From assembly GCF_023650955.1 (NCBI RefSeq), contig NZ_CP098039.1:868001-932000 (forward strand): 64,000 nucleotides of DNA. The letters are read 5' to 3'. Positions 1 to 64,000 of the stretch are shown in pieces. Every line of letters begins with the position of its first letter. Position 1 is the first letter of the stretch. Made by a program: the position numbers and the translations under genes. A model generated the notes under the pieces. It had not been told where the DNA came from. It searched no databases and worked only from the letters and a program-made list of their open reading frames with translations. The DNA comes from Thermosynechococcus sp. HN-54. Its GTDB lineage: Bacteria; Cyanobacteriota; Cyanobacteriia; Thermosynechococcales; Thermosynechococcaceae.

Positions 1-1
1 G

Positions 2-562
2 CAGGGGCTAGGTTTAGATCGGGCCGGGGTGCACTTGAGTACCAATAGCCAAGGAATCGTCGCTGTTGCTGTGGATGAATACTACCGCACCAACCAAGAA
101 CATATCTTTGCCGTCGGCGATTGCACCAATCGCGTGAACCTCACCCCCGTAGCCATTGCCGAAGGCCGGGCTTTTGCGGATACCCAGTTTGGCAATCTGC
201 CGCGCACCTTGAGCTATGAGAATATTCCCTCAGCGGTGTTTTCACAGCCGGAGGCAGCCTCGGTTGGGCTTTCGGAAGCGCAGGCCAAGGCGAAATTGGG
301 AGAAGACAATGTGAAAATCTACCGTGCCGCCTTTCGCCCGATGTACCACAGCCTCACGGGTCGCAACGAAAAGGTGATTGTCAAATTGGTGGTCGAGAAA
401 AATACGGAGTGGGTGCTCGGTGCCCACATGGTGGGGGACAATGCCGCTGAGATTATCCAAGGGATCGCGATCGCCCTGAAAATGGGCGCCACCAAGAAGG
501 ACTTTGATGCCACAATGGCCATTCACCCCTCGACGGCGGAGGAGTTTGTCACGCTGCGTTAG
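2..562 (+). CDS. gor: Glutathione reductase, C-terminal part (5' end outside window)
   Basis: This is the last 186 residues of a pyridine nucleotide-disulfide oxidoreductase that reduces glutathione disulfide with NADPH in the cytoplasm. The visible part has the FAD-contacting segment IFAVGDCTNRVNLTPVA and the dimerisation domain ending in HPSTAEEFVT, which carries the catalytic His-Glu pair of the family. The N-terminal FAD/NADPH domains and the redox-active cysteines lie upstream of the window. GDxTNR and HPSTAEEF fit glutathione reductase better than dihydrolipoamide or mercuric reductase. The 3' end overlaps the convergent protease gene by 14 bases. Confidence 0.9.
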   Translation, partial: QGLGLDRAGVHLSTNSQGIVAVAVDEYYRTNQEHIFAVGDCTNRVNLTPVAIAEGRAFADTQFGNLPRTLSYENIPSAVFSQPEAASVGLSEAQAKAKLGEDNVKIYRAAFRPMYHSLTGRNEKVIVKLVVEKNTEWVLGAHMVGDNAAEIIQGIAIALKMGATKKDFDATMAIHPSTAEEFVTLR

Positions 563-1787
563 TGGCCACTTGCACAGGACTGTGGAGCAGCTCTAGCGCT
601 GCCAGATATTGGGGATCTGCTGCTGTACCCATGGCCATCAGACTCTCTGGTGCATCCAGAACTCGCCGATCTGGCTCAATCCCCACTTTGTTGATATTGT
701 GATGGTTGGGGGTTTCGTAGTGGGCAATGGTAACCGCAAGGCCAGAGCCATCACTGAGGTTAAAGAGAGACTGAATTGAGCCTTTACCAAAGGTGCGATC
801 GCCCACGAGTCGGGCACGGCCATGATCTTGAAGGGCACCGGCCAAAATCTCACTGGCACTGGCCGTTCCACCATTCACGAGCACGACTAGCGGATCGTGG
901 GTGAGGGCAGAGCCACTGGCGTTGAGGCTATCCACAATCCCTTGGCGATCGACGGTATAGACAATCACGCCGGAGTCTAACCACAGTTGGGCAATTTCCA
1001 CGCCCGCCTGCAACAGTCCCCCTGGATTATTGCGCAGATCGAGGATGTACTCCTCCGCCCCCTGCTCTTCTAGCCTCTGAATGGCTTTGCGCATTTCCGT
1101 GGGCGCCATGGCACTAAACTGGCCGAGGCGAATATAGCCAATGGTGTGTCCCTGCACGTGGCGAACTTCAGCAACCACGGGGTTAATCTCAATGTGCCCC
1201 CGTTGCAGGATCAATTCTTGAGGCGCTTCATTACCCCGTTGCAGCAAAAGATGAACCGCGGAACCCGCCGCCCCCCGCATTCTTTCGGCTGCTTCATCAA
1301 GACTCAGCTTAGCCGTAGAAACGCCATCAATGGCAAGAATGCGATCCCTCGGTTGAATACCTGCTTGGGCAGCGGGCGAGCCATCAATGGGAGCAATCAC
1401 TTCGAGGACACCGGTTTCAGGGTCAGTGCTAATTTGCAAGCCGACACCCGTTAATTCCCCAGCCGTGGTCGTTTGCAGGCTACGAAATTGGGCGGGTCGC
1501 AGCAGCCGTGTAAAGGGATCCTCAAGGCTTGCCAGCATGGTTTGAATGGCCTCGTAGGTAGCCTCGCGATTGGGCAGGGGACGCTTTAGCGCCTTTTCGC
1601 GCACCAGCCACCAGTTTTGGCCATTGAAGGAGGGATCCACATAGGCTTGGTTGACAATCCGCCATGCCTCATTAAAGAGTTTCTGTTCCTCCGTCAGGGC
1701 GATCGCCGAGTCGGTGGGGAAAATGCCCCAAACCCCCACGAAGATAACCAAAAAACAAATGAGACGGTACAGCCAACGAACCCCCAT
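549..1787 (-). CDS. Carboxyl-terminal processing protease (S41 family)
   Basis: A 412-residue exported serine protease of the Ctp/Tsp family. It starts with a hydrophobic signal/anchor (about residues 5-30), followed by a PDZ domain (about 110-190) and the S41 catalytic core. The Ser-Lys dyad is seen as GTASASEIL and, about 25 residues later, FGKGSIQ. One cyanobacterial family member, CtpA, cleaves the D1 C-terminal extension; a D1 gene is in this window, but three Ctp paralogues are usual, so which one this is cannot be told here. It ends inside the last codons of the convergent gor gene and starts 65 bases from truB on the same strand. Confidence 0.9.
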   Translation of the reverse strand: MGVRWLYRLICFLVIFVGVWGIFPTDSAIALTEEQKLFNEAWRIVNQAYVDPSFNGQNWWLVREKALKRPLPNREATYEAIQTMLASLEDPFTRLLRPAQFRSLQTTTAGELTGVGLQISTDPETGVLEVIAPIDGSPAAQAGIQPRDRILAIDGVSTAKLSLDEAAERMRGAAGSAVHLLLQRGNEAPQELILQRGHIEINPVVAEVRHVQGHTIGYIRLGQFSAMAPTEMRKAIQRLEEQGAEEYILDLRNNPGGLLQAGVEIAQLWLDSGVIVYTVDRQGIVDSLNASGSALTHDPLVVLVNGGTASASEILAGALQDHGRARLVGDRTFGKGSIQSLFNLSDGSGLAVTIAHYETPNHHNINKVGIEPDRRVLDAPESLMAMGTAADPQYLAALELLHSPVQVATNAA

Positions 1788-1852
1788 GATCTCTACCTGC
1801 TGATGCTTCTTTTTCCTAAGCTAGCACTAGAAAAATCTCTAGGAAGGCACGG

Positions 1853-2716
1853 CTACTCCTTGAGCACCACCTTGGGATGCAGGCGATCGCCCCCACTGAT
1901 GCCAACGCCCACACAAGTATCGCCAAAGGTAACGCCAACCAGAGTCTCCGCCGCAGGCAAGCCCTCAAAAAGAACGGCACGGCCATGGTACCAGTCCTTC
2001 AGTTGTGCCTCATTTAGCTCTAGCCACCGTAGATGACGCAGAACTGCTTGGGGAGAGAGCAGGGGCAAATGCTCTGGCGAAATGCTTTCTAGGGAATGGC
2101 TCTCCGCAATCCTCAGGCCGCCACTTTCAATCCGTTGCAGGGCTGCCAGCGTTCCCCCAACCCCTAGGGCTGCTCCTAAATCACGGGCAAGGGCGCGAAT
2201 ATAGGTGCCACCACCACAGGTAATGCGCAGGGTCAATTCTGGGTAGCGCCCCGCTTGCCAATTCAAGACATCAATACTGTACACCTCCACGATCCGCGGC
2301 GGAACGCTCACTACTTCACCCGCACGGGCAAGGGTATAGAGCCGCTGGCCATCCACTTGAATAGCACTATAGGCTGGGGGATATTGCTCAATCTTGCCAA
2401 TAAATTTCCGAAGCTGTTCCTCAATGGCCTCGAGGGTGAGGTGACTTGCAGCTTGTTCTTGGCAAATGTTACCCGTAATATCATCCGTAGTCGTGGTGAT
2501 CCCGAAGCGCACAGTGCCAATGTAGGCCTTGCGATCGCTCAAATAGGGCAGAAGTCGCGTCGCTGCACCAAGGGCGATCGGCAGTACCCCTGTAGCCATC
2601 GGATCCAATGTGCCACCGTGACCTATGCGTTTGAGCCGCAGCCGCCGCCGCAGTTCGTTAATGCAGTCATGGGAGGTGCAGCCGGGGGGTTTATTGAGAT
2701 TCAAAAAACCAAACAT
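1853..2716 (-). CDS. truB: tRNA pseudouridine(55) synthase TruB
   Basis: A 287-residue enzyme that converts U55 of the tRNA T-loop to pseudouridine. The N-terminus ([14 protein letters not shown]) and the motif [16 protein letters not shown], with the catalytic Asp in LDPMA, are diagnostic. The ATG at 2716 is chosen over a TTG one codon upstream. It overlaps the TGA of the upstream TolC-like gene in a TGATG junction, so translational coupling is likely. The length is normal for the bacterial family. Nothing looks damaged. Confidence 0.95.
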
Positions 2717-4179
2717 CAAGGCGTTGCCGTCAAGGGTAAGCCACTGACAAAGCGTTGCAGGGCAGCGATCGCCCGGTTGTAGTCAATGGTTGAACTCAGT
2801 AGATTGCTCTGGGCTTGAATCAATGCTGTTTCTGCATTACTCACCTCCGCTTGGGTGCCAATCCCTGCTTGGAAGCGCAGACGGGCAAGGCGGAGTCCCT
2901 CTGTGGCTTGGCGCACCGCCACTTCATTGGTGCGGATATTTTCCTGACTGGATTTGAGCGTGTAGTAGGCCTGCTCCACTTGGAAGCGAATCAAGTTGCG
3001 AAAGGCCGCATACTGGGCTTCAGCGATTGCTGCCGCACTTTCCTGCTGCGCGGCACTGGCACGGGAGACCCCCCCATCAAAGAGGGTTAGGTTCATTTGG
3101 CCACCCACGGTATAACCCCAACGGGGGCCTGCCGAATCTGTAAGGCTATCCAAGGTGTTAAAACTGCCGCCGGCGACCAATTGCGGGCCAAGGTTTCCCA
3201 AGGCAACCCGTCGTTGCTGGAGTGCTGCATTCCGTTGTGTCAGTTGCTGTTCCAGTTCCACGCGGTTACGAAAGGCAAGGGCAATGCTCTCCTCAAGGGA
3301 GAGTTTCCATTCCCCAACCACTCGAATGGGGTCAGCCGCCCGCACATTGGCCTTGTCATTGAGACTAAGCACCTGTGCCAGTTGGCGTTGAGCCGTTTGC
3401 AGTTGGCTTTGGGCTTGCACCAGTTGTTGTTGGTTGTTGGCCAGTTGCACCTGTGCTGTGAGGACATCAAATTGCGTGCCTAAGCCAGCGCGTTCGCGGG
3501 CGATCGCATCCCGCAAGCTGATTTGGGAGTTTTGTACCGCTGCTTCGCCAATGCGCACCAGAGCCTCTGCCTGTTGAATGTTGTAGTAGGCATTGGTGAC
3601 ATCCTGACGCAGTTGTTCAAATTCCCGCTGTAGATCCAGTTCGGCATTGCGCACCTGTTCCTGTGCGGCTTTGATGCTGCCATCCCGTTGGCCAGAGGTG
3701 AAAATGTTGTAGCCTAGTTGCACTGTGCTGGTCCACGTGTTGCTGGTGGGATTGACACGCAAAGGGGGGGGAAGTTGGGCATTTTGCAGACGAATCGCGG
3801 CTGAATCCGTGCGACTAATCCCCATTTGCAAGGAGATGCTGGGATACAGAGCCGCTTCCGCTTGGCGCAGCACCGCACGACTTTGTTGCAGTTGTGCCTC
3901 GAGGATTTGCAGTTGGCGGTTATTGCGGCGAGCCAGTTCAATCGCTTCGTTGAGGGTAATGGGGCGATCCAAATCAATTTTTACTTGATCGGGACGACTT
4001 GGGAGATAGAGGGGATCGGGGTTGGGATTGAGGGGCAGCAGATCCGTAGCGGTAGCAGTGGGTTGAGCGATCGCCCCCCCCGCCATTGTGATCAAGACAC
4101 CCGCAAGACTCCCTAGCAGCAGACTGCTTCCTTGGCAGATGGATTGTTGACCCATGCTCACTCCCGACACCGTTACCAT
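2716..4179 (-). CDS. TolC-family outer membrane efflux protein
   Basis: A 487-residue outer-membrane channel of the TolC/OEP superfamily, used by type I secretion and tripartite efflux systems. It has a signal peptide (about residues 10-38, ending near AIAQP), a Pro-rich linker, and two OEP repeats rich in long amphipathic helices (for example [11 protein letters not shown] and [15 protein letters not shown]). An alternative ATG at 4155 would leave a tighter signal peptide. It is followed directly by truB. No partner membrane-fusion or pump gene is adjacent, so its substrate is unknown. The promoter probably lies in the 122-base divergent gap before the methyltransferase gene. Confidence 0.88.
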
Positions 4180-4301
4180 GACGGACTCTCTATACCACTA
4201 AGACTATAACAGCCCTTTCCTGCTGAATCCTTCTGCAAAAGACGGTACACTGACACTCAATCAGTTCAAATTCTCTAAAATTCAAGGCTTGATCAAGCAC
4301 T

Positions 4302-4940
4302 GTGGCAACGATTTTACGCACTTGGAGCTATCAATATCCATGGCTTTACGACACGATTAGTGCGCTCGCGGCAATTCCTGTAGGGGGGAGCGATCGCCTG
4401 CATCGCCTAGCTTGGCAAGATTTGGACTTACCCCGCAGTGCCGTGGTTTTGGATCTCTGCTGTGCCCATGGCGTTGTGACTCAAGCCTTAACTGCGGCCT
4501 TTGATCACGTCACTGGTTTAGATGCTTCACCGTGGGCGATCGCCCGTGCGCGGCAGCGGGTACCCCAAGCCACCTATGTGGAAGCCTTTGCCGAGAAGAT
4601 GCCCTTTGCCGATGCCACCTTTGACCTGGTGCATACCAGCATGGCGCTCCACGAAATGACTGCGGCGCAACTGCGTGCCATCTTGGCGGAAGTGTGGCGG
4701 GTTCTGAAGCCCGGTGGTTGGTTTGCCCTGATTGATTTTCATCGTCCCCAAGTGCCCCTTTTGTGGCCGGGGATTGCCCTCTTTTTCTGGCTCTTTGAAA
4801 CGGAAACCGCTTGGCAACTGCTGCAAACGGACTTAGCTGAGCAACTACAGCTACAGGGCTTCACTGTCGAGCGGCAGACCTACCACCTAGGACACAGTTT
4901 ACAGGTTCTCCATGCCCGCAAACCCTGCCCAAACGATTAA
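4302..4940 (+). CDS. Class I SAM-dependent methyltransferase (UbiE-like)
   Basis: A 212-residue Rossmann-fold methyltransferase starting at GTG. The SAM-binding motif I is VLDLCCAHGVVTQAL (about residues 48-62), an acidic residue follows in VTGLDASPWAI, and the post-motif strand ends in LKPGGWFALIDFH. This resembles the Methyltransf_11/UbiE group that acts on small lipophilic molecules, but the substrate cannot be assigned. It lies 36 bases upstream of gcvP on the same strand and may be co-transcribed. The first glycine of the classical GxGxG is replaced (CCAHG), which is tolerated in the family. Confidence 0.8.
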   Translation: MATILRTWSYQYPWLYDTISALAAIPVGGSDRLHRLAWQDLDLPRSAVVLDLCCAHGVVTQALTAAFDHVTGLDASPWAIARARQRVPQATYVEAFAEKMPFADATFDLVHTSMALHEMTAAQLRAILAEVWRVLKPGGWFALIDFHRPQVPLLWPGIALFFWLFETETAWQLLQTDLAEQLQLQGFTVERQTYHLGHSLQVLHARKPCPND

Positions 4941-4976
4941 GATATATGAACAATTTGCAACACGAGTGCGATAGCG

Positions 4977-7847
4977 ATGGTAAGTTCACTGCCCCAACTG
5001 GAGATCAACTTAGAAACTGATGCGGAGTTTGTCGCGCGGCACATTGGCATTACGCCGTCTGATCTACCCTCAATGTTGACCCTGTTGGGGTATGGCAGCC
5101 TCAAGGAGCTGATCAATGCGGTTATTCCCCCAGAAATTCGCTTGCAGCGTCCCCTCGCCCTTGGTGAGGGTCTCAGTGAAACGGCAGCCCTAAAAAAATT
5201 ACGCACCCTTGCCCAGCAAAACCAAGTTTGGCGCAGCTACATTGGCATGGGCTATTACAACTGCATCACACCTGCGGTGATTCAGCGCAACATCCTTGAA
5301 AACCCCGGTTGGTACACCCAGTACACCCCCTACCAAGCAGAAATTGCCCAAGGGCGCCTCGAAGCCCTGCTCAACTTTCAAACCCTTGTGAGTGACCTGA
5401 CGGGGCTGCCGATTGCCAATGCCTCCCTCCTCGATGAGGCGACCGCTGCTGCTGAAGCCATGACATTGAGCTTCAATGCCTGCCGCCAAAAAGGAGCGAA
5501 TCGGTTCTTGGTGGCCCAAGATTGTCATCCCCAAACCCTTGCGGTGCTGCGCACCCGTGCCCTACCCCTTGGCATTGAGATTGTGCCCATTGACCCGATC
5601 GCCAGCGAATTACCTTGGGAAAAGGCCTTTGGCCTGCTCTTGCAATATCCCGCTACCGATGGCGCGGTGCGATCGCCCGCAGCCCTGATTGCTGCTGCCC
5701 ATGAACGGGGACTCTTGGTGACGGTGGCCACGGATCTGCTGGCGCTGACGCTGTTGACGCCGCCGGGGGAATTGGGCGCGGATATTGCCGTCGGTAGTTC
5801 CCAACGCTTTGGGGTGCCCCTAGGGTATGGTGGCCCCCATGCCGCCTTCTTTGCCACCCGTGAAGACTTTAAGCGACAGTTGCCAGGGCGACTGGTGGGG
5901 GTTTCCCACGATGCTCTGGGTCAAAAAGCCTTGCGCCTTGCCCTGCAAACCCGTGAGCAGCACATCCGTCGCGAAAAGGCCACCAGTAACATCTGCACTG
6001 CCCAAGTCCTGCTGGCGGTTGTGGCCAGTATGTACGCGGTCTATCATGGCCCCACTGGCTTGCGGCAAATGGCTGAGCGTATTCATCGGCGGACAGTGAC
6101 ACTGGCAAAGGGACTAGAAGCAGCGGGCTACCGACTCTACCATCGGAAATTTTTTGACACCCTGCGCATTGCCTTGGGGAATCTACCCATCAACGTGCTC
6201 AAAGAGCGAGCAACAGCAGCCCAAATCAACCTGCGCTACTTTGACGATGGCAGTGTCGGCATTAGCCTTGATGAGACCACCACTGAGCAAGATGTGGCGG
6301 ATTTACTGGCGCTTTTTGGCGCAAGTCCTGCGGAAGTTGACGCGGGCGATCGCCTGCCGCCAACCCTGAAACGCCAATCTGCTTACCTGCAACACCCGGT
6401 CTTTCAGGAGTACCACAGCGAACATGCTCTGCTGCGCTACATTCACCGCCTTCAGGCCAAGGATCTCTCCCTCACCACCTCGATGATTCCCCTTGGCTCC
6501 TGCACGATGAAGCTGAATGCCACAGCTGAAATGCTGTCCATCAGTTGGCCAGAATTTAATCAACTGCATCCCTTTGCGCCCGCTGAGCAAGCCCAAGGCT
6601 ATCGGCAACTGTTTGCAGACCTGTCAGCGATGTTGGCAGAAATTACCGGCTTCGATGCGATTTCCCTACAACCCAATGCCGGTTCCCAAGGGGAATATGC
6701 GGGACTCCTAGTGATTCGCCAGTACCACCATAGCCGTGGCGAAAGTCAGCGCAATGTCTGTTTGATCCCCACCTCCGCCCATGGCACTAATCCCGCCAGT
6801 GCCGTGATGGCCGGGATGCAAGTGGTGGCCATCAATTGCGATGCCCAAGGCAACATTGATGGGGCGGATCTGGCGGCCAAGGCGGCAACCTATGGCGATC
6901 GCCTAGCGGCGTTGATGATCACCTATCCCTCGACCCATGGGGTTTTTGAAACGGGAATTCGCCACATCTGTGAGATCATCCATCGTTACGGCGGTCAAGT
7001 CTATATGGATGGTGCCAATATGAATGCCCAAGTGGGGCTATGCCGTCCGGGGGACTTTGGTGCCGATGTTTGCCATCTCAACCTCCACAAAACCTTTTGT
7101 ATTCCCCATGGTGGGGGTGGGCCGGGGGTAGGGCCCATCGGGGTCAAGGCGCATTTAGCCCCCTTCTTGCCAACAACGCAAGTGACTCCCCAAGGATTAG
7201 AAATTGGCCCTGTGACCGCCGCCCCTTGGGGCAGTGCCAGTATTTTGCCGATTTCGTGGATGTACATCACCCTCATGGGGGGAGTGGGCTTGACGCGCGC
7301 CACCGCGATCGCTATCCTCAATGCCAACTACATTGCCAAACGCCTTGAACCCTACTATCCCGTCCTGTACAAAGGTGCCCATGGTTTGGTGGCCCACGAG
7401 TGCATTCTCGATCTCCGTCCCCTGAAAAAATCCGCGGGGATCGAAGTGGAAGATGTTGCCAAACGGCTGATGGACTATGGCTTCCATGCCCCCACCGTCT
7501 CTTGGCCGGTGCCGGGAACACTGATGATTGAACCCACCGAAAGTGAAACCAAGGCGGAATTGGATCGCTTCTGTGAGGCGATGATTGCCATTCGTGCCGA
7601 AATTGCTGAGATCGAGGCCGGCGTGAGCGATCGCCAGCAAAACCCCCTGAAAAATGCCCCCCATCCAGCACTGATGCTCGCCACCGACCCTTGGCCGTAC
7701 CCCTATTCGCGGGAAGTCGCTGCCTACCCCGCCCCTTGGCTGCGGGAGTACAAATTCTGGCCAGCGGTAGCCCGCATTGACAACGCCTATGGCGATCGCC
7801 ACCTCGTGTGTAGCTGCTCAATGCCCATGACAACGCCAGACTCTTAA
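4977..7847 (+). CDS. gcvP: Glycine dehydrogenase (decarboxylating), P-protein
   Basis: A 956-residue fused P-protein of the glycine cleavage system. With T-, H- and L-proteins it decarboxylates glycine from photorespiration. Features include the N-terminal ARHIG motif, an early [17 protein letters not shown] segment, and in the second half the PLP site [16 protein letters not shown] with the Schiff-base Lys near residue 705. SYIGMGYYN and [13 protein letters not shown] are also typical. The ATG at 4977 gives the standard start. The gap upstream is only 36 bases, so no glycine riboswitch can fit there. The partners gcvT and gcvH are not nearby. Confidence 0.97.
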
Positions 7848-7943
7848 GCAAAGCTGAAATTTTTGCAGCGGTTAGCCATTCTCCTTGTCGAAGCTCAAAA
7901 GGGGTTGCTAAAAGTAAGGCAGATCAGCCCCTAGGGTGGTGTT

Positions 7944-9395
7944 ATGACACTGGATAGCCTCGATACCGTTGTTCTCTCCCGTTGGCAATTTGCGCTCACG
8001 GCCATTTTTCATATGCTTTGGCCCGTTTTAACCACGGGGATGAGTATCTATCTAGTTGTTATTGAGGGACTGTGGCTAAAAACCAAAAACCTAGCGTACT
8101 ATCACCATGCGCGTTTTTGGTCAAAGCTGTACATCCTTAACTTCGGAATTGGTGTGGCTTCGGGGTTACCGATGGCCTTTCAATTTGGCATGAACTGGGC
8201 ACCCTTTTCAGAATCTGTGGGTGACTTCTTCGGCACCGTCTTGGGGTTTGAGGGCACAATGGCCTTCATGCTGGAAGCCAGCTTCTTGGGCATTATGATT
8301 TTTGGCTGGCAACGGGTACCGCCAGTGATGCACTGGATTTCCACCATTTGTGTGGCCTTTGGCGCGAATCTCTCCACATTTTGGATTCTCTCGGCTAACT
8401 CATGGCTCCAAACCCCTGCGGGGGGTGTCTTCGTTGAGGGCAAGTTCCGCATCCAAGACTACTTCCAAGCCATTGCCAATCCCTTCATGGTCAAGAGCTT
8501 TTTCCACATGTTCTTTGCTACTCTAGAAACCTCGCTGTTTGTCATTGGCGGCATTAGCGCGTGGTATTTGCTGCAAAACCGCCTGCCCAATTTCTTTACC
8601 AAATCCCTGAAGGTGGCGTTGGTGATGGCTTTGGTGATTGCTCCCCTACAGGTTTTTGCTGGCCACCTGAGTGCTGAGCAGGTCTATCACTACCAACCCG
8701 CCAAATTAGCTGCTATGGAAGCTCTCTGGGAAACGGTGCCAGCGGGTACTCCTGCGGACTGGAGTGTGATCGCCCTACCCAATGAGGTCGCCCAAGCAAA
8801 TACCTTGGAAGTGAAAATTCCCGGCCTGCTGAGCTACCTACTGGAGTTGAAACCGCAGTTAGACACACCCATCTTGGGCTTGAAGGAATGGGCACCCAGC
8901 GATCGCCCCCATTTGATTGGCTTGATTTACTATTCCTTTCGCCTGATGGTGGCCATTGGTCTCTACCTCGCTGCTCTAGCGATCGTCACCGTGTTTGTCT
9001 GGTGGCGCACGGGTCTCGAGGGTGATCGCCTGCGCAACTACCAGTGGCTCTGGTGGGGCTGGATCTTTGCGGGGCCTTTGGGGTACCTTGCGGTCGAAGC
9101 GGGCTGGATTGTCCGCTGTGTCGGGCGTCAACCGTGGATTGTCTATGGCCAGTTGCGGACGGCTGAGGCGGCTTCCAATCTCCCCCCCCAAGTGGTGCTT
9201 TTTTCCCTCAGTGGCCTGGTTGCCCTGTACACGATTTTCTTCTTTGCCGCCCTCTTCTTTGGCAGTCGCATCATCCAAAAAGGCCCCAACGTTACTTTGC
9301 CGGTGCCGGGGCTGCACAACGCCGAAGAACTGGAGATCCGCATCAAACTGGCAGAACACCAACCCGATCGCCGCCCCCTAGAGACTCAGCAATAA
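7944..9395 (+). CDS. cydA: Cytochrome bd-type quinol oxidase subunit I
   Basis: A 483-residue, multi-helix haem-bearing subunit of the bd-type terminal oxidase, which passes quinol electrons to O2 in the thylakoid or plasma membrane. It shows the early haem-ligand region (ALTAIFHMLWPVL), GFEGTMAFMLEASFLG and the conserved GRQPW (about residue 395). It lies 11 bases upstream of cydB. The Q-loop is short, as in the cyanide-insensitive (CIO/CydA-type) oxidases of many non-enteric bacteria; that subtype is my inference. The 96-base gap after gcvP presumably carries its promoter. Confidence 0.95.
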   Translation: MTLDSLDTVVLSRWQFALTAIFHMLWPVLTTGMSIYLVVIEGLWLKTKNLAYYHHARFWSKLYILNFGIGVASGLPMAFQFGMNWAPFSESVGDFFGTVLGFEGTMAFMLEASFLGIMIFGWQRVPPVMHWISTICVAFGANLSTFWILSANSWLQTPAGGVFVEGKFRIQDYFQAIANPFMVKSFFHMFFATLETSLFVIGGISAWYLLQNRLPNFFTKSLKVALVMALVIAPLQVFAGHLSAEQVYHYQPAKLAAMEALWETVPAGTPADWSVIALPNEVAQANTLEVKIPGLLSYLLELKPQLDTPILGLKEWAPSDRPHLIGLIYYSFRLMVAIGLYLAALAIVTVFVWWRTGLEGDRLRNYQWLWWGWIFAGPLGYLAVEAGWIVRCVGRQPWIVYGQLRTAEAASNLPPQVVLFSLSGLVALYTIFFFAALFFGSRIIQKGPNVTLPVPGLHNAEELEIRIKLAEHQPDRRPLETQQ

Positions 9396-9406
9396 AGGAG
9401 TACACC

Positions 9407-10420
9407 ATGGAACCGAATCCCCTTGCGCCCTTGGAGCACTTTTTGCCTCAGGTATGGTTTTTTATCCTTGGTTTGTTCCTATTTCTCTACATTCTCTTGG
9501 ATGGCTTTGACCTTGGCATTGGCATTCTCTCCCTCACCAGCAGTGATGAACGTCGCCGCAATATCCTCATGACTAGCCTTGGTAATGTTTGGGATGCCAA
9601 TGAAACATGGCTGGTGCTGATGGGCGGATCGCTGTTTGGTGCCTTTCCCTTGGCCTATGCCACGATCCTCAATGCCCTTTATCTACCCGCCGTCATTATG
9701 GTGGTTGGACTCATTCTGCGAGCCGTCTCCTTTGAGTTTCGTGAGAATGCCAACAATAAACGGGTATGGAACCTTGCCTTTGGCATTGGCAGTTTCTTGG
9801 CGGCTCTCGGTCAGGGGTTTGCTGTGGGCACTGTCTTTGAGGGGATCAAAGTAGATGCAGCAGGTCACTTTGCTGGAGGAATGTGGGATTGGTTGACATG
9901 GCACTCGGTGTTAGTGGCGCTAACGCTGATTCAGGGGTATGTGCTGATTGGCTCAACGTACCTGATTTACAAAACCACCGGTGAGTTACAGCAAACCCAC
10001 TATCGCACCGCGACCATTGCAGCTTGGACGACGTTTATTGGTGCCGTTTTAATCACGATTACCGCACCGATCTTCCATGAGCACTTGCGTGCCCAACTGT
10101 TTCAGCCACCGCTGTTCTACATTTTTGCGGCGATTCCCCTGATCGGGGTGTTACTTGTTTTCCTGTTGCTGCGTAGTTTACAAAAGCGCGAAGAAGCCAT
10201 GCCCTTAGTCTGGACGTTTTTACTGTTTCTTATGTCCTTCATTGGCTTGGGCTTTGTGATTTTTCCCAACATCATTCCCCCTAGCGTCACCATTTACGAA
10301 GCCTCTGCCTCTCCCAGTGCCCAAGTCTTTATGCTGATTTTTGTTGCCTTTTTAATTCCAATTATGCTGGCTTATAACCTCTATAATTACCTTGTCTTTC
10401 GTGGCAAAGTTGTGGCCTAG
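9407..10420 (+). CDS. cydB: Cytochrome bd-type quinol oxidase subunit II
   Basis: A 337-residue, about eight- to nine-helix partner of CydA. The family signature is visible at the N-terminus: LLDGFDLGIGIL, followed by GNVWDANETWLVLMGG (about residues 60-78) and EFRENANNKRVWN. An AGGAG ribosome-binding site stands about 6 bases before the ATG, in the gap behind cydA, so the two are one operon. No cydX-like small ORF is recognisable downstream. The 195 bases that follow up to the Tab2-like gene hold no gene I can support. Confidence 0.95.
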   Translation: MEPNPLAPLEHFLPQVWFFILGLFLFLYILLDGFDLGIGILSLTSSDERRRNILMTSLGNVWDANETWLVLMGGSLFGAFPLAYATILNALYLPAVIMVVGLILRAVSFEFRENANNKRVWNLAFGIGSFLAALGQGFAVGTVFEGIKVDAAGHFAGGMWDWLTWHSVLVALTLIQGYVLIGSTYLIYKTTGELQQTHYRTATIAAWTTFIGAVLITITAPIFHEHLRAQLFQPPLFYIFAAIPLIGVLLVFLLLRSLQKREEAMPLVWTFLLFLMSFIGLGFVIFPNIIPPSVTIYEASASPSAQVFMLIFVAFLIPIMLAYNLYNYLVFRGKVVA

Positions 10421-10615
10421 GTATGGTCAAGAAATGCAGATGAAAACAGGCTAACGAATCAGAAAAAAAAGAGGCACAATAGCAAAATACAGCCTTGGTT
10501 CAGATTGATGCCTCAGCCCAGCGATTCGTTTTAGTATTTATTTGGCCAAACTGGGCGATCGCGCGTGGTGCTTCTGAAAAGGGCTGTCACCTCTTTTTGC
10601 TCATCCATTCCGTCC

Positions 10616-11446
10616 ATGTCCTGTTGGCAAGTTGACCTTTACCGACGACCATTGCGTACCCCCACTGGTCTTGATCTTTGGGAACTGGTGATTTGTTCCC
10701 CAGAAGAGAATTTTTACTACACGGCTTTTTGTCCGGAACCTCTAGTGAGCAGTACATGGGTTGCGACAGAACTCAAAAGTTGCGGTCAACCCTTGCCGGA
10801 GCGAGTGCAGGTTTTTCGCCCCCAGAGTTTAGGCATTGTCGAAGCGGCCTGCCAAGAACTCAGCATCCCTCTAGAGGCTACCCGCCGCACCCCCGCCTTA
10901 AAGCACTACCTGCGTCAACGCGCTCAGGAATATGAAAGCCTGAAAACCTACACCGGTGAAGCCTACGATCCATTGGCCATTGAGCAGCCACCCCCCCTGC
11001 CCCTGCCCGATGATATTTGGGGCGACTCTTGGCAGTTTGCAGCGATTACGCCCTCGGATTTACAGCAACTGATGCAGTACCCTTTGCGAATTCTTGCCTT
11101 TGAAATGTCGATGCTGCCGGAGTCCCTAGGCTTGACCGCAGAGACCCTGATTCCGGGCATTATTGTCCATGGAGGCCGCAAGTCATTAAAGCTCGCCCGT
11201 TGGTTCCAAGAGCAAGTGCCCTATCGCCTAGAGTTTCTACCAGGGCAGCCCTGTGGCGTGGTGTTGCACAGTGGCTTGCGCGATCGCTGGGTCTTTTTGA
11301 CGTTTGAGAATGCCGAGGTTGCCAAAGCCGGAGAAATGTTTCGCGATCGCCTGCAAGAAACTCAAGGCTTGCACTTTCTGCTTATCCAACCTACTCCTAG
11401 TGACACCACCTACACGGCTCTGTGGCTGCTCCAGCCCTTGGAATAG
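10616..11446 (+). CDS. Tab2/Atab2 family RNA-binding protein (DUF1092)
   Basis: A 276-residue protein of a family conserved in cyanobacteria and plastids. Plant and algal members (Atab2, Tab2) bind A/U-rich leader RNA and promote translation of photosystem subunits. The diagnostic start is WQVDLYRRPL, and the C-terminus has the WVFLTFENAEVAKAGEMF block and a WLLQPLE end. I chose the ATG at 10616 because the family begins with this Trp-rich stretch; a GTG at 10565 would add 17 residues without similarity. It ends one base before the convergent membrane-protein gene. The role in RNA binding is inferred from the family. Confidence 0.8.
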   Translation: MSCWQVDLYRRPLRTPTGLDLWELVICSPEENFYYTAFCPEPLVSSTWVATELKSCGQPLPERVQVFRPQSLGIVEAACQELSIPLEATRRTPALKHYLRQRAQEYESLKTYTGEAYDPLAIEQPPPLPLPDDIWGDSWQFAAITPSDLQQLMQYPLRILAFEMSMLPESLGLTAETLIPGIIVHGGRKSLKLARWFQEQVPYRLEFLPGQPCGVVLHSGLRDRWVFLTFENAEVAKAGEMFRDRLQETQGLHFLLIQPTPSDTTYTALWLLQPLE

Positions 11447-11447
11447 T

Positions 11448-12938
11448 CTAAGGTTTCGGCATGCTCTGCTCCAGACGTTCCTGAAGCGCACGGGTTTCAT
11501 CGAGAACGGTTTCAATACCTTCGATGTGGGTCTGGCGCACAAAGTTAATTTTCAGTTCCTCTAACCACACCACCAGTAGGTCTTGAATGGCCTTGCCCAC
11601 CTCTTCCTCTTGGAGTTCAGCGGTCAGGGTTTGACCAAATTTTTGCGCCAGTTGACTGACGAGTAATGCCCCTTCGCGGGATGAATTGCCTTGGTTTTTG
11701 CTCGCTTGCTCCAACAGCAGAAAGAGGCGATCGCTAATCTCCTTTGCAAGGGACTGACGCCAGTGGAGGGGTAAGGCCTCAAGGGATGGAATCTCCAATA
11801 ACCGCCGATAAGGGGGCGCTTGCCGTAGGACTTGATCCACGCTGTAGGCCACTAAGCTTTCCACTTCTGGTCGCAGTTGGGGGATCACGCGGTAAATGAC
11901 TACCTGCACAACCAAAGCTGCCAGTTCCCCCAGTTCATCAATGTCATTGAGAGTCTTACTTCCTTGGACGCTAGAGACACTTGGTAGCCAGCGACTAAAT
12001 TGGCCGCGACGGATGGCTTTTTGCAGTTGTGTCAGCACTTGTAGGACAACCACTTCCGAAATATCGGTGGCGATCGCCGCCACCAAGCCCTGAGAGGCCT
12101 GCCGTTCAAGGCTATCGAGGCAGATAATCCCCGCTTGATCGAGGCGAATCGCGACCGGGATAATCCGCAGCCATGCCCACGTCGGTGCCAACCACCAAAA
12201 AGGAAAAAACAAGAGCACATCGTACCAGCGCCAGAACATGGCATCCCGCCAGCGGGCACCGCGATATTGCCGACTCAGCCAAAACGTCCGCCCCAAGAAT
12301 TCCACAAAGAAGAGGAGATTAAAGGGAATATCAATGGCATCAAAGTGGTCAATAAAGTTGCTGTCCTCACCGTAGCCGCGCCAGTAGTTCGTGGCCATCA
12401 AGGGGATAATTTGCTCCTCAAACCAAGCAAGGTTGGTCTGCCAGTCCCGCTCATTGATGTACTCGGCACTCCAAAAGCGCTCAAAGGATTGTTTCGACGA
12501 CGCATCCCGACTGCCAAAGACCCGCAACCGCATCAGGTTCTTGATCCGCTCAAGGGTGCCAGTTTTATTGGCAAGGGCAAAGGGGTTAGTGTCCACCATG
12601 GTTTTACTCTGCTCGCGCAACTGAGCTAGGAGTGCTTGCGTCGCTGGGGCATCCACCCCTTCAGTGGTAATGGTTTGGCGGAGTTGGTTGACCGTGTTGA
12701 TGTACTGTTGAGTTGCGCGGTGGGGCTCGATGCCTTTGATGGGGTCATAAAGAGGGGTAATCGGCAAAGGCTGGGGCAGATAAATCACCCGCTGAATCAG
12801 GGGAATGCGGACTTTTCCCAAAAGCCAGAAATCCCGTAGGGGAATATAGGTGAGATCAAAGAGCACCAACAGGAAATTGACGCTGGCGATCGCCACCATG
12901 ATCCGCTCATAGGTTCGATTCAATGGTTTATCAAACAT
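11448..12938 (-). CDS. Conserved membrane protein with a voltage-sensor-like segment, function unknown
   Basis: I do not recognise a characterised family over the full 496 residues. Visible parts are an N-terminal helix (about 10-32), a long soluble segment (about 50-190), a membrane block (about 195-270) and a soluble helical C-terminus. The membrane block reads FNLLFFVEFLGRTFW, then WRWYDVLLFFPFWW, then WLRIIPVAIRL. This order (acidic S2, D-x(5-6)-P in S3, Arg-bearing S4) resembles a voltage-sensing ion-channel module, but with only two or three basic residues in the S4-like helix and no evident pore. It lies 9 bases after the PstS-like gene on the same strand. ATG 12938 is preferred to GTG 12941. 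Confidence 0.6.
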   Translation of the reverse strand: MFDKPLNRTYERIMVAIASVNFLLVLFDLTYIPLRDFWLLGKVRIPLIQRVIYLPQPLPITPLYDPIKGIEPHRATQQYINTVNQLRQTITTEGVDAPATQALLAQLREQSKTMVDTNPFALANKTGTLERIKNLMRLRVFGSRDASSKQSFERFWSAEYINERDWQTNLAWFEEQIIPLMATNYWRGYGEDSNFIDHFDAIDIPFNLLFFVEFLGRTFWLSRQYRGARWRDAMFWRWYDVLLFFPFWWLAPTWAWLRIIPVAIRLDQAGIICLDSLERQASQGLVAAIATDISEVVVLQVLTQLQKAIRRGQFSRWLPSVSSVQGSKTLNDIDELGELAALVVQVVIYRVIPQLRPEVESLVAYSVDQVLRQAPPYRRLLEIPSLEALPLHWRQSLAKEISDRLFLLLEQASKNQGNSSREGALLVSQLAQKFGQTLTAELQEEEVGKAIQDLLVVWLEELKINFVRQTHIEGIETVLDETRALQERLEQSMPKP

Positions 12939-12947
12939 CACACCCCC

Positions 12948-14006
12948 CTAGCGCAAGCGGACATACCCGGCTTTTTCAATCGCGGCTTGACCCTGATCCG
13001 TCAACAAAAGAGCGGCGTAGGCACGACCGGCTTGGGCATCAGGGCTATTGTCGTCCTTGGCAATCACAAACAGACGACGGGTAATGGGGTAACTGCCATC
13101 CTGAAAGGCACGATAGTTCAGCGTATTCCGCCGCTGTGGACATTGAGCCGGATCCACATAGGGTTCCTGATAGGGAGGCACGTACTGATTGGGCTGCCGC
13201 CCCAAGGGCAAGGGTCGCACACTGCACTGACCAACAATTTCCGGTGCCGAGGCATAGTAAATCCCGCCGGGGGTCGTCCCCACCCGCCGCAGCGCATCCG
13301 TGGTATCCCGTACCATCACCACCTTGGGACTGAATGGCTGGTTCCCCAAGACATCTTGGACGAAAAACTCTACCGTTCCACCATCTTCCAGCCGCCGTGA
13401 AAAGGGGGTAATGGCCAGATTCGGACCGCCCACTTGGCTCCAGTTGCTCACTTTGCCTGTGTAAATATCAACCACTTGTTGCACAGTGAGACCGGGAATC
13501 TGGAGGTTGGGATTGACAGCGATCGCGATGCCATCGATCGCCACCGGCAATTCGACAAGTTTTACCCCTTGACTCTGCGCTTGCTGCCGCTCTTGTGCAT
13601 TCAGGGGGCGCGAAGACTGGGAAAACGCCAGTTGATTGTTCAGTAACATGCGAATACCACTGCCCGATCCGGGAGTGCCCGTGGGTGGATCCGTGTAGCG
13701 CAGCCGAAAATTTGGCCAAGCCGCTTGAATCAGGGGATCGACATCGCGGCGAATTGGCGCCCAGGTCGTACTGCCACCGTACTGAAACATCCCACTGGGA
13801 ACATTACTGACATCACTGAAATTGGCACCTGACATCTCTGGGGTACTCTGCCCCGGCGACGTGGGAGCACCTAACTCTCCAGTCACTTGCTCAAGGGGAT
13901 TTTGATTGCCCAGTAAGCGAATGACCAGCACCGCTCCCACCCCAAGGAGGCCACAGGTGAGGACAAGAGACACCAGCAAGGGCAGCAGGTTACTATTGCG
14001 AGACAT
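12948..14006 (-). CDS. PstS-like phosphate-binding protein, membrane anchored
   Basis: A 352-residue periplasmic binding protein of the PBP-like/PstS type. An N-terminal transmembrane anchor (about residues 8-32) is followed by a Ser/Pro-rich linker and the binding fold. It shows the phosphate-binding signature GGSTTWAPI, then GSGSGIRML and FSQSSRPL, and the hinge block VVDIYTGKVSNWSQVGG. No pstC, pstA or pstB follows; the next gene is a membrane protein of unknown role. The ATG at 14006 is chosen; an in-frame ATG at 14024 adds six residues. It may sense or buffer phosphate rather than feed a Pst transporter; that is inference. Confidence 0.8.
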   Translation of the reverse strand: MSRNSNLLPLLVSLVLTCGLLGVGAVLVIRLLGNQNPLEQVTGELGAPTSPGQSTPEMSGANFSDVSNVPSGMFQYGGSTTWAPIRRDVDPLIQAAWPNFRLRYTDPPTGTPGSGSGIRMLLNNQLAFSQSSRPLNAQERQQAQSQGVKLVELPVAIDGIAIAVNPNLQIPGLTVQQVVDIYTGKVSNWSQVGGPNLAITPFSRRLEDGGTVEFFVQDVLGNQPFSPKVVMVRDTTDALRRVGTTPGGIYYASAPEIVGQCSVRPLPLGRQPNQYVPPYQEPYVDPAQCPQRRNTLNYRAFQDGSYPITRRLFVIAKDDNSPDAQAGRAYAALLLTDQGQAAIEKAGYVRLR

Positions 14007-14095
14007 GGCAGAAGCAGTCAACACTCTGCCCCTAGACTATCTCAAGGTTGTCTCCACTGGAATCTTTTTGCCGCCGGTCTTTAGTTGAAGTAAGT

Positions 14096-15466
14096 TTAAG
14101 TACCAGTACCATGATGCACTGTTTTCACCCACCGCAGACGCTTCGCTCGTACAGCCATGCGCAAGGTGGTGGTACTCACCACTGGTAACCAATGGAGCAT
14201 GTATAGAGTGCCCCGCAAACTCTGCCAAAACAGCTGCCAAATGCCCAGCGATTGAGTTTGAGGAATCCCTCGCAGCATCCCCACCATTGAAATCGTAAAG
14301 CTCAGCGTTGTTAAGGGCACCAACAGGGGACTGCGGTGGCGCAGCACCGCCATCAGCAAGTCTGGAATCGTTGCCGTGGGAATCACATACTTAATCAAAA
14401 ACCAGCAGAGGACATCCCAACTTTTTTGCCAGCCAAGACGATTGCGCAGCAAGGGCTGCCAGTAGTCCAGGTAGCTTTGATAGCCCCCCTCTCCCCAGCG
14501 ATTGCGTTGGTGCCAGAGAGCCACCAAAGTGGTCACCCCCTCCTCCTGTACCGCTGGATTCATTAGCACGTCAATCTCCCAGCCATGGAGGTGCAGTTTC
14601 AGACTGAGATCGAGATCGTCAGTAATGGTTTCTTCATTCCAGCCACCACAGCGCTCTAGGGCTTGCCGCCGCACAAATTGGCCATTGCCACGGAGTTCCC
14701 CCATACCCCCACAGGCCACTCGCTGCTGTTGATAGTAGGCATCGAGGATCATCTCTGCGGCTTGGCCTTGGGTCAGCACATTGATGTCAGCATTACTGAT
14801 CGCTTTGCGCACTTGCACCGCGCCGACATTAGCCACCTGAAAGCGGTTGACCACCTGTTGCAGTAAATCTTGGGGTACCGTGGCATCGGCATCAAAAACA
14901 CCAATAATCTCCCCCCGCGTCAGCGGCAGGACTTGATTGAGGGCACCGGATTTACCCCCGCCCGCCCCTGGCAGTCGCCGTAGCACCTTCAGGTGGGGAT
15001 ACTGCTTTTGTAGTTCGTTCAAAATATCGGGGGTGCGATCGCTACTGTTGTCATCAATAATCCACACCTCGTAGTGGGGATAATCCAAGCGACAGAGGTT
15101 TTTCACTAGGCGACCAATCACCGCTTCCTCATTTTTCGCCGCCACCACCAAGGACACCATGGGCTGCACACTTGCTGTAGCTTCTGATGTAGGTAGTGTT
15201 TGCGGTTTGGCGCGCCAATAGCGCAGTGTTTGCAAACTCATCAAGAGCGTTAAGGCGTAGATCAACCAAATGCCACCCAGAATGAGGTGAATGGCGATCG
15301 TCCCCCCCCAGATGAGAGAGAGGACTAAGAAAGCCTTACGACGGCGACCCTCAGAACGCGGTTGTAATGGAGGACTCTCTGGGGCGTCAACCCACTCCGA
15401 CAGGAGTTCGTCGAGGGGATCGGCTTCGTTGTAGAAACTGTTTTCGGGCCAGGAATTCTCCGGCAT
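14096..15466 (-). CDS. Family 2 glycosyltransferase, membrane bound, processive type
   Basis: A 456-residue enzyme with two transmembrane segments (about 48-80), a cytoplasmic GT-A domain and further C-terminal helices. The D,D,D,QxxRW signature is complete: IIDDNSSDRT, FDADATV (metal-binding DxD), TDDLDLS and HQRNRWGEGG. This is the pattern of cellulose/hyaluronan/poly-GlcNAc-type synthases and of some lipid glycosyltransferases; the sugar product cannot be predicted. The start overlaps the 3' end of the radical SAM gene by 80 bases in another frame. An 89-base gap leads to the PstS-like gene. Confidence 0.88.
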   Translation of the reverse strand: MPENSWPENSFYNEADPLDELLSEWVDAPESPPLQPRSEGRRRKAFLVLSLIWGGTIAIHLILGGIWLIYALTLLMSLQTLRYWRAKPQTLPTSEATASVQPMVSLVVAAKNEEAVIGRLVKNLCRLDYPHYEVWIIDDNSSDRTPDILNELQKQYPHLKVLRRLPGAGGGKSGALNQVLPLTRGEIIGVFDADATVPQDLLQQVVNRFQVANVGAVQVRKAISNADINVLTQGQAAEMILDAYYQQQRVACGGMGELRGNGQFVRRQALERCGGWNEETITDDLDLSLKLHLHGWEIDVLMNPAVQEEGVTTLVALWHQRNRWGEGGYQSYLDYWQPLLRNRLGWQKSWDVLCWFLIKYVIPTATIPDLLMAVLRHRSPLLVPLTTLSFTISMVGMLRGIPQTQSLGIWQLFWQSLRGTLYMLHWLPVVSTTTLRMAVRAKRLRWVKTVHHGTGT

Positions 15467-16394
15467 AGGTCACCTGATTGAGAAACCAGTACTTATCCAC
15501 TCCCTTAAAGAAGCTGGGAATGAGATAACACCACACAGTGCAGCCTTCGCAGACAGAGAGTCGGCCTTGGGAGCGACGATACTCCTCTACCACCTCAGAG
15601 GACTTGTACAGCTCGTACAGGCGACCATTGATGGGGACTCCCTTCTGCGCAAAGTGGTAGCACGGTAGCAGCAACTCATCATTCGGGGAAATGGCAATCA
15701 CTGCATCCACCGCCTTGCAACGGGGATGTTGAGTATTGTTGCCTCCCGCACGAATGAGCGCTAATGCTGCCTTATTGTAACCAACATTGTTATACTTCTT
15801 CGCTGTTTGTTCAATGCGATCAGCAATTTCGGGAGTAGGGTTCTTTTTGTCGTTGTAGTATTCATGGGCAGTAAACGCAGGGTTTAACCAAACCCGTACC
15901 CCTAGGCTCTGGGCAAATTCGGCCACTTCGCCAATGCGTTCATAGTTCTGGGCTGTAACCGTGTGGTTCAGCACGGGATATTCCCCAAGCTCAAGGGCGA
16001 TTTTGACGGATTCCACCAGTGTGTCAAAAATTTTCACCCCCCGTGACTGATCGTGGGTGGCGGCATCAGGGCCATCGAGGGAAAAATTCAAAAAATCTAC
16101 CAAGCCCTGAATTTCCTTGGCGCGACGGGGATAGAGAATGGTATTTGTGGTCATGCTGGTCATAAAGCCGAGACGCTTGGCTTCACGGTAGATAGCTGGA
16201 GCATCGGCACGCAGCAGCGGTTCTCCCCCCGTAAAATCGATATACTTTACGCCCAAGCGTTTCAAATCCCGTAGATTGGTTTGAATGGTACTAAAATCTG
16301 CTTCTTTGCCCGGCTCCAGTGCCCAAATATCGCAAAAGTGGCAGCGAGCATTACAGCGATAGGTCAGGTAGTAGTTAGCAACCAGTGGACGCAT
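15387..16394 (-). CDS. Radical SAM/SPASM-type enzyme
   Basis: A 335-residue enzyme with the canonical CNARCHFC cluster motif (CxxxCxxC, about residues 14-21) for the SAM-binding [4Fe-4S] centre, GGEPLL for SAM binding, and a C-terminal cysteine set (HPRCKAV, LLLPCYHF, and CEGCTVWC near residue 285) consistent with a SPASM or twitch auxiliary cluster. The substrate is unknown. Its last 26 codons overlap the start of the glycosyltransferase gene, so the two are almost surely co-expressed. A role in modifying a peptide or a glycan/lipid precursor for the partner enzyme is conceivable but not shown. Confidence 0.85.
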   Translation of the reverse strand: MRPLVANYYLTYRCNARCHFCDIWALEPGKEADFSTIQTNLRDLKRLGVKYIDFTGGEPLLRADAPAIYREAKRLGFMTSMTTNTILYPRRAKEIQGLVDFLNFSLDGPDAATHDQSRGVKIFDTLVESVKIALELGEYPVLNHTVTAQNYERIGEVAEFAQSLGVRVWLNPAFTAHEYYNDKKNPTPEIADRIEQTAKKYNNVGYNKAALALIRAGGNNTQHPRCKAVDAVIAISPNDELLLPCYHFAQKGVPINGRLYELYKSSEVVEEYRRSQGRLSVCEGCTVWCYLIPSFFKGVDKYWFLNQVTYAGEFLARKQFLQRSRSPRRTPVGVG

Positions 16395-16613
16395 TGAGTA
16401 TCTTCCTTAACGAATTCAAGCAAGGCCAAGATGAATGGGCAAAAGCAGTAAATGAGTTTATGCAAGCAATTGAAAAATTTCTAGAGAAAACTTCATTAGA
16501 GTTTGAGTTGCTGAACAGTTTAGCACTCTGCTGAGCTGAAGGACGGCGATTCCTCACCTGAAGCGGCTGCAAGTTTAGCAATGCTTATTATTGATAAAGA
16601 TTTTTTATATTAA
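16385..16613 (+). pseudogene. Probable 3' remnant of a decayed gene
   Basis: Two open segments in adjacent frames read like real protein. Frame one (16385-16534) gives 49 residues with an amphipathic helix (FLNEFKQGQDEWAKAVNEF) and then a stop. The second frame (from 16524 to the TAA at 16611-16613) reads HSAELKDGDSSPEAAASLAM and ends IIDKDFLY. A single frameshift near 16520-16535 would join them. The stretch is richer in A+T than its neighbours. I recognise no family. It overlaps the first codons of the radical SAM gene, which is on the other strand. Confidence 0.35.
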
Positions 16614-16680
16614 AAACATGTTGCTATTTGCCTAGATTATCTTTTACCGTGAGGGTATGCGCAATTGTGAGGATAGCCCC

Positions 16681-16968
16681 ATGAATCAACTCCTTGCCCA
16701 ACCACCCCGTACCTCTCTCATGGCGAAAATTCGGCAGTGGTTGCTGACTTATCCAATTACAACGCCAGCGATCGCCCACCGCATTTGCCGCTGGATTCCT
16801 GCCCAATGTCCCTTTGCCCGTACCCTCTCCCTCTTTGGTCATCCAGTCATCACCATTCCTCCCCTGTGTAAACTCAATCCTTTCTATGAAGAGGTGGTGA
16901 TGCTGCGGTTCCGTGCCCTCACCTACCTCAGCGATGTCTGCCAAGAGGACATTAGCCAATACGTCTAG
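16681..16968 (+). CDS. Mo-dependent nitrogenase C-terminus family protein
   Basis: A 95-residue small protein matching the family named after a C-terminal nitrogenase domain, which is widespread in cyanobacteria including non-fixers. Diagnostic pieces are RICRWIPAQCPFARTLSLFG and PPLCKLNPFYEEVVMLRFRAL, with YLSD and a C-terminal EDISQYV. The ATG at 16681 has GAGGAT seven bases upstream; an in-frame ATG at 16657 lacks a ribosome-binding site. No nif gene is in the window, so a nitrogenase role is not implied. Its function is unknown. The next gene is secA, 66 bases on. Confidence 0.8.
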   Translation: MNQLLAQPPRTSLMAKIRQWLLTYPITTPAIAHRICRWIPAQCPFARTLSLFGHPVITIPPLCKLNPFYEEVVMLRFRALTYLSDVCQEDISQYV

Positions 16969-16988
16969 GCAGCGAGGCACTGGCAGTT

Positions 16989-17011
16989 GCTATACGATTA
17001 AAATGTATAGC
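16989..17011. promoter_or_regulatory. Inverted repeat upstream of secA
   Basis: Perfect 7-base arms GCTATAC and GTATAGC are separated by nine A/T-rich bases that include TAAAAT. The centre lies about 35 bases before the secA ATG, where a promoter or operator would be expected. No T-run follows, so it is not an intrinsic terminator. It could be an operator, a -10 region inside a palindrome or a leader hairpin; the sequence cannot decide. Confidence 0.4.
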
Positions 17012-17034
17012 TTTGTATCCATGGTGCCCGTCGC

Positions 17035-19824
17035 ATGCTGAAAGCCCTATTTGGCGATCCCAATCAGCGCAAGGTTAAAAAGTATCAGCCCCTTGTGGTC
17101 GAGATTAACCTGCTGGAGGAACAAGTTCAGGCCCTCAGCGATAGTGAGCTACAGGCCAAAACCGCTGAGTTTCGGCAGCGACTCGACAATGGCGAGACCC
17201 TCGATGATCTGCTGCCAGAAGCCTTTGCCGTGGTGCGTGAAGCCTCGCGTCGGGTGCTGGGGATGCGCCACTTTGATGTCCAGCTCATTGGGGGCATGAT
17301 CCTTCACGATGGCCAAATCGCCGAAATGAAAACGGGGGAAGGGAAAACCCTCGTGGCCACGCTGCCGGCCTACCTCAATGCCCTCACGGGTAAAGGGGTA
17401 CACATTGTTACCGTCAACGACTACCTGGCACGGCGGGATGCGGAATGGATGGGGCAAGTGCATCGCTTCTTGGGCTTAACCGTGGGACTCATTCAGCAGC
17501 AGATGGCACCCCAAGAGCGGCAAAAAAGCTATGCCTGTGACATTACCTACGCCACCAACAGCGAGATTGGCTTTGATTACTTGCGGGACAACATGGCCAC
17601 CTCCATGGCCGAAGTGGTGCAGCGTCCCTTCAATTACTGCATCATTGACGAGGTGGATTCGGTACTGATTGACGAAGCCCGCACGCCCCTGATTATCTCT
17701 GGTCAGGTGGAGCGTCCCACCGAGAAGTATCTCAAGGCGGCTGAAGTCGCCCGCCTCCTGAAAAAGGATGAGCACTACGAGGTGGATGAAAAAGCTCGCA
17801 ATGTCCTCATGACCGATGAGGGGTTTATCGAAGCTGAAAAACTATTGGGGGTGAGCGATCTCTATGACCCCCAAGACCCTTGGGCACACTATATCTTTAA
17901 TGCCATCAAGGCCAAGGAACTCTTCCAGCGGGATGTCAACTACATTGTCCGCAATGGTGAAGTGGTAATTGTGGACGAGTTTACCGGCCGGGTGATGGTG
18001 GGTCGCCGCTGGAGTGATGGCTTACATCAAGCGATCGAAGCCAAGGAAGGCCTAGAAATTCAAAATGAGTCCCAAACCCTCGCCACAATTACGTACCAAA
18101 ATCTCTTTTTGCTCTATCCCAAGTTGGCTGGTATGACCGGTACAGCCAAGACCGAAGAGGCCGAATTCGAGAAAATCTACAAGCTGGAAGTGACGGTGGT
18201 GCCGACCAATCGCCCCAGCCAGCGGCGGGACTATCCCGATGTGGTCTATAAGACAGAGCGGGCTAAATGGTTGGCGGTAGCCTCTGAATGTGCGGAGGTT
18301 CATGCCACCGGGCGGCCAGTGCTGGTGGGAACGACCAGCGTGGAAAAGTCTGAGCTACTGTCGCAACTGCTGCGGGAGTTAGAAATCCCCCACAACCTCC
18401 TCAATGCTAAGCCAGAAAATGTGGAGCGGGAGGCGGAGATCATTGCCCAAGCGGGGCGCAAGGGGGCAGTGACCATTGCCACCAACATGGCAGGGCGAGG
18501 CACCGACATTATCTTGGGGGGAAATGCCGACTATATGGCGCGCCTCAAGGTTCGGGAATACCTGATGCCCCGCATTGTCATGCCCCCCAGTGATGATCCG
18601 ATGATGCTGCTGGGGTTGAAGACGGATCGCGGGGGTGGCCAAGGGTTTAGTCAAGCGGCTCAGAGAAACTGGAAGGCCTCGCCGGGACTCTTTCCCTGCG
18701 AAATCAGTAAGGAGGCGGAAAAACTGCTACGCCATGCTGTAGATGTGGCGGTCAAGACCTATGGGGAGCGCAGTCTGCCAGAGTTACAGGCGGAGGATAT
18801 GCTGGCGATCGCCTCTGAAAAAGCGCCCACTCAAGACCCTGTGATTCAAGCCCTGCGGGATGCCTTTAACCGTATTCGCGAAGAATATGAAGTCTTCACC
18901 AAGAAAGAACACGAAGAGGTGGTGGCTCTCGGTGGCTTGCACGTGATTGGCACAGAACGCCATGAATCGCGGCGGATTGACAACCAGTTGCGGGGACGGG
19001 CAGGACGCCAAGGCGACCCCGGATCAACGCGGTTTTTCCTAAGCTTAGAGGATAATCTACTGCGCATCTTCGGGGGCGATCGCGTGGCCAGCATTATGAA
19101 TGCCCTGCGCGTGGACGAGGATATGCCCATTGAATCGGGACTGCTGACCCGCAGTTTGGAGAATGCCCAGCGTAAGGTGGAAACCTACTACTACGACATC
19201 CGCAAACAGGTCTTTGAGTACGACGAGGTGATGAATAACCAGCGGCGTGCCATCTATGCCGAGCGGCGGCGGGTGCTCGAAGGGGAAGACCTCAAGGATC
19301 GGGTGCTAGAGTATGCTGAAAAAACCATGGACGACATTATTGCCGCCTATGTCAACCCCGATCTGCCCCCAGAGGAATGGGATTTGGAGGGCTTGGTGGC
19401 CAAGGTGCAGGAATTTGTCTATTTGCTTTCGGATCTGCGCCCTGAACATCTCGCCCACCTGAGCGTACCGGAGATGCAAGCCTTTTTGCATGAGCAAGTG
19501 CGCACTGCCTACGAGCAAAAAGAGGCGGAAATTGAGCGCATCCAGCCGGGATTGATGCGGCAGGCGGAACGGTTCTTTATCCTGCAGCAGATTGATCTGC
19601 TGTGGCGGGAGCACCTGCAACAGATGGATGCCCTGCGGGAGTCGGTTGGCCTACGGGGCTATGGCCAAGAGGATCCCTTGGTGGAGTACAAACGCGAGGG
19701 CTATGAACTGTTTCTGGACATGATGGTAATGATTCGCCGCAACGTGGTCTATTCTCTGTTCCAGTTCCAACCCCAAGTGGCACCGCCCCCAGAGGAGGTA
19801 TCCTCATCCTCGGATCAGGCCTAG
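17035..19824 (+). CDS. secA: Preprotein translocase ATPase SecA
   Basis: A 929-residue motor ATPase that drives preproteins through SecYEG at the plasma and thylakoid membranes. The Walker A motif is MKTGEGKT (about residue 100) and Walker B is [15 protein letters not shown] (about 205). The second motor domain has NMAGRGTDI and the arginine-finger block [16 protein letters not shown]. The preprotein cross-linking domain and helical wing are intact. The C-terminal zinc-binding tail of E. coli SecA is absent and replaced by a Pro/Ser-rich end, as is usual in cyanobacteria. The insertion around residues 500-560 is also typical of the phylum. Confidence 0.98.
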
Positions 19825-19923
19825 CCTCGTTTTCCAAGCTCATGTCTCTGCCTTGGAGCAATTGTTAATGCTTTGCAGTCAACTATACTGGCAGAGTTTC
19901 AGTATGGATGTGCAGGGTTGAGG

Positions 19924-21651
19924 GTGTTTTCAAGGTCAGTTTACTGGGTTCTGGGGAGTGCAATTGCTGTCGCGATCGCTCCTTCAACTATTCCCTTAGC
20001 CCAAGGGAGTCAGGGCGATCGCCTGAACTTAAATGGCCGCGACTACCCCGTGGCTTGGCAACAGTGGCGCGATAACCAAAATCAACTGCGCACCGGCATT
20101 AGTGATGGTGGTCTTGCCCATCGCTTGGGGGTGCTTCTTGGGGATACCACGGATCCCTTGCAGCAACCCGTGGCTTGGTTTCAGCCCCAATTTAGTCCCT
20201 TGGCGGTGCGCTTTAGCCCTAATGGTATGTATCGCTACTTGGACATTACACCGTGGATTGAGCAATATCAATGGCAGGTGCAACCCCAAGGGAATACGCT
20301 TCAGATCAGAACACCACCGGCACGGATCCTCAGTTGGCGGCAGGGACGACAACCGTGGGGCGATCGCTGGGTCTTTGAATTAGACCGCCCCACCCCTTGG
20401 CAGATCAATCGGCTCACCTTTAGTCGCACAGCTCTCACCCCCCGCGATCTTAGCCTGACGATTGAAGCGACGGGACAGTTGGCCACGATTCCCAACGTCA
20501 AAATTACCGCTACCCCCAATCGCACGGTGCTGGAAACAAAAATTCCCGGCACAGCTCGCCCAGTGGCCTCAATGCTGCTGAACCCACCCCGTCTGGTGAT
20601 TGATTTTCGCAGTGATGCGCCACCGCCACGTACGATTCAATGGGCACCCGGACTGCGCTGGCAACAGCAAACCGTGACCCTCGGCAATCGCCAGTTTCCA
20701 GTGGATTTGCTGGTCATCAATCCGCAACAGCCGGGTTTGCGTCTGCGTCCCCTCGGAATGACCCCTACAACTTTAGTGGGGTTAGCAACGCTGCCTGAAC
20801 TGGCTCAACGCTGGCAAGTAGCCGCAGCCATTAATGCAGGATTCTTTAATCGCGATCGCCAAGCGCCCTTGGGGGCCATTCGCAGTGACGGCAACTGGCT
20901 CTCAGGCCCGATTCTCAATCGCGGTGCCATTGGCTGGGATGATCGCGGTCAAGTTGTGGTTGGTCGTCTCAGTTTACAGCAGCGGGTGAAGACACCCAGC
21001 GGCACGCTGCCCATTGCAACCTTCAATTCCGGCTATGTCCAAGCGGGTCTAGCGCTCTATACCCCCAATTGGGGCACCAGTTACCGCGGTAAAACGGGCA
21101 GCGAAGTGGTGATTACCGTGCGCAATCAGCAGGTGGTGGGGCAGCAACCCATCAACAACAATCAAACACTGCCCATTCCTGGGGATGGCTTTCTTCTAGT
21201 GGCGCGCAACTTTAATTCCGCTTTGGCCAACTTCCCACCGGGCGCCTCAGTCCAAGTGGAAACCACTGCCGTGCCCGCTGCCTTCAATGCCATGCCCAAT
21301 ATTGTTGGTGCAGGCCCGCTGTTGGTGGAACAGGGGCAAGTGGTTTTGAATGCGGCGCTAGAGCAATTTGGTGCGGGTTTGGATGCCCAAGCGGCGCCCC
21401 GCAGTGCCATGGGCAATCGCAGGGATGGCAGTATTGTCTGGGTGACGACTCACAACCGTGTTGGTGGGATGGGACCGACTCTCGCTGAGTGGGCACAAAT
21501 TGTGCGGCAGTTGGGCTTGATCAACGCAGTGAATCTGGATGGGGGTAGTTCAACCGCCCTGTATATGGGTGGGGTCTTGGTGGATCGCCATTCGGTGACA
21601 ACAACACGGGTGAACAACGCCATTGGTGTGTTTTGGCAACCAAGCCCCTAG
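19924..21651 (+). CDS. Exported phosphodiester glycosidase-domain protein (NAGPA/DUF2233)
   Basis: A secreted protein of about 575 residues. The C-terminal half carries the phosphodiester glycosidase fold related to the enzyme that uncovers mannose-6-phosphate: AAAINAGFFNRD, then VGAGPLLVEQGQ, RSAMGNRRDG and NLDGGSSTALYMGG. The N-terminal 280 residues look like an AMIN-like or beta-rich domain (for example IEATGQLATIPNVKITATPN). I chose GTG 19924 because it starts a clear signal peptide; TTG 19873 would add 17 residues ahead of it. A role at cell-surface polysaccharide is inferred. Its stop shares CTAG with the convergent M23 gene. Confidence 0.8.
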   Translation: MFSRSVYWVLGSAIAVAIAPSTIPLAQGSQGDRLNLNGRDYPVAWQQWRDNQNQLRTGISDGGLAHRLGVLLGDTTDPLQQPVAWFQPQFSPLAVRFSPNGMYRYLDITPWIEQYQWQVQPQGNTLQIRTPPARILSWRQGRQPWGDRWVFELDRPTPWQINRLTFSRTALTPRDLSLTIEATGQLATIPNVKITATPNRTVLETKIPGTARPVASMLLNPPRLVIDFRSDAPPPRTIQWAPGLRWQQQTVTLGNRQFPVDLLVINPQQPGLRLRPLGMTPTTLVGLATLPELAQRWQVAAAINAGFFNRDRQAPLGAIRSDGNWLSGPILNRGAIGWDDRGQVVVGRLSLQQRVKTPSGTLPIATFNSGYVQAGLALYTPNWGTSYRGKTGSEVVITVRNQQVVGQQPINNNQTLPIPGDGFLLVARNFNSALANFPPGASVQVETTAVPAAFNAMPNIVGAGPLLVEQGQVVLNAALEQFGAGLDAQAAPRSAMGNRRDGSIVWVTTHNRVGGMGPTLAEWAQIVRQLGLINAVNLDGGSSTALYMGGVLVDRHSVTTTRVNNAIGVFWQPSP

Positions 21652-22802
21652 AGATAGGCCAGAGGATCGCTGGGTTCACCGTTTAGGCGCACTTCAAAGT
21701 GAAGGTGGGGGCCGGTTGAGAGTCCTGTGGAGCCAACCTCAGCAATGGGCTGCCCCTGTTGCACAAATTCACCTTCCCGTACGAGCAATCGCTGGGCATG
21801 GGCATAGAGGGTGGTCATGCCGCCGCCATGATCTAGAATCACGGTTTGACCATAGCCCCCTGACCAACCGGCAAAAATGACGGTACCTGCTTCGGCAGCA
21901 AAGATCAAGGTGCCAAAATCCGCTCCAAAGTCCACCCCGGCATGGAACCGCCGCGTGCCTAAAATCGGGTGAATGCGCCAGCCAAAGGGACTGGTCATTG
22001 GCGCTTGAATGGGGTAAGCAAGACGACCACTGCGCGGCAAGGGGGACATACCCCTAGGGACATAACCGAGGCGCTGACTAATGAGTTGCTGAATCGCGGC
22101 ACTGTCACGGGCGAGTTGGGCTTCAATGGAGGTTAAGGCCTGGCGATCGCTCCGCAGGCGAGCAATGAGTTGGCGTTGACTTTCGACTTCGCGTTCATAA
22201 ATGGCCTGCTGCTGTTGGAGTTGGCGGCGCAGGGCTTGAATAAATTTCTGTTGCACTTGAATGTGGCGCTCCTGCTGTTGTAGCCGCTGGCGATCGCGAA
22301 CCAAAGCGGCCAAGTGCTGGCGATCGCGCTCATACACCTGACGCAGGCGACCCTGCTGCTCAAACCAGTCATTCAGCGTTTCCGCTTCAAAGATCATTGC
22401 CCACTGGGGAATCTCGCGATAGCGTTGCAGCCGCCGTAGGCGATCGCTAATCACGGCCACACTGGCGTTGTAGCGCTGGCTGAGGGTTTGTTGCTGCTCC
22501 TGGAGGTCTTTGAGCAGTTTTTCTGCTGCTTGCAGGCGATCGCTGGCCGCCATTAACTGTTGTGTGGTTGTATCCACATTGGTTTCCAAGCTCTCAAGGC
22601 GATCGCTCGCCGCTGCCTCAAGGCGTTCTAGTTGTTGACGCTGCTGACCTACCGCCTGCTGGTGCTGCTGATGTTGTTGGATCACCCGCTGCCAATACTC
22701 CAAGTTTTGGGAGGGCGCCGTTGCCCAAGCCGCCAAAGTCACGCCTAGCACCACTAGCAGCCCAAGGCAAAGGTATAGCCCGTAGCGGTATTGCTTTGGC
22801 AT
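21648..22802 (-). CDS. EnvC-like murein hydrolase activator / M23 peptidase
   Basis: A 384-residue exported protein. A signal segment (about 5-28) is followed by a long Gln-rich coiled coil (about 35-240) and a C-terminal LytM/M23 domain. The metal-site motifs are present: FHAGVDFG (HxxxD) and GPHLHFEV (HxH), so the domain may be catalytically active, unlike the degenerate LytM of E. coli EnvC. The architecture is that of factors that act at the septum to activate or perform peptidoglycan cleavage. The gene shares its stop tetranucleotide with the convergent glycosidase gene and lies 47 bases after cbiA/cobB on the same strand. Confidence 0.88.
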   Translation of the reverse strand: MPKQYRYGLYLCLGLLVVLGVTLAAWATAPSQNLEYWQRVIQQHQQHQQAVGQQRQQLERLEAAASDRLESLETNVDTTTQQLMAASDRLQAAEKLLKDLQEQQQTLSQRYNASVAVISDRLRRLQRYREIPQWAMIFEAETLNDWFEQQGRLRQVYERDRQHLAALVRDRQRLQQQERHIQVQQKFIQALRRQLQQQQAIYEREVESQRQLIARLRSDRQALTSIEAQLARDSAAIQQLISQRLGYVPRGMSPLPRSGRLAYPIQAPMTSPFGWRIHPILGTRRFHAGVDFGADFGTLIFAAEAGTVIFAGWSGGYGQTVILDHGGGMTTLYAHAQRLLVREGEFVQQGQPIAEVGSTGLSTGPHLHFEVRLNGEPSDPLAYL

Positions 22803-22849
22803 TGACTGCCCTCAACCCACCTTCAACAACTACGTCACCTTGACTGGCA

Positions 22850-24175
22850 TTATCCAACCTGCGCCGCCTGCTGGAGAAAGCGGACGGCCCACTGCGGATG
22901 CCCACCCCAATGGAGATGCAGATAACTGGCATGGAGGCGAGGATTGCCCCAGCCTTCCGGTGCACCATTCAATTGCCACAGGGGCGTTGGCGGTGGTGCA
23001 CTCAAATGAGAATAGTGAAATTCATGACCCTGAACCACCTCTCCCGCCTGCAGACACACCGTTGTTTGCAAAGCCGTGGCTTGGCGATAGCCGAGGGTGA
23101 GTTTTTTACCCATATGGGCAACCGCTGACAAATGTCCCACCAAAGGGTAGTAGTGCCCCTCGGAGGTTTGGATGCCTTGGGAAAGATACATTAAGCCACC
23201 ACACTCGGCATAGATAGCTAAGCCCCCTTGAATGGCCTGCCGCAGTGATTCAAGAAACGAGTGATTTGCCGCTAGCTCTGGCGCAAACACCTCTGGAAAG
23301 CCACCCCCCAAGATCAAACCGTTAAGACCTGTGGGCAAGTGGGTATCCCGCAAGGGTGAGACCGGAATTAACGTTGCTCCCAAGGCTTGAAGCAGATCAA
23401 GGGTGTCAGCATAGTAAAAGTGGAAGGCGCTATCTTGAGCAATACCAATGGCGACTTGAGTAACGGGGGAAACGCTAACAGGGGAGGCTGAGGGAGTGGG
23501 CGCAGGGGCAAGGAGCGGTGTGAGTCGCTCCCAGTCAAAACAGGTGTTGCCCAAATGGGCTAGGCGATCGCCAAGGGCTTGAAACTCGCGGCATTCGTGG
23601 GGCGGCACTAAGCCCAGATGGCGACTGGGGAGTGCCAAAGCTTGATCTCGATAAATCACTCCTAAAATAGGCACCCCAAGGGGAGCAAGAGCAGCTTCCA
23701 AGATTTGCCGATGGCGATCGCTGGCCACTCGATTTAAGACCACGCCGGCAATCTGGAGAGAGGGATCATAGTGGCAAAAGCCATAGACCAAGGCCGCCAC
23801 GGAAGCCGCCTGTTTTTGCACATCCAAAACCAGTAGGATAGGGGCCTTCAAAAGGTGTGCCACGTGGGCGGTACTGCCCTCAGGGGTGCCCCCCCGGCCA
23901 TCAAATAGCCCCATCACCCCTTCAATAAGCACTGCATCCATGCCCTGACTGTAATAGCCCACACAGGCTCGCACATACTCAGCACTGGTCAAGACCACGT
24001 CAAGGTTACGGCAGGGGCGACCACTAATCGTGCTGTGAAACAGGGGATCAATGTAGTCAGGCCCCACCTTAAACGTTTGTAGCCGCTGCCCCCGTGCCTT
24101 TAAGGCAGCATTCAACGCCAATGCCACCGTGGTTTTCCCGACCCCGCTGCGATCGCCCGCAATCACCAACACCAT
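22850..24175 (-). CDS. cbiA: Cobyrinate a,c-diamide synthase
   Basis: A 441-residue glutamine-dependent amidotransferase of cobalamin or pseudocobalamin synthesis that amidates the a and c carboxylates of cobyrinate. The N-terminal dethiobiotin-synthetase-like ATPase has the P-loop GDRSGVGKTTVAL, and GLFDGRGGTPEGSTAH follows at about residue 90. The C-terminal GATase domain has the nucleophile Cys in YAECGGLMYLS (about 333) and a GHEFHYS end block. CbiA and CobB differ in substrate timing; cyanobacteria use the early-cobalt route, which favours the name cbiA. Confidence 0.93.
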   Translation of the reverse strand: MVLVIAGDRSGVGKTTVALALNAALKARGQRLQTFKVGPDYIDPLFHSTISGRPCRNLDVVLTSAEYVRACVGYYSQGMDAVLIEGVMGLFDGRGGTPEGSTAHVAHLLKAPILLVLDVQKQAASVAALVYGFCHYDPSLQIAGVVLNRVASDRHRQILEAALAPLGVPILGVIYRDQALALPSRHLGLVPPHECREFQALGDRLAHLGNTCFDWERLTPLLAPAPTPSASPVSVSPVTQVAIGIAQDSAFHFYYADTLDLLQALGATLIPVSPLRDTHLPTGLNGLILGGGFPEVFAPELAANHSFLESLRQAIQGGLAIYAECGGLMYLSQGIQTSEGHYYPLVGHLSAVAHMGKKLTLGYRQATALQTTVCLQAGEVVQGHEFHYSHLSAPPPTPLWQLNGAPEGWGNPRLHASYLHLHWGGHPQWAVRFLQQAAQVG

Positions 24176-24305
24176 TGTTAATCCCGTTCCCCAAGAAAAA
24201 TCAATCTATGGCCAGAATCCATCGCAATGCCTGCATTTCAGGGAGATTCCCTGCCCCAGCCACCGTAAGAGCGACCCCCCACCCCTGTAAGATAGGAGAC
24301 TAAGC

Positions 24306-26531
24306 GTGCAGTCAACAGTTGGGTCAGGGTCTATGACAGCGGTAACTTCGGTGCCCAGTTTCTGTGAAGGAATTCAGTATTTTGGCAGTGATTGGCCAGA
24401 CTGGGATCGCTATGGTCAAAGACCGCTCCTCAATGCCCAACAGAGTGCCCTTACGGACTTAGACGCCACCGAGGCCGCCTATCAAACGCTGCTCTATGCC
24501 GATGCCCTCCGTTATCTGATCTTACAAATGACTGGCAGTAAGGCCTCCGGTCACCCCGGTGGGTTTGCCAGCCAAGCGGAAGCCTATGCCGCCCTAGTGA
24601 TGTTGGGGCACAAAAATATCATCACGGAAGTGGGACACCATGCCCCCGGCTTCTATGCCGCCATGTTCTTGGATCGCTCCCTAGAAAAGATGGGCATTTA
24701 TACGGTTCAAGACCTGCGCGATCGCTTCCGTGAAAAACATGGCCTTCTTGGCCACCTTTCTGGTTATATTCCCGGCATTCTCGCTCCGGCAGGTCCCCTT
24801 GGACAGGGACAGCACTTTGCCATGGCCGCTGCTTGGTTGCACCGCCACATCCTCTTTCCCTTCACCTTGGGGGATGGTGGCTTAGGGGAACCCTACGTCA
24901 TGAGCAGTATGGCGCACTGCCACACCGCTTTTCCAGAGGTGACCAACTTCCTACCCGTCCTCGTGTGGAATGGCTTTAGCCAAGAGCACCACAGCATGGT
25001 CTCCCTGAAAAGCAATCCGGAAATGATGGCCTACTGGCACGGCAACGGCTTCCAAGAGGTGGTCCTAGTGGATGCCAAGGACTTTGACGACAGCGGCCAA
25101 GAGGGAGATTACGTTGATAGCACCCAGTTTTCCTTTGATCAGCGCTTGGCCTTTATGCAGGCTGTCCTCAAGGGGGTTCAAGAGGCGGCGCGATCAGCTC
25201 TTTCGGGCAAACTGACGGTTTTTATCCTCAAGCAACTGAAAGGAGCCGGCGTGCACGCCAAGGGGGCAAAATCCCATAACCTCTATGCCCAGCACACCCT
25301 CGACAATCCCGATATTGTCAATGCCCTAAAAGCCCGCGCCCTGTCTCCCGCTGCTTGGGAACTGGTGCGTCAAAACTGTGTTGCCGCGGCTGGCGGACCG
25401 GCGGCAGAGGTAGTGGTCACCGAGCAGGTTTTGGAGTTACCTTCCCTTGGCGAGATTGCCCTTGAGGCCTATGCATTGGGTGAAAACAAGGTGGCGACCA
25501 CAGCCATGGGACGCATGGTGGCCGAAGTGGGACAGCGTGATCGCCGCTATCTGGTCACCAATGCCGATGGCAACGAAGCCTCTGGAATTGGCAACATCAA
25601 CCAAGCCCTGAAGATCATTCACCCGACGACGGATCCCCTTTACAACCAGGTGCCCAATGGCCAAGTCTATGAACCCCTCAGCGAAGATGCCTGCGCAGGT
25701 CTGGCAGCAGGGTTGTGCTTGATGGGCAGCCGCAGCCTTTGGTGCTCCTATGAGTCCTTTGCCATTAATGGCCTCCCCATTTGGCAAACCGTCACCCAAG
25801 CCATGGCAGAGTTGCGCCGTCCGACGCCCGCCACAGTAACCCTCTATACCGCCGGTGCCCTTGAGCAGGGGCGCAATGGTTGGACGCACCAACGCCCGGA
25901 AATTGAAGCCTACTACGCTGCCCTACTGCGCAATGGCAATGTCTTTGCTCTCTTTCCACCGGATGCCAACAGTATTCAAGTGTGCTACCGCTGGGCACTG
26001 ACGGCACAAAACAAGGGGATTGCCATCTTTGCCAGTAAAACCCCCCTACCAGTGCGCACCACATTTGCCCAAACCGAACAGGCTCTTGATGAGGGTGCGG
26101 TGACCCTCTATGAGTCTGCCAGTGGTGGTGCCACATTGGTGCTAGCGGTGCTAGGGGACATGATTTTGCAGCCCGTGTATGGTGCCCTCCCCCAGTTGGA
26201 ACAGCTCGGCTATCGGGTGCGGATTGTCTCGGTCATCAACCCCCGCCGTCTGTATCGTCCCACGGATGTTGCTTGGCAAACCTGTGCTGAACCGGATGGC
26301 GGCTTTGCCGATGAGGCCACCTTTGAGCGTCTTTTTGGCGGTGATGCCCTCTTAGGAGTGACGGGGGGTGCAGCCGCTCTCTTGGAACCGATTCTCTTGC
26401 GCGCTACCTGTCCCCGCGATGTCTTGGCTTGGCAGCGGGGAGAAACGACCGCCAGCCCTGCAGAACTCATGGCCTACAATGGCCTGACCCCAGAGGGGAT
26501 TTGCGATCGCGCCCGTTCACTTCTAAAGTAA
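24306..26531 (+). CDS. Transketolase-family TPP enzyme, phosphoketolase-like
   Basis: A 741-residue thiamine diphosphate enzyme. N-terminal motifs are GSKASGHPGGFAS and GHHAPGFYAAMFL; the TPP-Mg site is FTLGDGGLGEPYVMSS followed by VLVWNGFS, close to the NGYK pattern of phosphoketolases. The middle has VTNADGNEASGIGN, and the C-terminal part is a transketolase-like domain. It resembles the second, uncharacterised phosphoketolase-like protein of Synechocystis (sll0529, from memory) rather than canonical 790-residue XFP. The GTG at 24306 is chosen because GGAG stands 7 bases before it; ATG 24333 is the alternative. Its activity is unproven. Confidence 0.75.
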   Translation: MQSTVGSGSMTAVTSVPSFCEGIQYFGSDWPDWDRYGQRPLLNAQQSALTDLDATEAAYQTLLYADALRYLILQMTGSKASGHPGGFASQAEAYAALVMLGHKNIITEVGHHAPGFYAAMFLDRSLEKMGIYTVQDLRDRFREKHGLLGHLSGYIPGILAPAGPLGQGQHFAMAAAWLHRHILFPFTLGDGGLGEPYVMSSMAHCHTAFPEVTNFLPVLVWNGFSQEHHSMVSLKSNPEMMAYWHGNGFQEVVLVDAKDFDDSGQEGDYVDSTQFSFDQRLAFMQAVLKGVQEAARSALSGKLTVFILKQLKGAGVHAKGAKSHNLYAQHTLDNPDIVNALKARALSPAAWELVRQNCVAAAGGPAAEVVVTEQVLELPSLGEIALEAYALGENKVATTAMGRMVAEVGQRDRRYLVTNADGNEASGIGNINQALKIIHPTTDPLYNQVPNGQVYEPLSEDACAGLAAGLCLMGSRSLWCSYESFAINGLPIWQTVTQAMAELRRPTPATVTLYTAGALEQGRNGWTHQRPEIEAYYAALLRNGNVFALFPPDANSIQVCYRWALTAQNKGIAIFASKTPLPVRTTFAQTEQALDEGAVTLYESASGGATLVLAVLGDMILQPVYGALPQLEQLGYRVRIVSVINPRRLYRPTDVAWQTCAEPDGGFADEATFERLFGGDALLGVTGGAAALLEPILLRATCPRDVLAWQRGETTASPAELMAYNGLTPEGICDRARSLLK

Positions 26532-26537
26532 GTGCCC

Positions 26538-27728
26538 ATGACTGCTGCCCATCAAAAAGCCCGTGCCCTCAAGCGCGGTAGCCCCCGCCCCGCCAAGGCG
26601 CTGTGCAGTGAGTGTGGCCTCTGCGACACCTACTACATCCACTACGTCAAGGAGGCATGTGCCTTCCTCAATCAGCAGTTTGAGAGCCTCGAGCAGCAAA
26701 GTCATGGCCGTGCCCGCAACCTCGACAATTGGGACGAGTGCTACTTTGGCGTTCACCAGCAGATGATGGCGGCTCGCAAAACCGAACCCATTGCGGGGGC
26801 GCAGTGGACGGGTATCGTCAGCAGTATTGCCATTGCCATGTTGGAGTCGGGACGGGTCGAGGGCGTTGTCTGCGTTCAAAATAGCGAGAGCGATCGCTTT
26901 ACCCCCAAGCCCGTGATTGCCCGCACCCGTGAGGAGATTCTGGCCGCTCGCGTCAATAAACCCACCTTATCTCCCAATCTTTCAGTGCTGGAGCAGGTGG
27001 AGCAATCCGGCCTCAAACGGCTGTTGGTGATTGGGGTTGGCTGTCAAATTCAGGCGCTACGAGCCGTACAGGACAAACTGGGTCTTGAAAAGCTCTATGT
27101 GCTAGGCACCCCCTGCGTGGATAACGTCACCCGTGCCGGTCTGCAAAAATTTCTGGAAACTACGAGCCGATCGCCCGAAACCGTCATTTACTACGAGTTC
27201 ATGCAGGACTTTCGCGTACATTTCAAGCACAGCGACGGCTCCACAGAAACGGTGCCCTTCTTTGGCCTCAAAACGAATCAACTCAAGGATGTCTTTGCCC
27301 CCTCCTGCATGAGTTGCTTTGACTACGTCAATGGTCTTGCCGATCTGGTCGTGGGCTACATGGGTGCTCCCTTTGGTTGGCAGTGGCTGGTGGTGCGCAA
27401 TGACCTTGGCCAAGAAATGCTCGACCTCGTGCGCGATCAATTGGAAACGCAGCCCGTCACAAGTGCCGGCGATCGCCACGCTGCGGTGCAACAAAGTATT
27501 CCCGCCTACGATAAAGGCGTCACGCTCCCCCTGTGGGCGGCAAAACTAGTCGGCCTAGTGATTGAGCGGATTGGCCCTAAAGGGCTTGAATATGCCCGCT
27601 TTTCCATTGACTCCCACTTCACCCGCAACTATCTCTATGTGCGGCGCAACTATCCCCACAAACTCGCCGCTCACGTGCCCGCCTTTGCCAAAAAAATTGT
27701 TGATCAGTACCAACTGCCCCCCCAATAA
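26538..27728 (+). CDS. bciB: Divinyl chlorophyllide/protochlorophyllide 8-vinyl reductase, ferredoxin type
   Basis: A 396-residue iron-sulfur flavoprotein of the FrhB/FdhB superfamily, the cyanobacterial type (Synechocystis slr1923) that reduces the 8-vinyl group in chlorophyll a synthesis. The first cluster ligands are CSECGLCDTYY (about residues 22-32), then GVGCQIQAL, LGTPCVDN and a second cysteine pair in PSCMSCFDYV (about 257-266). GTP..D-like flavin contacts are as in the family. General pipelines often call this a coenzyme F420 hydrogenase beta subunit; that is the superfamily, not the role. The ATG at 26538 is preferred to GTG 26532. It begins 6 bases after the phosphoketolase-like gene. 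Confidence 0.9.
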   Translation: MTAAHQKARALKRGSPRPAKALCSECGLCDTYYIHYVKEACAFLNQQFESLEQQSHGRARNLDNWDECYFGVHQQMMAARKTEPIAGAQWTGIVSSIAIAMLESGRVEGVVCVQNSESDRFTPKPVIARTREEILAARVNKPTLSPNLSVLEQVEQSGLKRLLVIGVGCQIQALRAVQDKLGLEKLYVLGTPCVDNVTRAGLQKFLETTSRSPETVIYYEFMQDFRVHFKHSDGSTETVPFFGLKTNQLKDVFAPSCMSCFDYVNGLADLVVGYMGAPFGWQWLVVRNDLGQEMLDLVRDQLETQPVTSAGDRHAAVQQSIPAYDKGVTLPLWAAKLVGLVIERIGPKGLEYARFSIDSHFTRNYLYVRRNYPHKLAAHVPAFAKKIVDQYQLPPQ

Positions 27729-27757
27729 AAAAACCGCCCCTCGTTGCAGGAGCGGCT
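27727..27757 (-). terminator. Rho-independent terminator of psbA
   Basis: Read on the minus strand, the stem CCGCTCCT / GAGGGGCGG (with one or two mismatches, loop GCAAC) is followed by seven T residues. It lies about 30 bases after the psbA stop and immediately before the convergent bciB stop, so it ends psbA transcripts. The reverse orientation has no T-run for bciB. Confidence 0.75.
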
Positions 27758-27785
27758 TCGTACAAGTTCAGCAGATGAGTGTTAC

Positions 27786-28868
27786 TTAGCTGTTGATGCT
27801 CGGAGCAATCATGGCCACAGGAGCAGACTCAGCGCTAGCCAAGTCGAGGGGGAAGTTGTGAGCATTGCGCTCGTGCATCACTTCCATACCCAAGTTGGCA
27901 CGGTTGATGATGTCCGCCCAGGTGTTGATCACGTTGCCCTTGGCATCAATGACGGAGTGGTTGAAGTTGAAACCGTTGAGGTTGAAGGCCATCGTGCTGA
28001 TACCCAGAGCGGTGAACCAGACCCCCACCACCGGCCAAGCAGCGAGGAAGAAGTGCAGGGCACGGCTGTTGTTGAAGCTGGCGTATTGGAAGATCAAGCG
28101 ACCAAAGTAACCGTGGGCCGCCACGATGTTGTAGGTCTCTTCCTCTTGACCGAATTTGTAACCGTAGTTGGTGGATTCGGTTTCGGTGGTTTCACGAATC
28201 AAGCTGGAGGTCACCAGAGAACCGTGCATGGCCGAGAACAGAGCACCACCAAAGACACCGGCTACACCCAGTTGGTGGAAGGGGTGCATGAGGATGTTGT
28301 GCTCCGCTTGGAACACAATCATGAAGTTGAAGGTACCAGAGATACCGAGGGGCATCCCGTCAGAGAAGCTGCCTTGACCAATGGGGTAGATCAAGAACAC
28401 CGCAAAGGCAGAGGCCAAGGGCGCAGAGTAGGCCACGCAGATCCAAGGCCGCATACCGAGGCGGTAGCTGAGTTCCCACTGGCGACCCATGTAGCAGGAG
28501 GCACCCAACAGGAAGTGGAAGATGATCAGCTGGTAAGGGCCACCGTTGTAGAGCCACTCATCGAGGGAAGCAGCTTCCCAAATGGGGTAGAAGTGCAAGC
28601 CAATGGCGTTGCTGGAGGGGACAACCGCACCAGTGATGATGTTGTTGCCATAGATCAAGGAGCCAGAAACAGGCTCACGGATGCCATCGATGTCCACAGG
28701 GGGAGCAGCGATGAAAGCAATCACAAAGCAGATGGTAGCGGCGAGCAGGGTGGGGATCATAATCACACCAAACCAGCCCACATAGAGGCGGTTATCGGTG
28801 CTGGTCACCCAGTTACAAAACCGCTCCCACAAATTTGCGCTTTCGCGACGTTGGAGAGTTGTGGTCAT
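27786..28868 (-). CDS. psbA: Photosystem II reaction-centre protein D1
   Basis: The 360-residue D1 protein of photosystem II in the thylakoid membrane. All functional residues are in place: Tyr161 (TyrZ), Asp170, Glu189, His190, His198, His332, Glu333, His337, Asp342 and Ala344, with a 16-residue C-terminal extension to be removed by CtpA. Residue 130 is Gln, 144 Cys and 173 Pro, which is the PsbA1 (low-light) type and neither the Glu130 form nor the Pro144/Met173 PsbA2 form of T. elongatus, as I remember them. ATG 28868 gives the standard [10 protein letters not shown] start; an in-frame ATG at 28892 is not used by the family. It is a single copy here, convergent with bciB. Confidence 0.98.
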
Positions 28869-28899
28869 AGTCGTGATAAGTCCAATTTCCATTTACAAA

Positions 28900-28928
28900 C
28901 CCTTGAAAACAGTTATAAACTGCAAGGG
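28900..28928 (-). promoter_or_regulatory. psbA: psbA promoter/leader inverted repeat
   Basis: On the minus strand CCCTTG pairs with CAAGGG six-for-six, and inside it CAGTT pairs with AACTG around TAT, leaving a TTTT bulge. The inner part contains TATAAC, a plausible -10 box with a weak TTAATG 17 bases upstream, which would put the transcript start about 37 bases before the ATG. If transcription starts further up, the same bases form a leader hairpin. An A/T-rich tract (28975-29040) lies upstream, as is common at strong psbA promoters. Only the inverted repeat is certain. Confidence 0.45.
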
Positions 28929-29127
28929 CTTAAGCATTAACTTAATAGTTGCCCCAAGGGATCGGGGAGAGGCCTAAATTATTGTTAGTAAAGCTAAATG
29001 ATTAGTTGTATTTATTTATTTTTCTTAATGATTTTATTTCCATTGATTGCGAGCGATCGCCCCGCCCTGAGGACAAGCTCAAGGGTTAAGATGTTTGAAG
29101 CAATCGTGTTTAGGGCAGAGCCTTCCC

Positions 29128-30315
29128 ATGCGCGTAATTTTGATGACCGGCAAAGGTGGCGTTGGTAAAACTTCAGTGGCAGCAGCGACAGGGTTACGCT
29201 GTGCCGAGCTGGGATACAAAACCTTGGTGTTGAGCACCGATCCCGCCCATTCCCTTGCCGATAGCTTTGACCTCGAACTGGGGCATGTACCAGTGCCCGT
29301 TGCCGAAAATCTCTGGGGTGCCGAACTGGATGCCCTCATGGAACTAGAGGACAACTGGGGTGCCGTCAAACGCTACATTACCCAAGTCTTGCAGGCGCGG
29401 GGGCTAGAAGGGGTGCAGGCCGAAGAATTGGCCATCTTGCCGGGGATGGATGAAATTTTTGCCTTGGTGCGCATGAAACGCCACTATGACGAAGGCCAAT
29501 ATGATGTCCTCATTATTGACTCTGCCCCCACCGGTACGGCACTGCGGCTATTGAGCCTACCCGAGGTAAGCGGCTGGTATATGCGCCGCTTCTATAAACC
29601 GCTACAACGAATGTCCGTAGCGCTACGACCGATTGTGGAGCCAATTTTTAAGCCCTTGGTGGGGTTCTCGTTGCCCGATCAAGAGGTCATGGATGCTCCC
29701 TACGAATTCTACGAGCAAATTGAAGCCCTTGAAAAAGTCCTCACCGACAATACGCAAACGTCGGTGCGCTTGGTCACCAATCCAGAAAAGATGGTGATTA
29801 AGGAGTCGCTCCGCGCCCATGCCTATCTTAGCCTCTATAACGTGGCCACCGACTTAGTCATCGCAAACCGCATTCTACCGGACACGGTTCATGATCCCTT
29901 CTTTGCCCGCTGGAAAGAAACGCAACAGCAATACCGCCAAGAGATTCACGACAATTTTCGCCCCCTGCCCATCAAGGAAGTGCCTCTGTTTGCTGAGGAA
30001 CTCTGTGGTTTAGCGGCACTGCACCGCCTGAAGGAGACTCTCTATGCTGATGAAGATCCAGCTCAGGTCTATTACCAAGAGCAAACGATTCGGGTGGTGC
30101 CCAGTGATGGCCAGTACAGCCTTGAACTCTATCTACCGGGGATACCCAAGGAAAAAATTGAACTGAACAAGACGGCGGATGAGTTGAATATTCGCATTGG
30201 CAACCATCGTCGTAATATGGTGCTCCCCCAAGGATTAGCGGCGCTGCAACCGGTGGGCGCGAAAATGGAGGCGGACTACCTGAAAATCCGCTTTGCTAGT
30301 GCCACCAGTGGCTAA
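29128..30315 (+). CDS. ArsA/GET3-type ATPase with C-terminal HSP20-like domain
   Basis: A 395-residue P-loop ATPase of the ArsA/TRC40 family. The deviant Walker A is [11 protein letters not shown] at the N-terminus, the switch regions are [11 protein letters not shown] and [14 protein letters not shown], and NRILPD follows. After about residue 315 comes an alpha-crystallin-like domain ([19 protein letters not shown] to LKIRF), the ArsA_HSP20 fusion known from cyanobacteria and chloroplast-like GET3 proteins. The ATG at 29128 is chosen because the P-loop should be near the start. No arsB/arsC gene is near, so tail-anchored protein or tetrapyrrole-related handling is as likely as arsenite export. 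Confidence 0.85.
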
Positions 30316-30325
30316 TCAATGACTG

Positions 30326-31027
30326 ATGAGACTTGCCACTGTGACAACGACTGGGCTGGCGATCGCCACCACTGATCTGACTAAAGTTTATCGTTCTGGC
30401 CATCACGAGACGCCTGTTCTTCAGGGAATTAACCTGCAAATCCAGCACGGTCATATTCATCTGCTAATGGGACCTGCGGGGTCGGGGAAAACCACCCTGC
30501 TCTCGATTTTGGCCGGCATTCTTGCCCCCACCAGTGGCCAAGTGGTTGTCTTAGGCCAAGAGATTACGCAACTGTCCAAGGCCGCCTTGGCAAAATTTCG
30601 CCTGCAAAACATTGGCTTTGTCTTTCAGAGTTTTAATCTTTTCCCCGCTTTGACCACACTGGAAAATGTTGAAATTGCCCTCAATCTTAAGGGCATTAAA
30701 GGTAAAAAAGCGAAGGAACAGGCAGCAGCGCTTCTTGAGGCAGTTGGCTTGGGCGATCGCCTTGACTTTGTGCCCGCAAATCTTTCTGGGGGTCAAAAAC
30801 AACGGGTTGCCATTGCCCGTGCCCTAGCGGGTGAGCCAAAGATCATTTTTGCCGATGAACCGACGGCTTCCCTTGATTCCCAAAATGGCCAACAGGTGAT
30901 CAAAATTCTCTACAAGCTGGCAAAGCAAAAAGGCTGCACGGTGTTGATTGTTACCCATGATCCACGGATTACAGCCATTGCCGATCGCATCACCAAAATT
31001 GAAGATGGCAAGCTCAAGGAGAGCTAA
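30326..31027 (+). CDS. ABC transporter ATP-binding protein, DevA/MacB type
   Basis: A 233-residue nucleotide-binding subunit. Walker A is GPAGSGKTTLL (about residue 52), the Q-loop is FVFQSFNLFPALT, the signature LSGGQKQRVAIARAL, Walker B IIFADEPTASLD, and the H-loop is VTHD. The length and LSGGQ context match the DevA/LolD/MacB group, which works with a DevC permease and DevB fusion protein, but neither is adjacent. It starts 10 bases after the ArsA-like gene and may be co-transcribed. GTG 30341 is an alternative start. Its stop shares CTAA with the convergent DUF3082 gene. Confidence 0.88.
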   Translation: MRLATVTTTGLAIATTDLTKVYRSGHHETPVLQGINLQIQHGHIHLLMGPAGSGKTTLLSILAGILAPTSGQVVVLGQEITQLSKAALAKFRLQNIGFVFQSFNLFPALTTLENVEIALNLKGIKGKKAKEQAAALLEAVGLGDRLDFVPANLSGGQKQRVAIARALAGEPKIIFADEPTASLDSQNGQQVIKILYKLAKQKGCTVLIVTHDPRITAIADRITKIEDGKLKES

Positions 31028-31317
31028 ACCTGTTGCCCCTGTACCCAGCGTTCCCAAAGGAGTTGCAGCGTCAGAGCCACAAGACCCACGGCAATAATGC
31101 TGAAGACCCCCGTTGCAAGGGTACACAAGCCCACCACAAGGGTGCGCACGGCCACGGCCAAGCTATAAACCAGTTGATTGTGGTAACTGACAGCATGGGT
31201 GGCAAAGACGTAGGCGATCGCTCCCGTCAGTCGATAGAGCAGAATCCCTAGCGTGCCAGCAATCAGCGCACCCGTCAAACAGCGGAGGGGGTTCGTTTTT
31301 GGAGGAAGAGCCGTCAT
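31024..31317 (-). CDS. DUF3082 membrane protein
   Basis: A 97-residue protein with three predicted transmembrane helices (about 14-38, 52-66 and 68-92), matching a small family restricted to cyanobacteria (DUF3082). The family start pattern PLRCLTGALIAGTLGILLY is present. Its function is unknown. It lies 8 bases after purD on the same strand, suggesting co-transcription, and its stop overlaps the convergent ABC ATPase stop. Confidence 0.75.
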   Translation of the reverse strand: MTALPPKTNPLRCLTGALIAGTLGILLYRLTGAIAYVFATHAVSYHNQLVYSLAVAVRTLVVGLCTLATGVFSIIAVGLVALTLQLLWERWVQGQQV

Positions 31318-31325
31318 AAACAGGA

Positions 31326-32618
31326 TTACCCTTTGTGAGCGGATGATTCCAGAATACGGTAGCCAATGTCACGACGATAGTAGCAGTCAGCAAATTGAAT
31401 AGCGCTGACACCAGCATAGGCCTTGGCTTGAGCCGTGGCAAAATCAGGAGCCAAAGCGGTAATGTTCAATACCCGACCACCATTGGTATACCACTGCCCC
31501 TCCTGCCAACGTGTGCCTGCATGGAAGACAAGAACGCCCTGTGCCATAGCTTCGGGAATGCCCTGAATCACATCCCCTTTGCGGTAGCTCCCCGGATAGC
31601 CCCCCGCCGCCATCACAACCGAGAGAGCCACCTTATTGCGCCATTGCAGTGCTCCCAAACTGGCTAGACGTCCCTCAACGCAGGCCACAAGCAGGTCAAT
31701 CAGCGGTGTTTCCAATAGGGGCAACACCACTTGGGTTTCAGGATCACCAAAGCGACAGTTAAACTCCACCACATAGGGATCCCCTGCGGGTGACACCATC
31801 AAACCGGCATAGAGCACCCCACAGTAATGGATGCCCCGATCCTGTAAGGCACTGAGGGCAGGTTCGAGAATCGTTGTTTGAATCCGTTGCATTAATTTCG
31901 GGGTGACCCAAGGCACAGGCGCATAAACTCCCATTCCTCCCGTATTTGGCCCTGTATCCCCTTCGCCAACCCGCTTGTGGTCTTGGGCAGGCAGCAGCGG
32001 GACAATGGTTTGGCCATCGGTAAGAGCGAGTACGGAGACCTCTTGCCCCTCAAGAACCGATTCAATGACCACCCGTTGGCCAGCCGCCCCAAATTCACCC
32101 CCAAAAATCCGCTCTAGGGCAGCGATCGCCTCCGCTTCTGTGGTCGCTACCGTCACCCCTTTGCCCGCTGCGAGGCCATCCGCCTTAATCACAATGGGTG
32201 CCCCTTGGGCTTGGACATAGCGAGCGGCTGCCTCATAACTGTCAAACACCGTTGCCTTGGCCGTAGGAATCTGAGCCGCCTCCATGAGCGCCTTTGCCCA
32301 AGCTTTACTGGCTTCAATTTGTGCCCCTGCTTGGCTAGGACCAAAGACAGGAATCTTTAGTGCTTGTAGGCGATCGCTTAAGCCAGCGGCAAGGGGAACC
32401 TCTGGCCCGACAACCACTAAATCAACGTTATTCTCTTTGGCAAATGTACCAATGCCCGCGAGGTCGGTGGCTTCAATGGCCACATTCTCACACCGCTCTA
32501 GGCAGGCTGTGCCTCCATTACCGGGGAGACAATAGACCTGTGTCACGCGAGGAGAATCGAGTAATTTCCAAGCGATCGCGTGCTCCCGACCACCACTGCC
32601 AACGACAACGACCTTCAC
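31326..32618 (-). CDS. purD: Phosphoribosylamine-glycine ligase
   Basis: A 430-residue ATP-grasp enzyme, the second step of de novo purine synthesis. The N-terminus VVVVGSGGREHAIAWKL is diagnostic, with VVGPEVPLAAGL and the ATP-grasp core IVIKADGLAAGKGV (about residue 145). The metal-binding end VEFNCRFGDPETQVVLPLL (about 285) is intact. The start is GTG. purB and purM also lie in this window but at separate sites. The 149 bases upstream to the tRNA gene hold no recognisable gene. Confidence 0.97.
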   Translation of the reverse strand: MKVVVVGSGGREHAIAWKLLDSPRVTQVYCLPGNGGTACLERCENVAIEATDLAGIGTFAKENNVDLVVVGPEVPLAAGLSDRLQALKIPVFGPSQAGAQIEASKAWAKALMEAAQIPTAKATVFDSYEAAARYVQAQGAPIVIKADGLAAGKGVTVATTEAEAIAALERIFGGEFGAAGQRVVIESVLEGQEVSVLALTDGQTIVPLLPAQDHKRVGEGDTGPNTGGMGVYAPVPWVTPKLMQRIQTTILEPALSALQDRGIHYCGVLYAGLMVSPAGDPYVVEFNCRFGDPETQVVLPLLETPLIDLLVACVEGRLASLGALQWRNKVALSVVMAAGGYPGSYRKGDVIQGIPEAMAQGVLVFHAGTRWQEGQWYTNGGRVLNITALAPDFATAQAKAYAGVSAIQFADCYYRRDIGYRILESSAHKG

Positions 32619-32767
32619 AGATGCACTCCAAAAAGATAGGCCATGAAATCAATCTTCAGGGGATTATCAAGTTTATCAGTCAATTGGCAATGATCGCCCT
32701 GCAAGGCAAATTTCACCAGTTGACAAGGCCATGATTTTCCTGATAGTCTAAAAATCGCTCAAAAATT

Positions 32768-32841
32768 GGGACTGTAGTTCAATCGGTTAGAGCACCGCCC
32801 TGTCACGGCGGAAGTTGCGGGTTCGAGCCCCGTCAGTCCCG
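32768..32841 (+). tRNA. tRNA-Asp (anticodon GTC)
   Basis: A 74-base cloverleaf. The acceptor stem GGGACTG pairs with CAGTCCC, followed by discriminator G. The D arm runs GTTC...GAGC, the anticodon stem is CCGCC/GGCGG around CTGTCAC (anticodon GTC), and the T arm is GCGGG TTCGAGC CCCGT. CCA is not encoded. It lies 19 bases before the 3' end of the convergent M23 peptidase gene. Confidence 0.98.
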
Positions 32842-32860
32842 TTAGCTTTTAATCAGAGAG

Positions 32861-33439
32861 TTATCGCTGGGCTTGGCTACCATACATGGCCTGTAGAACC
32901 ACGGCAGGGTTGACCAATTGCCCTCGATGGCGGAGCGTCCAGTGAAGGTGAGGTCCGGTGGTGCGCCCTGTCATGCCCACTCGACCAATACGTGCCCCCG
33001 TAGGTACCCGCTGCCCCTCTAGGATGAAAATACCACCGGCGCGATCGACCATGGCTCGTCCTTGGGGGGTCTGCTCAACCCGCCCCATCATGTGGCAGTA
33101 AACGTGTTCCCAAGCCCCCGATTGAATCCGTACCAGCGTGCCACAGGCGGTGTGATCGGAAACCTCAATCACCTGCCCGACCCACCAATTGCGAATATAG
33201 CTCCCTTGGGGAGCAGCAAAATCAAGGCCATTGTGAAATTCAGTCGTGGGTTCCCCCGTGGGCGATCGGCGGTAGCCGAAGGGAGAAGTATAGCCTTGGA
33301 AATTTTCCACAGGAAAGGAAGCATCGCTCCAGCGGAGTGTCCCTGCACCAGTACTTTGAGAGGGTTGACTGAGTTGGGGAATTGCAACCATGCTACCCAA
33401 GGCGATCGCCAGTGCCAGACTGATTCGCTGCCAATGCAT
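32861..33439 (-). CDS. Small exported M23 peptidase
   Basis: A 192-residue protein with a signal peptide (about residues 5-25) and a single M23 domain. The zinc site is visible as FHNGLDFA (HxxxD, about 68-75) and GPHLHWTL (HxH, about 163-170). Two cysteines in the middle (HTACGTLV and HVYCHMM) could form a disulfide in the periplasm. It likely cuts peptidoglycan cross-links. There is no coiled coil, unlike the M23 protein at 21.6 kb. Confidence 0.85.
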   Translation of the reverse strand: MHWQRISLALAIALGSMVAIPQLSQPSQSTGAGTLRWSDASFPVENFQGYTSPFGYRRSPTGEPTTEFHNGLDFAAPQGSYIRNWWVGQVIEVSDHTACGTLVRIQSGAWEHVYCHMMGRVEQTPQGRAMVDRAGGIFILEGQRVPTGARIGRVGMTGRTTGPHLHWTLRHRGQLVNPAVVLQAMYGSQAQR

Positions 33440-33545
33440 ATCAAACTCCTCACATCTCTTTTGGCCTACGGCCTTAGACCGTCATTGATGCACACCGTTC
33501 CCTATTGTAGGGACGTAGGATATTTTCAGGTGACGGGAAAATCAA

Positions 33546-33809
33546 ATGACTGCTAACAAACCCCAGCAACCGGCTGAAGTGACTCGATCAACCCTGCGCG
33601 ATCGCCTGCGAGCCGAGGCAGCAGCTCCCTATCGGGGACTACGGCGCGTTTTCTATGCTGTTTTTGCCGCTTCCGGCCTCATGGGTGCCTTGATCCTTGG
33701 CCTCAAGGGATTGGCGGGCACAGCAGGTGACGATTTGGTGTGGAATCTGGCTGTGCAGATCGGCGTCGTTGCCCTAATGATCGCCCTCTGGCGGTGGGAT
33801 CGCGGCTAA
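33546..33809 (+). CDS. DUF3493 membrane protein (LPA3-like)
   Basis: An 87-residue protein with two predicted transmembrane helices (about 35-55 and 63-83) after a basic N-terminus ending in LRAEAAAPYRGLRR. This fits DUF3493, a family found in cyanobacteria and as part of the plant protein LPA3, a photosystem II assembly factor. A role in photosystem assembly is inferred from that. Its stop shares CTAA with the convergent prmC stop. Confidence 0.75.
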   Translation: MTANKPQQPAEVTRSTLRDRLRAEAAAPYRGLRRVFYAVFAASGLMGALILGLKGLAGTAGDDLVWNLAVQIGVVALMIALWRWDRG

Positions 33810-34681
33810 ACCCTTTGAGCAACTAAAAAGCGATCGTGGCCACTGAGATCCCTGCGAATTTCCACCCGTTCATAGGCTTGGGTGGCCATTGTGAGCGCCG
33901 CCACTGCTTCCCCTTGGGTTGCCATCAATTCGATAAAGAGCCAGCCTTGGGGCTGAAGATAATCGGGAGCTGTCGCAACAATCTGGCGAATCGCCTGCAA
34001 GCCATCCGCACCACCATCGAGGGCAAGGGGGGGTTCATGGTACTGCACCTCAGGTTGAAGAGTGGCCACTAGGCTGGTGGGAATATAGGGGGGATTACTG
34101 ACAATGCCCTGCACCTGCCCTTGGAGATGGGTAAGGGGGTCAAACCAACTCCCAACGTAGCAGCGCACGCGATCGCCCAAAGCGTATTTTTGAATATTCA
34201 TTTGCGCGACCTCGAAAGCCTCAGGGCTACAATCCACGGCATGAACTAGCACCGCCGCAAATAACCGCGCCAACCCAATGGCGATCGCCCCGCTACCCGT
34301 ACCCAAATCCAGCCAATGCCCCTGTTGCTGCCAAGGGGGTACCGTTGCTGCCACCACTTCTAGGAGTTCCTCTGTTTCTGGCCGGGGAATCAAAACACTG
34401 GGGGTGACGAATAATGCCAGATCGTGCCAATGAGCCACACCAATGAGATACTGCAGCGGAACCCGCTCCTGCCAGCGGCGTTGCCAGCGCTCTTGGAGTT
34501 CTGCAAGGGGCAGTTTCAGATGAATTTGGGGTGGAAATCGGCGCAGTGTGATGTCAAGGGGACTCAACTGTGTGAAGGCACTGAGAAATTGTTTTAACTC
34601 TCGTAGGCCACTCTCACGTTCAGGGGCTGGAATGATCGCCTGTGCCCAGTGCCACCATGCTTGGAGCGCCTCGCTACTCAC
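33806..34681 (-). CDS. prmC: Peptide chain release factor N5-glutamine methyltransferase
   Basis: A 291-residue SAM-dependent enzyme that methylates the GGQ glutamine of release factors. The hallmark active-site motif is VSNPPYIPTS (about residues 185-195), with SAM motif I WLDLGTGSGAIAIGLA and LIPRPETEELLE upstream. The upstream end is uncertain: GTG 34681 gives a family-like length, while TTG 34723 would add 14 residues of no known similarity. The gene starts head-to-head with a small coiled-coil gene. Confidence 0.93.
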   Translation of the reverse strand: MSSEALQAWWHWAQAIIPAPERESGLRELKQFLSAFTQLSPLDITLRRFPPQIHLKLPLAELQERWQRRWQERVPLQYLIGVAHWHDLALFVTPSVLIPRPETEELLEVVAATVPPWQQQGHWLDLGTGSGAIAIGLARLFAAVLVHAVDCSPEAFEVAQMNIQKYALGDRVRCYVGSWFDPLTHLQGQVQGIVSNPPYIPTSLVATLQPEVQYHEPPLALDGGADGLQAIRQIVATAPDYLQPQGWLFIELMATQGEAVAALTMATQAYERVEIRRDLSGHDRFLVAQRV

Positions 34682-34759
34682 GAATATATCTTGACCCTTG
34701 TTTTCTGAGGATACTCGTATCAAAATAGCCCTAGAATTCCTAACTGTGCCTTATCCACT

Positions 34760-35113
34760 GTGGCAGATTTTCAGGAAGAGCTTCAACGTCTGCAAGAGCA
34801 ACTGCAACGGGCGCAGGCGCGAGCCAATGAACTGCCGCCACTGGTTCCTGAACCACCCCCACCGCCTGTGGATCCCGAAGCCCCGGAATGGGCGGATGAA
34901 CGGGCACGGATTGAAGCCCGCGTGCGCAGTGAAACCTCTGTTGCCGCACTTCAGGCACAACTAATTGAAGCCCTTTTGGAAAATGAACGGCTGCGGCGCG
35001 CCCTAGAGGCGGAGCGGCAAAATCATGCCCGTACCCGTGAGGGGCTAATTACGGCCTTGGGGGATGCTTTGGATACCCTCAAACAGCGGCGGCGATCGCC
35101 GAAACCCCCCTAG
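34760..35113 (+). CDS. Coiled-coil hypothetical protein
   Basis: A 117-residue soluble acidic/basic protein starting at GTG. Two heptad-rich helices (FQEELQRLQEQLQRAQARA at 4-22, and about 55-108) flank a proline-rich spacer (LPPLVPEPPPPPVDPEAPE). I recognise no family beyond similar cyanobacterial hypothetical proteins. Codon use matches neighbours and the frame has no stops, so it is probably real. Its stop shares CTAG with the convergent transporter gene. Confidence 0.6.
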   Translation: MADFQEELQRLQEQLQRAQARANELPPLVPEPPPPPVDPEAPEWADERARIEARVRSETSVAALQAQLIEALLENERLRRALEAERQNHARTREGLITALGDALDTLKQRRRSPKPP

Positions 35114-36024
35114 GGACTGGGCCACAGTGCTACGCTTAAACCCACGAGCACCAGACTGCCCCCCGTAATCACTGCCGTTGTCGGCACCTCACCAAAGAGC
35201 AGCAGGGCAAAGAGACTGGCAGCAATCGGTTCTGCCAACACCAGAAGGGTTACCCATGTGGGGGAGAGCCAACGCACGCCCCAATTGAGACTGGTGTGCC
35301 CCACCAACTGCGGAATCAGCGCTAGCAGGAGAATAGCGCCATAGAGCTTTAGCGGCCAACCCGTGTAGGCCAAGTCAAGGAGGGGCGGCAGAGGGAGGAG
35401 CACCACAGCAGCAGTAGCATAGGCAACAAGGGCGTAGTGGTGAACTGCAAGACCCGCCTTTTGAGCCGCTTGACCACAAATAAAGTAGGCACTGACCGCC
35501 CATGCAGCCGCGATCGCCAGCGCGTTTCCCAGTAGAGGGTTCCTTGCCACAGCACTCGTCGGTTCTCCCGTTCCAATCAGGGCGCTGCCGCCAAGGGCGA
35601 TCGCCATCCCCACCCAAGCAAGGGGTTTAAGGGTTTGTCGCTGCCAGAAGTAACCAATGAGCGCTGACCAGATGGGTGTCGTGGTCACTAAGGTGGTTGA
35701 AGCTGCCACCGAGGTGTAGTTCAGTGAGGTGAACCAGAGACTAAAGTGCGCCGCAAGGGCAACCCCAGCAGCCAGTGCCCAACGCAGATTTTGGCGAGTC
35801 AGGTCTAGCCACGGCCAAGTGTAGAGCTGGGGGGTCAAAAAGAGGGCAGCGAGACTAAGGCGACCAGCAGCGAGGAACATACTCAAGCCCACCGTCGTGC
35901 CCAAGGAATTAGTTGGCAAACCGGCAACGCCCCAGCGCACCAGCACCGCAGCCGTGGAAACCGCCAACACGCCGACACTGAGAACAAGGCCAATTTGCCA
36001 GAGGGGCGGCCTACTTACCGACAT
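35110..36024 (-). CDS. DMT-superfamily (EamA) transporter
   Basis: A 304-residue inner-membrane protein with about ten transmembrane helices and two EamA repeats. WALAAGVALAAHFSLWFTSL and TTLVTTTPIWSALIGYF mark the first repeat, and NWGVRWLSPTWVTLLVLAEP the second. Such proteins export amino acids or metabolites; the substrate is unknown. The start at 36024 (MSVSRPPL) overlaps the lysC stop region by 14 bases; ATG 36048 would overlap by 38. The adjacency to lysC might hint at aspartate-family amino acid export, which is only a suggestion. Confidence 0.85.
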   Translation of the reverse strand: MSVSRPPLWQIGLVLSVGVLAVSTAAVLVRWGVAGLPTNSLGTTVGLSMFLAAGRLSLAALFLTPQLYTWPWLDLTRQNLRWALAAGVALAAHFSLWFTSLNYTSVAASTTLVTTTPIWSALIGYFWQRQTLKPLAWVGMAIALGGSALIGTGEPTSAVARNPLLGNALAIAAAWAVSAYFICGQAAQKAGLAVHHYALVAYATAAVVLLPLPPLLDLAYTGWPLKLYGAILLLALIPQLVGHTSLNWGVRWLSPTWVTLLVLAEPIAASLFALLLFGEVPTTAVITGGSLVLVGLSVALWPSP

Positions 36025-37810
36025 CGGGAATGACGACGGGAGCTTCACCGCCTAGACCAAAGGCCGTATGCACCGCCCGCAGCGCCCGCACCCCCTCCGA
36101 TTCTGCCACCACACAACTCACACGAATTTCCGAAGTCGCGATCATTTGAATGTTGATGTTTTCACGAGCCAGCGCGGCAAACATTTGCGCAGCAATCCCT
36201 GGCCGGTGGATCATCCCCACACCAACAATACTGACTTTGGCGATCGCCGTATCTACGAGGATGTCACCGTAGCCCAATTGGGTCTGAACCCCTTTGAGCA
36301 GTTCCGTGGCTCGCTCGGCATCAGCAGAGACCACCGTAAAGGCAATATCGCGGGTCATCACACCCCCTAGGGAGCGCGATCGCTGGGATTGGATAATCAT
36401 ATCCACGCTAATGGCTGCATCCGCAAGGGTCTGGAAAATCGCTGCCGCCATGCCGGGGCGATCGGGCACATCGCGAATTGCAATCCGCGCCTGCTTGGGA
36501 TCAAGGGCAACGCCCCGCACCGGTGGGGCATCGGGGGTCTCTTGCGAGACAGTGGTGGCAGCTTCCACATCAAAGGCTTGGGAAAGGACGGCGATCGCCC
36601 GACCCGCCTCCGCAGCTGCGACCGTACAACTGACATTGACCTCAGAGGTAGAGATCATTTGCAGGTTAATACCCGCTGCTGCTAAGGCCGAGAACATCTG
36701 AGCTGCCACCCCCGGTCGGCCAATCATACCAGCACCCGTGATACTCACCTTGGCAATGTCGGCATCCACGAGCACATCCGTCTCTTCGACCCGTGGATTC
36801 AAGCGGGGATAAAAGGCCACGGCCACTGCCTCTGCCTGTTTGAGCACACTCTTTTGCACCGTAAAGGCAATATCGTTCGTTTGCCCTTCGTGAATGGATT
36901 GGATAATCAAATCCACATCCAAGTTTTGCCGTGCCAGTTCGCCAAAAAGCTGTGCTGCAACGCCGGGGCGATCGGCCACCCGCAGCAGCGCCACCTTCGC
37001 TTGATCTGTATCGAGTGCCACCCCATCCACGGGTTTACCCAATTCCAAGTTTTCCACGGGACGCGGCGGACGTCTTGGTGCCACCACCCGTGTGCCGGGA
37101 TCATCTGTCCAACTGGAGCGCACTACCAAATCCACGCCGTAGTTGCGGGCAATTTCCACCGCGCGGGGGTGCAAGACCTTTGCCCCTAGGCTGGCCAACT
37201 CCAGCATTTCATCGCAGGTGATCTCCGTCATGAGTTGGGCATTGGGCACTAGTCGCGGATCCGTGGTCAAGATGCCGGGGACATCGGTGTAAATTTCACA
37301 ACAATCTGCCCGCAGCGCCGCCGCCAAGGCAACGGCAGAGGTATCCGAGCCACCGCGCCCAAGGGTGGTGACTTCAAAATCCGCATCGGCGGTAATCCCT
37401 TGAAAACCGGCAACTACCACCACTTTACCCTCTTTGAGGTGCCGCTCTAGGCGCTGGGTCTCAATGTGGAGAATGCGCGCACGGGTGTGAGCTGGTTCGG
37501 TGACAATCCCCACTTGGGCGCCGGTAAGGGAGATGGCGGGTTCCCCCAAGGCCTGGAGAGCCATCGTCAACAGGGCGATCGAGACCTGTTCCCCCGTCGA
37601 AAGCAGCATATCCATTTCCCGCTGACTGGGGCGATCGCTAATGGCATAGGCTAGCTGCACCAAGCTATCCGTCGTTTTGCCCATGGCCGAGACCACCACC
37701 ACCACCTGATGTCCCGCCGCGACGGTCGCCTTGACCCTGCGGGCTACCGCTTGAATGCGCTCAACACTGCCGACGGACGTGCCGCCATACTTTTGTACAA
37801 TCAGTCCCAT
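36011..37810 (-). CDS. lysC: Aspartate kinase with four ACT domains
   Basis: A 599-residue aspartokinase, first step of the Lys/Thr/Met pathway. The kinase domain starts IVQKYGGTSVGS and has GRGGSDTSAVALAAAL near residue 150. Two pairs of ACT domains follow (about 265-420 and 435-590), each with PGVAAQ/PGMAAAIF and VSITGAGMIGRPGVAAQMF type motifs. The duplicated ACT region is typical of cyanobacterial aspartate kinase and suggests allosteric inhibition by Lys and Thr. The start at 37810 is preferred to 37816. It overlaps the downstream EamA gene. Confidence 0.95.
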   Translation of the reverse strand: MGLIVQKYGGTSVGSVERIQAVARRVKATVAAGHQVVVVVSAMGKTTDSLVQLAYAISDRPSQREMDMLLSTGEQVSIALLTMALQALGEPAISLTGAQVGIVTEPAHTRARILHIETQRLERHLKEGKVVVVAGFQGITADADFEVTTLGRGGSDTSAVALAAALRADCCEIYTDVPGILTTDPRLVPNAQLMTEITCDEMLELASLGAKVLHPRAVEIARNYGVDLVVRSSWTDDPGTRVVAPRRPPRPVENLELGKPVDGVALDTDQAKVALLRVADRPGVAAQLFGELARQNLDVDLIIQSIHEGQTNDIAFTVQKSVLKQAEAVAVAFYPRLNPRVEETDVLVDADIAKVSITGAGMIGRPGVAAQMFSALAAAGINLQMISTSEVNVSCTVAAAEAGRAIAVLSQAFDVEAATTVSQETPDAPPVRGVALDPKQARIAIRDVPDRPGMAAAIFQTLADAAISVDMIIQSQRSRSLGGVMTRDIAFTVVSADAERATELLKGVQTQLGYGDILVDTAIAKVSIVGVGMIHRPGIAAQMFAALARENINIQMIATSEIRVSCVVAESEGVRALRAVHTAFGLGGEAPVVIPDVGK

Positions 37811-37950
37811 GGGCATGCTAACTAAAGAGAATGCTGTCCTATTTTATATTTAGGGCGGTGATTCTTGGCTGTGGCTGATCCGTGGCGCTAGGGAACTAAA
37901 AAATCGCTGTTAAACTGGAAATTAGAACTGAATTTCGGAAACGGGTGCCG

Positions 37951-39879
37951 ATGAAATACGCTCAACGTCTTTCCCACCGGCTGAGTCAACTGGCTTTGGT
38001 CGTGGGTCTCTCGTTAGCTCCCACTAACATTGGTCTAGGGCAATCGAGCAATAACAACACCGTTTCCTACAGTCAATTTCTCACTGCCCTTAAGGCTGGT
38101 GAAGTCAGCTCCGTTGAACTCTATCAGGAACAAGGGCTAGCCAAGTTTCGCCGCAAAGATCAACCCGAACAATCTCCCCCCCAGGAGGTACGGCTCTTTG
38201 ATCGTAATCCTGAACTCGTAGAACTGCTGCGCCAAGTGAGTACCCGCTATGACACGACGGTGCGGGTGGTGCCCTCTAGCAGTGATGGAGCGGTGGTCGG
38301 CATCATTTCTAACTTGATGCTGGGCTTCTTTCTGCTGATTTTATTCCTGATGATTTTGCGGCGGGCGAGTAATGCCCCCGGCGGCCCTGGGCAGATTCTC
38401 AACTTTGGTAAATCCCGCGCCCGCTTTCAAATGGAGGCACAAACGGGGGTGACCTTTGGCGATGTGGCTGGGATTGAAGAGGCCAAAGAAGAGCTTCAGG
38501 AAGTTGTGACCTTTCTCAAGAATTCAGAGAAATTTACCTCCATTGGTGCTCGTATTCCCAAGGGGGTGCTACTGATTGGGCCACCGGGAACCGGAAAAAC
38601 GCTCCTTGCCAAGGCGATCGCAGGTGAAGCTGGGGTTCCCTTCTTTTCCATTTCTGGTTCTGAATTTGTGGAAATGTTTGTGGGCGTCGGTGCCTCCCGT
38701 GTGCGGGATCTCTTCAGAAAGGCCAAAGAAAACGCCCCTTGTCTGGTGTTTATTGATGAAATTGATGCCGTCGGTCGCCAACGGGGTGCCGGCATTGGCG
38801 GTGGCAATGATGAGCGCGAGCAAACTCTCAACCAACTCCTGACGGAAATGGATGGCTTTGAGGGTAATACCGGCATTATTGTAATTGCGGCAACGAACCG
38901 CCCCGATGTTTTGGATGCTGCCCTACTGCGTCCGGGCCGCTTTGACCGCCAAATTACCGTTGATTTGCCCAGCTACAAGGGACGCCTGCAAATTCTTCAA
39001 GTCCATGCCCGCGGTAAAAAAATTGCGCCAGAGGTGTCCCTTGAGGCGATCGCCCGCCGTACCCCCGGCTTTTCGGGTGCCGAACTTGCCAACCTCCTCA
39101 ATGAAGCCGCGATTCTCACTGCTCGGCGTCGCAAACCTGCCATTACCAATGCCGAAATTGACGATGCCATTGATCGCGTGACGATTGGCATGACGCTCAC
39201 TCCCCTCCTCGACAGTAAGAAAAAGTGGCTGATTGCCTACCACGAAGTGGGTCATGCCCTACTGATGACGCTCCTGAAACATGCGGATCCCCTCAACAAA
39301 GTGACGATTATCCCCCGTTCTGGGGGCGTTGGCGGCTTTGCCCAGCAAATCTTTGATGAGGAACGGGTAGACAGTGGCCTCTATACCCGCGCATGGCTCC
39401 TCGATGAGATCACGATTCTGTTGGGGGGGCGCGCTGCCGAAGTGGAAATCTTTGGCGATGCTGAAGTCACCGTGGGTGCCAGTAGCGACTTGCGAGCGGT
39501 AGCCAATCTGGCGCGGGAAATGGTGACCCGTTACGGCATGTCGGATTTGGGACACTTAGCCCTTGAAACTCTAGGCAACGAGGTCTTTTTGGGTCGAGAT
39601 CTCATGCCCCGCGCTGAATATTCGGAAGCCGTGGCTGTGCAAATTGACCACCAAGTGCGTGAGATTGTTATGCACTGCTACGAGATTGCCCGCAAACTCA
39701 TCCGCGAGCATCGGGTAGCCATTGATAAGCTGGTGGAGCTGCTCCTTGAGAAGGAAACCATTGACGGTGATGAGTTCCGTGCCTTGGTGCGCCAATATAC
39801 TACCCTACCTGTCAAAGAACCTACTTGGAAGGCGACAGCGACGCCGGTGTCCTTGCGTCAGGGTGCCCAGCCGTCCTAG
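37951..39879 (+). CDS. ftsH: ATP-dependent zinc metalloprotease FtsH
   Basis: A 642-residue membrane AAA+ protease for quality control, in cyanobacteria including turnover of damaged D1. An N-terminal signal/TM segment (about 12-30), a lumenal domain and a second TM (about 110-132) precede the AAA module: GPPGTGKT at about 210, Walker [13 protein letters not shown], and the SRH region [10 protein letters not shown]. The zinc site is YHEVGHALL (about 430). The ATG at 37951 is chosen over GTG 37945. Which of the four cyanobacterial FtsH paralogues this is remains open. An intact AAGGAGG site for the next gene follows the stop. Confidence 0.95.
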
Positions 39880-39881
39880 GC

Positions 39882-39888
39882 AAGGAGG
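39882..39888 (+). promoter_or_regulatory. Strong ribosome-binding site before the interrupted kinase
   Basis: AAGGAGG, five bases before a GTG at 39894. This decides the start: earlier in-frame codons (for example 39825) lie inside ftsH and lack such a site. The gap from the ftsH stop is 14 bases, so kinase and ftsH form one transcription unit. Confidence 0.75.
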
Positions 39889-39893
39889 CAACG

Positions 39894-41438
39894 GTGAGCC
39901 ATGAGCGGCAGGCAGTCCGCCACCTTTTGGTCATCGAAGATAGTGAGGGACGGCGCCCCATTTTGCTAGAGGCAGCAACCTATTCCATCGGTCGCGATCC
40001 GACGAATTCAATTGTGCTCCACTCCAAGATGGTCTCACGGCAGCACGCGATTTTGTTACGGGTGACCAGTCCTGAGACCAATAGCTATCTTTTTCGCCTC
40101 ATTGATGGTGATTTGCAGGGCAAGCGCAGTACGAATGGGACTTTGGTCAATGGCCAGCGGATTATTGCCCATGATTTGCGTAGCGGCGACATGATTGTAT
40201 TTGGCGGCGATGTGCGTGCCCGCTACTTGACGTTGACTAACATGACGGATACGGAGTTTCAGGATTTTTGCCGCAGTACCGATGTCTTAGGATTTCTCTC
40301 CAAAAGCACCAATCCCTTTGCAACGCTTGTCCCCCTCAGTGAAGGTAATATCGAGAATTTTAGTGAAGCAGCCTTAGTGCGCTTGGCCTCCTATCCGGAG
40401 CTGACGCCCAACCCAATTTTGGAAGTGGATTTAGAAGGGAGGGTGACGTATCTCAATCCAGCGGCAGTCATGCAGTTTCGCGATTTGCAACAACAAAAAT
40501 CAGATCATCCGTTGCTGTTGGGACTGCCGGAACTGGCGCGCTACATGAAGCAAACCCAAGAAAAAGTTCATGTGCGGGAGGTGGAGTACCGAGGGCGTAT
40601 CTACGAGCAATCCATTCACTACATCTACGAAAGTGAACTGATCCGCAGCTATGTGATGGATGTCACCGATCGCAAGCGCGCCGAGGAACAACTGCGTAAC
40701 CAAGCGCGCCGTGAGGCGATCATTAACCGCATTATTCAAGCAATGCGGACAACCATGGTGGCAGCAGAAGTCTTGCAAATTACCGCTGATTTACTGCTTG
40801 AGGCGTTGGGGTCAACACTTTGCCTGATTACCCAAACCGCAACGCCCGATACCCCCACCTATGCCATGCGCCCCCAACTGTCCCATCCACCGACGCCGCT
40901 AATTACCCTCAACCAGCGGGCGATCGCCCTCTTTGAACCTGCCCTCAGCAGCGGTGAACAGGTGGTCTTGGCTGCCAGTTGTACAGATTTGCCAGAGCCG
41001 CTGCAAACGGATCTCAGCACCTTCAACGTGAATGCCTTGGTGATCACCCCCTTGATTTACCTCGGCCAACTTCTCGGGCAAATTACGCTCCTAGATTGTG
41101 AGTGGGAACCCAGTGAGGCAACGTCAGTCCTAGCGAGCGATCGCCAGCTTTGGCAACAAACCCTGCCCAAGTCTTGGACGCCAGAAGATTTAAGCCTCGT
41201 CAAAACCATTGCCGATCAGTGTGCCCTCGCCATTCACCAAGCACAGCTTTACCAACAGGTGCAAGAACTCAATGCCGATTTGGAGCGACAAGTGCACGCC
41301 CGTACTGCCGAACTGGAACAGAAAATGCAGGAGCTAGAGCGGCTCAATGCCATTAAGGATGATTTCTTGAGTACCGTTTCCCATGAGTTGCGCACGCCCA
41401 TGGCCAATATGAAAATGGCCATCTATCAGAAGTGTTGA
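39894..41438 (+). pseudogene. 5' part of an IS-interrupted FHA-PAS-GAF histidine kinase
   Basis: The N-terminal 511 residues of a sensor kinase, running on into the IS element for four codons to a stop. Domains in order are FHA (YSIGRDPTNS, SKMVSRQHAIL; about 25-110), PAS (about 175-265), GAF (about 285-450), a coiled coil (QVQELNADLERQ), and HisKA with SHELRTP, phosphoacceptor His at about 497. The ATP-binding domain is missing and lies beyond the insertion. Without it, autophosphorylation is not expected. The FHA domain suggests input from Ser/Thr phosphorylation. The intact gene would encode about 714 residues. Confidence 0.93.
41417..41426 (+). repeat. Target site duplication, left copy
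   Basis: GGCCATCTAT, identical to the ten bases at 42516-42525 on the other side of the insertion element. It belongs to the kinase codons for Ala-Ile-Tyr. Confidence 0.97.
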
Positions 41439-41439
41439 A
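41427..41439 (+). repeat. Left terminal inverted repeat of the IS
   Basis: CAGAAGTGTTGAA, complementary base for base to 42503-42515. Inside it the two ends diverge. Confidence 0.95.
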
Positions 41440-41461
41440 TTCTGCAACAAAACTTAACATC

Positions 41462-42469
41462 CTAAGTGACAAGTAGCTCTGGCTGCCAATCAAAGCTCCA
41501 ATGCACTATCGAGCAGCGGCGACTCAGTTCCAGTTGCAAATATCGCAATTTGTCTAATAGCTTCCTGCCAAAGTATTCAGGTATCTCCATTAGCTCTAAA
41601 ATTAAGTACCCAATCAAAACCATATAAATCTGATTTATCACCCCATTCAAACTCTTCGTAATCAGCTTGTCTAATGATAAATGCATCTTTAGAAACTTCC
41701 ATAAGTTCTCAATCCCCCACCGATGCCGATACAGCTCACTCACTTCCTCATCACTTAGATGCATTAGATTCGTCGCAATACGAAACTCTGTTCCATGCTC
41801 ATCAAAAAATTGAACCACTCGGTATCTCTCATGATTGAGCTTCATTCTCATGTTATTCTTGATACGCACAACAAATAAACACTTCCTCTCACTCAGCCGC
41901 TCTAAAAATCTCCAACTCGCAAACCCTCTATCCATGATGGCAACGGCATTCTCAGGGATCATTTCTAAAATCTCGTCTTGAAAGCTTAGGTCATGTCTCT
42001 CCCCAAAAGAGACTACTGCCTTACCCAGGATGTTCTCTGTTAAATCAAATCCTGTAATTAACTTCACTTGATGGTATTTGTAGAACCAAAAGAGCTTACT
42101 CGTCAGGGTAATGACGGTTGAATCAATAGGAAACAGCATCAGACTTGAACAACGATGTCTCTTGCGAGCTTGAGACATGAGATGAGTGTAAATCCTCTCA
42201 AATAAGGTGGTTGTTCGAGTTTTGTTCGCCTTGGAAAACGTGGACATATCCACTGTAATCCCCGAATGATTCAAGCGATAAAATAAGGCTCTCATGCTGG
42301 TTAATCCTTGGTCGAGAATGTAGGTCAACCAGATTTTGAAGAACAATTGAGAGTTGAGGACGGGGTAGTCGCAAGGGCTGAGCTGCTTGAGAATAGACTT
42401 GACAAGAACTGAAAAAGATGCCATAGTAAGCTGATTAATTTTTCTTCTTTTGAGGGAAGAATACGACAT
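41462..42469 (-). CDS. IS4-family DDE transposase
   Basis: A 335-residue transposase that appears intact. The DDE residues are D116 (FPIDSTVI), D180 (AIMDRGFASW) and E254, the last inside the exact IS4 signature Y-x2-R-x3-E-x6-K (Y247, R250, E254, K261). The ATG at 42469 has GGGA-AGAA just upstream; an ATG 15 codons in is a weaker option. The frame has no stops or frameshifts, so the element may still be mobile. Codon use differs from neighbours, with more A/T-ending codons. Confidence 0.93.
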   Translation of the reverse strand: MSYSSLKRRKINQLTMASFSVLVKSILKQLSPCDYPVLNSQLFFKIWLTYILDQGLTSMRALFYRLNHSGITVDMSTFSKANKTRTTTLFERIYTHLMSQARKRHRCSSLMLFPIDSTVITLTSKLFWFYKYHQVKLITGFDLTENILGKAVVSFGERHDLSFQDEILEMIPENAVAIMDRGFASWRFLERLSERKCLFVVRIKNNMRMKLNHERYRVVQFFDEHGTEFRIATNLMHLSDEEVSELYRHRWGIENLWKFLKMHLSLDKLITKSLNGVINQIYMVLIGYLILELMEIPEYFGRKLLDKLRYLQLELSRRCSIVHWSFDWQPELLVT

Positions 42470-42502
42470 TTCTTCCCTTTTTTCTAGCCTCTTAAACTAT
42501 CT

Positions 42503-42515
42503 TTCAACACTTCTG
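42503..42515 (-). repeat. Right terminal inverted repeat of the IS
   Basis: TTCAACACTTCTG, the exact complement of the left end. It abuts the second target-site copy. Confidence 0.95.
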
Positions 42516-42525
42516 GGCCATCTAT
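42516..42525 (+). repeat. Target site duplication, right copy
   Basis: GGCCATCTAT, a repeat of 41417-41426. The kinase frame resumes directly after it at ATG 42526. Confidence 0.97.
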
Positions 42526-43137
42526 ATGCTGAAGCAATTTGCTACCGACGATCGCCAGAAGCGCTACCTCGACATTCTCGCCAATGAGTGCAACCGCGAA
42601 ACGGAACTGATCAATGATTTGCTGGATCTGCAACGCCTAGAGGCCGGGCGTAGCCAAATTCAACAGGAGGTGGTTGATCTCGACAGTTGGCTCCCCTCGG
42701 TGCTCGACCCCTTTCGCAATCGCATGCAACAACGCCAGCAGTCCCTTGAGATTGTGCGCCCTCCCACTTTGCCACCCCTCCTCTCCAATCGTCATGCCTT
42801 GGCGCGCGTTCTCGCTGAGTTACTGAACAATGCCTGCAAGTACAGCCCGGCGGGAGCACAAATTATTGTCCGCTTTGATCCCATCGGTGGCGATCGCTTG
42901 CAAATCCAAGTGAGCAATCCCTCAGAGATTCCCAGTGAGGAGCTGCCACGTATCTTTGAAAAGTTTTATCGCATTCCCAATGCGGATCCGTGGCAACAGG
43001 GGGGAACGGGTTTAGGCCTTGCCCTCACCCAAAAACTCGTGGAGCAATTGCAGGGCGAAATTCACGTCCACAGCGCAGCCGGCATGACCACCTTTACCCT
43101 GAGCTTACCCACTGCGTCAGGTGATCCCACTCCCTGA
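42526..43137 (+). pseudogene. 3' part of the IS-interrupted histidine kinase (HATPase domain)
   Basis: The last 203 residues of the kinase. First comes the end of the dimerisation helix pair (RYLDILANECNRETELINDLL), then the GHKL ATPase: N-box ELLNNACKYS (about residue 105), F/G1 region with IFEKFYRIPNAD, and G2 GGTGLGLAL. It is in phase with the upstream part if the IS and one target copy are removed. The fragment begins with an ATG codon, so it could be translated alone if the IS provides a promoter, but it lacks the phosphoacceptor His and would not be a complete kinase. Confidence 0.93.
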
Positions 43138-43168
43138 TAAAATAGGGTGCTAACGTTTTTAGGGTGCC

Positions 43169-44257
43169 ATGACCCTCTCGCGAGTCGCTTTAAGTAGCCT
43201 ACAGCAAGACCTTGATCAGTTAATTAGTCGCTTGGATACTCTGCCCCATGGCGATCTCATTTACCAAGCCCTACAACTGTTTACCGAGATTGCTGAGGAG
43301 GAACTGGAACGACTAGACTGGAAAATCCTGCGTTCTTGCCTGCGGGATATGCACCAAGCCCTGCGGGTGTTTGCCCCCTATCGCCATACCCGCAAAATCT
43401 CTATCTTTGGCTCGGCACGCACCCCCTCTACGGCCCCTGTCTATGAAATGGCGGTGCGCTTTGCCCAAGCCGCTAGTGCAGCGGGTTTTATGATTATCAC
43501 CGGGGCGGGGGGCGGCATCATGGAGGCTGGTAACAAAGGCGCAGGCCCCAACAAGTCCTTTGGCCTCAACATTGAACTCCCCTTTGAGCAGGGAGCTAAT
43601 CCCTACATTGAAGGCGATCCGCGGCTGATTCACTTCAAGTATTTTTTTACGCGCAAGCTTTTTTTGCTCAAGGAAACCGACGCCATTACCGTATTTCCGG
43701 GGGGCTTTGGCACCCAAGATGAAGCCTTTGAATGCTTGACCCTCTGTCAAACGGGCAAAGCTCCTCCTAAGCCCTTGGTCTTGATGGATATTGCCGGCGG
43801 TACCTACTGGCAGCATTGGGATCAGTTTATTCGCCAAGAACTGGTTGCTAAGGGACTGATTAACAGTGAAGATCAGGAACTCTACCGCATCTGCACCAGT
43901 GTCGAGGAGGGGTTGGCGTACCTCAGTGACTTTTACCGCGTTTATCACTCTAGCCGCTACGTGGGCGATCGCTTGGTGCTGCGGTTGAACCAAGACATTA
44001 GTGATGCCGCCCTAGCGGAACTCAATCGCGATTTTCAGGACATTCTCGTGTCGGGTCAGATCGAGCGCGCTGAACCCCTGCCTCGGGAAGTAGAAGATGA
44101 GCAGCCCATCAACCAACCGTCTCTGACTCACACCCTGCACCTTCCCCGACTGATTTTGCACTTTAACCAGCGCGACTACAGCCGCCTCTATCAACTCATT
44201 TACCGCCTGAATGGCTTTGCCACGGCGGAGACTGTGTACCATCCCGAACGCAAATAG
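43169..44257 (+). CDS. LOG-family protein (TIGR00730-like)
   Basis: A 362-residue protein with a Rossmann-like LOG core. The cytokinin-activating phosphoribohydrolase motif is PGGFGTQDEAFE (about residues 172-183), with ISIFGSARTP and ITGAGGGIMEAGNKGA upstream. It has extra N- and C-terminal regions beyond the usual 200-residue LOG, as in larger cyanobacterial and actinobacterial members. A nucleotide 5'-monophosphate phosphoribohydrolase activity is likely; old annotations as lysine decarboxylase are not supported. It begins 31 bases after the kinase fragment. Confidence 0.88.
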   Translation: MTLSRVALSSLQQDLDQLISRLDTLPHGDLIYQALQLFTEIAEEELERLDWKILRSCLRDMHQALRVFAPYRHTRKISIFGSARTPSTAPVYEMAVRFAQAASAAGFMIITGAGGGIMEAGNKGAGPNKSFGLNIELPFEQGANPYIEGDPRLIHFKYFFTRKLFLLKETDAITVFPGGFGTQDEAFECLTLCQTGKAPPKPLVLMDIAGGTYWQHWDQFIRQELVAKGLINSEDQELYRICTSVEEGLAYLSDFYRVYHSSRYVGDRLVLRLNQDISDAALAELNRDFQDILVSGQIERAEPLPREVEDEQPINQPSLTHTLHLPRLILHFNQRDYSRLYQLIYRLNGFATAETVYHPERK

Positions 44258-44309
44258 GCGATCGCCCCCCGATGACCGTTTTTAATCACCTTTAGAGATA
44301 CGTACGCCC

Positions 44310-45605
44310 ATGATCGAACGCTATACCCTTGCCCCGATGGGGAATCTCTGGACGGATGCCTACAAATTCAAGACTTGGCTCGATGTTGAAATTGCGGTTT
44401 GTGAAGCCCAAGCCGAACTGGGGCATATTCCCGCCGAAGCGGTAGCTGAAATCAAAGCTAAGGCCAAGTTTGATCCTCAACGGGTGCTGGAAATTGAAGC
44501 GGAGGTGAAGCACGATGTCATTGCTTTCCTCACCAATGTCAACGAGAATGTTGGCGATGCCGGACGGTATATTCACCTTGGGCTAACCAGTTCCGATGTC
44601 CTGGATACCGGTTTGGCCCTGCAATTGGTGGCGAGTCTAAGGCTGATCCAAGAGCAGTTGGAGCATCTCATTCAGGCGGTGCGCCATCGCGCCCAAGAAC
44701 ATCGCTATACGGTGATGGTGGGACGCAGTCATGGGATTCACGCCGAACCCATTACATTTGGTTTCAAGCTCGCTGGCTGGTTGGCGGAATTGCTACGCCA
44801 TCGCGATCGCCTGTGTCAGTTACAGCGCACCGTAGCCGTGGGCAAAATCTCTGGGGCAGTGGGCACCTATGCCAATGTGGATCCGCGCGTGGAGGCGATC
44901 GCTTGCCAAAAACTAGGCCTACAACCCGATACTGCTTCAACGCAGGTGATTTCCCGCGATCGCCACGCCGACTATGCCCAAACCCTTGCCCTCTTGGGAG
45001 CGAGCCTCGAGCGCTTTGCCGTTGAGATTCGCAATCTTCAGCGCACCGATGTCCTTGAAGTGGAAGAATTCTTCTCGAAGGGCCAAAAAGGCTCCTCCGC
45101 CATGCCCCACAAACGCAATCCTATTCGTTCCGAACGCCTGACGGGTTTAGCGCGGGTACTCCGCGGCAATGCCTTAGCAGCTCTGGAAAATGTTGCTCTT
45201 TGGCATGAGCGGGATATTTCCCACAGTGCCGTGGAGCGAGTCATCTTGCCCGACAGTTCAATTCTCACTCACTTTATGCTGGTGGAGATGACGGACTTGG
45301 TGCAAACGCTACAGGTCTATCCAGAGAATATGCGCCGCAACATGAACTGCTATGGCGGTGTCATCTTCAGTCAGCGGGTGCTCCTCGCCCTAGTGGAAAA
45401 AGGCCTCAGCCGCGAAGCCGCCTATGCCCTCGTACAAAAACACGCCCATGCCGCTTGGAATCAACCCAACGGTGACTTTGCCGCCAACCTCAAAGGAGAT
45501 CCTGAAATCCAGCGCTATTTAAGTCCTGAGGAGTTGGAAGCCTGCTTTAATCCTGAGCATCACCTGAAGCACCTAGAGGAAATTTACCAGCGATTGGGGA
45601 TTTAG
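44310..45605 (+). CDS. purB: Adenylosuccinate lyase
   Basis: A 431-residue fumarase/aspartase-superfamily enzyme that works twice in purine synthesis (SAICAR and adenylosuccinate cleavage). The superfamily signature is GSSAMPHKRNPI (about residue 263), preceded by GLTSSDVLDTG and GRSHGIHAEP, with the catalytic His in the latter. The length is typical. The 91 bases to the convergent pyrE contain a short GGGGA/TCCCC inverted repeat without a T-run, too weak to call as a terminator. Confidence 0.97.
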   Translation: MIERYTLAPMGNLWTDAYKFKTWLDVEIAVCEAQAELGHIPAEAVAEIKAKAKFDPQRVLEIEAEVKHDVIAFLTNVNENVGDAGRYIHLGLTSSDVLDTGLALQLVASLRLIQEQLEHLIQAVRHRAQEHRYTVMVGRSHGIHAEPITFGFKLAGWLAELLRHRDRLCQLQRTVAVGKISGAVGTYANVDPRVEAIACQKLGLQPDTASTQVISRDRHADYAQTLALLGASLERFAVEIRNLQRTDVLEVEEFFSKGQKGSSAMPHKRNPIRSERLTGLARVLRGNALAALENVALWHERDISHSAVERVILPDSSILTHFMLVEMTDLVQTLQVYPENMRRNMNCYGGVIFSQRVLLALVEKGLSREAAYALVQKHAHAAWNQPNGDFAANLKGDPEIQRYLSPEELEACFNPEHHLKHLEEIYQRLGI

Positions 45606-45696
45606 AACGGGTCTTAAGGTTGGATCGGGGAGCTATCAGTCCCCCACTGTATCTAGAAGATTTAGAAGGTCAGCGTCGGGCGGATGTCACTCCCCT

Positions 45697-46266
45697 TTAG
45701 GACTGATTGAGATAGGTTTCGAGGTCGCTAATCCGAAAGAGCGATCGCAGGGGCACCCCCTGAGCAGCAAAAGCCGCTTCCCCACCCGCTTGACGATCCA
45801 CGATCGCGAGGACTTCATTGACCACATAGCCCGCCTCTTGGAGGCGCAGAACTGCCTTGAGGGCCGATCCTCCTGTGGTGATCACATCCTCAAGCACCGT
45901 GACCACTGCCCCTTGGGGCAAAGGGGGACCTTCAATAAAGCTCATTGTGCCGTGGCCCTTAGCTTCCTTACGCACAATCAGGGCTGCTCGATCCTGCCCC
46001 TGTAAATTGGAGAGGACACTCACTGCCACGACCAAGGGATCTGCACCAAGGGTGAGACCCGCCACCGCCACTACTTCGGGTGCCAACTGCTCCAAGAAGA
46101 GCCGTCCCACAAGGTAAGCGCCCCGTGCCGACAGGGTCACGGGTTTGCAGTTGATGTAGTAATGGCTTTTTTGGCCAGAGGAAAGGATAAACTCGCCGGC
46201 ACGGTAGGCATCGCGGCAAAGCAGCGCCAAAAGTTCCTGACGCAGGTCAACAAGGGAATCATGCAT
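45697..46266 (-). CDS. pyrE: Orotate phosphoribosyltransferase
   Basis: A 189-residue enzyme of pyrimidine synthesis that joins orotate to PRPP. The PRPP-binding motif is VTVLEDVITTGGSALKAV (about residues 110-127), with the flexible-loop block IVRKEAKGHGT and SGQKSHYYINCKPVTL upstream. ATG 46266 is the family start; the longer in-frame ORF to 46314 would run into cysS. It lies 14 bases after the cysS stop on the same strand. Confidence 0.95.
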   Translation of the reverse strand: MHDSLVDLRQELLALLCRDAYRAGEFILSSGQKSHYYINCKPVTLSARGAYLVGRLFLEQLAPEVVAVAGLTLGADPLVVAVSVLSNLQGQDRAALIVRKEAKGHGTMSFIEGPPLPQGAVVTVLEDVITTGGSALKAVLRLQEAGYVVNEVLAIVDRQAGGEAAFAAQGVPLRSLFRISDLETYLNQS

Positions 46267-46280
46267 AGTGTTCTCCAAAG

Positions 46281-47747
46281 TTAGGGGGCGGAGCCAGCGG
46301 CTACGCGAAACCAATGGGTGGTGCCGTCCTTGTGATCCACGAGTTTGACGCCTTGTGCCAAAAGGAGATCCCGCAGGCGATCGCTCTCAGCGTAGTTCTT
46401 GGCTTGGCGGGCAGCGGTGCGAGCGGCAATCAGCGCTTGAATCTCCTCATCGGTTAGGCCAGCGGTTTGGGCAGCTTGTGCCTCCGCTTTTACTTCTAGA
46501 CCTAAGACCTGAGCAAGGGTCACCAAGGTGTGCCAGTCGCGGCTGAGTTCAGCGGGCGATCGCCCCCAGTCCCCCCCATGGAGATAACGATGCTGCTCAC
46601 GATTCAGGGTTTTCGCCAGTTCAAAGACCACGGCTAGGGCGGCAGCGGTGTTCAAGTCCTCATCCATAGCTTGCCAAAAGGCTTGAGTACTGGGGTGGCT
46701 TTTCACCTCTTCTGGAGCCGTGGGGGGCAGGGGAATCTGCTGATGCAAGCGCAGGGCTTCCGCTAGGGTTTGCCAGCCCTTGGCAGCGGCGCTCAGTGCC
46801 TCTGACGTAAAGTCCAAAGGTTTGCGGTACTGAGCCTGCAAGACCAACAGGCGCAAGGCCATGGGATCCACCCCCTGAGTCAGCAGGTCACGAATTGTTG
46901 TGAAGTTGCCCAAGGACTTAGACATTTTCTCAGTGTTGACGGTCACAAAGCCGTTGTGGAGCCAAAATCGCGCCAAGGGCTGCTGGGTCACCGCCTCCGA
47001 TTGGGCAATTTCATTCTCGTGGTGGGGAAAGATTAAATCCATGCCGCCGCAGTGGATATCCACCGTTGCCCCAAAGGCCCGCCGCACCATTGCCGAGCAT
47101 TCAATGTGCCAGCCGGGGCGCCCTTTCCCCCACGGGGCTTCCCACGGATCATAGACACTCATTTCCTCGGGCTTCGCCGCTTTCCAGAGGGCAAAATCTA
47201 GGGGATGGTGTTTGCGCTGCTCCTCCACTTCCTCAATGCGGCCACTGGCACCGGCCATGAGTTGCTCAAGCTGGCGCCCAGAGAGCTTGCCATAGCTGGG
47301 AAATTGCGCCACGGCATAGTAAACATCGCCGCCAGCCACGTAGGCATAGCCGCGATCCAGTAGCCCTTGGATCAGATCAATAATTTCCGGAATCACCTCC
47401 GTCGCACGGGGATAGGCATTGGCAGGCAAGATATTCAACGCCGCCATGTCTTCGTGGTACGCAGCTATGTAGCGATCGCTCACCGTCGCCATGGTTTCAC
47501 CGTTTTCATGGGCACGGCGAAGAATTTTGTCATCAATGTCGGTAAAATTCTGCACATAGTGGACGTGGTAGCCCAAGAACGTGAGATAGCGGCGGAGCAC
47601 ATCCCAAGCCACATAGGAACGGGCGTGCCCCAAGTGGCAGTAGTCATACACCGTGACCCCACAGGCATAGATCGTCACCCGCTCTGGGTGTAGGGGCGAG
47701 AAGGGTTCAAGGCGGCGAGACAGTGTGTTGTACAGATGTAAGGGCAC
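46281..47747 (-). CDS. cysS: Cysteinyl-tRNA synthetase
   Basis: A 488-residue class I synthetase. Key features are the zinc-ligand Cys in YACGVTVYDYCHLGHARSY (the HIGH motif appears as HLGH), a second zinc site in WHIECSAM and the HCGGMDLIFPHHENE block, and the KMSKS loop (EKMSKSLGNF, about 265-274). The start is GTG 47747. It diverges from rpsN across 98 bases and precedes pyrE. Confidence 0.97.
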   Translation of the reverse strand: MPLHLYNTLSRRLEPFSPLHPERVTIYACGVTVYDYCHLGHARSYVAWDVLRRYLTFLGYHVHYVQNFTDIDDKILRRAHENGETMATVSDRYIAAYHEDMAALNILPANAYPRATEVIPEIIDLIQGLLDRGYAYVAGGDVYYAVAQFPSYGKLSGRQLEQLMAGASGRIEEVEEQRKHHPLDFALWKAAKPEEMSVYDPWEAPWGKGRPGWHIECSAMVRRAFGATVDIHCGGMDLIFPHHENEIAQSEAVTQQPLARFWLHNGFVTVNTEKMSKSLGNFTTIRDLLTQGVDPMALRLLVLQAQYRKPLDFTSEALSAAAKGWQTLAEALRLHQQIPLPPTAPEEVKSHPSTQAFWQAMDEDLNTAAALAVVFELAKTLNREQHRYLHGGDWGRSPAELSRDWHTLVTLAQVLGLEVKAEAQAAQTAGLTDEEIQALIAARTAARQAKNYAESDRLRDLLLAQGVKLVDHKDGTTHWFRVAAGSAP

Positions 47748-47845
47748 AGAAACACCCCGTAAGGATCAACAGTTGCAGCAGCAAATCGCTCTTTGATAGG
47801 ATATAGGATACCAAATTCATCATTACCGAGGACAAACACACCCCC

Positions 47846-48148
47846 ATGGCCAAAAAAAGCATGATCGAACGGGAAAAAAAGCGGCAACGGCTCGTTGCGA
47901 AATACGCCAGCAAACGCCAAGAACTCAAGGCTCAACTGGCCAGCGCTGAAACCCAAGAAGAGATCATGAGCATCCATCGTCAACTGCAACAGTTGCCCCG
48001 CAATAGTGCTCCTTCGCGGCTGCGGAATCGCTGCTGGTTGACGGGTCGTCCTCGTGGTTACTATCGCGATTTTGGCCTCTGCCGCAACGCCCTGCGGGAA
48101 ATGGCACACCAAGGGTTACTGCCGGGGGTCGTCAAATCGAGTTGGTAA
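47846..48148 (+). CDS. rpsN: 30S ribosomal protein S14 (zinc-free type)
   Basis: A 100-residue S14 of the long, zinc-independent (C-minus) class. It begins [19 protein letters not shown] and ends with the RNA-binding block [20 protein letters not shown]. It is a lone ribosomal protein gene outside the main operon, as is common in cyanobacteria. Confidence 0.97.
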
Positions 48149-48191
48149 ATTGCCTCTGCTACCCTAGAGCTAATAGGGTTGAGGCAAAACT

Positions 48192-48479
48192 ATGGCAGAG
48201 CGATTATCCCCAGCGGATATTGAGGCACAGCTAGCTAGCCTACCCGGCTGGAAACTGGTGGGCGATCGCCTTGAGCGAACCTTTACCTTCAAAGACTTCT
48301 TAGGCTCCATTGCCTTTGTCAATCGTCTGGTAGATCCCGCTGAGCAGGCTGGGCATCACCCTGATTTATCCATTTCTTGGAATCGGGTCACGGTCTGCCT
48401 CACCACCCATGATGCCGGCGGGATTACCCAAAAAGACATTGATCTGGCCAAGGTGATTTCCGATCTGGCTGCGGCATAA
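48192..48479 (+). CDS. Pterin-4a-carbinolamine dehydratase family protein
   Basis: A 95-residue PCD/DCoH-like protein. The active-site motif is AGHHPDLSISWNRVTVCLTTHD, read as [E/A]-x-HHP-x(3)-x-[YW]-N-x-V (about residues 55-75). It is known to recycle pterin cofactors; in cyanobacteria and plants this family has also been linked to RuBisCO and Moco functions. The role here is open. The gene follows rpsN by 43 bases. Confidence 0.9.
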   Translation: MAERLSPADIEAQLASLPGWKLVGDRLERTFTFKDFLGSIAFVNRLVDPAEQAGHHPDLSISWNRVTVCLTTHDAGGITQKDIDLAKVISDLAAA

Positions 48480-48564
48480 ATTTCGTCAGCATTTGCCAAC
48501 ATTTAAGGATTGGGCAAAGAAAGCAGAACTACGATAGAAGGTAGTGCCCGCGATCGCCCATCCT

Positions 48565-50202
48565 ATGAATACCGCTGAATTATTGGTGAAATGCCTTGAA
48601 AATGAAGGCGTAGAATACATTTTTGGTCTGCCGGGGGAAGAGAATCTGGATGTTCTCCATGCCCTCCGCCGCTCGCGCATTCAATTTATCACGACGCGCC
48701 ACGAACAGGGGGCTGCCTTCATGGCGGATGTCTATGGCCGCCTCACTGGCAAAGCGGGGGTGTGTCTGTCTACTCTTGGTCCTGGTGCCACCAACTTAAT
48801 GACTGGCGTTGCCGACGCCAACCTCGATGGCGCTCCTCTTGTGGCCATTACAGGGCAAGTGGGAACCGATCGCATGCACATTGAGTCCCACCAATACCTA
48901 GACTTGGTGGCCATGTTTAGCCCTGTCACCAAATGGAATGCTCAGATTGTCCGCCCCAGTATTACACCCGAAATTGTCCGTAAGGCCTTTAAGATTGCCC
49001 AGAATGAAAAACCGGGTGCTGTTCACATTGACGTGCCCGAAAACATTGCTGCTATGGAAGCCGAGGGCTATCCCCTCAAACCTAGCCAGCCCGAAAAAAC
49101 CTATGCCTCATTCCAGAGCATTCTCAAGGCCGCTGAACTGATCAATGCGGCCGAAAATCCCCTGATCTTGGTGGGGAATGGCGCGATTCGCGCCCATGCT
49201 GCCGCTGCCCTCACCCATTTTGCCGAAAAGCTCAACATTCCCGTTGCTAACACCTTTATGGGCAAAGGGGTCATTCCCTATCAACACTCCCTTGCCCTGT
49301 GGACAGTGGGTCTCCAACAGCGAGACTACATTAGCTGTGGCTTTGATCATGCCGATTTGATTATTGCCGTTGGCTATGACTTGATTGAGTATTCCCCAAA
49401 AAGCTGGAACCCTGATGGCCGCCTCCCCATTATTCACATTGCTGCGACCCATGCGGAAATTGACAGCAGCTACATTCCTGTGGTTGAGGTGGTGGGGGAT
49501 ATTTCTGATTCCCTCTATGAAATTCTCAAGCGAGCCGATCGCCAAGACAAGCGCACTCCCTATGCCGTCCAACTGCGTCAGGACATTGTTGCTGACTACT
49601 GCCAATATGCCCAAGATGAGAGTTTTCCCGTCAAGCCGCAAAAGCTTATCTATGACCTGCGCCAAGTGATGGGACCAGAGGACATTGTTATTTCTGATGT
49701 CGGTGCCCACAAGATGTGGATTGCCCGCCACTACCACTGCGATCGCCCCAATACCTGCTTGATTTCCAATGGCTTTGCGGCAATGGGGATTGCCGTACCG
49801 GGGGCAATAGCGGCGAAATTAGTGTATCCACAGCGGCATGTGGTGGCGGTGACTGGCGATGGCGGCTTCATGATGAACTGCCAAGAACTGGAAACCGCAC
49901 TGCGCATAGGCACGAACTTCACAACCATCATCTTTAATGACGGCGGCTATGGTCTGATTGAGTGGAAGCAGCAGCGCTACTTTGGCGAATCCGCCTATGT
50001 CCACTTTGGTAACCCCGACTTTGTCAAGTTGGCCGAAAGCATGGGACTCAAGGGGTATCGCATTGAAGCCACGGCTGATTTTATCCCAACGCTAAAAACG
50101 GCGCTTGCGCAGTCAGTTCCCAGCATTATTGATGTTCCGGTGGACTACACTGAGAACCTGCGTTTTAATCAACGCCTTGGGGAGCTAAGCTGCGAAGCCT
50201 AG
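48565..50202 (+). CDS. Acetolactate synthase-like TPP enzyme
   Basis: A 545-residue member of the acetohydroxyacid synthase/pyruvate oxidase family, cytoplasmic. The N-terminal domain has GLPGEENLDVLHAL and the catalytic Glu in TTRHEQGAAFMAD (about residue 48). The C-terminal TPP site is VTGDGGFMMNCQELETA to IFNDGGYGLIEWKQ. The GLPGEEN start and lack of a nearby regulatory ilvN suggest the catabolic or paralogous type (like Synechocystis slr2088, from memory) rather than the main IlvB. The ATG at 48565 is preferred over GTG 48544. Its stop shares CTAG with the convergent oxidoreductase. Confidence 0.8.
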   Translation: MNTAELLVKCLENEGVEYIFGLPGEENLDVLHALRRSRIQFITTRHEQGAAFMADVYGRLTGKAGVCLSTLGPGATNLMTGVADANLDGAPLVAITGQVGTDRMHIESHQYLDLVAMFSPVTKWNAQIVRPSITPEIVRKAFKIAQNEKPGAVHIDVPENIAAMEAEGYPLKPSQPEKTYASFQSILKAAELINAAENPLILVGNGAIRAHAAAALTHFAEKLNIPVANTFMGKGVIPYQHSLALWTVGLQQRDYISCGFDHADLIIAVGYDLIEYSPKSWNPDGRLPIIHIAATHAEIDSSYIPVVEVVGDISDSLYEILKRADRQDKRTPYAVQLRQDIVADYCQYAQDESFPVKPQKLIYDLRQVMGPEDIVISDVGAHKMWIARHYHCDRPNTCLISNGFAAMGIAVPGAIAAKLVYPQRHVVAVTGDGGFMMNCQELETALRIGTNFTTIIFNDGGYGLIEWKQQRYFGESAYVHFGNPDFVKLAESMGLKGYRIEATADFIPTLKTALAQSVPSIIDVPVDYTENLRFNQRLGELSCEA

Positions 50203-51938
50203 GCCACATGCGCCACTCGAATCCATCGGGCATAGGGGTTGATAAAGCCCGTCACTGTCATCGGTTGCCCATTTCTATAGGCTTGTAGGCGATCGTTCAC
50301 GGTGGGGTGCAGTGTCACCAAAGGCCAAGACTGTTGATCGGTGCGCAGTTGATAGGCCTGCTCTCCCAGTTTGACAAATTCGCCCGTGACAGTTTGCATT
50401 CCTGCGCTCACGGTCATTGGTGTGGGCTGGGCGATCGCCACCGTTGGTGGTAGGGGGATTGTGGGATCAATGGTGTTTAATGTCTGGAGTTGCCAAGCTT
50501 CCCATTCGGGATGTTGCGGCGGCAGGTTAAAGAAGGGAAAAATTGCCTGCCGGCACTCCTGAATCAGGGGCTTCAGATCAAGGGTGCCTACCAGTTGGTG
50601 CAAAAATTTCCCTTGGCGAATGGCTGTGGCGGCTAACCACCCTGCCCCCTGCCCAATGCCCATCACTAGGGGTTGCAAGCGGGTGGCACCATTGGCAATA
50701 TGGCTCACCGAGATATTTTTCTCTGCCACTAAAAAGCCCTCTACCCTCTGGGGGATCAACGACGTATAGGGAATCACAAAGGGGGTCCCCGTCCAACGAC
50801 CGCCCCAACGGATGGACTTCGGCATCAGGGGAAGTTCCATCCCCGGATAATGGTGATCGTTGGCGTAGTTGCCGATGGCAATGCCCGTGTAGTGACCTTG
50901 GGCATCAACGGGCGGTGGAGCACTGGGGAGAATATCCTGCTCGTGAATTGTAGTGACACCAATCAGGCGACGACTTTCGCGGTAATAGGGATGGAGGGCA
51001 TAGGCTTCACCCCCCAGCTGCCTAGGGAATTTAGGAAAGGTATCCTCGGCTAAACCATAGCGGCGACCCAACTGTTGCTGCACATAGCGGGCAAAATCTT
51101 GGGCGTGCCAGCGCGCCTCTTGACAAAAGTCCTGTCGGGCTTGAGGAGAGCCAACCAGCCGTTCCAGACCCACTCCATAGTCATTCCCCTGCTGCGGCCA
51201 GTTAAGCATAAAGCGGTTCCGCGGCAGGCGGCCATAGTTGAGAAAGTGCTGCGGGTCATAGCCTGACCAAGCACCGCTAAACTTGCGCTCATCCCAAAGG
51301 GGGGAGGGAGGAATTTCCGGGGCGATCGCGCCCTCACCATAGTCCTGCAAAACCACTACCCATGTAGGTGCCTGGACAGGATAGGTTTGGGTGAGGGGCG
51401 TGGGGGCTGAGGGGGCTGAGGGTTCCTGTGTTTGTGCCTGCCACTCCCACCCCCAGCGATGGGGAATCTCACCGAGGGCAAGCAGGTCGCCCAGTTCTGT
51501 TGCATCAATGGTGACTGGGGCATGGATGGTAAGAGTCGTGAATTCCACCCCAACGACGCGATCACCCTGTCGCAAGACCGCTTGGGGAACTTCACTCACA
51601 ATCCACGTCAGGTTGGGGGTTGCCTTGACCCACTCGGCAAAAAGAGCAGCAGCGACTTTTGGCTCAAAGGTAAAGAAACTCACCCACGCATGATCTAGCC
51701 CTTCTGGCTGGCGTTGGGCGATCGCCCGCAGAAACTTCCCCCAGAGTCCAGTTTGCCATGCCATGAGTTCATTGCCATCGGGCGCAGCTACCCCAGCACT
51801 TGTGAGCATTCCCCCTAGCCACGGCGTTTCACTCACCAGCACCGTTTGCGCACCCATTCGAGCCGCCGTTAAGGCAGCAGCTACCCCCCCTGTGCCACCC
51901 CCAACCACTAAGACTTCGGTGTGCAGCGTTTGCCTCAC
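50199..51938 (-). CDS. FAD-dependent oxidoreductase (FAD_oxidored family)
   Basis: A 579-residue flavoprotein with a dinucleotide-binding start [21 protein letters not shown] (residues 9-29, split GGGTGG) and a second FAD contact near [14 protein letters not shown]. The middle and C-terminal part match the FAD_oxidored/xanthan-lyase-related group ([20 protein letters not shown]). The natural substrate is not known. The GTG start overlaps the lepB stop by 4 bases (GTGA), so the two are translated together. Confidence 0.8.
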
Positions 51939-52582
51939 CGTTGGGGTTCCCTCGGAGCCGTAATCAGCCCCCAGCGATCAGGAGGCCAAAAGCGAATGGC
52001 GGCACGGCCAATAATGTAATTGCGCGGCACCACTCCCCAGCAGCGGCCATCAAAGCTGTTATTGCGGTTGTCCCCCAAAACGAGGTAACTATTGGCAGGA
52101 ATGACCTGTGGTTGGGCGAGATAGGGCTGCATGCCAGCACAGGTATCTACGGATGTAAAGGTTGAGGGCGCAAGATAGGGTTCAGGCAGGGGTTGATTGT
52201 TGATATAGACGCGCCCTTGGCGGAGTTCCACGCGATCGCCGGGCAAGCCCACCACCCGTTTGATAAAGGCATCCCGAAAGCCTGCCTGCTGAAGCGTGGG
52301 CGTTGGATTAAACACAATAATGTCGCCCCGATGGGGGGCATGGAAATAGTAGCTAATCTTCTCAATAATCAGGCGATCGTTAATCAGCAGCGTCTCCTCC
52401 ATCGAGCCAGTGGGGATATAACGCGCTTCTGCCACAAATGTACGAATACCGAAGGCAAGCACAGCCGCTAGTCCTAGGGTTTTGGCCATCTCCAGCCACC
52501 AAGGTTCTGTGGCCTTTTGCGTCTTGGCTGTCACTGATTCAGGGGTAGAAGCATTTGTGGGTGGCAGTTTGCCATCGGACAT
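51935..52582 (-). CDS. lepB: Signal peptidase I
   Basis: A 215-residue membrane protease that removes Sec signal peptides. It has one N-terminal transmembrane helix (about 31-50), the nucleophile Ser60 in [10 protein letters not shown], and the general base Lys108 in [11 protein letters not shown]. The C-terminal [11 protein letters not shown] box is intact. A GTG at 52603 would add seven residues; ATG 52582 is chosen. It is co-transcribed with the FAD oxidoreductase. Confidence 0.95.
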
Positions 52583-52727
52583 AGGAAGGAATCTCGCAAA
52601 CACTCAATAATTCAAGCTATGCACTCAACGATACTACAGCGATGGGAGGCTAGCGGCCACTGTTTGATTTTTAGAGTGCTTTGGGAAACGTTCTGTTCCA
52701 CGGGGCTGCTTGCAAAGCTCAGAGCGA

Positions 52728-53585
52728 TCAAAGAATCTGCTCCATCATGGACTGGGCTTGGGTGGCATAGCTACCGTCAAACAGGTTGAAGTGATTGAGG
52801 ATGTGGTACAGGTTGTAAATGATTTTGCGTTGCTGATAACCCGCAGGTAGCGGATACGTGGCTTCATAGCCTTCATAAAAGGCAGCAGGAAACCCGCCAA
52901 AGAGTTCACTCATGGCCAAATCCACTTCGCGATCGCCATAGTAACTAGCCGGATCAAAAATCACCGGCTCGCCCGTACGGCAAAAAGCGGCATTCCCCGA
53001 CCAGAAATCCCCGTGAACCAAAGTGGGAGTTGGCTCGTGGTTCAACAGCTCTGGAACGGCAGCCAAGAGCGTCTCGGCTTTCGGAAAGTGTCCACCCCGA
53101 CGGCGAGCGAGATCAAACTGATACCGCAGGCGAGCATCGCGGAAAAACTCCCCCCAGTTGTCTGACCAAGGGTTGAGTTGGGGGGTGGCGCCAATGGTGT
53201 TGTTTTCTGGCCAACCGTAGCGATCGCCGGTGCCCTTGAGGTGTAACTGGGCTAGTTCTACCCCCATCCGCCACCAATCACCTGAACCGGTAAGGGGCAA
53301 GTATTCCAACACTAAAAAACTTGCGTCCGCCACTACCCCCCACAGAAGAGGCAAGGGAACACGAATGGTCTGGACATGGGCGATCGCCCTCAGGGCTGTG
53401 GCCTCCGCAGCAAACATGGCCTGCCGTTCAGGGCGATTGAATTTAACAAAGAGCGTTTGCTCAGGATGTTGCCACACATAGGTGGTGTTTATGCTGCCGC
53501 CCCCCACAGGCAGGGCTTTACCCTCATGGAGCCGCTGACCGGTAGCTGCGGCAAATTGATCCCACAACTGTTGCCAGCGACCCAC
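52728..53585 (-). CDS. Fructosamine kinase family protein
   Basis: A 285-residue kinase of the fructosamine-3-kinase family (protein deglycation, ATP dependent). The aminoglycoside-kinase-like motifs are LVHGDFWSGNAAF (about residue 190), FDPASYYGDREVDLAMSELFGG and the N-terminal GGGSINTTYVW. The start is uncertain: GTG 53585 puts the WQQLW segment at the N-terminus as in relatives, while GTG 53618 would overlap cp12 by 22 bases. It directly follows cp12, so repair of sugar-phosphate adducts on Calvin-cycle proteins is an attractive but unproven link. Confidence 0.85.
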   Translation of the reverse strand: MGRWQQLWDQFAAATGQRLHEGKALPVGGGSINTTYVWQHPEQTLFVKFNRPERQAMFAAEATALRAIAHVQTIRVPLPLLWGVVADASFLVLEYLPLTGSGDWWRMGVELAQLHLKGTGDRYGWPENNTIGATPQLNPWSDNWGEFFRDARLRYQFDLARRRGGHFPKAETLLAAVPELLNHEPTPTLVHGDFWSGNAAFCRTGEPVIFDPASYYGDREVDLAMSELFGGFPAAFYEGYEATYPLPAGYQQRKIIYNLYHILNHFNLFDGSYATQAQSMMEQIL

Positions 53586-53596
53586 GCCCTCAACCC

Positions 53597-53824
53597 TTAG
53601 TCGTCGTAAATGCGACACTCAGCAGCATCCGGGTTGTCATCACAGTACTGCTGAAAGGAGGTTTTGTGATCTTGCTGCTCAGCACGTTGGTGGGCAGCTT
53701 CCGCTTGTAGTTCCTCAAGGGCATCCCAAGCGGCGGCACACTGTCCAGAGGTTGCCCCTTCGGTGTCACAGATTTTGTGGGCCTCCTCGCGGGCTTGTTC
53801 AATTTGTTTCTCAAGATTACTCAT
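53597..53824 (-). CDS. cp12: CP12, regulator of GAPDH and phosphoribulokinase
   Basis: A 75-residue redox switch of the Calvin cycle. It carries both cysteine pairs, C19/C29 and C61/C70, the central AWDALEEL core (residues 32-39), and the C-terminal AECRIYDD tail that binds GAPDH. In the dark the oxidised form assembles GAPDH and phosphoribulokinase into an inactive complex. AAAGG precedes the ATG by about 5 bases. It lies between ndhD (127 bases upstream) and the fructosamine kinase gene, all on the minus strand. Confidence 0.97.
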   Translation of the reverse strand: MSNLEKQIEQAREEAHKICDTEGATSGQCAAAWDALEELQAEAAHQRAEQQDHKTSFQQYCDDNPDAAECRIYDD

Positions 53825-53951
53825 AGAGCCTTTATTGAATCACCGTATTCAGTTTATGCAATCTGCCCAAGGGCAGGAATGCCGTTACTCCACTCTAGCA
53901 ATGAATGCTCTGAACTGCCAGTTGGCGAAGGTGCATCCCCACCCCTAACCC

Positions 53952-55553
53952 CTAGAGGGTACTGTCGGCAACGGTGGCTTCACTGACCAAGCTGGGGGCG
54001 GATTGAGTCAGTTGGGCATAGAGGGGCAGATGGTGCTGCGCTACAGCGGGCAGGGCAGCATGGACATGGCTGGCGATCGCCGTCGTGGTCACATCGTAGG
54101 TTTGGGTAGCCAACTTGGGATACATTCCCACCGCAATAATGGGTACCAGCAAGGACAGAGCAATGAAGGTCTCACGGGGATTAATGTCCAGCAGTAGTTT
54201 GTCAAACATCTCACCCGCTTGCTTGCCCGTAAAGACACGGCGCACCATCGAGAGCAGATAGACGGGCGTGATAATCACTCCCACGGCAGCGAGGAAAATC
54301 ACTCCCACTTTGAAGGTGGTGGAGTAGGCATCACTGTTGGTCAAGCCCAAAAAGACGGTCAATTCACTGATAAAGCCACTCATACCCGGCAGCGCCAGCG
54401 AGGCCATGGAGCCAGCAGTAAAGAGGGCAAAGGTCTTCGGCATGGATTGGGCAATCCCGCTCATCTTTTCCATCGCCAAGGTGTGGGTGCGATCGTAGGT
54501 CACCCCGGCCAAGAAGAAGAGAGCAGCCGCAATCAAACCGTGGGAGAGCATTTGCAGCATCGCCCCATTGAGACCAGTGCCATTGAGGGCACCAATACCG
54601 AGGAGTACAAAGCCCATGTGGGAAATGGAGGAGTAGGCCAGCCGCCGCTTCAGGTTCTCTTGGCCAAAGGCGGTCAAGGCACCATAGATGATATTCACCA
54701 CCCCAAGGGCAATCAGCACCGGTGCAAAGTAGATGTGGGCATCGGGGAGCATTTGCAGGTTGAAGCGAATCAGGCCATAGCCCCCCATTTTCAAGAGCAC
54801 GCCCGCCAACACCATTGACACGGGCGCCGAGGCTTCACCATGGGCATCGGGCAACCAAGTGTGCAGGGGAAAAATGGGCAGCTTGACACCAAAGGCAATC
54901 AGAAAACCACCATAGGCAAGAAGCTCGAGTGCCAAGGGATAGTCCTTGAGACCCAAGGCCGCCATGTTGAGCGTAAAGTCACCGCCATAGAAGGCCATGG
55001 CCAAGCCTGCAATCAGGATAAAGAGAGAGCCAAGGGCAGTGTAAAGGATGAACTTGGTTGCAGCGTATTGGCGTTTGGCACCCCCCCAGATGGAGATCAG
55101 CAGATAGACGGGCACCAATTCCAACTCCCAAATCAGGAAGAAGAGGATGAGGTCTTGGGCGGCAAAGACGCCAATTTGGGCACTGTAGAGCGCCAGCATC
55201 AGGAAATAAAATAAACGCGGCTTTTGCTTTACTTGCCAAGCCGCAAAGATTGCCACTGTATTTACCAGACCCGTCAGCAAAATCAGGGGGACGGCAAGGC
55301 CATCAACCGCTAGGGACCAGTTCAGGCCGATTTGCGGGAGCCAAGGCACGGTTTCCAGCATTTGCATCTGGGCGGATTGGGCATCGTAGTGCTGCCAGAA
55401 AACCATTGCCGAAAGGACAAATTCGAGGAGTGCGATCGCTAGGGCATACCAGCGGACTGTCTTCCCCTCACGGTCGGGCAACACGGGAATGAAAAAGGCT
55501 GCCACTAAGGGCAGCAGTGTCAGTACAGTCAGCCAAGGAAATTGGACATTCAT
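53952..55553 (-). CDS. ndhD: NDH-1 subunit 4 (NdhD, D1-type)
   Basis: A 533-residue, about 14-helix proton-pumping subunit of the photosynthetic NDH-1 complex, which drives cyclic and respiratory electron flow to plastoquinone. Conserved residues are visible: Glu in [14 protein letters not shown], Lys in [21 protein letters not shown], and the TM8 Lys in [16 protein letters not shown]. It most resembles NdhD1/D2. ATG 55553 follows a G-rich stretch. It diverges from the Mrp-type operon across 339 bases. Confidence 0.93.
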
Positions 55554-55892
55554 CAGACAACCCCCCAAGGGACGAGTCCAGTAATCTGTTCAAGTATCTG
55601 AATAAGAATATATACCTATTTGCCAAATGTTGCAAATTGTTAAGCATTTTTCTAAATTATAAAGTTTGTAGTAATAATATTGACAAAAATCTATTTGATA
55701 GAGAAATGTCATTGATCTAAGTAAAGTTAAGATAGGCACTAACTAAGATAGGCACTAACGTGCTTAAGGTTCCCAAAGAGCGCCCCACAGTTGGCTGCTG
55801 TGGTTCAGTGCTATGGCAGAAAGCGAAGCATAAAGGGAAAGCAGAATGTTAGAGTCTGTTCTAAATACCAAAGTGTCTACGGGCTGGGGATC
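55554..55892. other. Intergenic region between ndhD and the Mrp-type operon
   Basis: A 339-base divergent region without a supportable gene. It is A/T-rich in its ndhD-proximal half (55590-55730), including TTGACA at 55680-55685 as a possible -35 box without a convincing -10. It also contains the tandem repeat listed separately. GGGGA at 55886-55890 is the ribosome-binding site for the first Mrp gene. Both promoters must be here. Confidence 0.7.
55728..55759 (+). repeat. Tandem 16-base repeat, two copies
   Basis: TAAGATAGGCACTAAC occurs twice with no spacer (55728-55743 and 55744-55759). A 16-base period places both copies on nearly the same face of the helix after one and a half turns, so a dimeric regulator is possible. 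It lies about 134 bases before the first Mrp gene. Confidence 0.85.
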
Positions 55893-56234
55893 ATGATTTT
55901 CTTGGAAGCCAGTGTTTTTGTCACTATCCTCGTTGGGTTTCTAGCAACGATCGTCAAGAAAAACCTGCTAATGAAGATTGTGACAATGGATGTTATGAGT
56001 ACGGGGGTAGTCGCTCTGTTTGTGGTCATTGCCACCCACAGTGGTCTAGTCACGCCCATTGCCCGTGGGGGAGCCTTTGATGCTGCCTATGCCGACCCCG
56101 TGGCTCAAGCCGTGATTTTAACCGCGATCGTGATTGGCCTTTCGATTCAAACGCTGATGCTGGTGGCGGCAATGAAGCTAGCGCGGGATAACCCGACTTT
56201 AGAAACCGCAGAAATTGATCAAAAGTATCTGTAG
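55893..56234 (+). CDS. mrpC: Mrp-type antiporter subunit C (NuoK-like)
   Basis: A 113-residue protein with three transmembrane helices, related to NuoK/NdhE. It starts IFLEASVFVTILVGFLATI, with KNLLMKIVTMDVMSTG and the C-terminal block DPVAQAVILTAIVIGLSIQ, the MrpC hallmark. The ATG at 55893 is chosen because GGGGA lies 3-7 bases upstream; the open frame extends back to 55791 without similarity. It opens an operon of seven closely spaced genes. Function: part of a Na+/H+ or related cation antiporter. Confidence 0.9.
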   Translation: MIFLEASVFVTILVGFLATIVKKNLLMKIVTMDVMSTGVVALFVVIATHSGLVTPIARGGAFDAAYADPVAQAVILTAIVIGLSIQTLMLVAAMKLARDNPTLETAEIDQKYL

Positions 56235-56242
56235 GAAGTGGC

Positions 56243-57673
56243 ATGACGGAGCTGGCGATCGCTTGGATTTTGTTGCCCTTTGTGGCCGGCCTAACCCTTT
56301 ATCTGCTGCCCCCCTTGGCGCGGGGTTTGACGCTGGCGATCGCCCTCATGTCCCTCTGTGTGGGTTTAGGTATCACTATCAACCAAGTCAGCACTTCATT
56401 TGTCCTTCTCGACAGCTTTGGCATTTCCCTGAGCATTGACCCCCTCAGTGGCTACTTTATTGTCACCAATGCCCTCGTGATTTTGGCGGCACTCTTGCAC
56501 ACATGGCAGGGGGGTTACAAAGCATTCTTTTATGTTCTGCTGTGCCTGCTCCACGGCTGTGCCAACACGGTCTTTATTTCAGCGGATTTCCTCAGTCTCT
56601 ACGTCAATATTGAGGTGCTGGGGATTGTGGTCTTTCTTTTGATTGCCTATCCTCGCAGCGATCGCCCCCTCTGGATTGGCCTGCGCTACCTGATGGTCAG
56701 CAATGTGGCCATGCTCTTCTATCTAATGGGGGTGGCCTTAGTCTATCAGGCCAGTCATACATTTGCCTTTAGTGCCTTGATGCAAGCACCACCAGAGGCT
56801 ATGGCTCTGATTTTGATGGCATTGTTGGCCAAGGGCGCCATTTTTATTAGTGGGCTTTGGTTGCCCCAAACTAACGTCGTTGCTGCTCCTATTGTTGCTG
56901 CTCTCCTGGCCGGCATTGTCGAAAATGCGGGGGTGTTTAGCCTAGCTCGCCTCAGTCTGCTCTATGGGGACATTGCCGATATTGTTCGCCTTTTTGCTCT
57001 TGCCTCCATCTTTTTTGGCCCAATATTTGCCTTGGTGGCCGATGATGTACGACGGCTGCTCAGCTTTAGTACCCTTGGCCAATTAGGATGGGTAGTCATA
57101 GCTCCCCCGGCGGCGGGTTTGTATGCCCTCATGCACGGCTTGGCAAAGGCTAGTCTTTTTTTGAGTGTGGGGGAACTGCGCCACTATCGCCTCAGTGAAT
57201 TGCGCCAAGAAGGTTTGCCGCGTCCAGTGGCGATCGCCCTCATCATTGCTGGCTACGGGATTGTCGGCGTGCCCTTCCTTGCAGGATTTCCAGCCAAAGC
57301 CTTAACGCTGAGTTATCTTGACCCTTGGCAGCAGGGACTCCTTTACGGTGCGGGCTTTTTGACCGCGACAATTTACAGCAAATTCCTCTTTTTACCCCGC
57401 TATCCTAGCAAGACCCTCATGCCCGTGGGCTATAGTGCCGCCACAATGGTGCTCTTGGGCGGGCTAGTTTTGGCTAATGCGGGCTACATCGAAGCCTACA
57501 GTAGTGGCACAAGTCTGTTACGTGCCTGTCTGCCGCCCTTGCTGGGTTGTGGCTTGGTGGCCTTGGGGGTCTCGCGCTGGGAATCCGCTTGGCGAGGCGC
57601 TTGGGAGCGTCTAGAGCATCTCCTAGGGGTGATGCTGTTACTGTTACTTGGCTTGGTGGGGTTAGCCCTATGA
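56243..57673 (+). CDS. mrpD: Mrp-type antiporter subunit D (proton-channel-like), divergent
   Basis: A 476-residue, about 14-helix member of the NuoL/M/N-MrpA/D family. Glu124 (YVNIEVLG, TM5) and Lys197 (LLAKGAIFISG, TM7) match the essential pair. The position 31 residues after the TM7 Lys, where NuoM, NdhD and typical MrpD have a TM8 Lys, is Asn228 in LAGIVENAGVF, next to Glu227. The loop usually reading WLPDAHxEAP is WLPQTNVVAAP. Lys302 in HGLAKASLFL is kept. So it may not translocate protons in the standard way. It starts 8 bases after mrpC. Confidence 0.88.
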   Translation: MTELAIAWILLPFVAGLTLYLLPPLARGLTLAIALMSLCVGLGITINQVSTSFVLLDSFGISLSIDPLSGYFIVTNALVILAALLHTWQGGYKAFFYVLLCLLHGCANTVFISADFLSLYVNIEVLGIVVFLLIAYPRSDRPLWIGLRYLMVSNVAMLFYLMGVALVYQASHTFAFSALMQAPPEAMALILMALLAKGAIFISGLWLPQTNVVAAPIVAALLAGIVENAGVFSLARLSLLYGDIADIVRLFALASIFFGPIFALVADDVRRLLSFSTLGQLGWVVIAPPAAGLYALMHGLAKASLFLSVGELRHYRLSELRQEGLPRPVAIALIIAGYGIVGVPFLAGFPAKALTLSYLDPWQQGLLYGAGFLTATIYSKFLFLPRYPSKTLMPVGYSAATMVLLGGLVLANAGYIEAYSSGTSLLRACLPPLLGCGLVALGVSRWESAWRGAWERLEHLLGVMLLLLLGLVGLAL

Positions 57674-58065
57674 CACTCAACTACTTAAACTTTGCCCTCC
57701 GCTTGACAATTTGGCTGCTCCTGACTGCGGACTTTGGTCTTGTCAATTTTGGGATTGGCATTCTCGTTTCGCTGCTATTGCCCCAAGGGCGAGGGGGTGT
57801 AGCCACACTACGGCAGTGGCTGAGTACCTTAGGGAAAGTCGCTATGGCTGTCCCTCGTGCCTACACTGAAGCCATTGAAATGATGGTGCGTCCCCATCGC
57901 CATGAAGAGATCGTCCGTGAACCCGTCGATCCCACCCGCGACCCCGGTCTGATTTTCCTAGATATTTTCACGATCACATTTACACCAAAAACAATTGTTC
58001 TGCATTATGACGAGGAGGGCTGGTTTGAAGTGCATCAATTGGTAGAGCGGAGACCCGACAAATGA
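57670..58065 (+). CDS. mrpE: Mrp-type antiporter subunit E
   Basis: A 131-residue MnhE-like protein with an N-terminal membrane region (about 5-38) and a soluble C-terminus containing TFTPKTIVLHYDEEG, the typical MrpE segment. The ATG at 57670 overlaps the mrpD TGA as ATGA; the longer open frame to 57547 is an artefact. Confidence 0.9.
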   Translation: MTLNYLNFALRLTIWLLLTADFGLVNFGIGILVSLLLPQGRGGVATLRQWLSTLGKVAMAVPRAYTEAIEMMVRPHRHEEIVREPVDPTRDPGLIFLDIFTITFTPKTIVLHYDEEGWFEVHQLVERRPDK

Positions 58066-58322
58066 CCGCCTTTTTAGTCATCATGCTACTGATTTTGGGC
58101 ATTCCCCTTTATGCCGCTTGGAAAGGGGAGCATATCTGGTCGAAGATGTTGGCCTTTGCCAGTATTGCCACGAAAGCGGCAATCATGATTTTGCTGGTGT
58201 CGGTACAGCGCGATGATTGGATGATTGGCATTGTGGGGGTGATCATCCTTAGTGTGGGCAATGGTGCTCTGATGCTGCTGGCTCAGATTTTGCGGCGACT
58301 GCGAGATGTAGCCAATCTTTAG
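58062..58322 (+). CDS. mrpF: Mrp-type antiporter subunit F
   Basis: An 86-residue membrane protein with three helices, matching MrpF by position and by the DRxxA-like core region (SKMLAFASIATKAAIMIL). ATGA overlap with mrpE shows coupling. Sequence evidence alone is modest; context makes the call. Confidence 0.8.
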   Translation: MTAFLVIMLLILGIPLYAAWKGEHIWSKMLAFASIATKAAIMILLVSVQRDDWMIGIVGVIILSVGNGALMLLAQILRRLRDVANL

Positions 58323-58333
58323 GGAGGGGGCAA

Positions 58334-58615
58334 GTGATTTTACAATGGCTTAGTTATGCCTGTATTAGTTTTGGTTTATTTCTTTGGTTGTGGGGAACTT
58401 GGCCGCTAGTAAGCCGGAGATCGCCCCTCTATAAACTTCATTTTTTGTCAGTTTCCGATACTCTAGGCTCGATGGCGATCATGATCGGGGTGTTACTACG
58501 CATTCCCCGCGAATGGCCCCTTCTAGTCTTAGCATTGATCTCCCTTGCCCTCTGGAATACCATTCTGGGCTACGTTTTGGCCTACTGCTCCCAAGGGGAG
58601 GACACTGATGGATAA
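58334..58615 (+). CDS. mrpG: Mrp-type antiporter subunit G
   Basis: A 93-residue protein with three helices in the MnhG/PhaG pattern: WGTWPLVSRRSPLYKLHFLS followed by DTLGSMAIMIGVLL. It starts at GTG behind GGAGGGGG. It overlaps the next gene by eight bases. Confidence 0.85.
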   Translation: MILQWLSYACISFGLFLWLWGTWPLVSRRSPLYKLHFLSVSDTLGSMAIMIGVLLRIPREWPLLVLALISLALWNTILGYVLAYCSQGEDTDG

Positions 58616-59138
58616 CTGGCTCATTGCTGTCACTGCACTCCTACCCCTAACAGCTCTGATGCTGGTGTTTCAGGAGAATCCCTACCACGCCCTTGTCATT
58701 CGCGGCATTATTGGTGCCGTGGCGGCTCTCCTCTATGCCATTCTCGGAGCTGCCGATGTGGCGCTAACCGAAGCCCTAGTGGGCACAATGCTCTCAATTA
58801 TGCTCTACGCGGTTGCAGTACGCTCTTCCTTGGTGCTGCGATTGGGCATCTTAGCTTCGGCACTCTCCACCGATAGCTTGGATCATTTACTAGAAGCCAT
58901 TCGTGAAGCCGTTGCCCCCTATCATTTGCGCGTTGAATTAATCATTTATCCCACATTTGAGCAACTCAAAATAGCACTTCAGGATCGTGAAATTCATGCT
59001 CTATGTGCTGAGGAACAGACGCAGATGTTAACAATGACCCGTGTACCACGTCTCTACACCATCCTCAAGCCCCACCTCACCAGTCTCACAGAACTCGTGT
59101 ATTACCCCTTGCCTAGTGAAGAGGAGTCAGCGGCATGA
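58608..59138 (+). CDS. MrpA C-terminal-like subunit (DUF4040/MbhD)
   Basis: A 176-residue protein. The first half (three helices) matches the DUF4040/MbhD module found at the C-terminus of full MrpA: HALVIRGIIGAVAALLYAIL and GAADVALTEALVGTMLSIML. The second half (from about 95) is soluble and cyanobacteria-typical, with LEAIREAVAPYHLRVELIIY. The large antiporter domain of MrpA is absent. The ATG at 58608 overlaps the mrpG stop. Confidence 0.88.
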   Translation: MDNWLIAVTALLPLTALMLVFQENPYHALVIRGIIGAVAALLYAILGAADVALTEALVGTMLSIMLYAVAVRSSLVLRLGILASALSTDSLDHLLEAIREAVAPYHLRVELIIYPTFEQLKIALQDREIHALCAEEQTQMLTMTRVPRLYTILKPHLTSLTELVYYPLPSEEESAA

Positions 59139-59794
59139 TGTGGCTCTATGGGATTGCGGCAGTGCTGCTGCTCGTGAAAATGCTGATGATCCCCACCCTA
59201 CCTGCGGTACCAACGATTCCCATTGTCGAAACCCTTGTTAGCCAGAGTGCGATTCCCAATGCCGTTACCGCTGTGATTTTGCGCAATCGCTTGTACGACA
59301 CCATCTTTGAAGTGGTGGTATTTACCCTTGCCATCATGGGGGCGCAGTATTTGCTCAGCAATGAAAAACCCCTTGGCCACGTTAGCCGCTTTAATGATCA
59401 GCCTTCGATTGTTTTGGCAAGATTTGGCGCCACCATTTGCTCCCTTGTGTGTATTGAGTTGGCCTTGCGGGGGCACCTGAGTCCGGGGGGCGGATTTGCG
59501 GCTGGCGTTGCTGGCGGGACGGCGATCGGTCTTGTGGCTATTACCTCAGCCCCAGAGTGGTTAGAGAGCATTTATCGTCGCTTCCATGCAGCGACATGGG
59601 AAAAAATCTCCGTCATTGTTTTCATTCTCTGTGGTGCCAGCCTGCTGATGGGAGTAGCATTGCCTAGGGGTCAATTCGGCACGCTCCTCAGTGGTGGCTG
59701 GATTCCTTGGCTGAATATTCTCATTGCCCTGAAAGTGGCCTTGGGGTCGTGGGCGGCAGTGCTGACGTTTATTCGCTATCGCGGCCTGCTTTAA
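59135..59794 (+). CDS. mrpB: Mrp-type antiporter subunit B
   Basis: A 219-residue membrane protein. The N-terminal part includes VTAVILRNRLYDTIFEVVVF, a MrpA/MbhE-like end, and the C-terminal part is the MnhB domain with ALRGHLSPGGGFAAGVAGGTA (split here across GGGFAAG). The start ATG overlaps the previous TGA. It closes the operon. The following 124 bases hold no gene I can support. Confidence 0.88.
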   Translation: MMWLYGIAAVLLLVKMLMIPTLPAVPTIPIVETLVSQSAIPNAVTAVILRNRLYDTIFEVVVFTLAIMGAQYLLSNEKPLGHVSRFNDQPSIVLARFGATICSLVCIELALRGHLSPGGGFAAGVAGGTAIGLVAITSAPEWLESIYRRFHAATWEKISVIVFILCGASLLMGVALPRGQFGTLLSGGWIPWLNILIALKVALGSWAAVLTFIRYRGLL

Positions 59795-59918
59795 TCTAAT
59801 AGTCTTGTACAAGTTCACCAAGCTGAGTCGCGACGAGGTACTGCAATGCCAAAGTTTACCACCGAGAAACTAAAGGAGATATGATTGTTACCTGTCTACA
59901 AGATTTGCTAGGCATTGA

Positions 59919-60377
59919 CTACAGTTGCTCCGTCATCATCAAGGATTGTGCTTGATACAAAATCTGCCCTTCGTTACGGATATTTTCCTGTAGCGCTTGA
60001 TCAGAAATGTACTCGAGCTTCAGTAAGTCCACCATATAGGGAATGTTTAGTTCGGCCAGTTCACGCCGTAGCCGTAGATATTCGTCAAAGTCCATATCAG
60101 GGGCAGCGATCGCCAGATCAATATCGGAACCGCTGTGGGCATCCCCCCTTGCCCGTGAGCCAAAGAGCACGACCCTTTTGACCGTTGGATGGCGACGAAT
60201 CACCGCCAGAATTGTTTCAAGGGTTGATTCCTGCATCCTCAGATTCGAGCCTCTCAAAAAAATGACCGCTTGCTTTTCTATGTTGCTCAAAGGTCGAGTC
60301 CGAGACAATTCCACCCCTTCCTGAAGTCTCTGAAATGCCTTTTGATAGCTCTTGAGTCGCCACTGCCAGCGTTCCAT
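59919..60377 (-). CDS. Fusion of an HI0074-type remnant with an MNT nucleotidyltransferase
   Basis: An open frame of 152 residues made of two parts. Residues 1-47 (MERWQWRLKSYQKAF to EKQAVIF) match the N-terminus of the HI0074/substrate-binding helical protein, which is normally about 130-140 residues. From Met48 it is a minimal nucleotidyltransferase (MNT): GSRARGDAHSGSDIDLA, with GS73-74, Asp85 and Asp87, and Asp in YMVDLLKLE. In a normal toxin-antitoxin-like pair these are separate genes. An internal deletion seems to have fused them. ATG 60236 could start the MNT alone. The gene begins 3 bases after the first Uma2 gene. Confidence 0.75.
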   Translation of the reverse strand: MERWQWRLKSYQKAFQRLQEGVELSRTRPLSNIEKQAVIFLRGSNLRMQESTLETILAVIRRHPTVKRVVLFGSRARGDAHSGSDIDLAIAAPDMDFDEYLRLRRELAELNIPYMVDLLKLEYISDQALQENIRNEGQILYQAQSLMMTEQL

Positions 60378-60380
60378 CTT

Positions 60381-61031
60381 CTATTCCTTGGGAAGTGGTT
60401 GATCCAGCCCCTGTTGTAATGTGCGCATCACCTGTTGCATATCCCCTTGTAAAAGGGCAGGCAAATTTAGCCAGAGACCAGCAAATTCCTGACTGCGTAA
60501 AATCCCCTCTGGATCGGGCTGTTGCTGAACGTAGCTCCCCTGCTCTCGGTGATACCAGTAGAAGACCTGTTCCGAGACCACCCACACCAGATATTCCTTG
60601 ACGCCACAGCGACAATAGAGGTCTTTTTTATCATGCAGATCGTAGGCAGCACTACTGGAGGCAATTTCAATCACTAACTCAGGTGCTCCTTCAATGTAGT
60701 CATCGGCACTAATGCGCGACTGGCCACCCGCCGATTCTTCGAGACGCAACAGCACATCAGGTTGCACTTCATTCTGGTCATCCAGCCGTACAGTGGCATT
60801 GTCACAAATCATCAAACTGGGCATCAGTGTCGCATAGGTACCCAGCCACACAATCATGTGTCCGTGAGGTTGAGCGTGCTTTCTCACTCTGATTGGGGAG
60901 GCCACAAACACGACTCCATTGATGAGTTCCGCTTTTTTGATGTGGGGAGAGTGCTCATAGCGGTATTCAAATTCCTCGCGGGTCAGGCGATCGCCACTTT
61001 CAAGAGGGATGACATGGACCAATTGAGTCAT
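60381..61031 (-). CDS. Uma2-family (DUF820) endonuclease-like protein, copy 1
   Basis: A 216-residue PD-(D/E)XK-type protein of the very common cyanobacterial DUF820 family. The core is VQPDVLLRLEES, then EGAPELVIEIASSSAAYDLHDK (split) with the acidic residues and the Lys/Arg of KKDLYCRCGVKEYLVWVV. Function of the family is unproven, though a nuclease fold is certain. It is nearly identical over most of its length to copy 2, which lies 28 bases upstream, except for residues about 55-85. Confidence 0.85.
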   Translation of the reverse strand: MTQLVHVIPLESGDRLTREEFEYRYEHSPHIKKAELINGVVFVASPIRVRKHAQPHGHMIVWLGTYATLMPSLMICDNATVRLDDQNEVQPDVLLRLEESAGGQSRISADDYIEGAPELVIEIASSSAAYDLHDKKDLYCRCGVKEYLVWVVSEQVFYWYHREQGSYVQQQPDPEGILRSQEFAGLWLNLPALLQGDMQQVMRTLQQGLDQPLPKE

Positions 61032-61059
61032 TCCGGAGCCTCCGGGGGCAACGCTAAAT

Positions 61060-61734
61060 TTATTGTGATTGCCGCTTCAAGGCTTCAGCAAACCGTTGGC
61101 ATTCAGGGGAAGCTAGCCCCTGTAGTAATGTGAACATTACGCCTTTCATATCCCCTTGTAAAAGGGGAGGCAAATTTAGCCAGAGGCCGGCAAATTCCTG
61201 ACTGCGCAGGATGCCCTCGCGATCGGGCTGTTGTTGAATGTAGTTCCCCTGCTCTCGGTGATACCAGTAGAAGGCCTGTTCTGCGACCACCCACACCAGA
61301 TATTCCTTGACGCCATAGCGACAATAGAGGTCTTTCTTGTCGTGGAGATCGTAGGCGGCACTGCTAGAGGCAATTTCAATCACGAACTCTGGTGCACCCT
61401 CGATGTAGTCATCGGCACTAATGCGTGATTGCCCCCCCGCTGATTCTTCGAGGCGCAACAGCACATCAGGTTGGACTTCATTTTGGTTATCGAGCCGTAC
61501 TGTGGCGTTATCGCAAACCATGAAGCCGCTAAATTCAATGCTGTAGTGAAAGAGCCAGCCCAAAATGTTGCTATGGGGCTGAGCGTGGTTTCTAACCCGA
61601 ATGGGTGAGGCCACAAACACCACTCCGTTAATCAGTTCAGCCTTCTTGATGTGGGGAGAGCGGCCATAGCGGTATTCAAATTCCTCGCGGGTCAGGCGAT
61701 CGCCACTTTCAAGGGTGAGGAGAGAAGCCGTCAT
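61060..61734 (-). CDS. Uma2-family (DUF820) endonuclease-like protein, copy 2
   Basis: A 224-residue paralogue of copy 1 with the same core motifs. It differs in the segment after the HAQPH motif (SNILGWLFHYSIEFSGFMV instead of GHMIVWLGTYATLMPSLMI) and at the C-terminus, which here ends in an extra basic helix (RFAEALKRQSQ). The ATG at 61734 is chosen; the longer frame begins at TTG 61743. Both copies probably share one transcript with the MNT fusion gene. Confidence 0.85.
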   Translation of the reverse strand: MTASLLTLESGDRLTREEFEYRYGRSPHIKKAELINGVVFVASPIRVRNHAQPHSNILGWLFHYSIEFSGFMVCDNATVRLDNQNEVQPDVLLRLEESAGGQSRISADDYIEGAPEFVIEIASSSAAYDLHDKKDLYCRYGVKEYLVWVVAEQAFYWYHREQGNYIQQQPDREGILRSQEFAGLWLNLPPLLQGDMKGVMFTLLQGLASPECQRFAEALKRQSQ

Positions 61735-61799
61735 TTTTCGCAACAGTCCGTGATAGCAGCCAGCACCTTTATTCTAGGCGTGGGCAAAAGGGGAATAGA

Positions 61800-62825
61800 T
61801 TAGGCAGCAGGCAGTCCCAACACTTCACCCTTACCAGCAACGACCGTGCCAATTGGCCAGCTCTCAATCCCCCATTCGGCAAAACAGCGCTGCGCCGCGG
61901 CAACCGCTGACGGCGGCAAAACCACGGTGTACCCAATGCCCATATTGAAGGTGTTAAAGAGTTCGCCCAAACTGACGTCTCCCATCTCCCCTAGCCAGTG
62001 GAATAATGGCGGGATCGGCCAAGCCTGCGGATCCAGTTGTGCGGATTGCCCTTGACCCAAACAGCGGGGCAAATTTTCTGGCAGGCCACCGCCGGTGATG
62101 TGAGCCATACCATGAATGGGAACCCCCTGCGCCAAAGCAGCACGAATGGGTTGGACATAAAGGCGGGTTGGTTCTAGGCACAGCTCGCCAAGGGGGGTAG
62201 AGCCAAGGGGGGTATCCTGCCAACTGAGCTGGCGATCGCTGACAATTTTGCGCACTAAACTAAAGCCATTGCTGTGCAAGCCAGAACTGGCTAAGCCCAA
62301 CACCACATCGCCCACCTGTACCTGAGTGCCATCAAGTACCTGATCCTGCTCAACCACACCGACACAGAAGCCCGCGAGGTCATAGACCCCTTCGGCATAA
62401 AACCCCGGCATTTCCGCCGTCTCCCCCCCCAAGAGGGCACACCCCGCCGCCTCACATCCTTGGGCAATCCCCGCCACGACAGCGGTCATGATCTCTGGCG
62501 CAAGACAACCACAGGCAATGTAGTCCAAGAGGAAGAGTGGCTCAGCACCACAGGTGAGGACATCGTTGACACACATGGCCACCAGATCAATGCCGACCGT
62601 ATCGTGGCGATCAAGGGCTTGAGCCAGTTTTAGCTTGGTGCCCACCCCATCCGTTCCTGAGACCAACAGCGGCTGACGATAGCCCTTAGGAATTTGACAT
62701 AAACCTGCAAATCCCCCCAGTCGTCCCACCACTTCGGGGCGTTGGGTGCGCTGCACCAAGGGGCGAATTTGCTCGACAAAGGCACGGCCAGCGGCCACAT
62801 CCACACCAGCACTGCGATAGTCCAT
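61800..62825 (-). CDS. purM: Phosphoribosylformylglycinamidine cyclo-ligase (AIR synthetase)
   Basis: A 341-residue enzyme of purine synthesis, closing the imidazole ring. Family motifs are [26 protein letters not shown] (about residue 55), [23 protein letters not shown] and [11 protein letters not shown]. The ATG at 62825 overlaps the upstream stop in TGATG. Confidence 0.97.
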
Positions 62826-63319
62826 CAATGCTGCTCCTGTAATTGGGGATGGGTGGCCTTGAGATGCTCCAGTAGCCCCTCACAGGCATCGGTGAGCAGA
62901 TCTAACACCTTCTCAAAACCTTGACGACCACCGTAATAGGGGTCTGGCACTTCCTTGGCGTTGTGGTGACGGCAAAAATCGCACATTAGCCGCACTTTAT
63001 CGCGGTATTTCCCCTCAGGGTCAAGGCGCAGAATATCGGCGTAGTTTTCCCGATCCATCGCCAAGATCAGATCAAATTCCTCAAAGTCGGCGGCATGGAA
63101 TTGGCGTGCCCGATGACTGAGGTGCAGTCCCCGTTGCCGTGCGGTCATCACCATGCGGGCATCCGGTGGATCGCCAACGTGGAAGTTGCTGGTGCCGGCA
63201 GAGTCACACTGAATCTCATGCTCTAGGCCGGCCTTTTTGACCAAGTCTTTCATAATCCCTTCGGCGGCAGGGGAACGGCAGATATTACCAAGACAAACAA
63301 AAAGGAGACGGATGGGCAT
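62825..63319 (-). CDS. Low-molecular-weight protein tyrosine phosphatase
   Basis: A 164-residue phosphatase. The P-loop is [11 protein letters not shown] with nucleophile Cys9, Arg15 and Ser16 (CX5RS), and the general acid is in VPDPYYGG (about residue 129). In bacteria this family often regulates exopolysaccharide kinases or stress responses. It lies between a murG gene (10 bases upstream) and purM (TGATG overlap). Confidence 0.93.
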
Positions 63320-63329
63320 AAGACATTTC

Positions 63330-64000
63330 CTAGGGGGTGGGAATCAGCGTACGAATGAGATCAGCAACCTGCTGACTACTGTTGGGCATGGCTAATTGGT
63401 GGGCATTCTCGGCCATGGCTTGTAATTTTTGCGGCTGCCCTAGCCATTCTAAAATGATCTGTCCGAGGCGATCGCTCGTCAATGCCGATTGGCGAATCAT
63501 CTCAGCCGCCCCAGCCGTAACCAAGACTTCGGCATTTACCGTTTGGTGATCTTCAGCAGCATAGGGGTAGGGAATCAACAACGCCGGGGTTCCTGTGAGT
63601 GTCAGTTCCGCCAAGGCACTAGCGCCGGCTCGGCTAATGACAATATCCGCCCGGTGCAGCAGCGGCCCCATGGGTTCAAAAAAGGGAAAGACGAGGTAGT
63701 GGGGATGCTGGACGCTCTGAGCATCGGGATCATTGTTGCCCGTGAGGTGCACCACCCAAGCCCCGGCCTCGAGCCAGCGGTGAACGGTTTCCCGCACAAG
63801 GCGATTGATAGCTACGGCGCCTTGACTCCCCCCCATCACCAAAATCAGGGGCACCTCCTTGGGAATCGGTAAATCCAACTGCGGCGGGTTGAGAATATCG
63901 GGGCGAACTGGTGTGCCGGTAACCCGCAGGTTCAGCTTCTTGGACTTGAGGTAAGCCAAGCTAGCGGGGGTACCCAGCGCCACTAATGTACACCACGGGG
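63330..64000 (-). CDS. murG: UDP-GlcNAc:lipid I transferase MurG, C-terminal part (5' end outside window)
   Basis: The last 222 residues of MurG, which makes lipid II for peptidoglycan. The C-terminal GT-B domain shows [18 protein letters not shown] (nucleotide-sugar site), [26 protein letters not shown] and the [12 protein letters not shown] block equivalent to the QxxNA motif. The frame is open to the window edge (codons from 63998). The N-terminal acceptor domain is not visible. Confidence 0.93.

Follow-up and report, generated by a model that had tools for sequence, protein, structure and literature searches.

The window analysed here is a stretch of 64,000 nucleotides from Thermosynechococcus sp. 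HN-54, corresponding to C1:868001-932000 of a 2.7 Mb genome. The closest named relatives, at 84-89% identity, are from the same genus. Two consecutive genes on its minus strand are considered, and both open reading frames are real. The upstream gene (12948..14024) encodes a PstS-like PBP_like_2 protein of 358 amino acids, or of 352 when read from an ATG at 14006. The downstream gene (11448..12941) encodes a voltage-sensor-like membrane protein in which no pore was recognised. This protein has 497 amino acids when read from a GTG, which is preceded by GGGGGT, and 496 when read from an ATG at 12938. The gap between the genes is 6 bases with the GTG start and 9 with the ATG start, so the 496 residues and the 9-base gap reported in an earlier, sequence-only reading of this DNA hold for the ATG start. 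The open reading frame of the membrane protein is not a product of chance, since its membrane block is conserved across 66 aligned homologues. At the Rfam gathering threshold, the only RNA match in the whole window was a tRNA at 32768.

The upstream protein shares its domain with PstS and other PBP_like_2 phosphate-binding proteins, as its Pfam match lies well above the cut-off (102.3 versus 27 bits). A hydrophobic anchor can be read at its N-terminus. It differs from the PstS of a Pst transporter in that it falls under the NCBIfam PstS-family cut-off (136 versus 206.6 bits), is distant from the pstC-like genes and is not itself a conserved neighbor. PstC-like genes are absent from the window, and all eight matches in the genome lie elsewhere, as expected from the earlier description of this gene as one without pstCAB. 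Elsewhere in the genome there are two pst-like loci, whose PstC-like genes (C1:21875 and C1:1635810) exceed the cut-off. At each locus, the PstC-like gene has a second permease-like match alongside and a PBP_like_2 gene near it. The genus also possesses a second PstS-like copy (C1:3929-4966). A tree of 26 PstS-like sequences left the position of the copies that adjoin the membrane protein open, along with 12 of its 21 inner branches. These copies fall outside the well-supported groups formed by the second copy of the genus and by other genera. We take this to mean that the copy originated inside the genus. The PstS-like genes of two other genera adjoin protein kinase genes.

The two genes are adjacent in nine of the 11 Thermosynechococcus genomes (G000, G001, and G003 to G009) and are not adjacent in G002 and G010. 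In G006 and G009, the adjoining PstS gene is the second PstS match. A total of 66 loci of the membrane-protein gene were read, eight from the genus of the window (six with a PstS relative and two without) and 58 from other genera. Gene-by-gene reading of 48 loci placed a PstS relative six genes or fewer from the membrane-protein gene in six, all from this genus, and none was found in 18 further loci. The 58 loci from other genera showed no PstS relative in the stretches that were read, some of which were short. The most common neighbor found elsewhere is the rimP-nusA-infB cluster. It follows the membrane-protein gene on the same strand in 16 of the 48 loci, and ylxR could be recognised in 13 of these. 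The identities of the cluster were confirmed through Pfam in two loci. We read this proximity as shared genome order and not as function.

These counts bear on the idea that the phosphate-binding protein signals through a voltage-sensor-like partner, which was the claim of the sequence-only reading. The gap of 6 to 9 bases and the adjacency in nine of 11 genomes favor it, and co-transcription within the genus is therefore plausible. Against it, the genes are not adjacent in two of the Thermosynechococcus genomes or in the 58 loci from other genera as far as these were read, and the PstS-like gene is broken into two open reading frames in one adjacent locus (L001). In two genera, related PstS-like genes adjoin protein kinase genes instead. 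A conserved operon with PstS was rejected, and the lack of conserved adjacency is the outcome that the sequence-only reading itself had named as refuting the pair. A signaling pair of this kind appears very improbable. The PstS-like gene is probably a chance neighbor, found beside the membrane-protein gene in one genus only. The adjoining genes are best seen as unrelated to each other, and the PstS-like gene is not judged to be part of a system with the second gene. The other half of the earlier claim, a membrane block resembling a voltage-sensor domain, fared better.

The membrane protein was modeled with AlphaFold2 from 43 sequences (mean pLDDT 81.7). Helices were found at model residues 5-31 (S1), 199-224 (S2), 230-250 (S3, in three pieces), and 252-268 (S4). 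Model residue numbers are one less than those of the 497-residue numbering, which is used below except where the model is named. The membrane block of S2, S3, and S4 that was described earlier is present, and an S1 also exists about 165 residues before S2. The S1 helix (residues 6-32; 12846..12926, minus strand) contains the conserved residues Y32 (66/66), F28 (65/66), D29 (61/66, with Asn in 5/66), and N22 (60/66), and R36 (65/66) lies just beyond it. The loop between S1 and S2 contains a four-helix bundle (residues 75-182; 12396..12719, minus strand) that was modeled at a pLDDT of 90-98. In the region of this bundle, K69 and G70 are each conserved in 64/66 homologues, W157 in 61/66, and R188 in 65/66. 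The structural matches of the bundle are generic four-helix bundles, and the NarX sensor domain is among them.

The S2 helix (residues 200-225; 12267..12344, minus strand) carries F211-x2-E214-x3-R218. The S3 helix (residues 231-251; 12189..12251, minus strand) is broken in the model and carries an invariant D241 and a near-invariant P247. The S4-like helix (residues 253-269; 12135..12185, minus strand) carries R259 and R266, with P262 at the place expected for a third arginine. It is followed by a C-terminal helical domain (residues 276-497; 11451..12116, minus strand), which is probably cytosolic. The arginine-rich loop SRQYRGARWR between S2 and S3 suits the cytosolic side, and therefore both termini are probably cytosolic and the bundle between S1 and S2 probably lies outside the cytosol. 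Neither a pair of pore helices nor a selectivity filter was recognised after S4 in the model or by hydropathy. Filter-like GYG or GFG sequences are present in five of the 66 homologues, in each case before S2. The helices after S4 have lower model confidence. The helix at about 275-310 was modeled with low confidence and is moderately hydrophobic, which leaves some room for one more membrane segment there. Hydropathy peaks near 294 and, in the window protein, also near 346 add to this doubt.

Residues that mark voltage sensors were counted in the 66 homologues, a set that includes eight closely related sequences from the genus of the window. In S2, F211 is present in 65/66, E/D214 in 64/66, and R218 in 59/66. 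The S3 residues D241 and P247 are present in 66/66 and 65/66, and D241 aligns opposite the S3 aspartate of the sensor profile described below. For S4, the counts are 66/66 for R259, 65/66 for R266, 55/66 for P262, 41/66 for W257, and 43/66 for R256, which is an alanine in the window protein. Four positions (F/Y/W, E/D, D, and R) are jointly present in 63/66. The S2 pattern [FYW]xx[ED]xxx[RK] has served to find voltage sensors across life (PMC4878010). It is in place in 58 of the 66 homologues, including the window protein, compared with its presence anywhere in 5 of 1053 control hydrophobic segments of other open reading frames. With one row of the genus retained, it is in place in 51/59. Five of the eight failures are sister-class sequences that lack the arginine alone. 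A canonical S4 has four to six basic residues at every third position, according to PMC10651576. This charge row is lacking from S4 in the class of the window. The window protein has R259 and R266 alone, seven residues apart and with a proline between them. S4 is fuller in the five sister-class sequences just mentioned and in two gammaproteobacterial ones, with R-x2-R-x2-R-x6-R in all seven.

A sensor profile was built from cyanobacterial Ion_trans proteins, 28 in number after two of the original 30 rows (L147 and L149) had been dropped, and the family was compared with it by hhalign. The E-values refer to a single comparison. Reduced to its S2-S4 blocks, or to S1 linked directly to S2-S4, the family matched at a probability of 72-76% (E 2-3e-5, scores 30.8-33.5). 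Longer stretches that include the insert scored 33.6-36.9 at 55-62%, and the first full-length comparison scored 40.8 at 48%. The family together with gammaproteobacterial rows scored 34.0 at 78%, and gammaproteobacterial rows with seven sister-class rows alone scored 39.9 at 90% (E 1.7e-6). The probability thus spans 48-90% depending on the stretch, and longer stretches lower it. Of 21 mixed control families, the highest-scoring one reached 17.8. As few of these were membrane families, 12 hydrophobic families were added, and the best of them scored 17.0; the score of the family is about twice that of the best control. The best of 200 shuffles reached 25.6 and 22.0 in two of the runs, and 26.7 in the run that scored 39.9. 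In most runs, the alignment stops at or shortly past S3.

In Pfam searches with single sequences, Ion_trans was the most common family among the matches listed, in five of 26 members and always below threshold. It covered the S2-S4 part in the four members examined and S1-S4 in a Halomonas relative. The best member reached 13.4 bits versus a cut-off of 25, and no single-sequence match was above threshold. Ion_trans was not matched in the window protein, the consensus of the whole family, or the Acinetobacter relative. When PDB was searched with a profile of S2-S4, five of the seven weak matches were potassium channels (Kv4.2, AKT5), outranked by two dehydrogenases, and the best E-value was no lower than 0.13. 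Profiles of the full family and of the gammaproteobacterial and sister-class sequences found no channel in PDB, and unrelated proteins came first. No significant PDB relative was found by sequence.

The S2-S4 segment was also modeled alone, from 61 sequences (pLDDT 76.3). NavAb was the best of the 15 chains compared with this model, with a Z of 4.7 and an rmsd of 3.9 over 90 of 107 residues, a Z within the range of common arrangements. The full model gave a Z of 7.2 with KCNQ2, at an rmsd of 12.2 over 170 residues, and a Z of 6.1 with the TRPM2 chanzyme, at an rmsd of 3.9 over 114 residues (model residues 3-282). Foldseek returned no match below an E-value of 0.001 for the full model or for S2-S4. 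Matches to the four-helix bundle and to bundles of a generic kind prevailed in the whole-model search. Its first match was SLC9C1 (E 1.6, probability 0.06), and no voltage-gated channel was found among the best 50 of 71 rows.

For the membrane block, the signature residues of S2 and S3, the profile similarity above that of the controls, the Ion_trans matches that cover the right segment (albeit below threshold), and the modest NavAb match agree with the resemblance first noticed from the sequence. It is quite likely that S1-S4 has a voltage-sensor-like fold. The block is called voltage-sensor-like and not a canonical voltage-sensor domain because no database match is significant by itself, the S4 charge row is lacking in the class, and most profile alignments end at about S3.

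The membrane-protein family was found in 193 of the 242 sampled genomes of the class and in 109 of the 120 genera among them. Across the phylum, it is present in 71 of 146 sampled genomes, 11 of which belong to other classes. A profile search of 37 chosen genomes found it in 21, and the other 16 had also been missed by the first search. With a sister-class member as the query, a Halomonas relative appeared at E 1e-12 and one from Acinetobacter baumannii at E 2e-4. The window protein as the query matched no relatives there and no plasmid-borne copies. The gammaproteobacterial relatives, of 334 and 348 amino acids, have S1-S4 and the C-terminal domain, and the alignment shows that both are without the insert between S1 and S2 and its bundle. 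They are unannotated, called hypothetical, or labeled SecA. At the four key places, the Halomonas relative has F, D, D, and R, with the S2 arginine missing. The Acinetobacter relative has L, E, E, and R, that is, leucine for F211 and glutamate for D241.

The window protein belongs to no NCBIfam family, and its two Pfam matches are both sub-threshold and unrelated to channels. A relation of the C-terminal domain to DUF445, suggested by weak matches in two of 26 members and in one clade consensus (E 0.0025), was rejected, as its hhalign score of 19.0 was lower than the best of 100 shuffles (25.1). Among the open-licence literature matches listed, nothing dealt with this family or with prokaryotic sensors that lack a pore. 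The family is old and widespread in bacteria and has no Pfam or NCBIfam name.

The likeness to voltage sensors could be a matter of chance and membrane composition, in an unrelated helical bundle with a few converged residues. The lack of a significant single-sequence or Foldseek match and the modest structural Z are what such a bundle would give. It would not readily give profile scores of 31-40, when the best hydrophobic and mixed controls reach 17.0 and 17.8 and every shuffle lies below, nor would it place the signature residues of S2 and S3 in the correct register. That Ion_trans is the most common listed Pfam match, and covers one and the same segment in each of the four members examined, also speaks against convergence, which we consider unlikely. 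Another possibility is that the sensor fold was kept and voltage sensing lost, leaving an anchor or a ligand sensor with the outer bundle as its input. Voltage-insensitive channels do carry sensor-like domains. An S4 with only two or three arginines, and with a proline in 55/66, fits such a loss. So does the outer bundle, which is conserved (K69, G70, W157, and R188), confidently modeled, and matched by the NarX sensor domain among others. It would be odd, though, for a mere anchor to have F211, E/D214, D241, and R259 among the most invariant positions of its family. The key residues are also kept in a bundle-less relative, as F, D, D, and R in Halomonas, and appear as L, E, E, and R in Acinetobacter. 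This alternative deserves serious attention, even if the odds are somewhat against it.

A putative Hv1-like leak of protons or cations through the S1-S4 domain itself is a further candidate. An acidic S1 residue, D29, is present in 61/66, and no separate pore was recognised. A proline also occupies one place in the arginine row of S4, and PMC13095418 describes how a smaller side chain in place of one S4 arginine opens the gating pore of other sensors to ions. On the other side, D29 is replaced by asparagine in five homologues, and W257 is present in 41/66, whereas the S4 tryptophan of Hv1 is totally conserved according to PMC10377628. The long, conserved cytosolic domain suggests a role beyond leak. 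Such a leak seems improbable. The reading that we favor, and hold to be reasonably probable, is that of a chance PstS neighbor beside a member of an old family with a divergent voltage-sensor-like S1-S4 and no recognisable pore. That the membrane protein actually senses voltage is a tentative proposal, with the odds somewhat against it.

In the most likely mechanism, S4 with its two or three arginines would be held by the glutamate or aspartate of S2 and the aspartate of S3. It could shift or tilt in response to the electric field across the membrane or to a signal received at the outer bundle. The shift would then be passed through the C-terminal helices to the cytosolic domain or to a putative partner. 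This mode may be likened to that of voltage-sensing phosphatases or TMEM266 and not to that of a channel. The family resembles the sensors of cyanobacterial channels (Ion_trans, PF00520) in the order of S1-S4, the FxxE/DxxxR of S2, the Asp-x5-Pro of S3, a basic S4, and its profile similarity. It differs from Ion_trans channels in having no recognised S5-pore-S6, a large insert between S1 and S2, and less charge in S4, and in remaining under the Pfam cut-off. With the eukaryotic Hv1, voltage-sensing phosphatase, and TMEM266, it shares a sensor-like module without a pore domain and an S4 that leads into a cytosolic part. Unlike these, it is bacterial and has the outer four-helix bundle in its cyanobacterial members. 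No phosphatase domain was found in the Pfam results for the window protein or among the best 25 of 38 Pfam families listed for family members.

According to reviews, the sensor domains known from prokaryotes come joined to a pore (PMC10377628), and prokaryotes have no Hv channels (PMC10377628 and PMC13095418). A pore-less sensor-like family in most sampled cyanobacterial genera would alter the picture of a pore that is always attached. It is conceivable, if speculative, that bacteria (Cyanobacteriota and some Gammaproteobacteria) possess stand-alone, pore-less S1-S4 voltage sensors that signal through a helical cytosolic domain. They might read the membrane potential, perhaps that of the thylakoid. 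Such sensors would be independent of channels and would either predate Hv1 and voltage-sensing phosphatases or run parallel to them. The family would bear on the origin of Hv1-like and phosphatase-linked sensors, and it would offer a candidate means by which photosynthetic membranes or bacterial cells sense their electrical potential.

Upstream of the pair formed by the PstS-like gene and the membrane-protein gene, the reverse strand of the window (14096-16394) encodes a family-2 glycosyltransferase and a radical SAM protein. Going by their listed starts, these two genes overlap by 80 bases. They are also kept together in four further loci of Thermosynechococcus. On the other side of the pair, a gene for a Tab2/Atab2-like RNA-binding protein (10565-11446, forward strand) converges on the membrane-protein gene, and a single base separates the stops of the two.

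The genes rimP-nusA-infB lie downstream of the membrane-protein gene, on the same strand, in 16 of the 48 loci compared (L090, L099, and 14 more), and ylxR was recognized in 13 of these 16. Among the 48, this order was not seen in any locus of Thermosynechococcus. One genome, with a completeness of 74%, carries a copy of the membrane-protein gene that is interrupted by several stop codons (G014, contig C326, 1958-3340). The PstS-like gene that adjoins the membrane-protein gene in one Thermosynechococcus assembly is split into separate ORFs, one of 95 aa and the other of 265 aa (locus L001, 736-1799); either the gene is disrupted or the sequence contains an error. A protein kinase gene adjoins the PstS-like gene in two genera (loci L179, 4436-7179, and L181, 6261-8777), a possible link between the binding protein and the kinase.

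Relatives of the membrane protein are also present in gammaproteobacteria. The Acinetobacter baumannii relative, 348 aa (L237:2752-3798; CP040048.1, 404189-405235), is encoded between an acyltransferase gene and minCDE. It is annotated as 'preprotein translocase subunit SecA', a label that looks wrong. Halomonas sp. PA16-9 possesses a relative of 334 aa that carries no annotation (L236:2794-3798). This protein does not have the four-helix insert found between S1 and S2 of cyanobacterial members, and its row of arginines in S4 is fuller. The Halomonas protein is a better experimental target than the membrane protein of the window.
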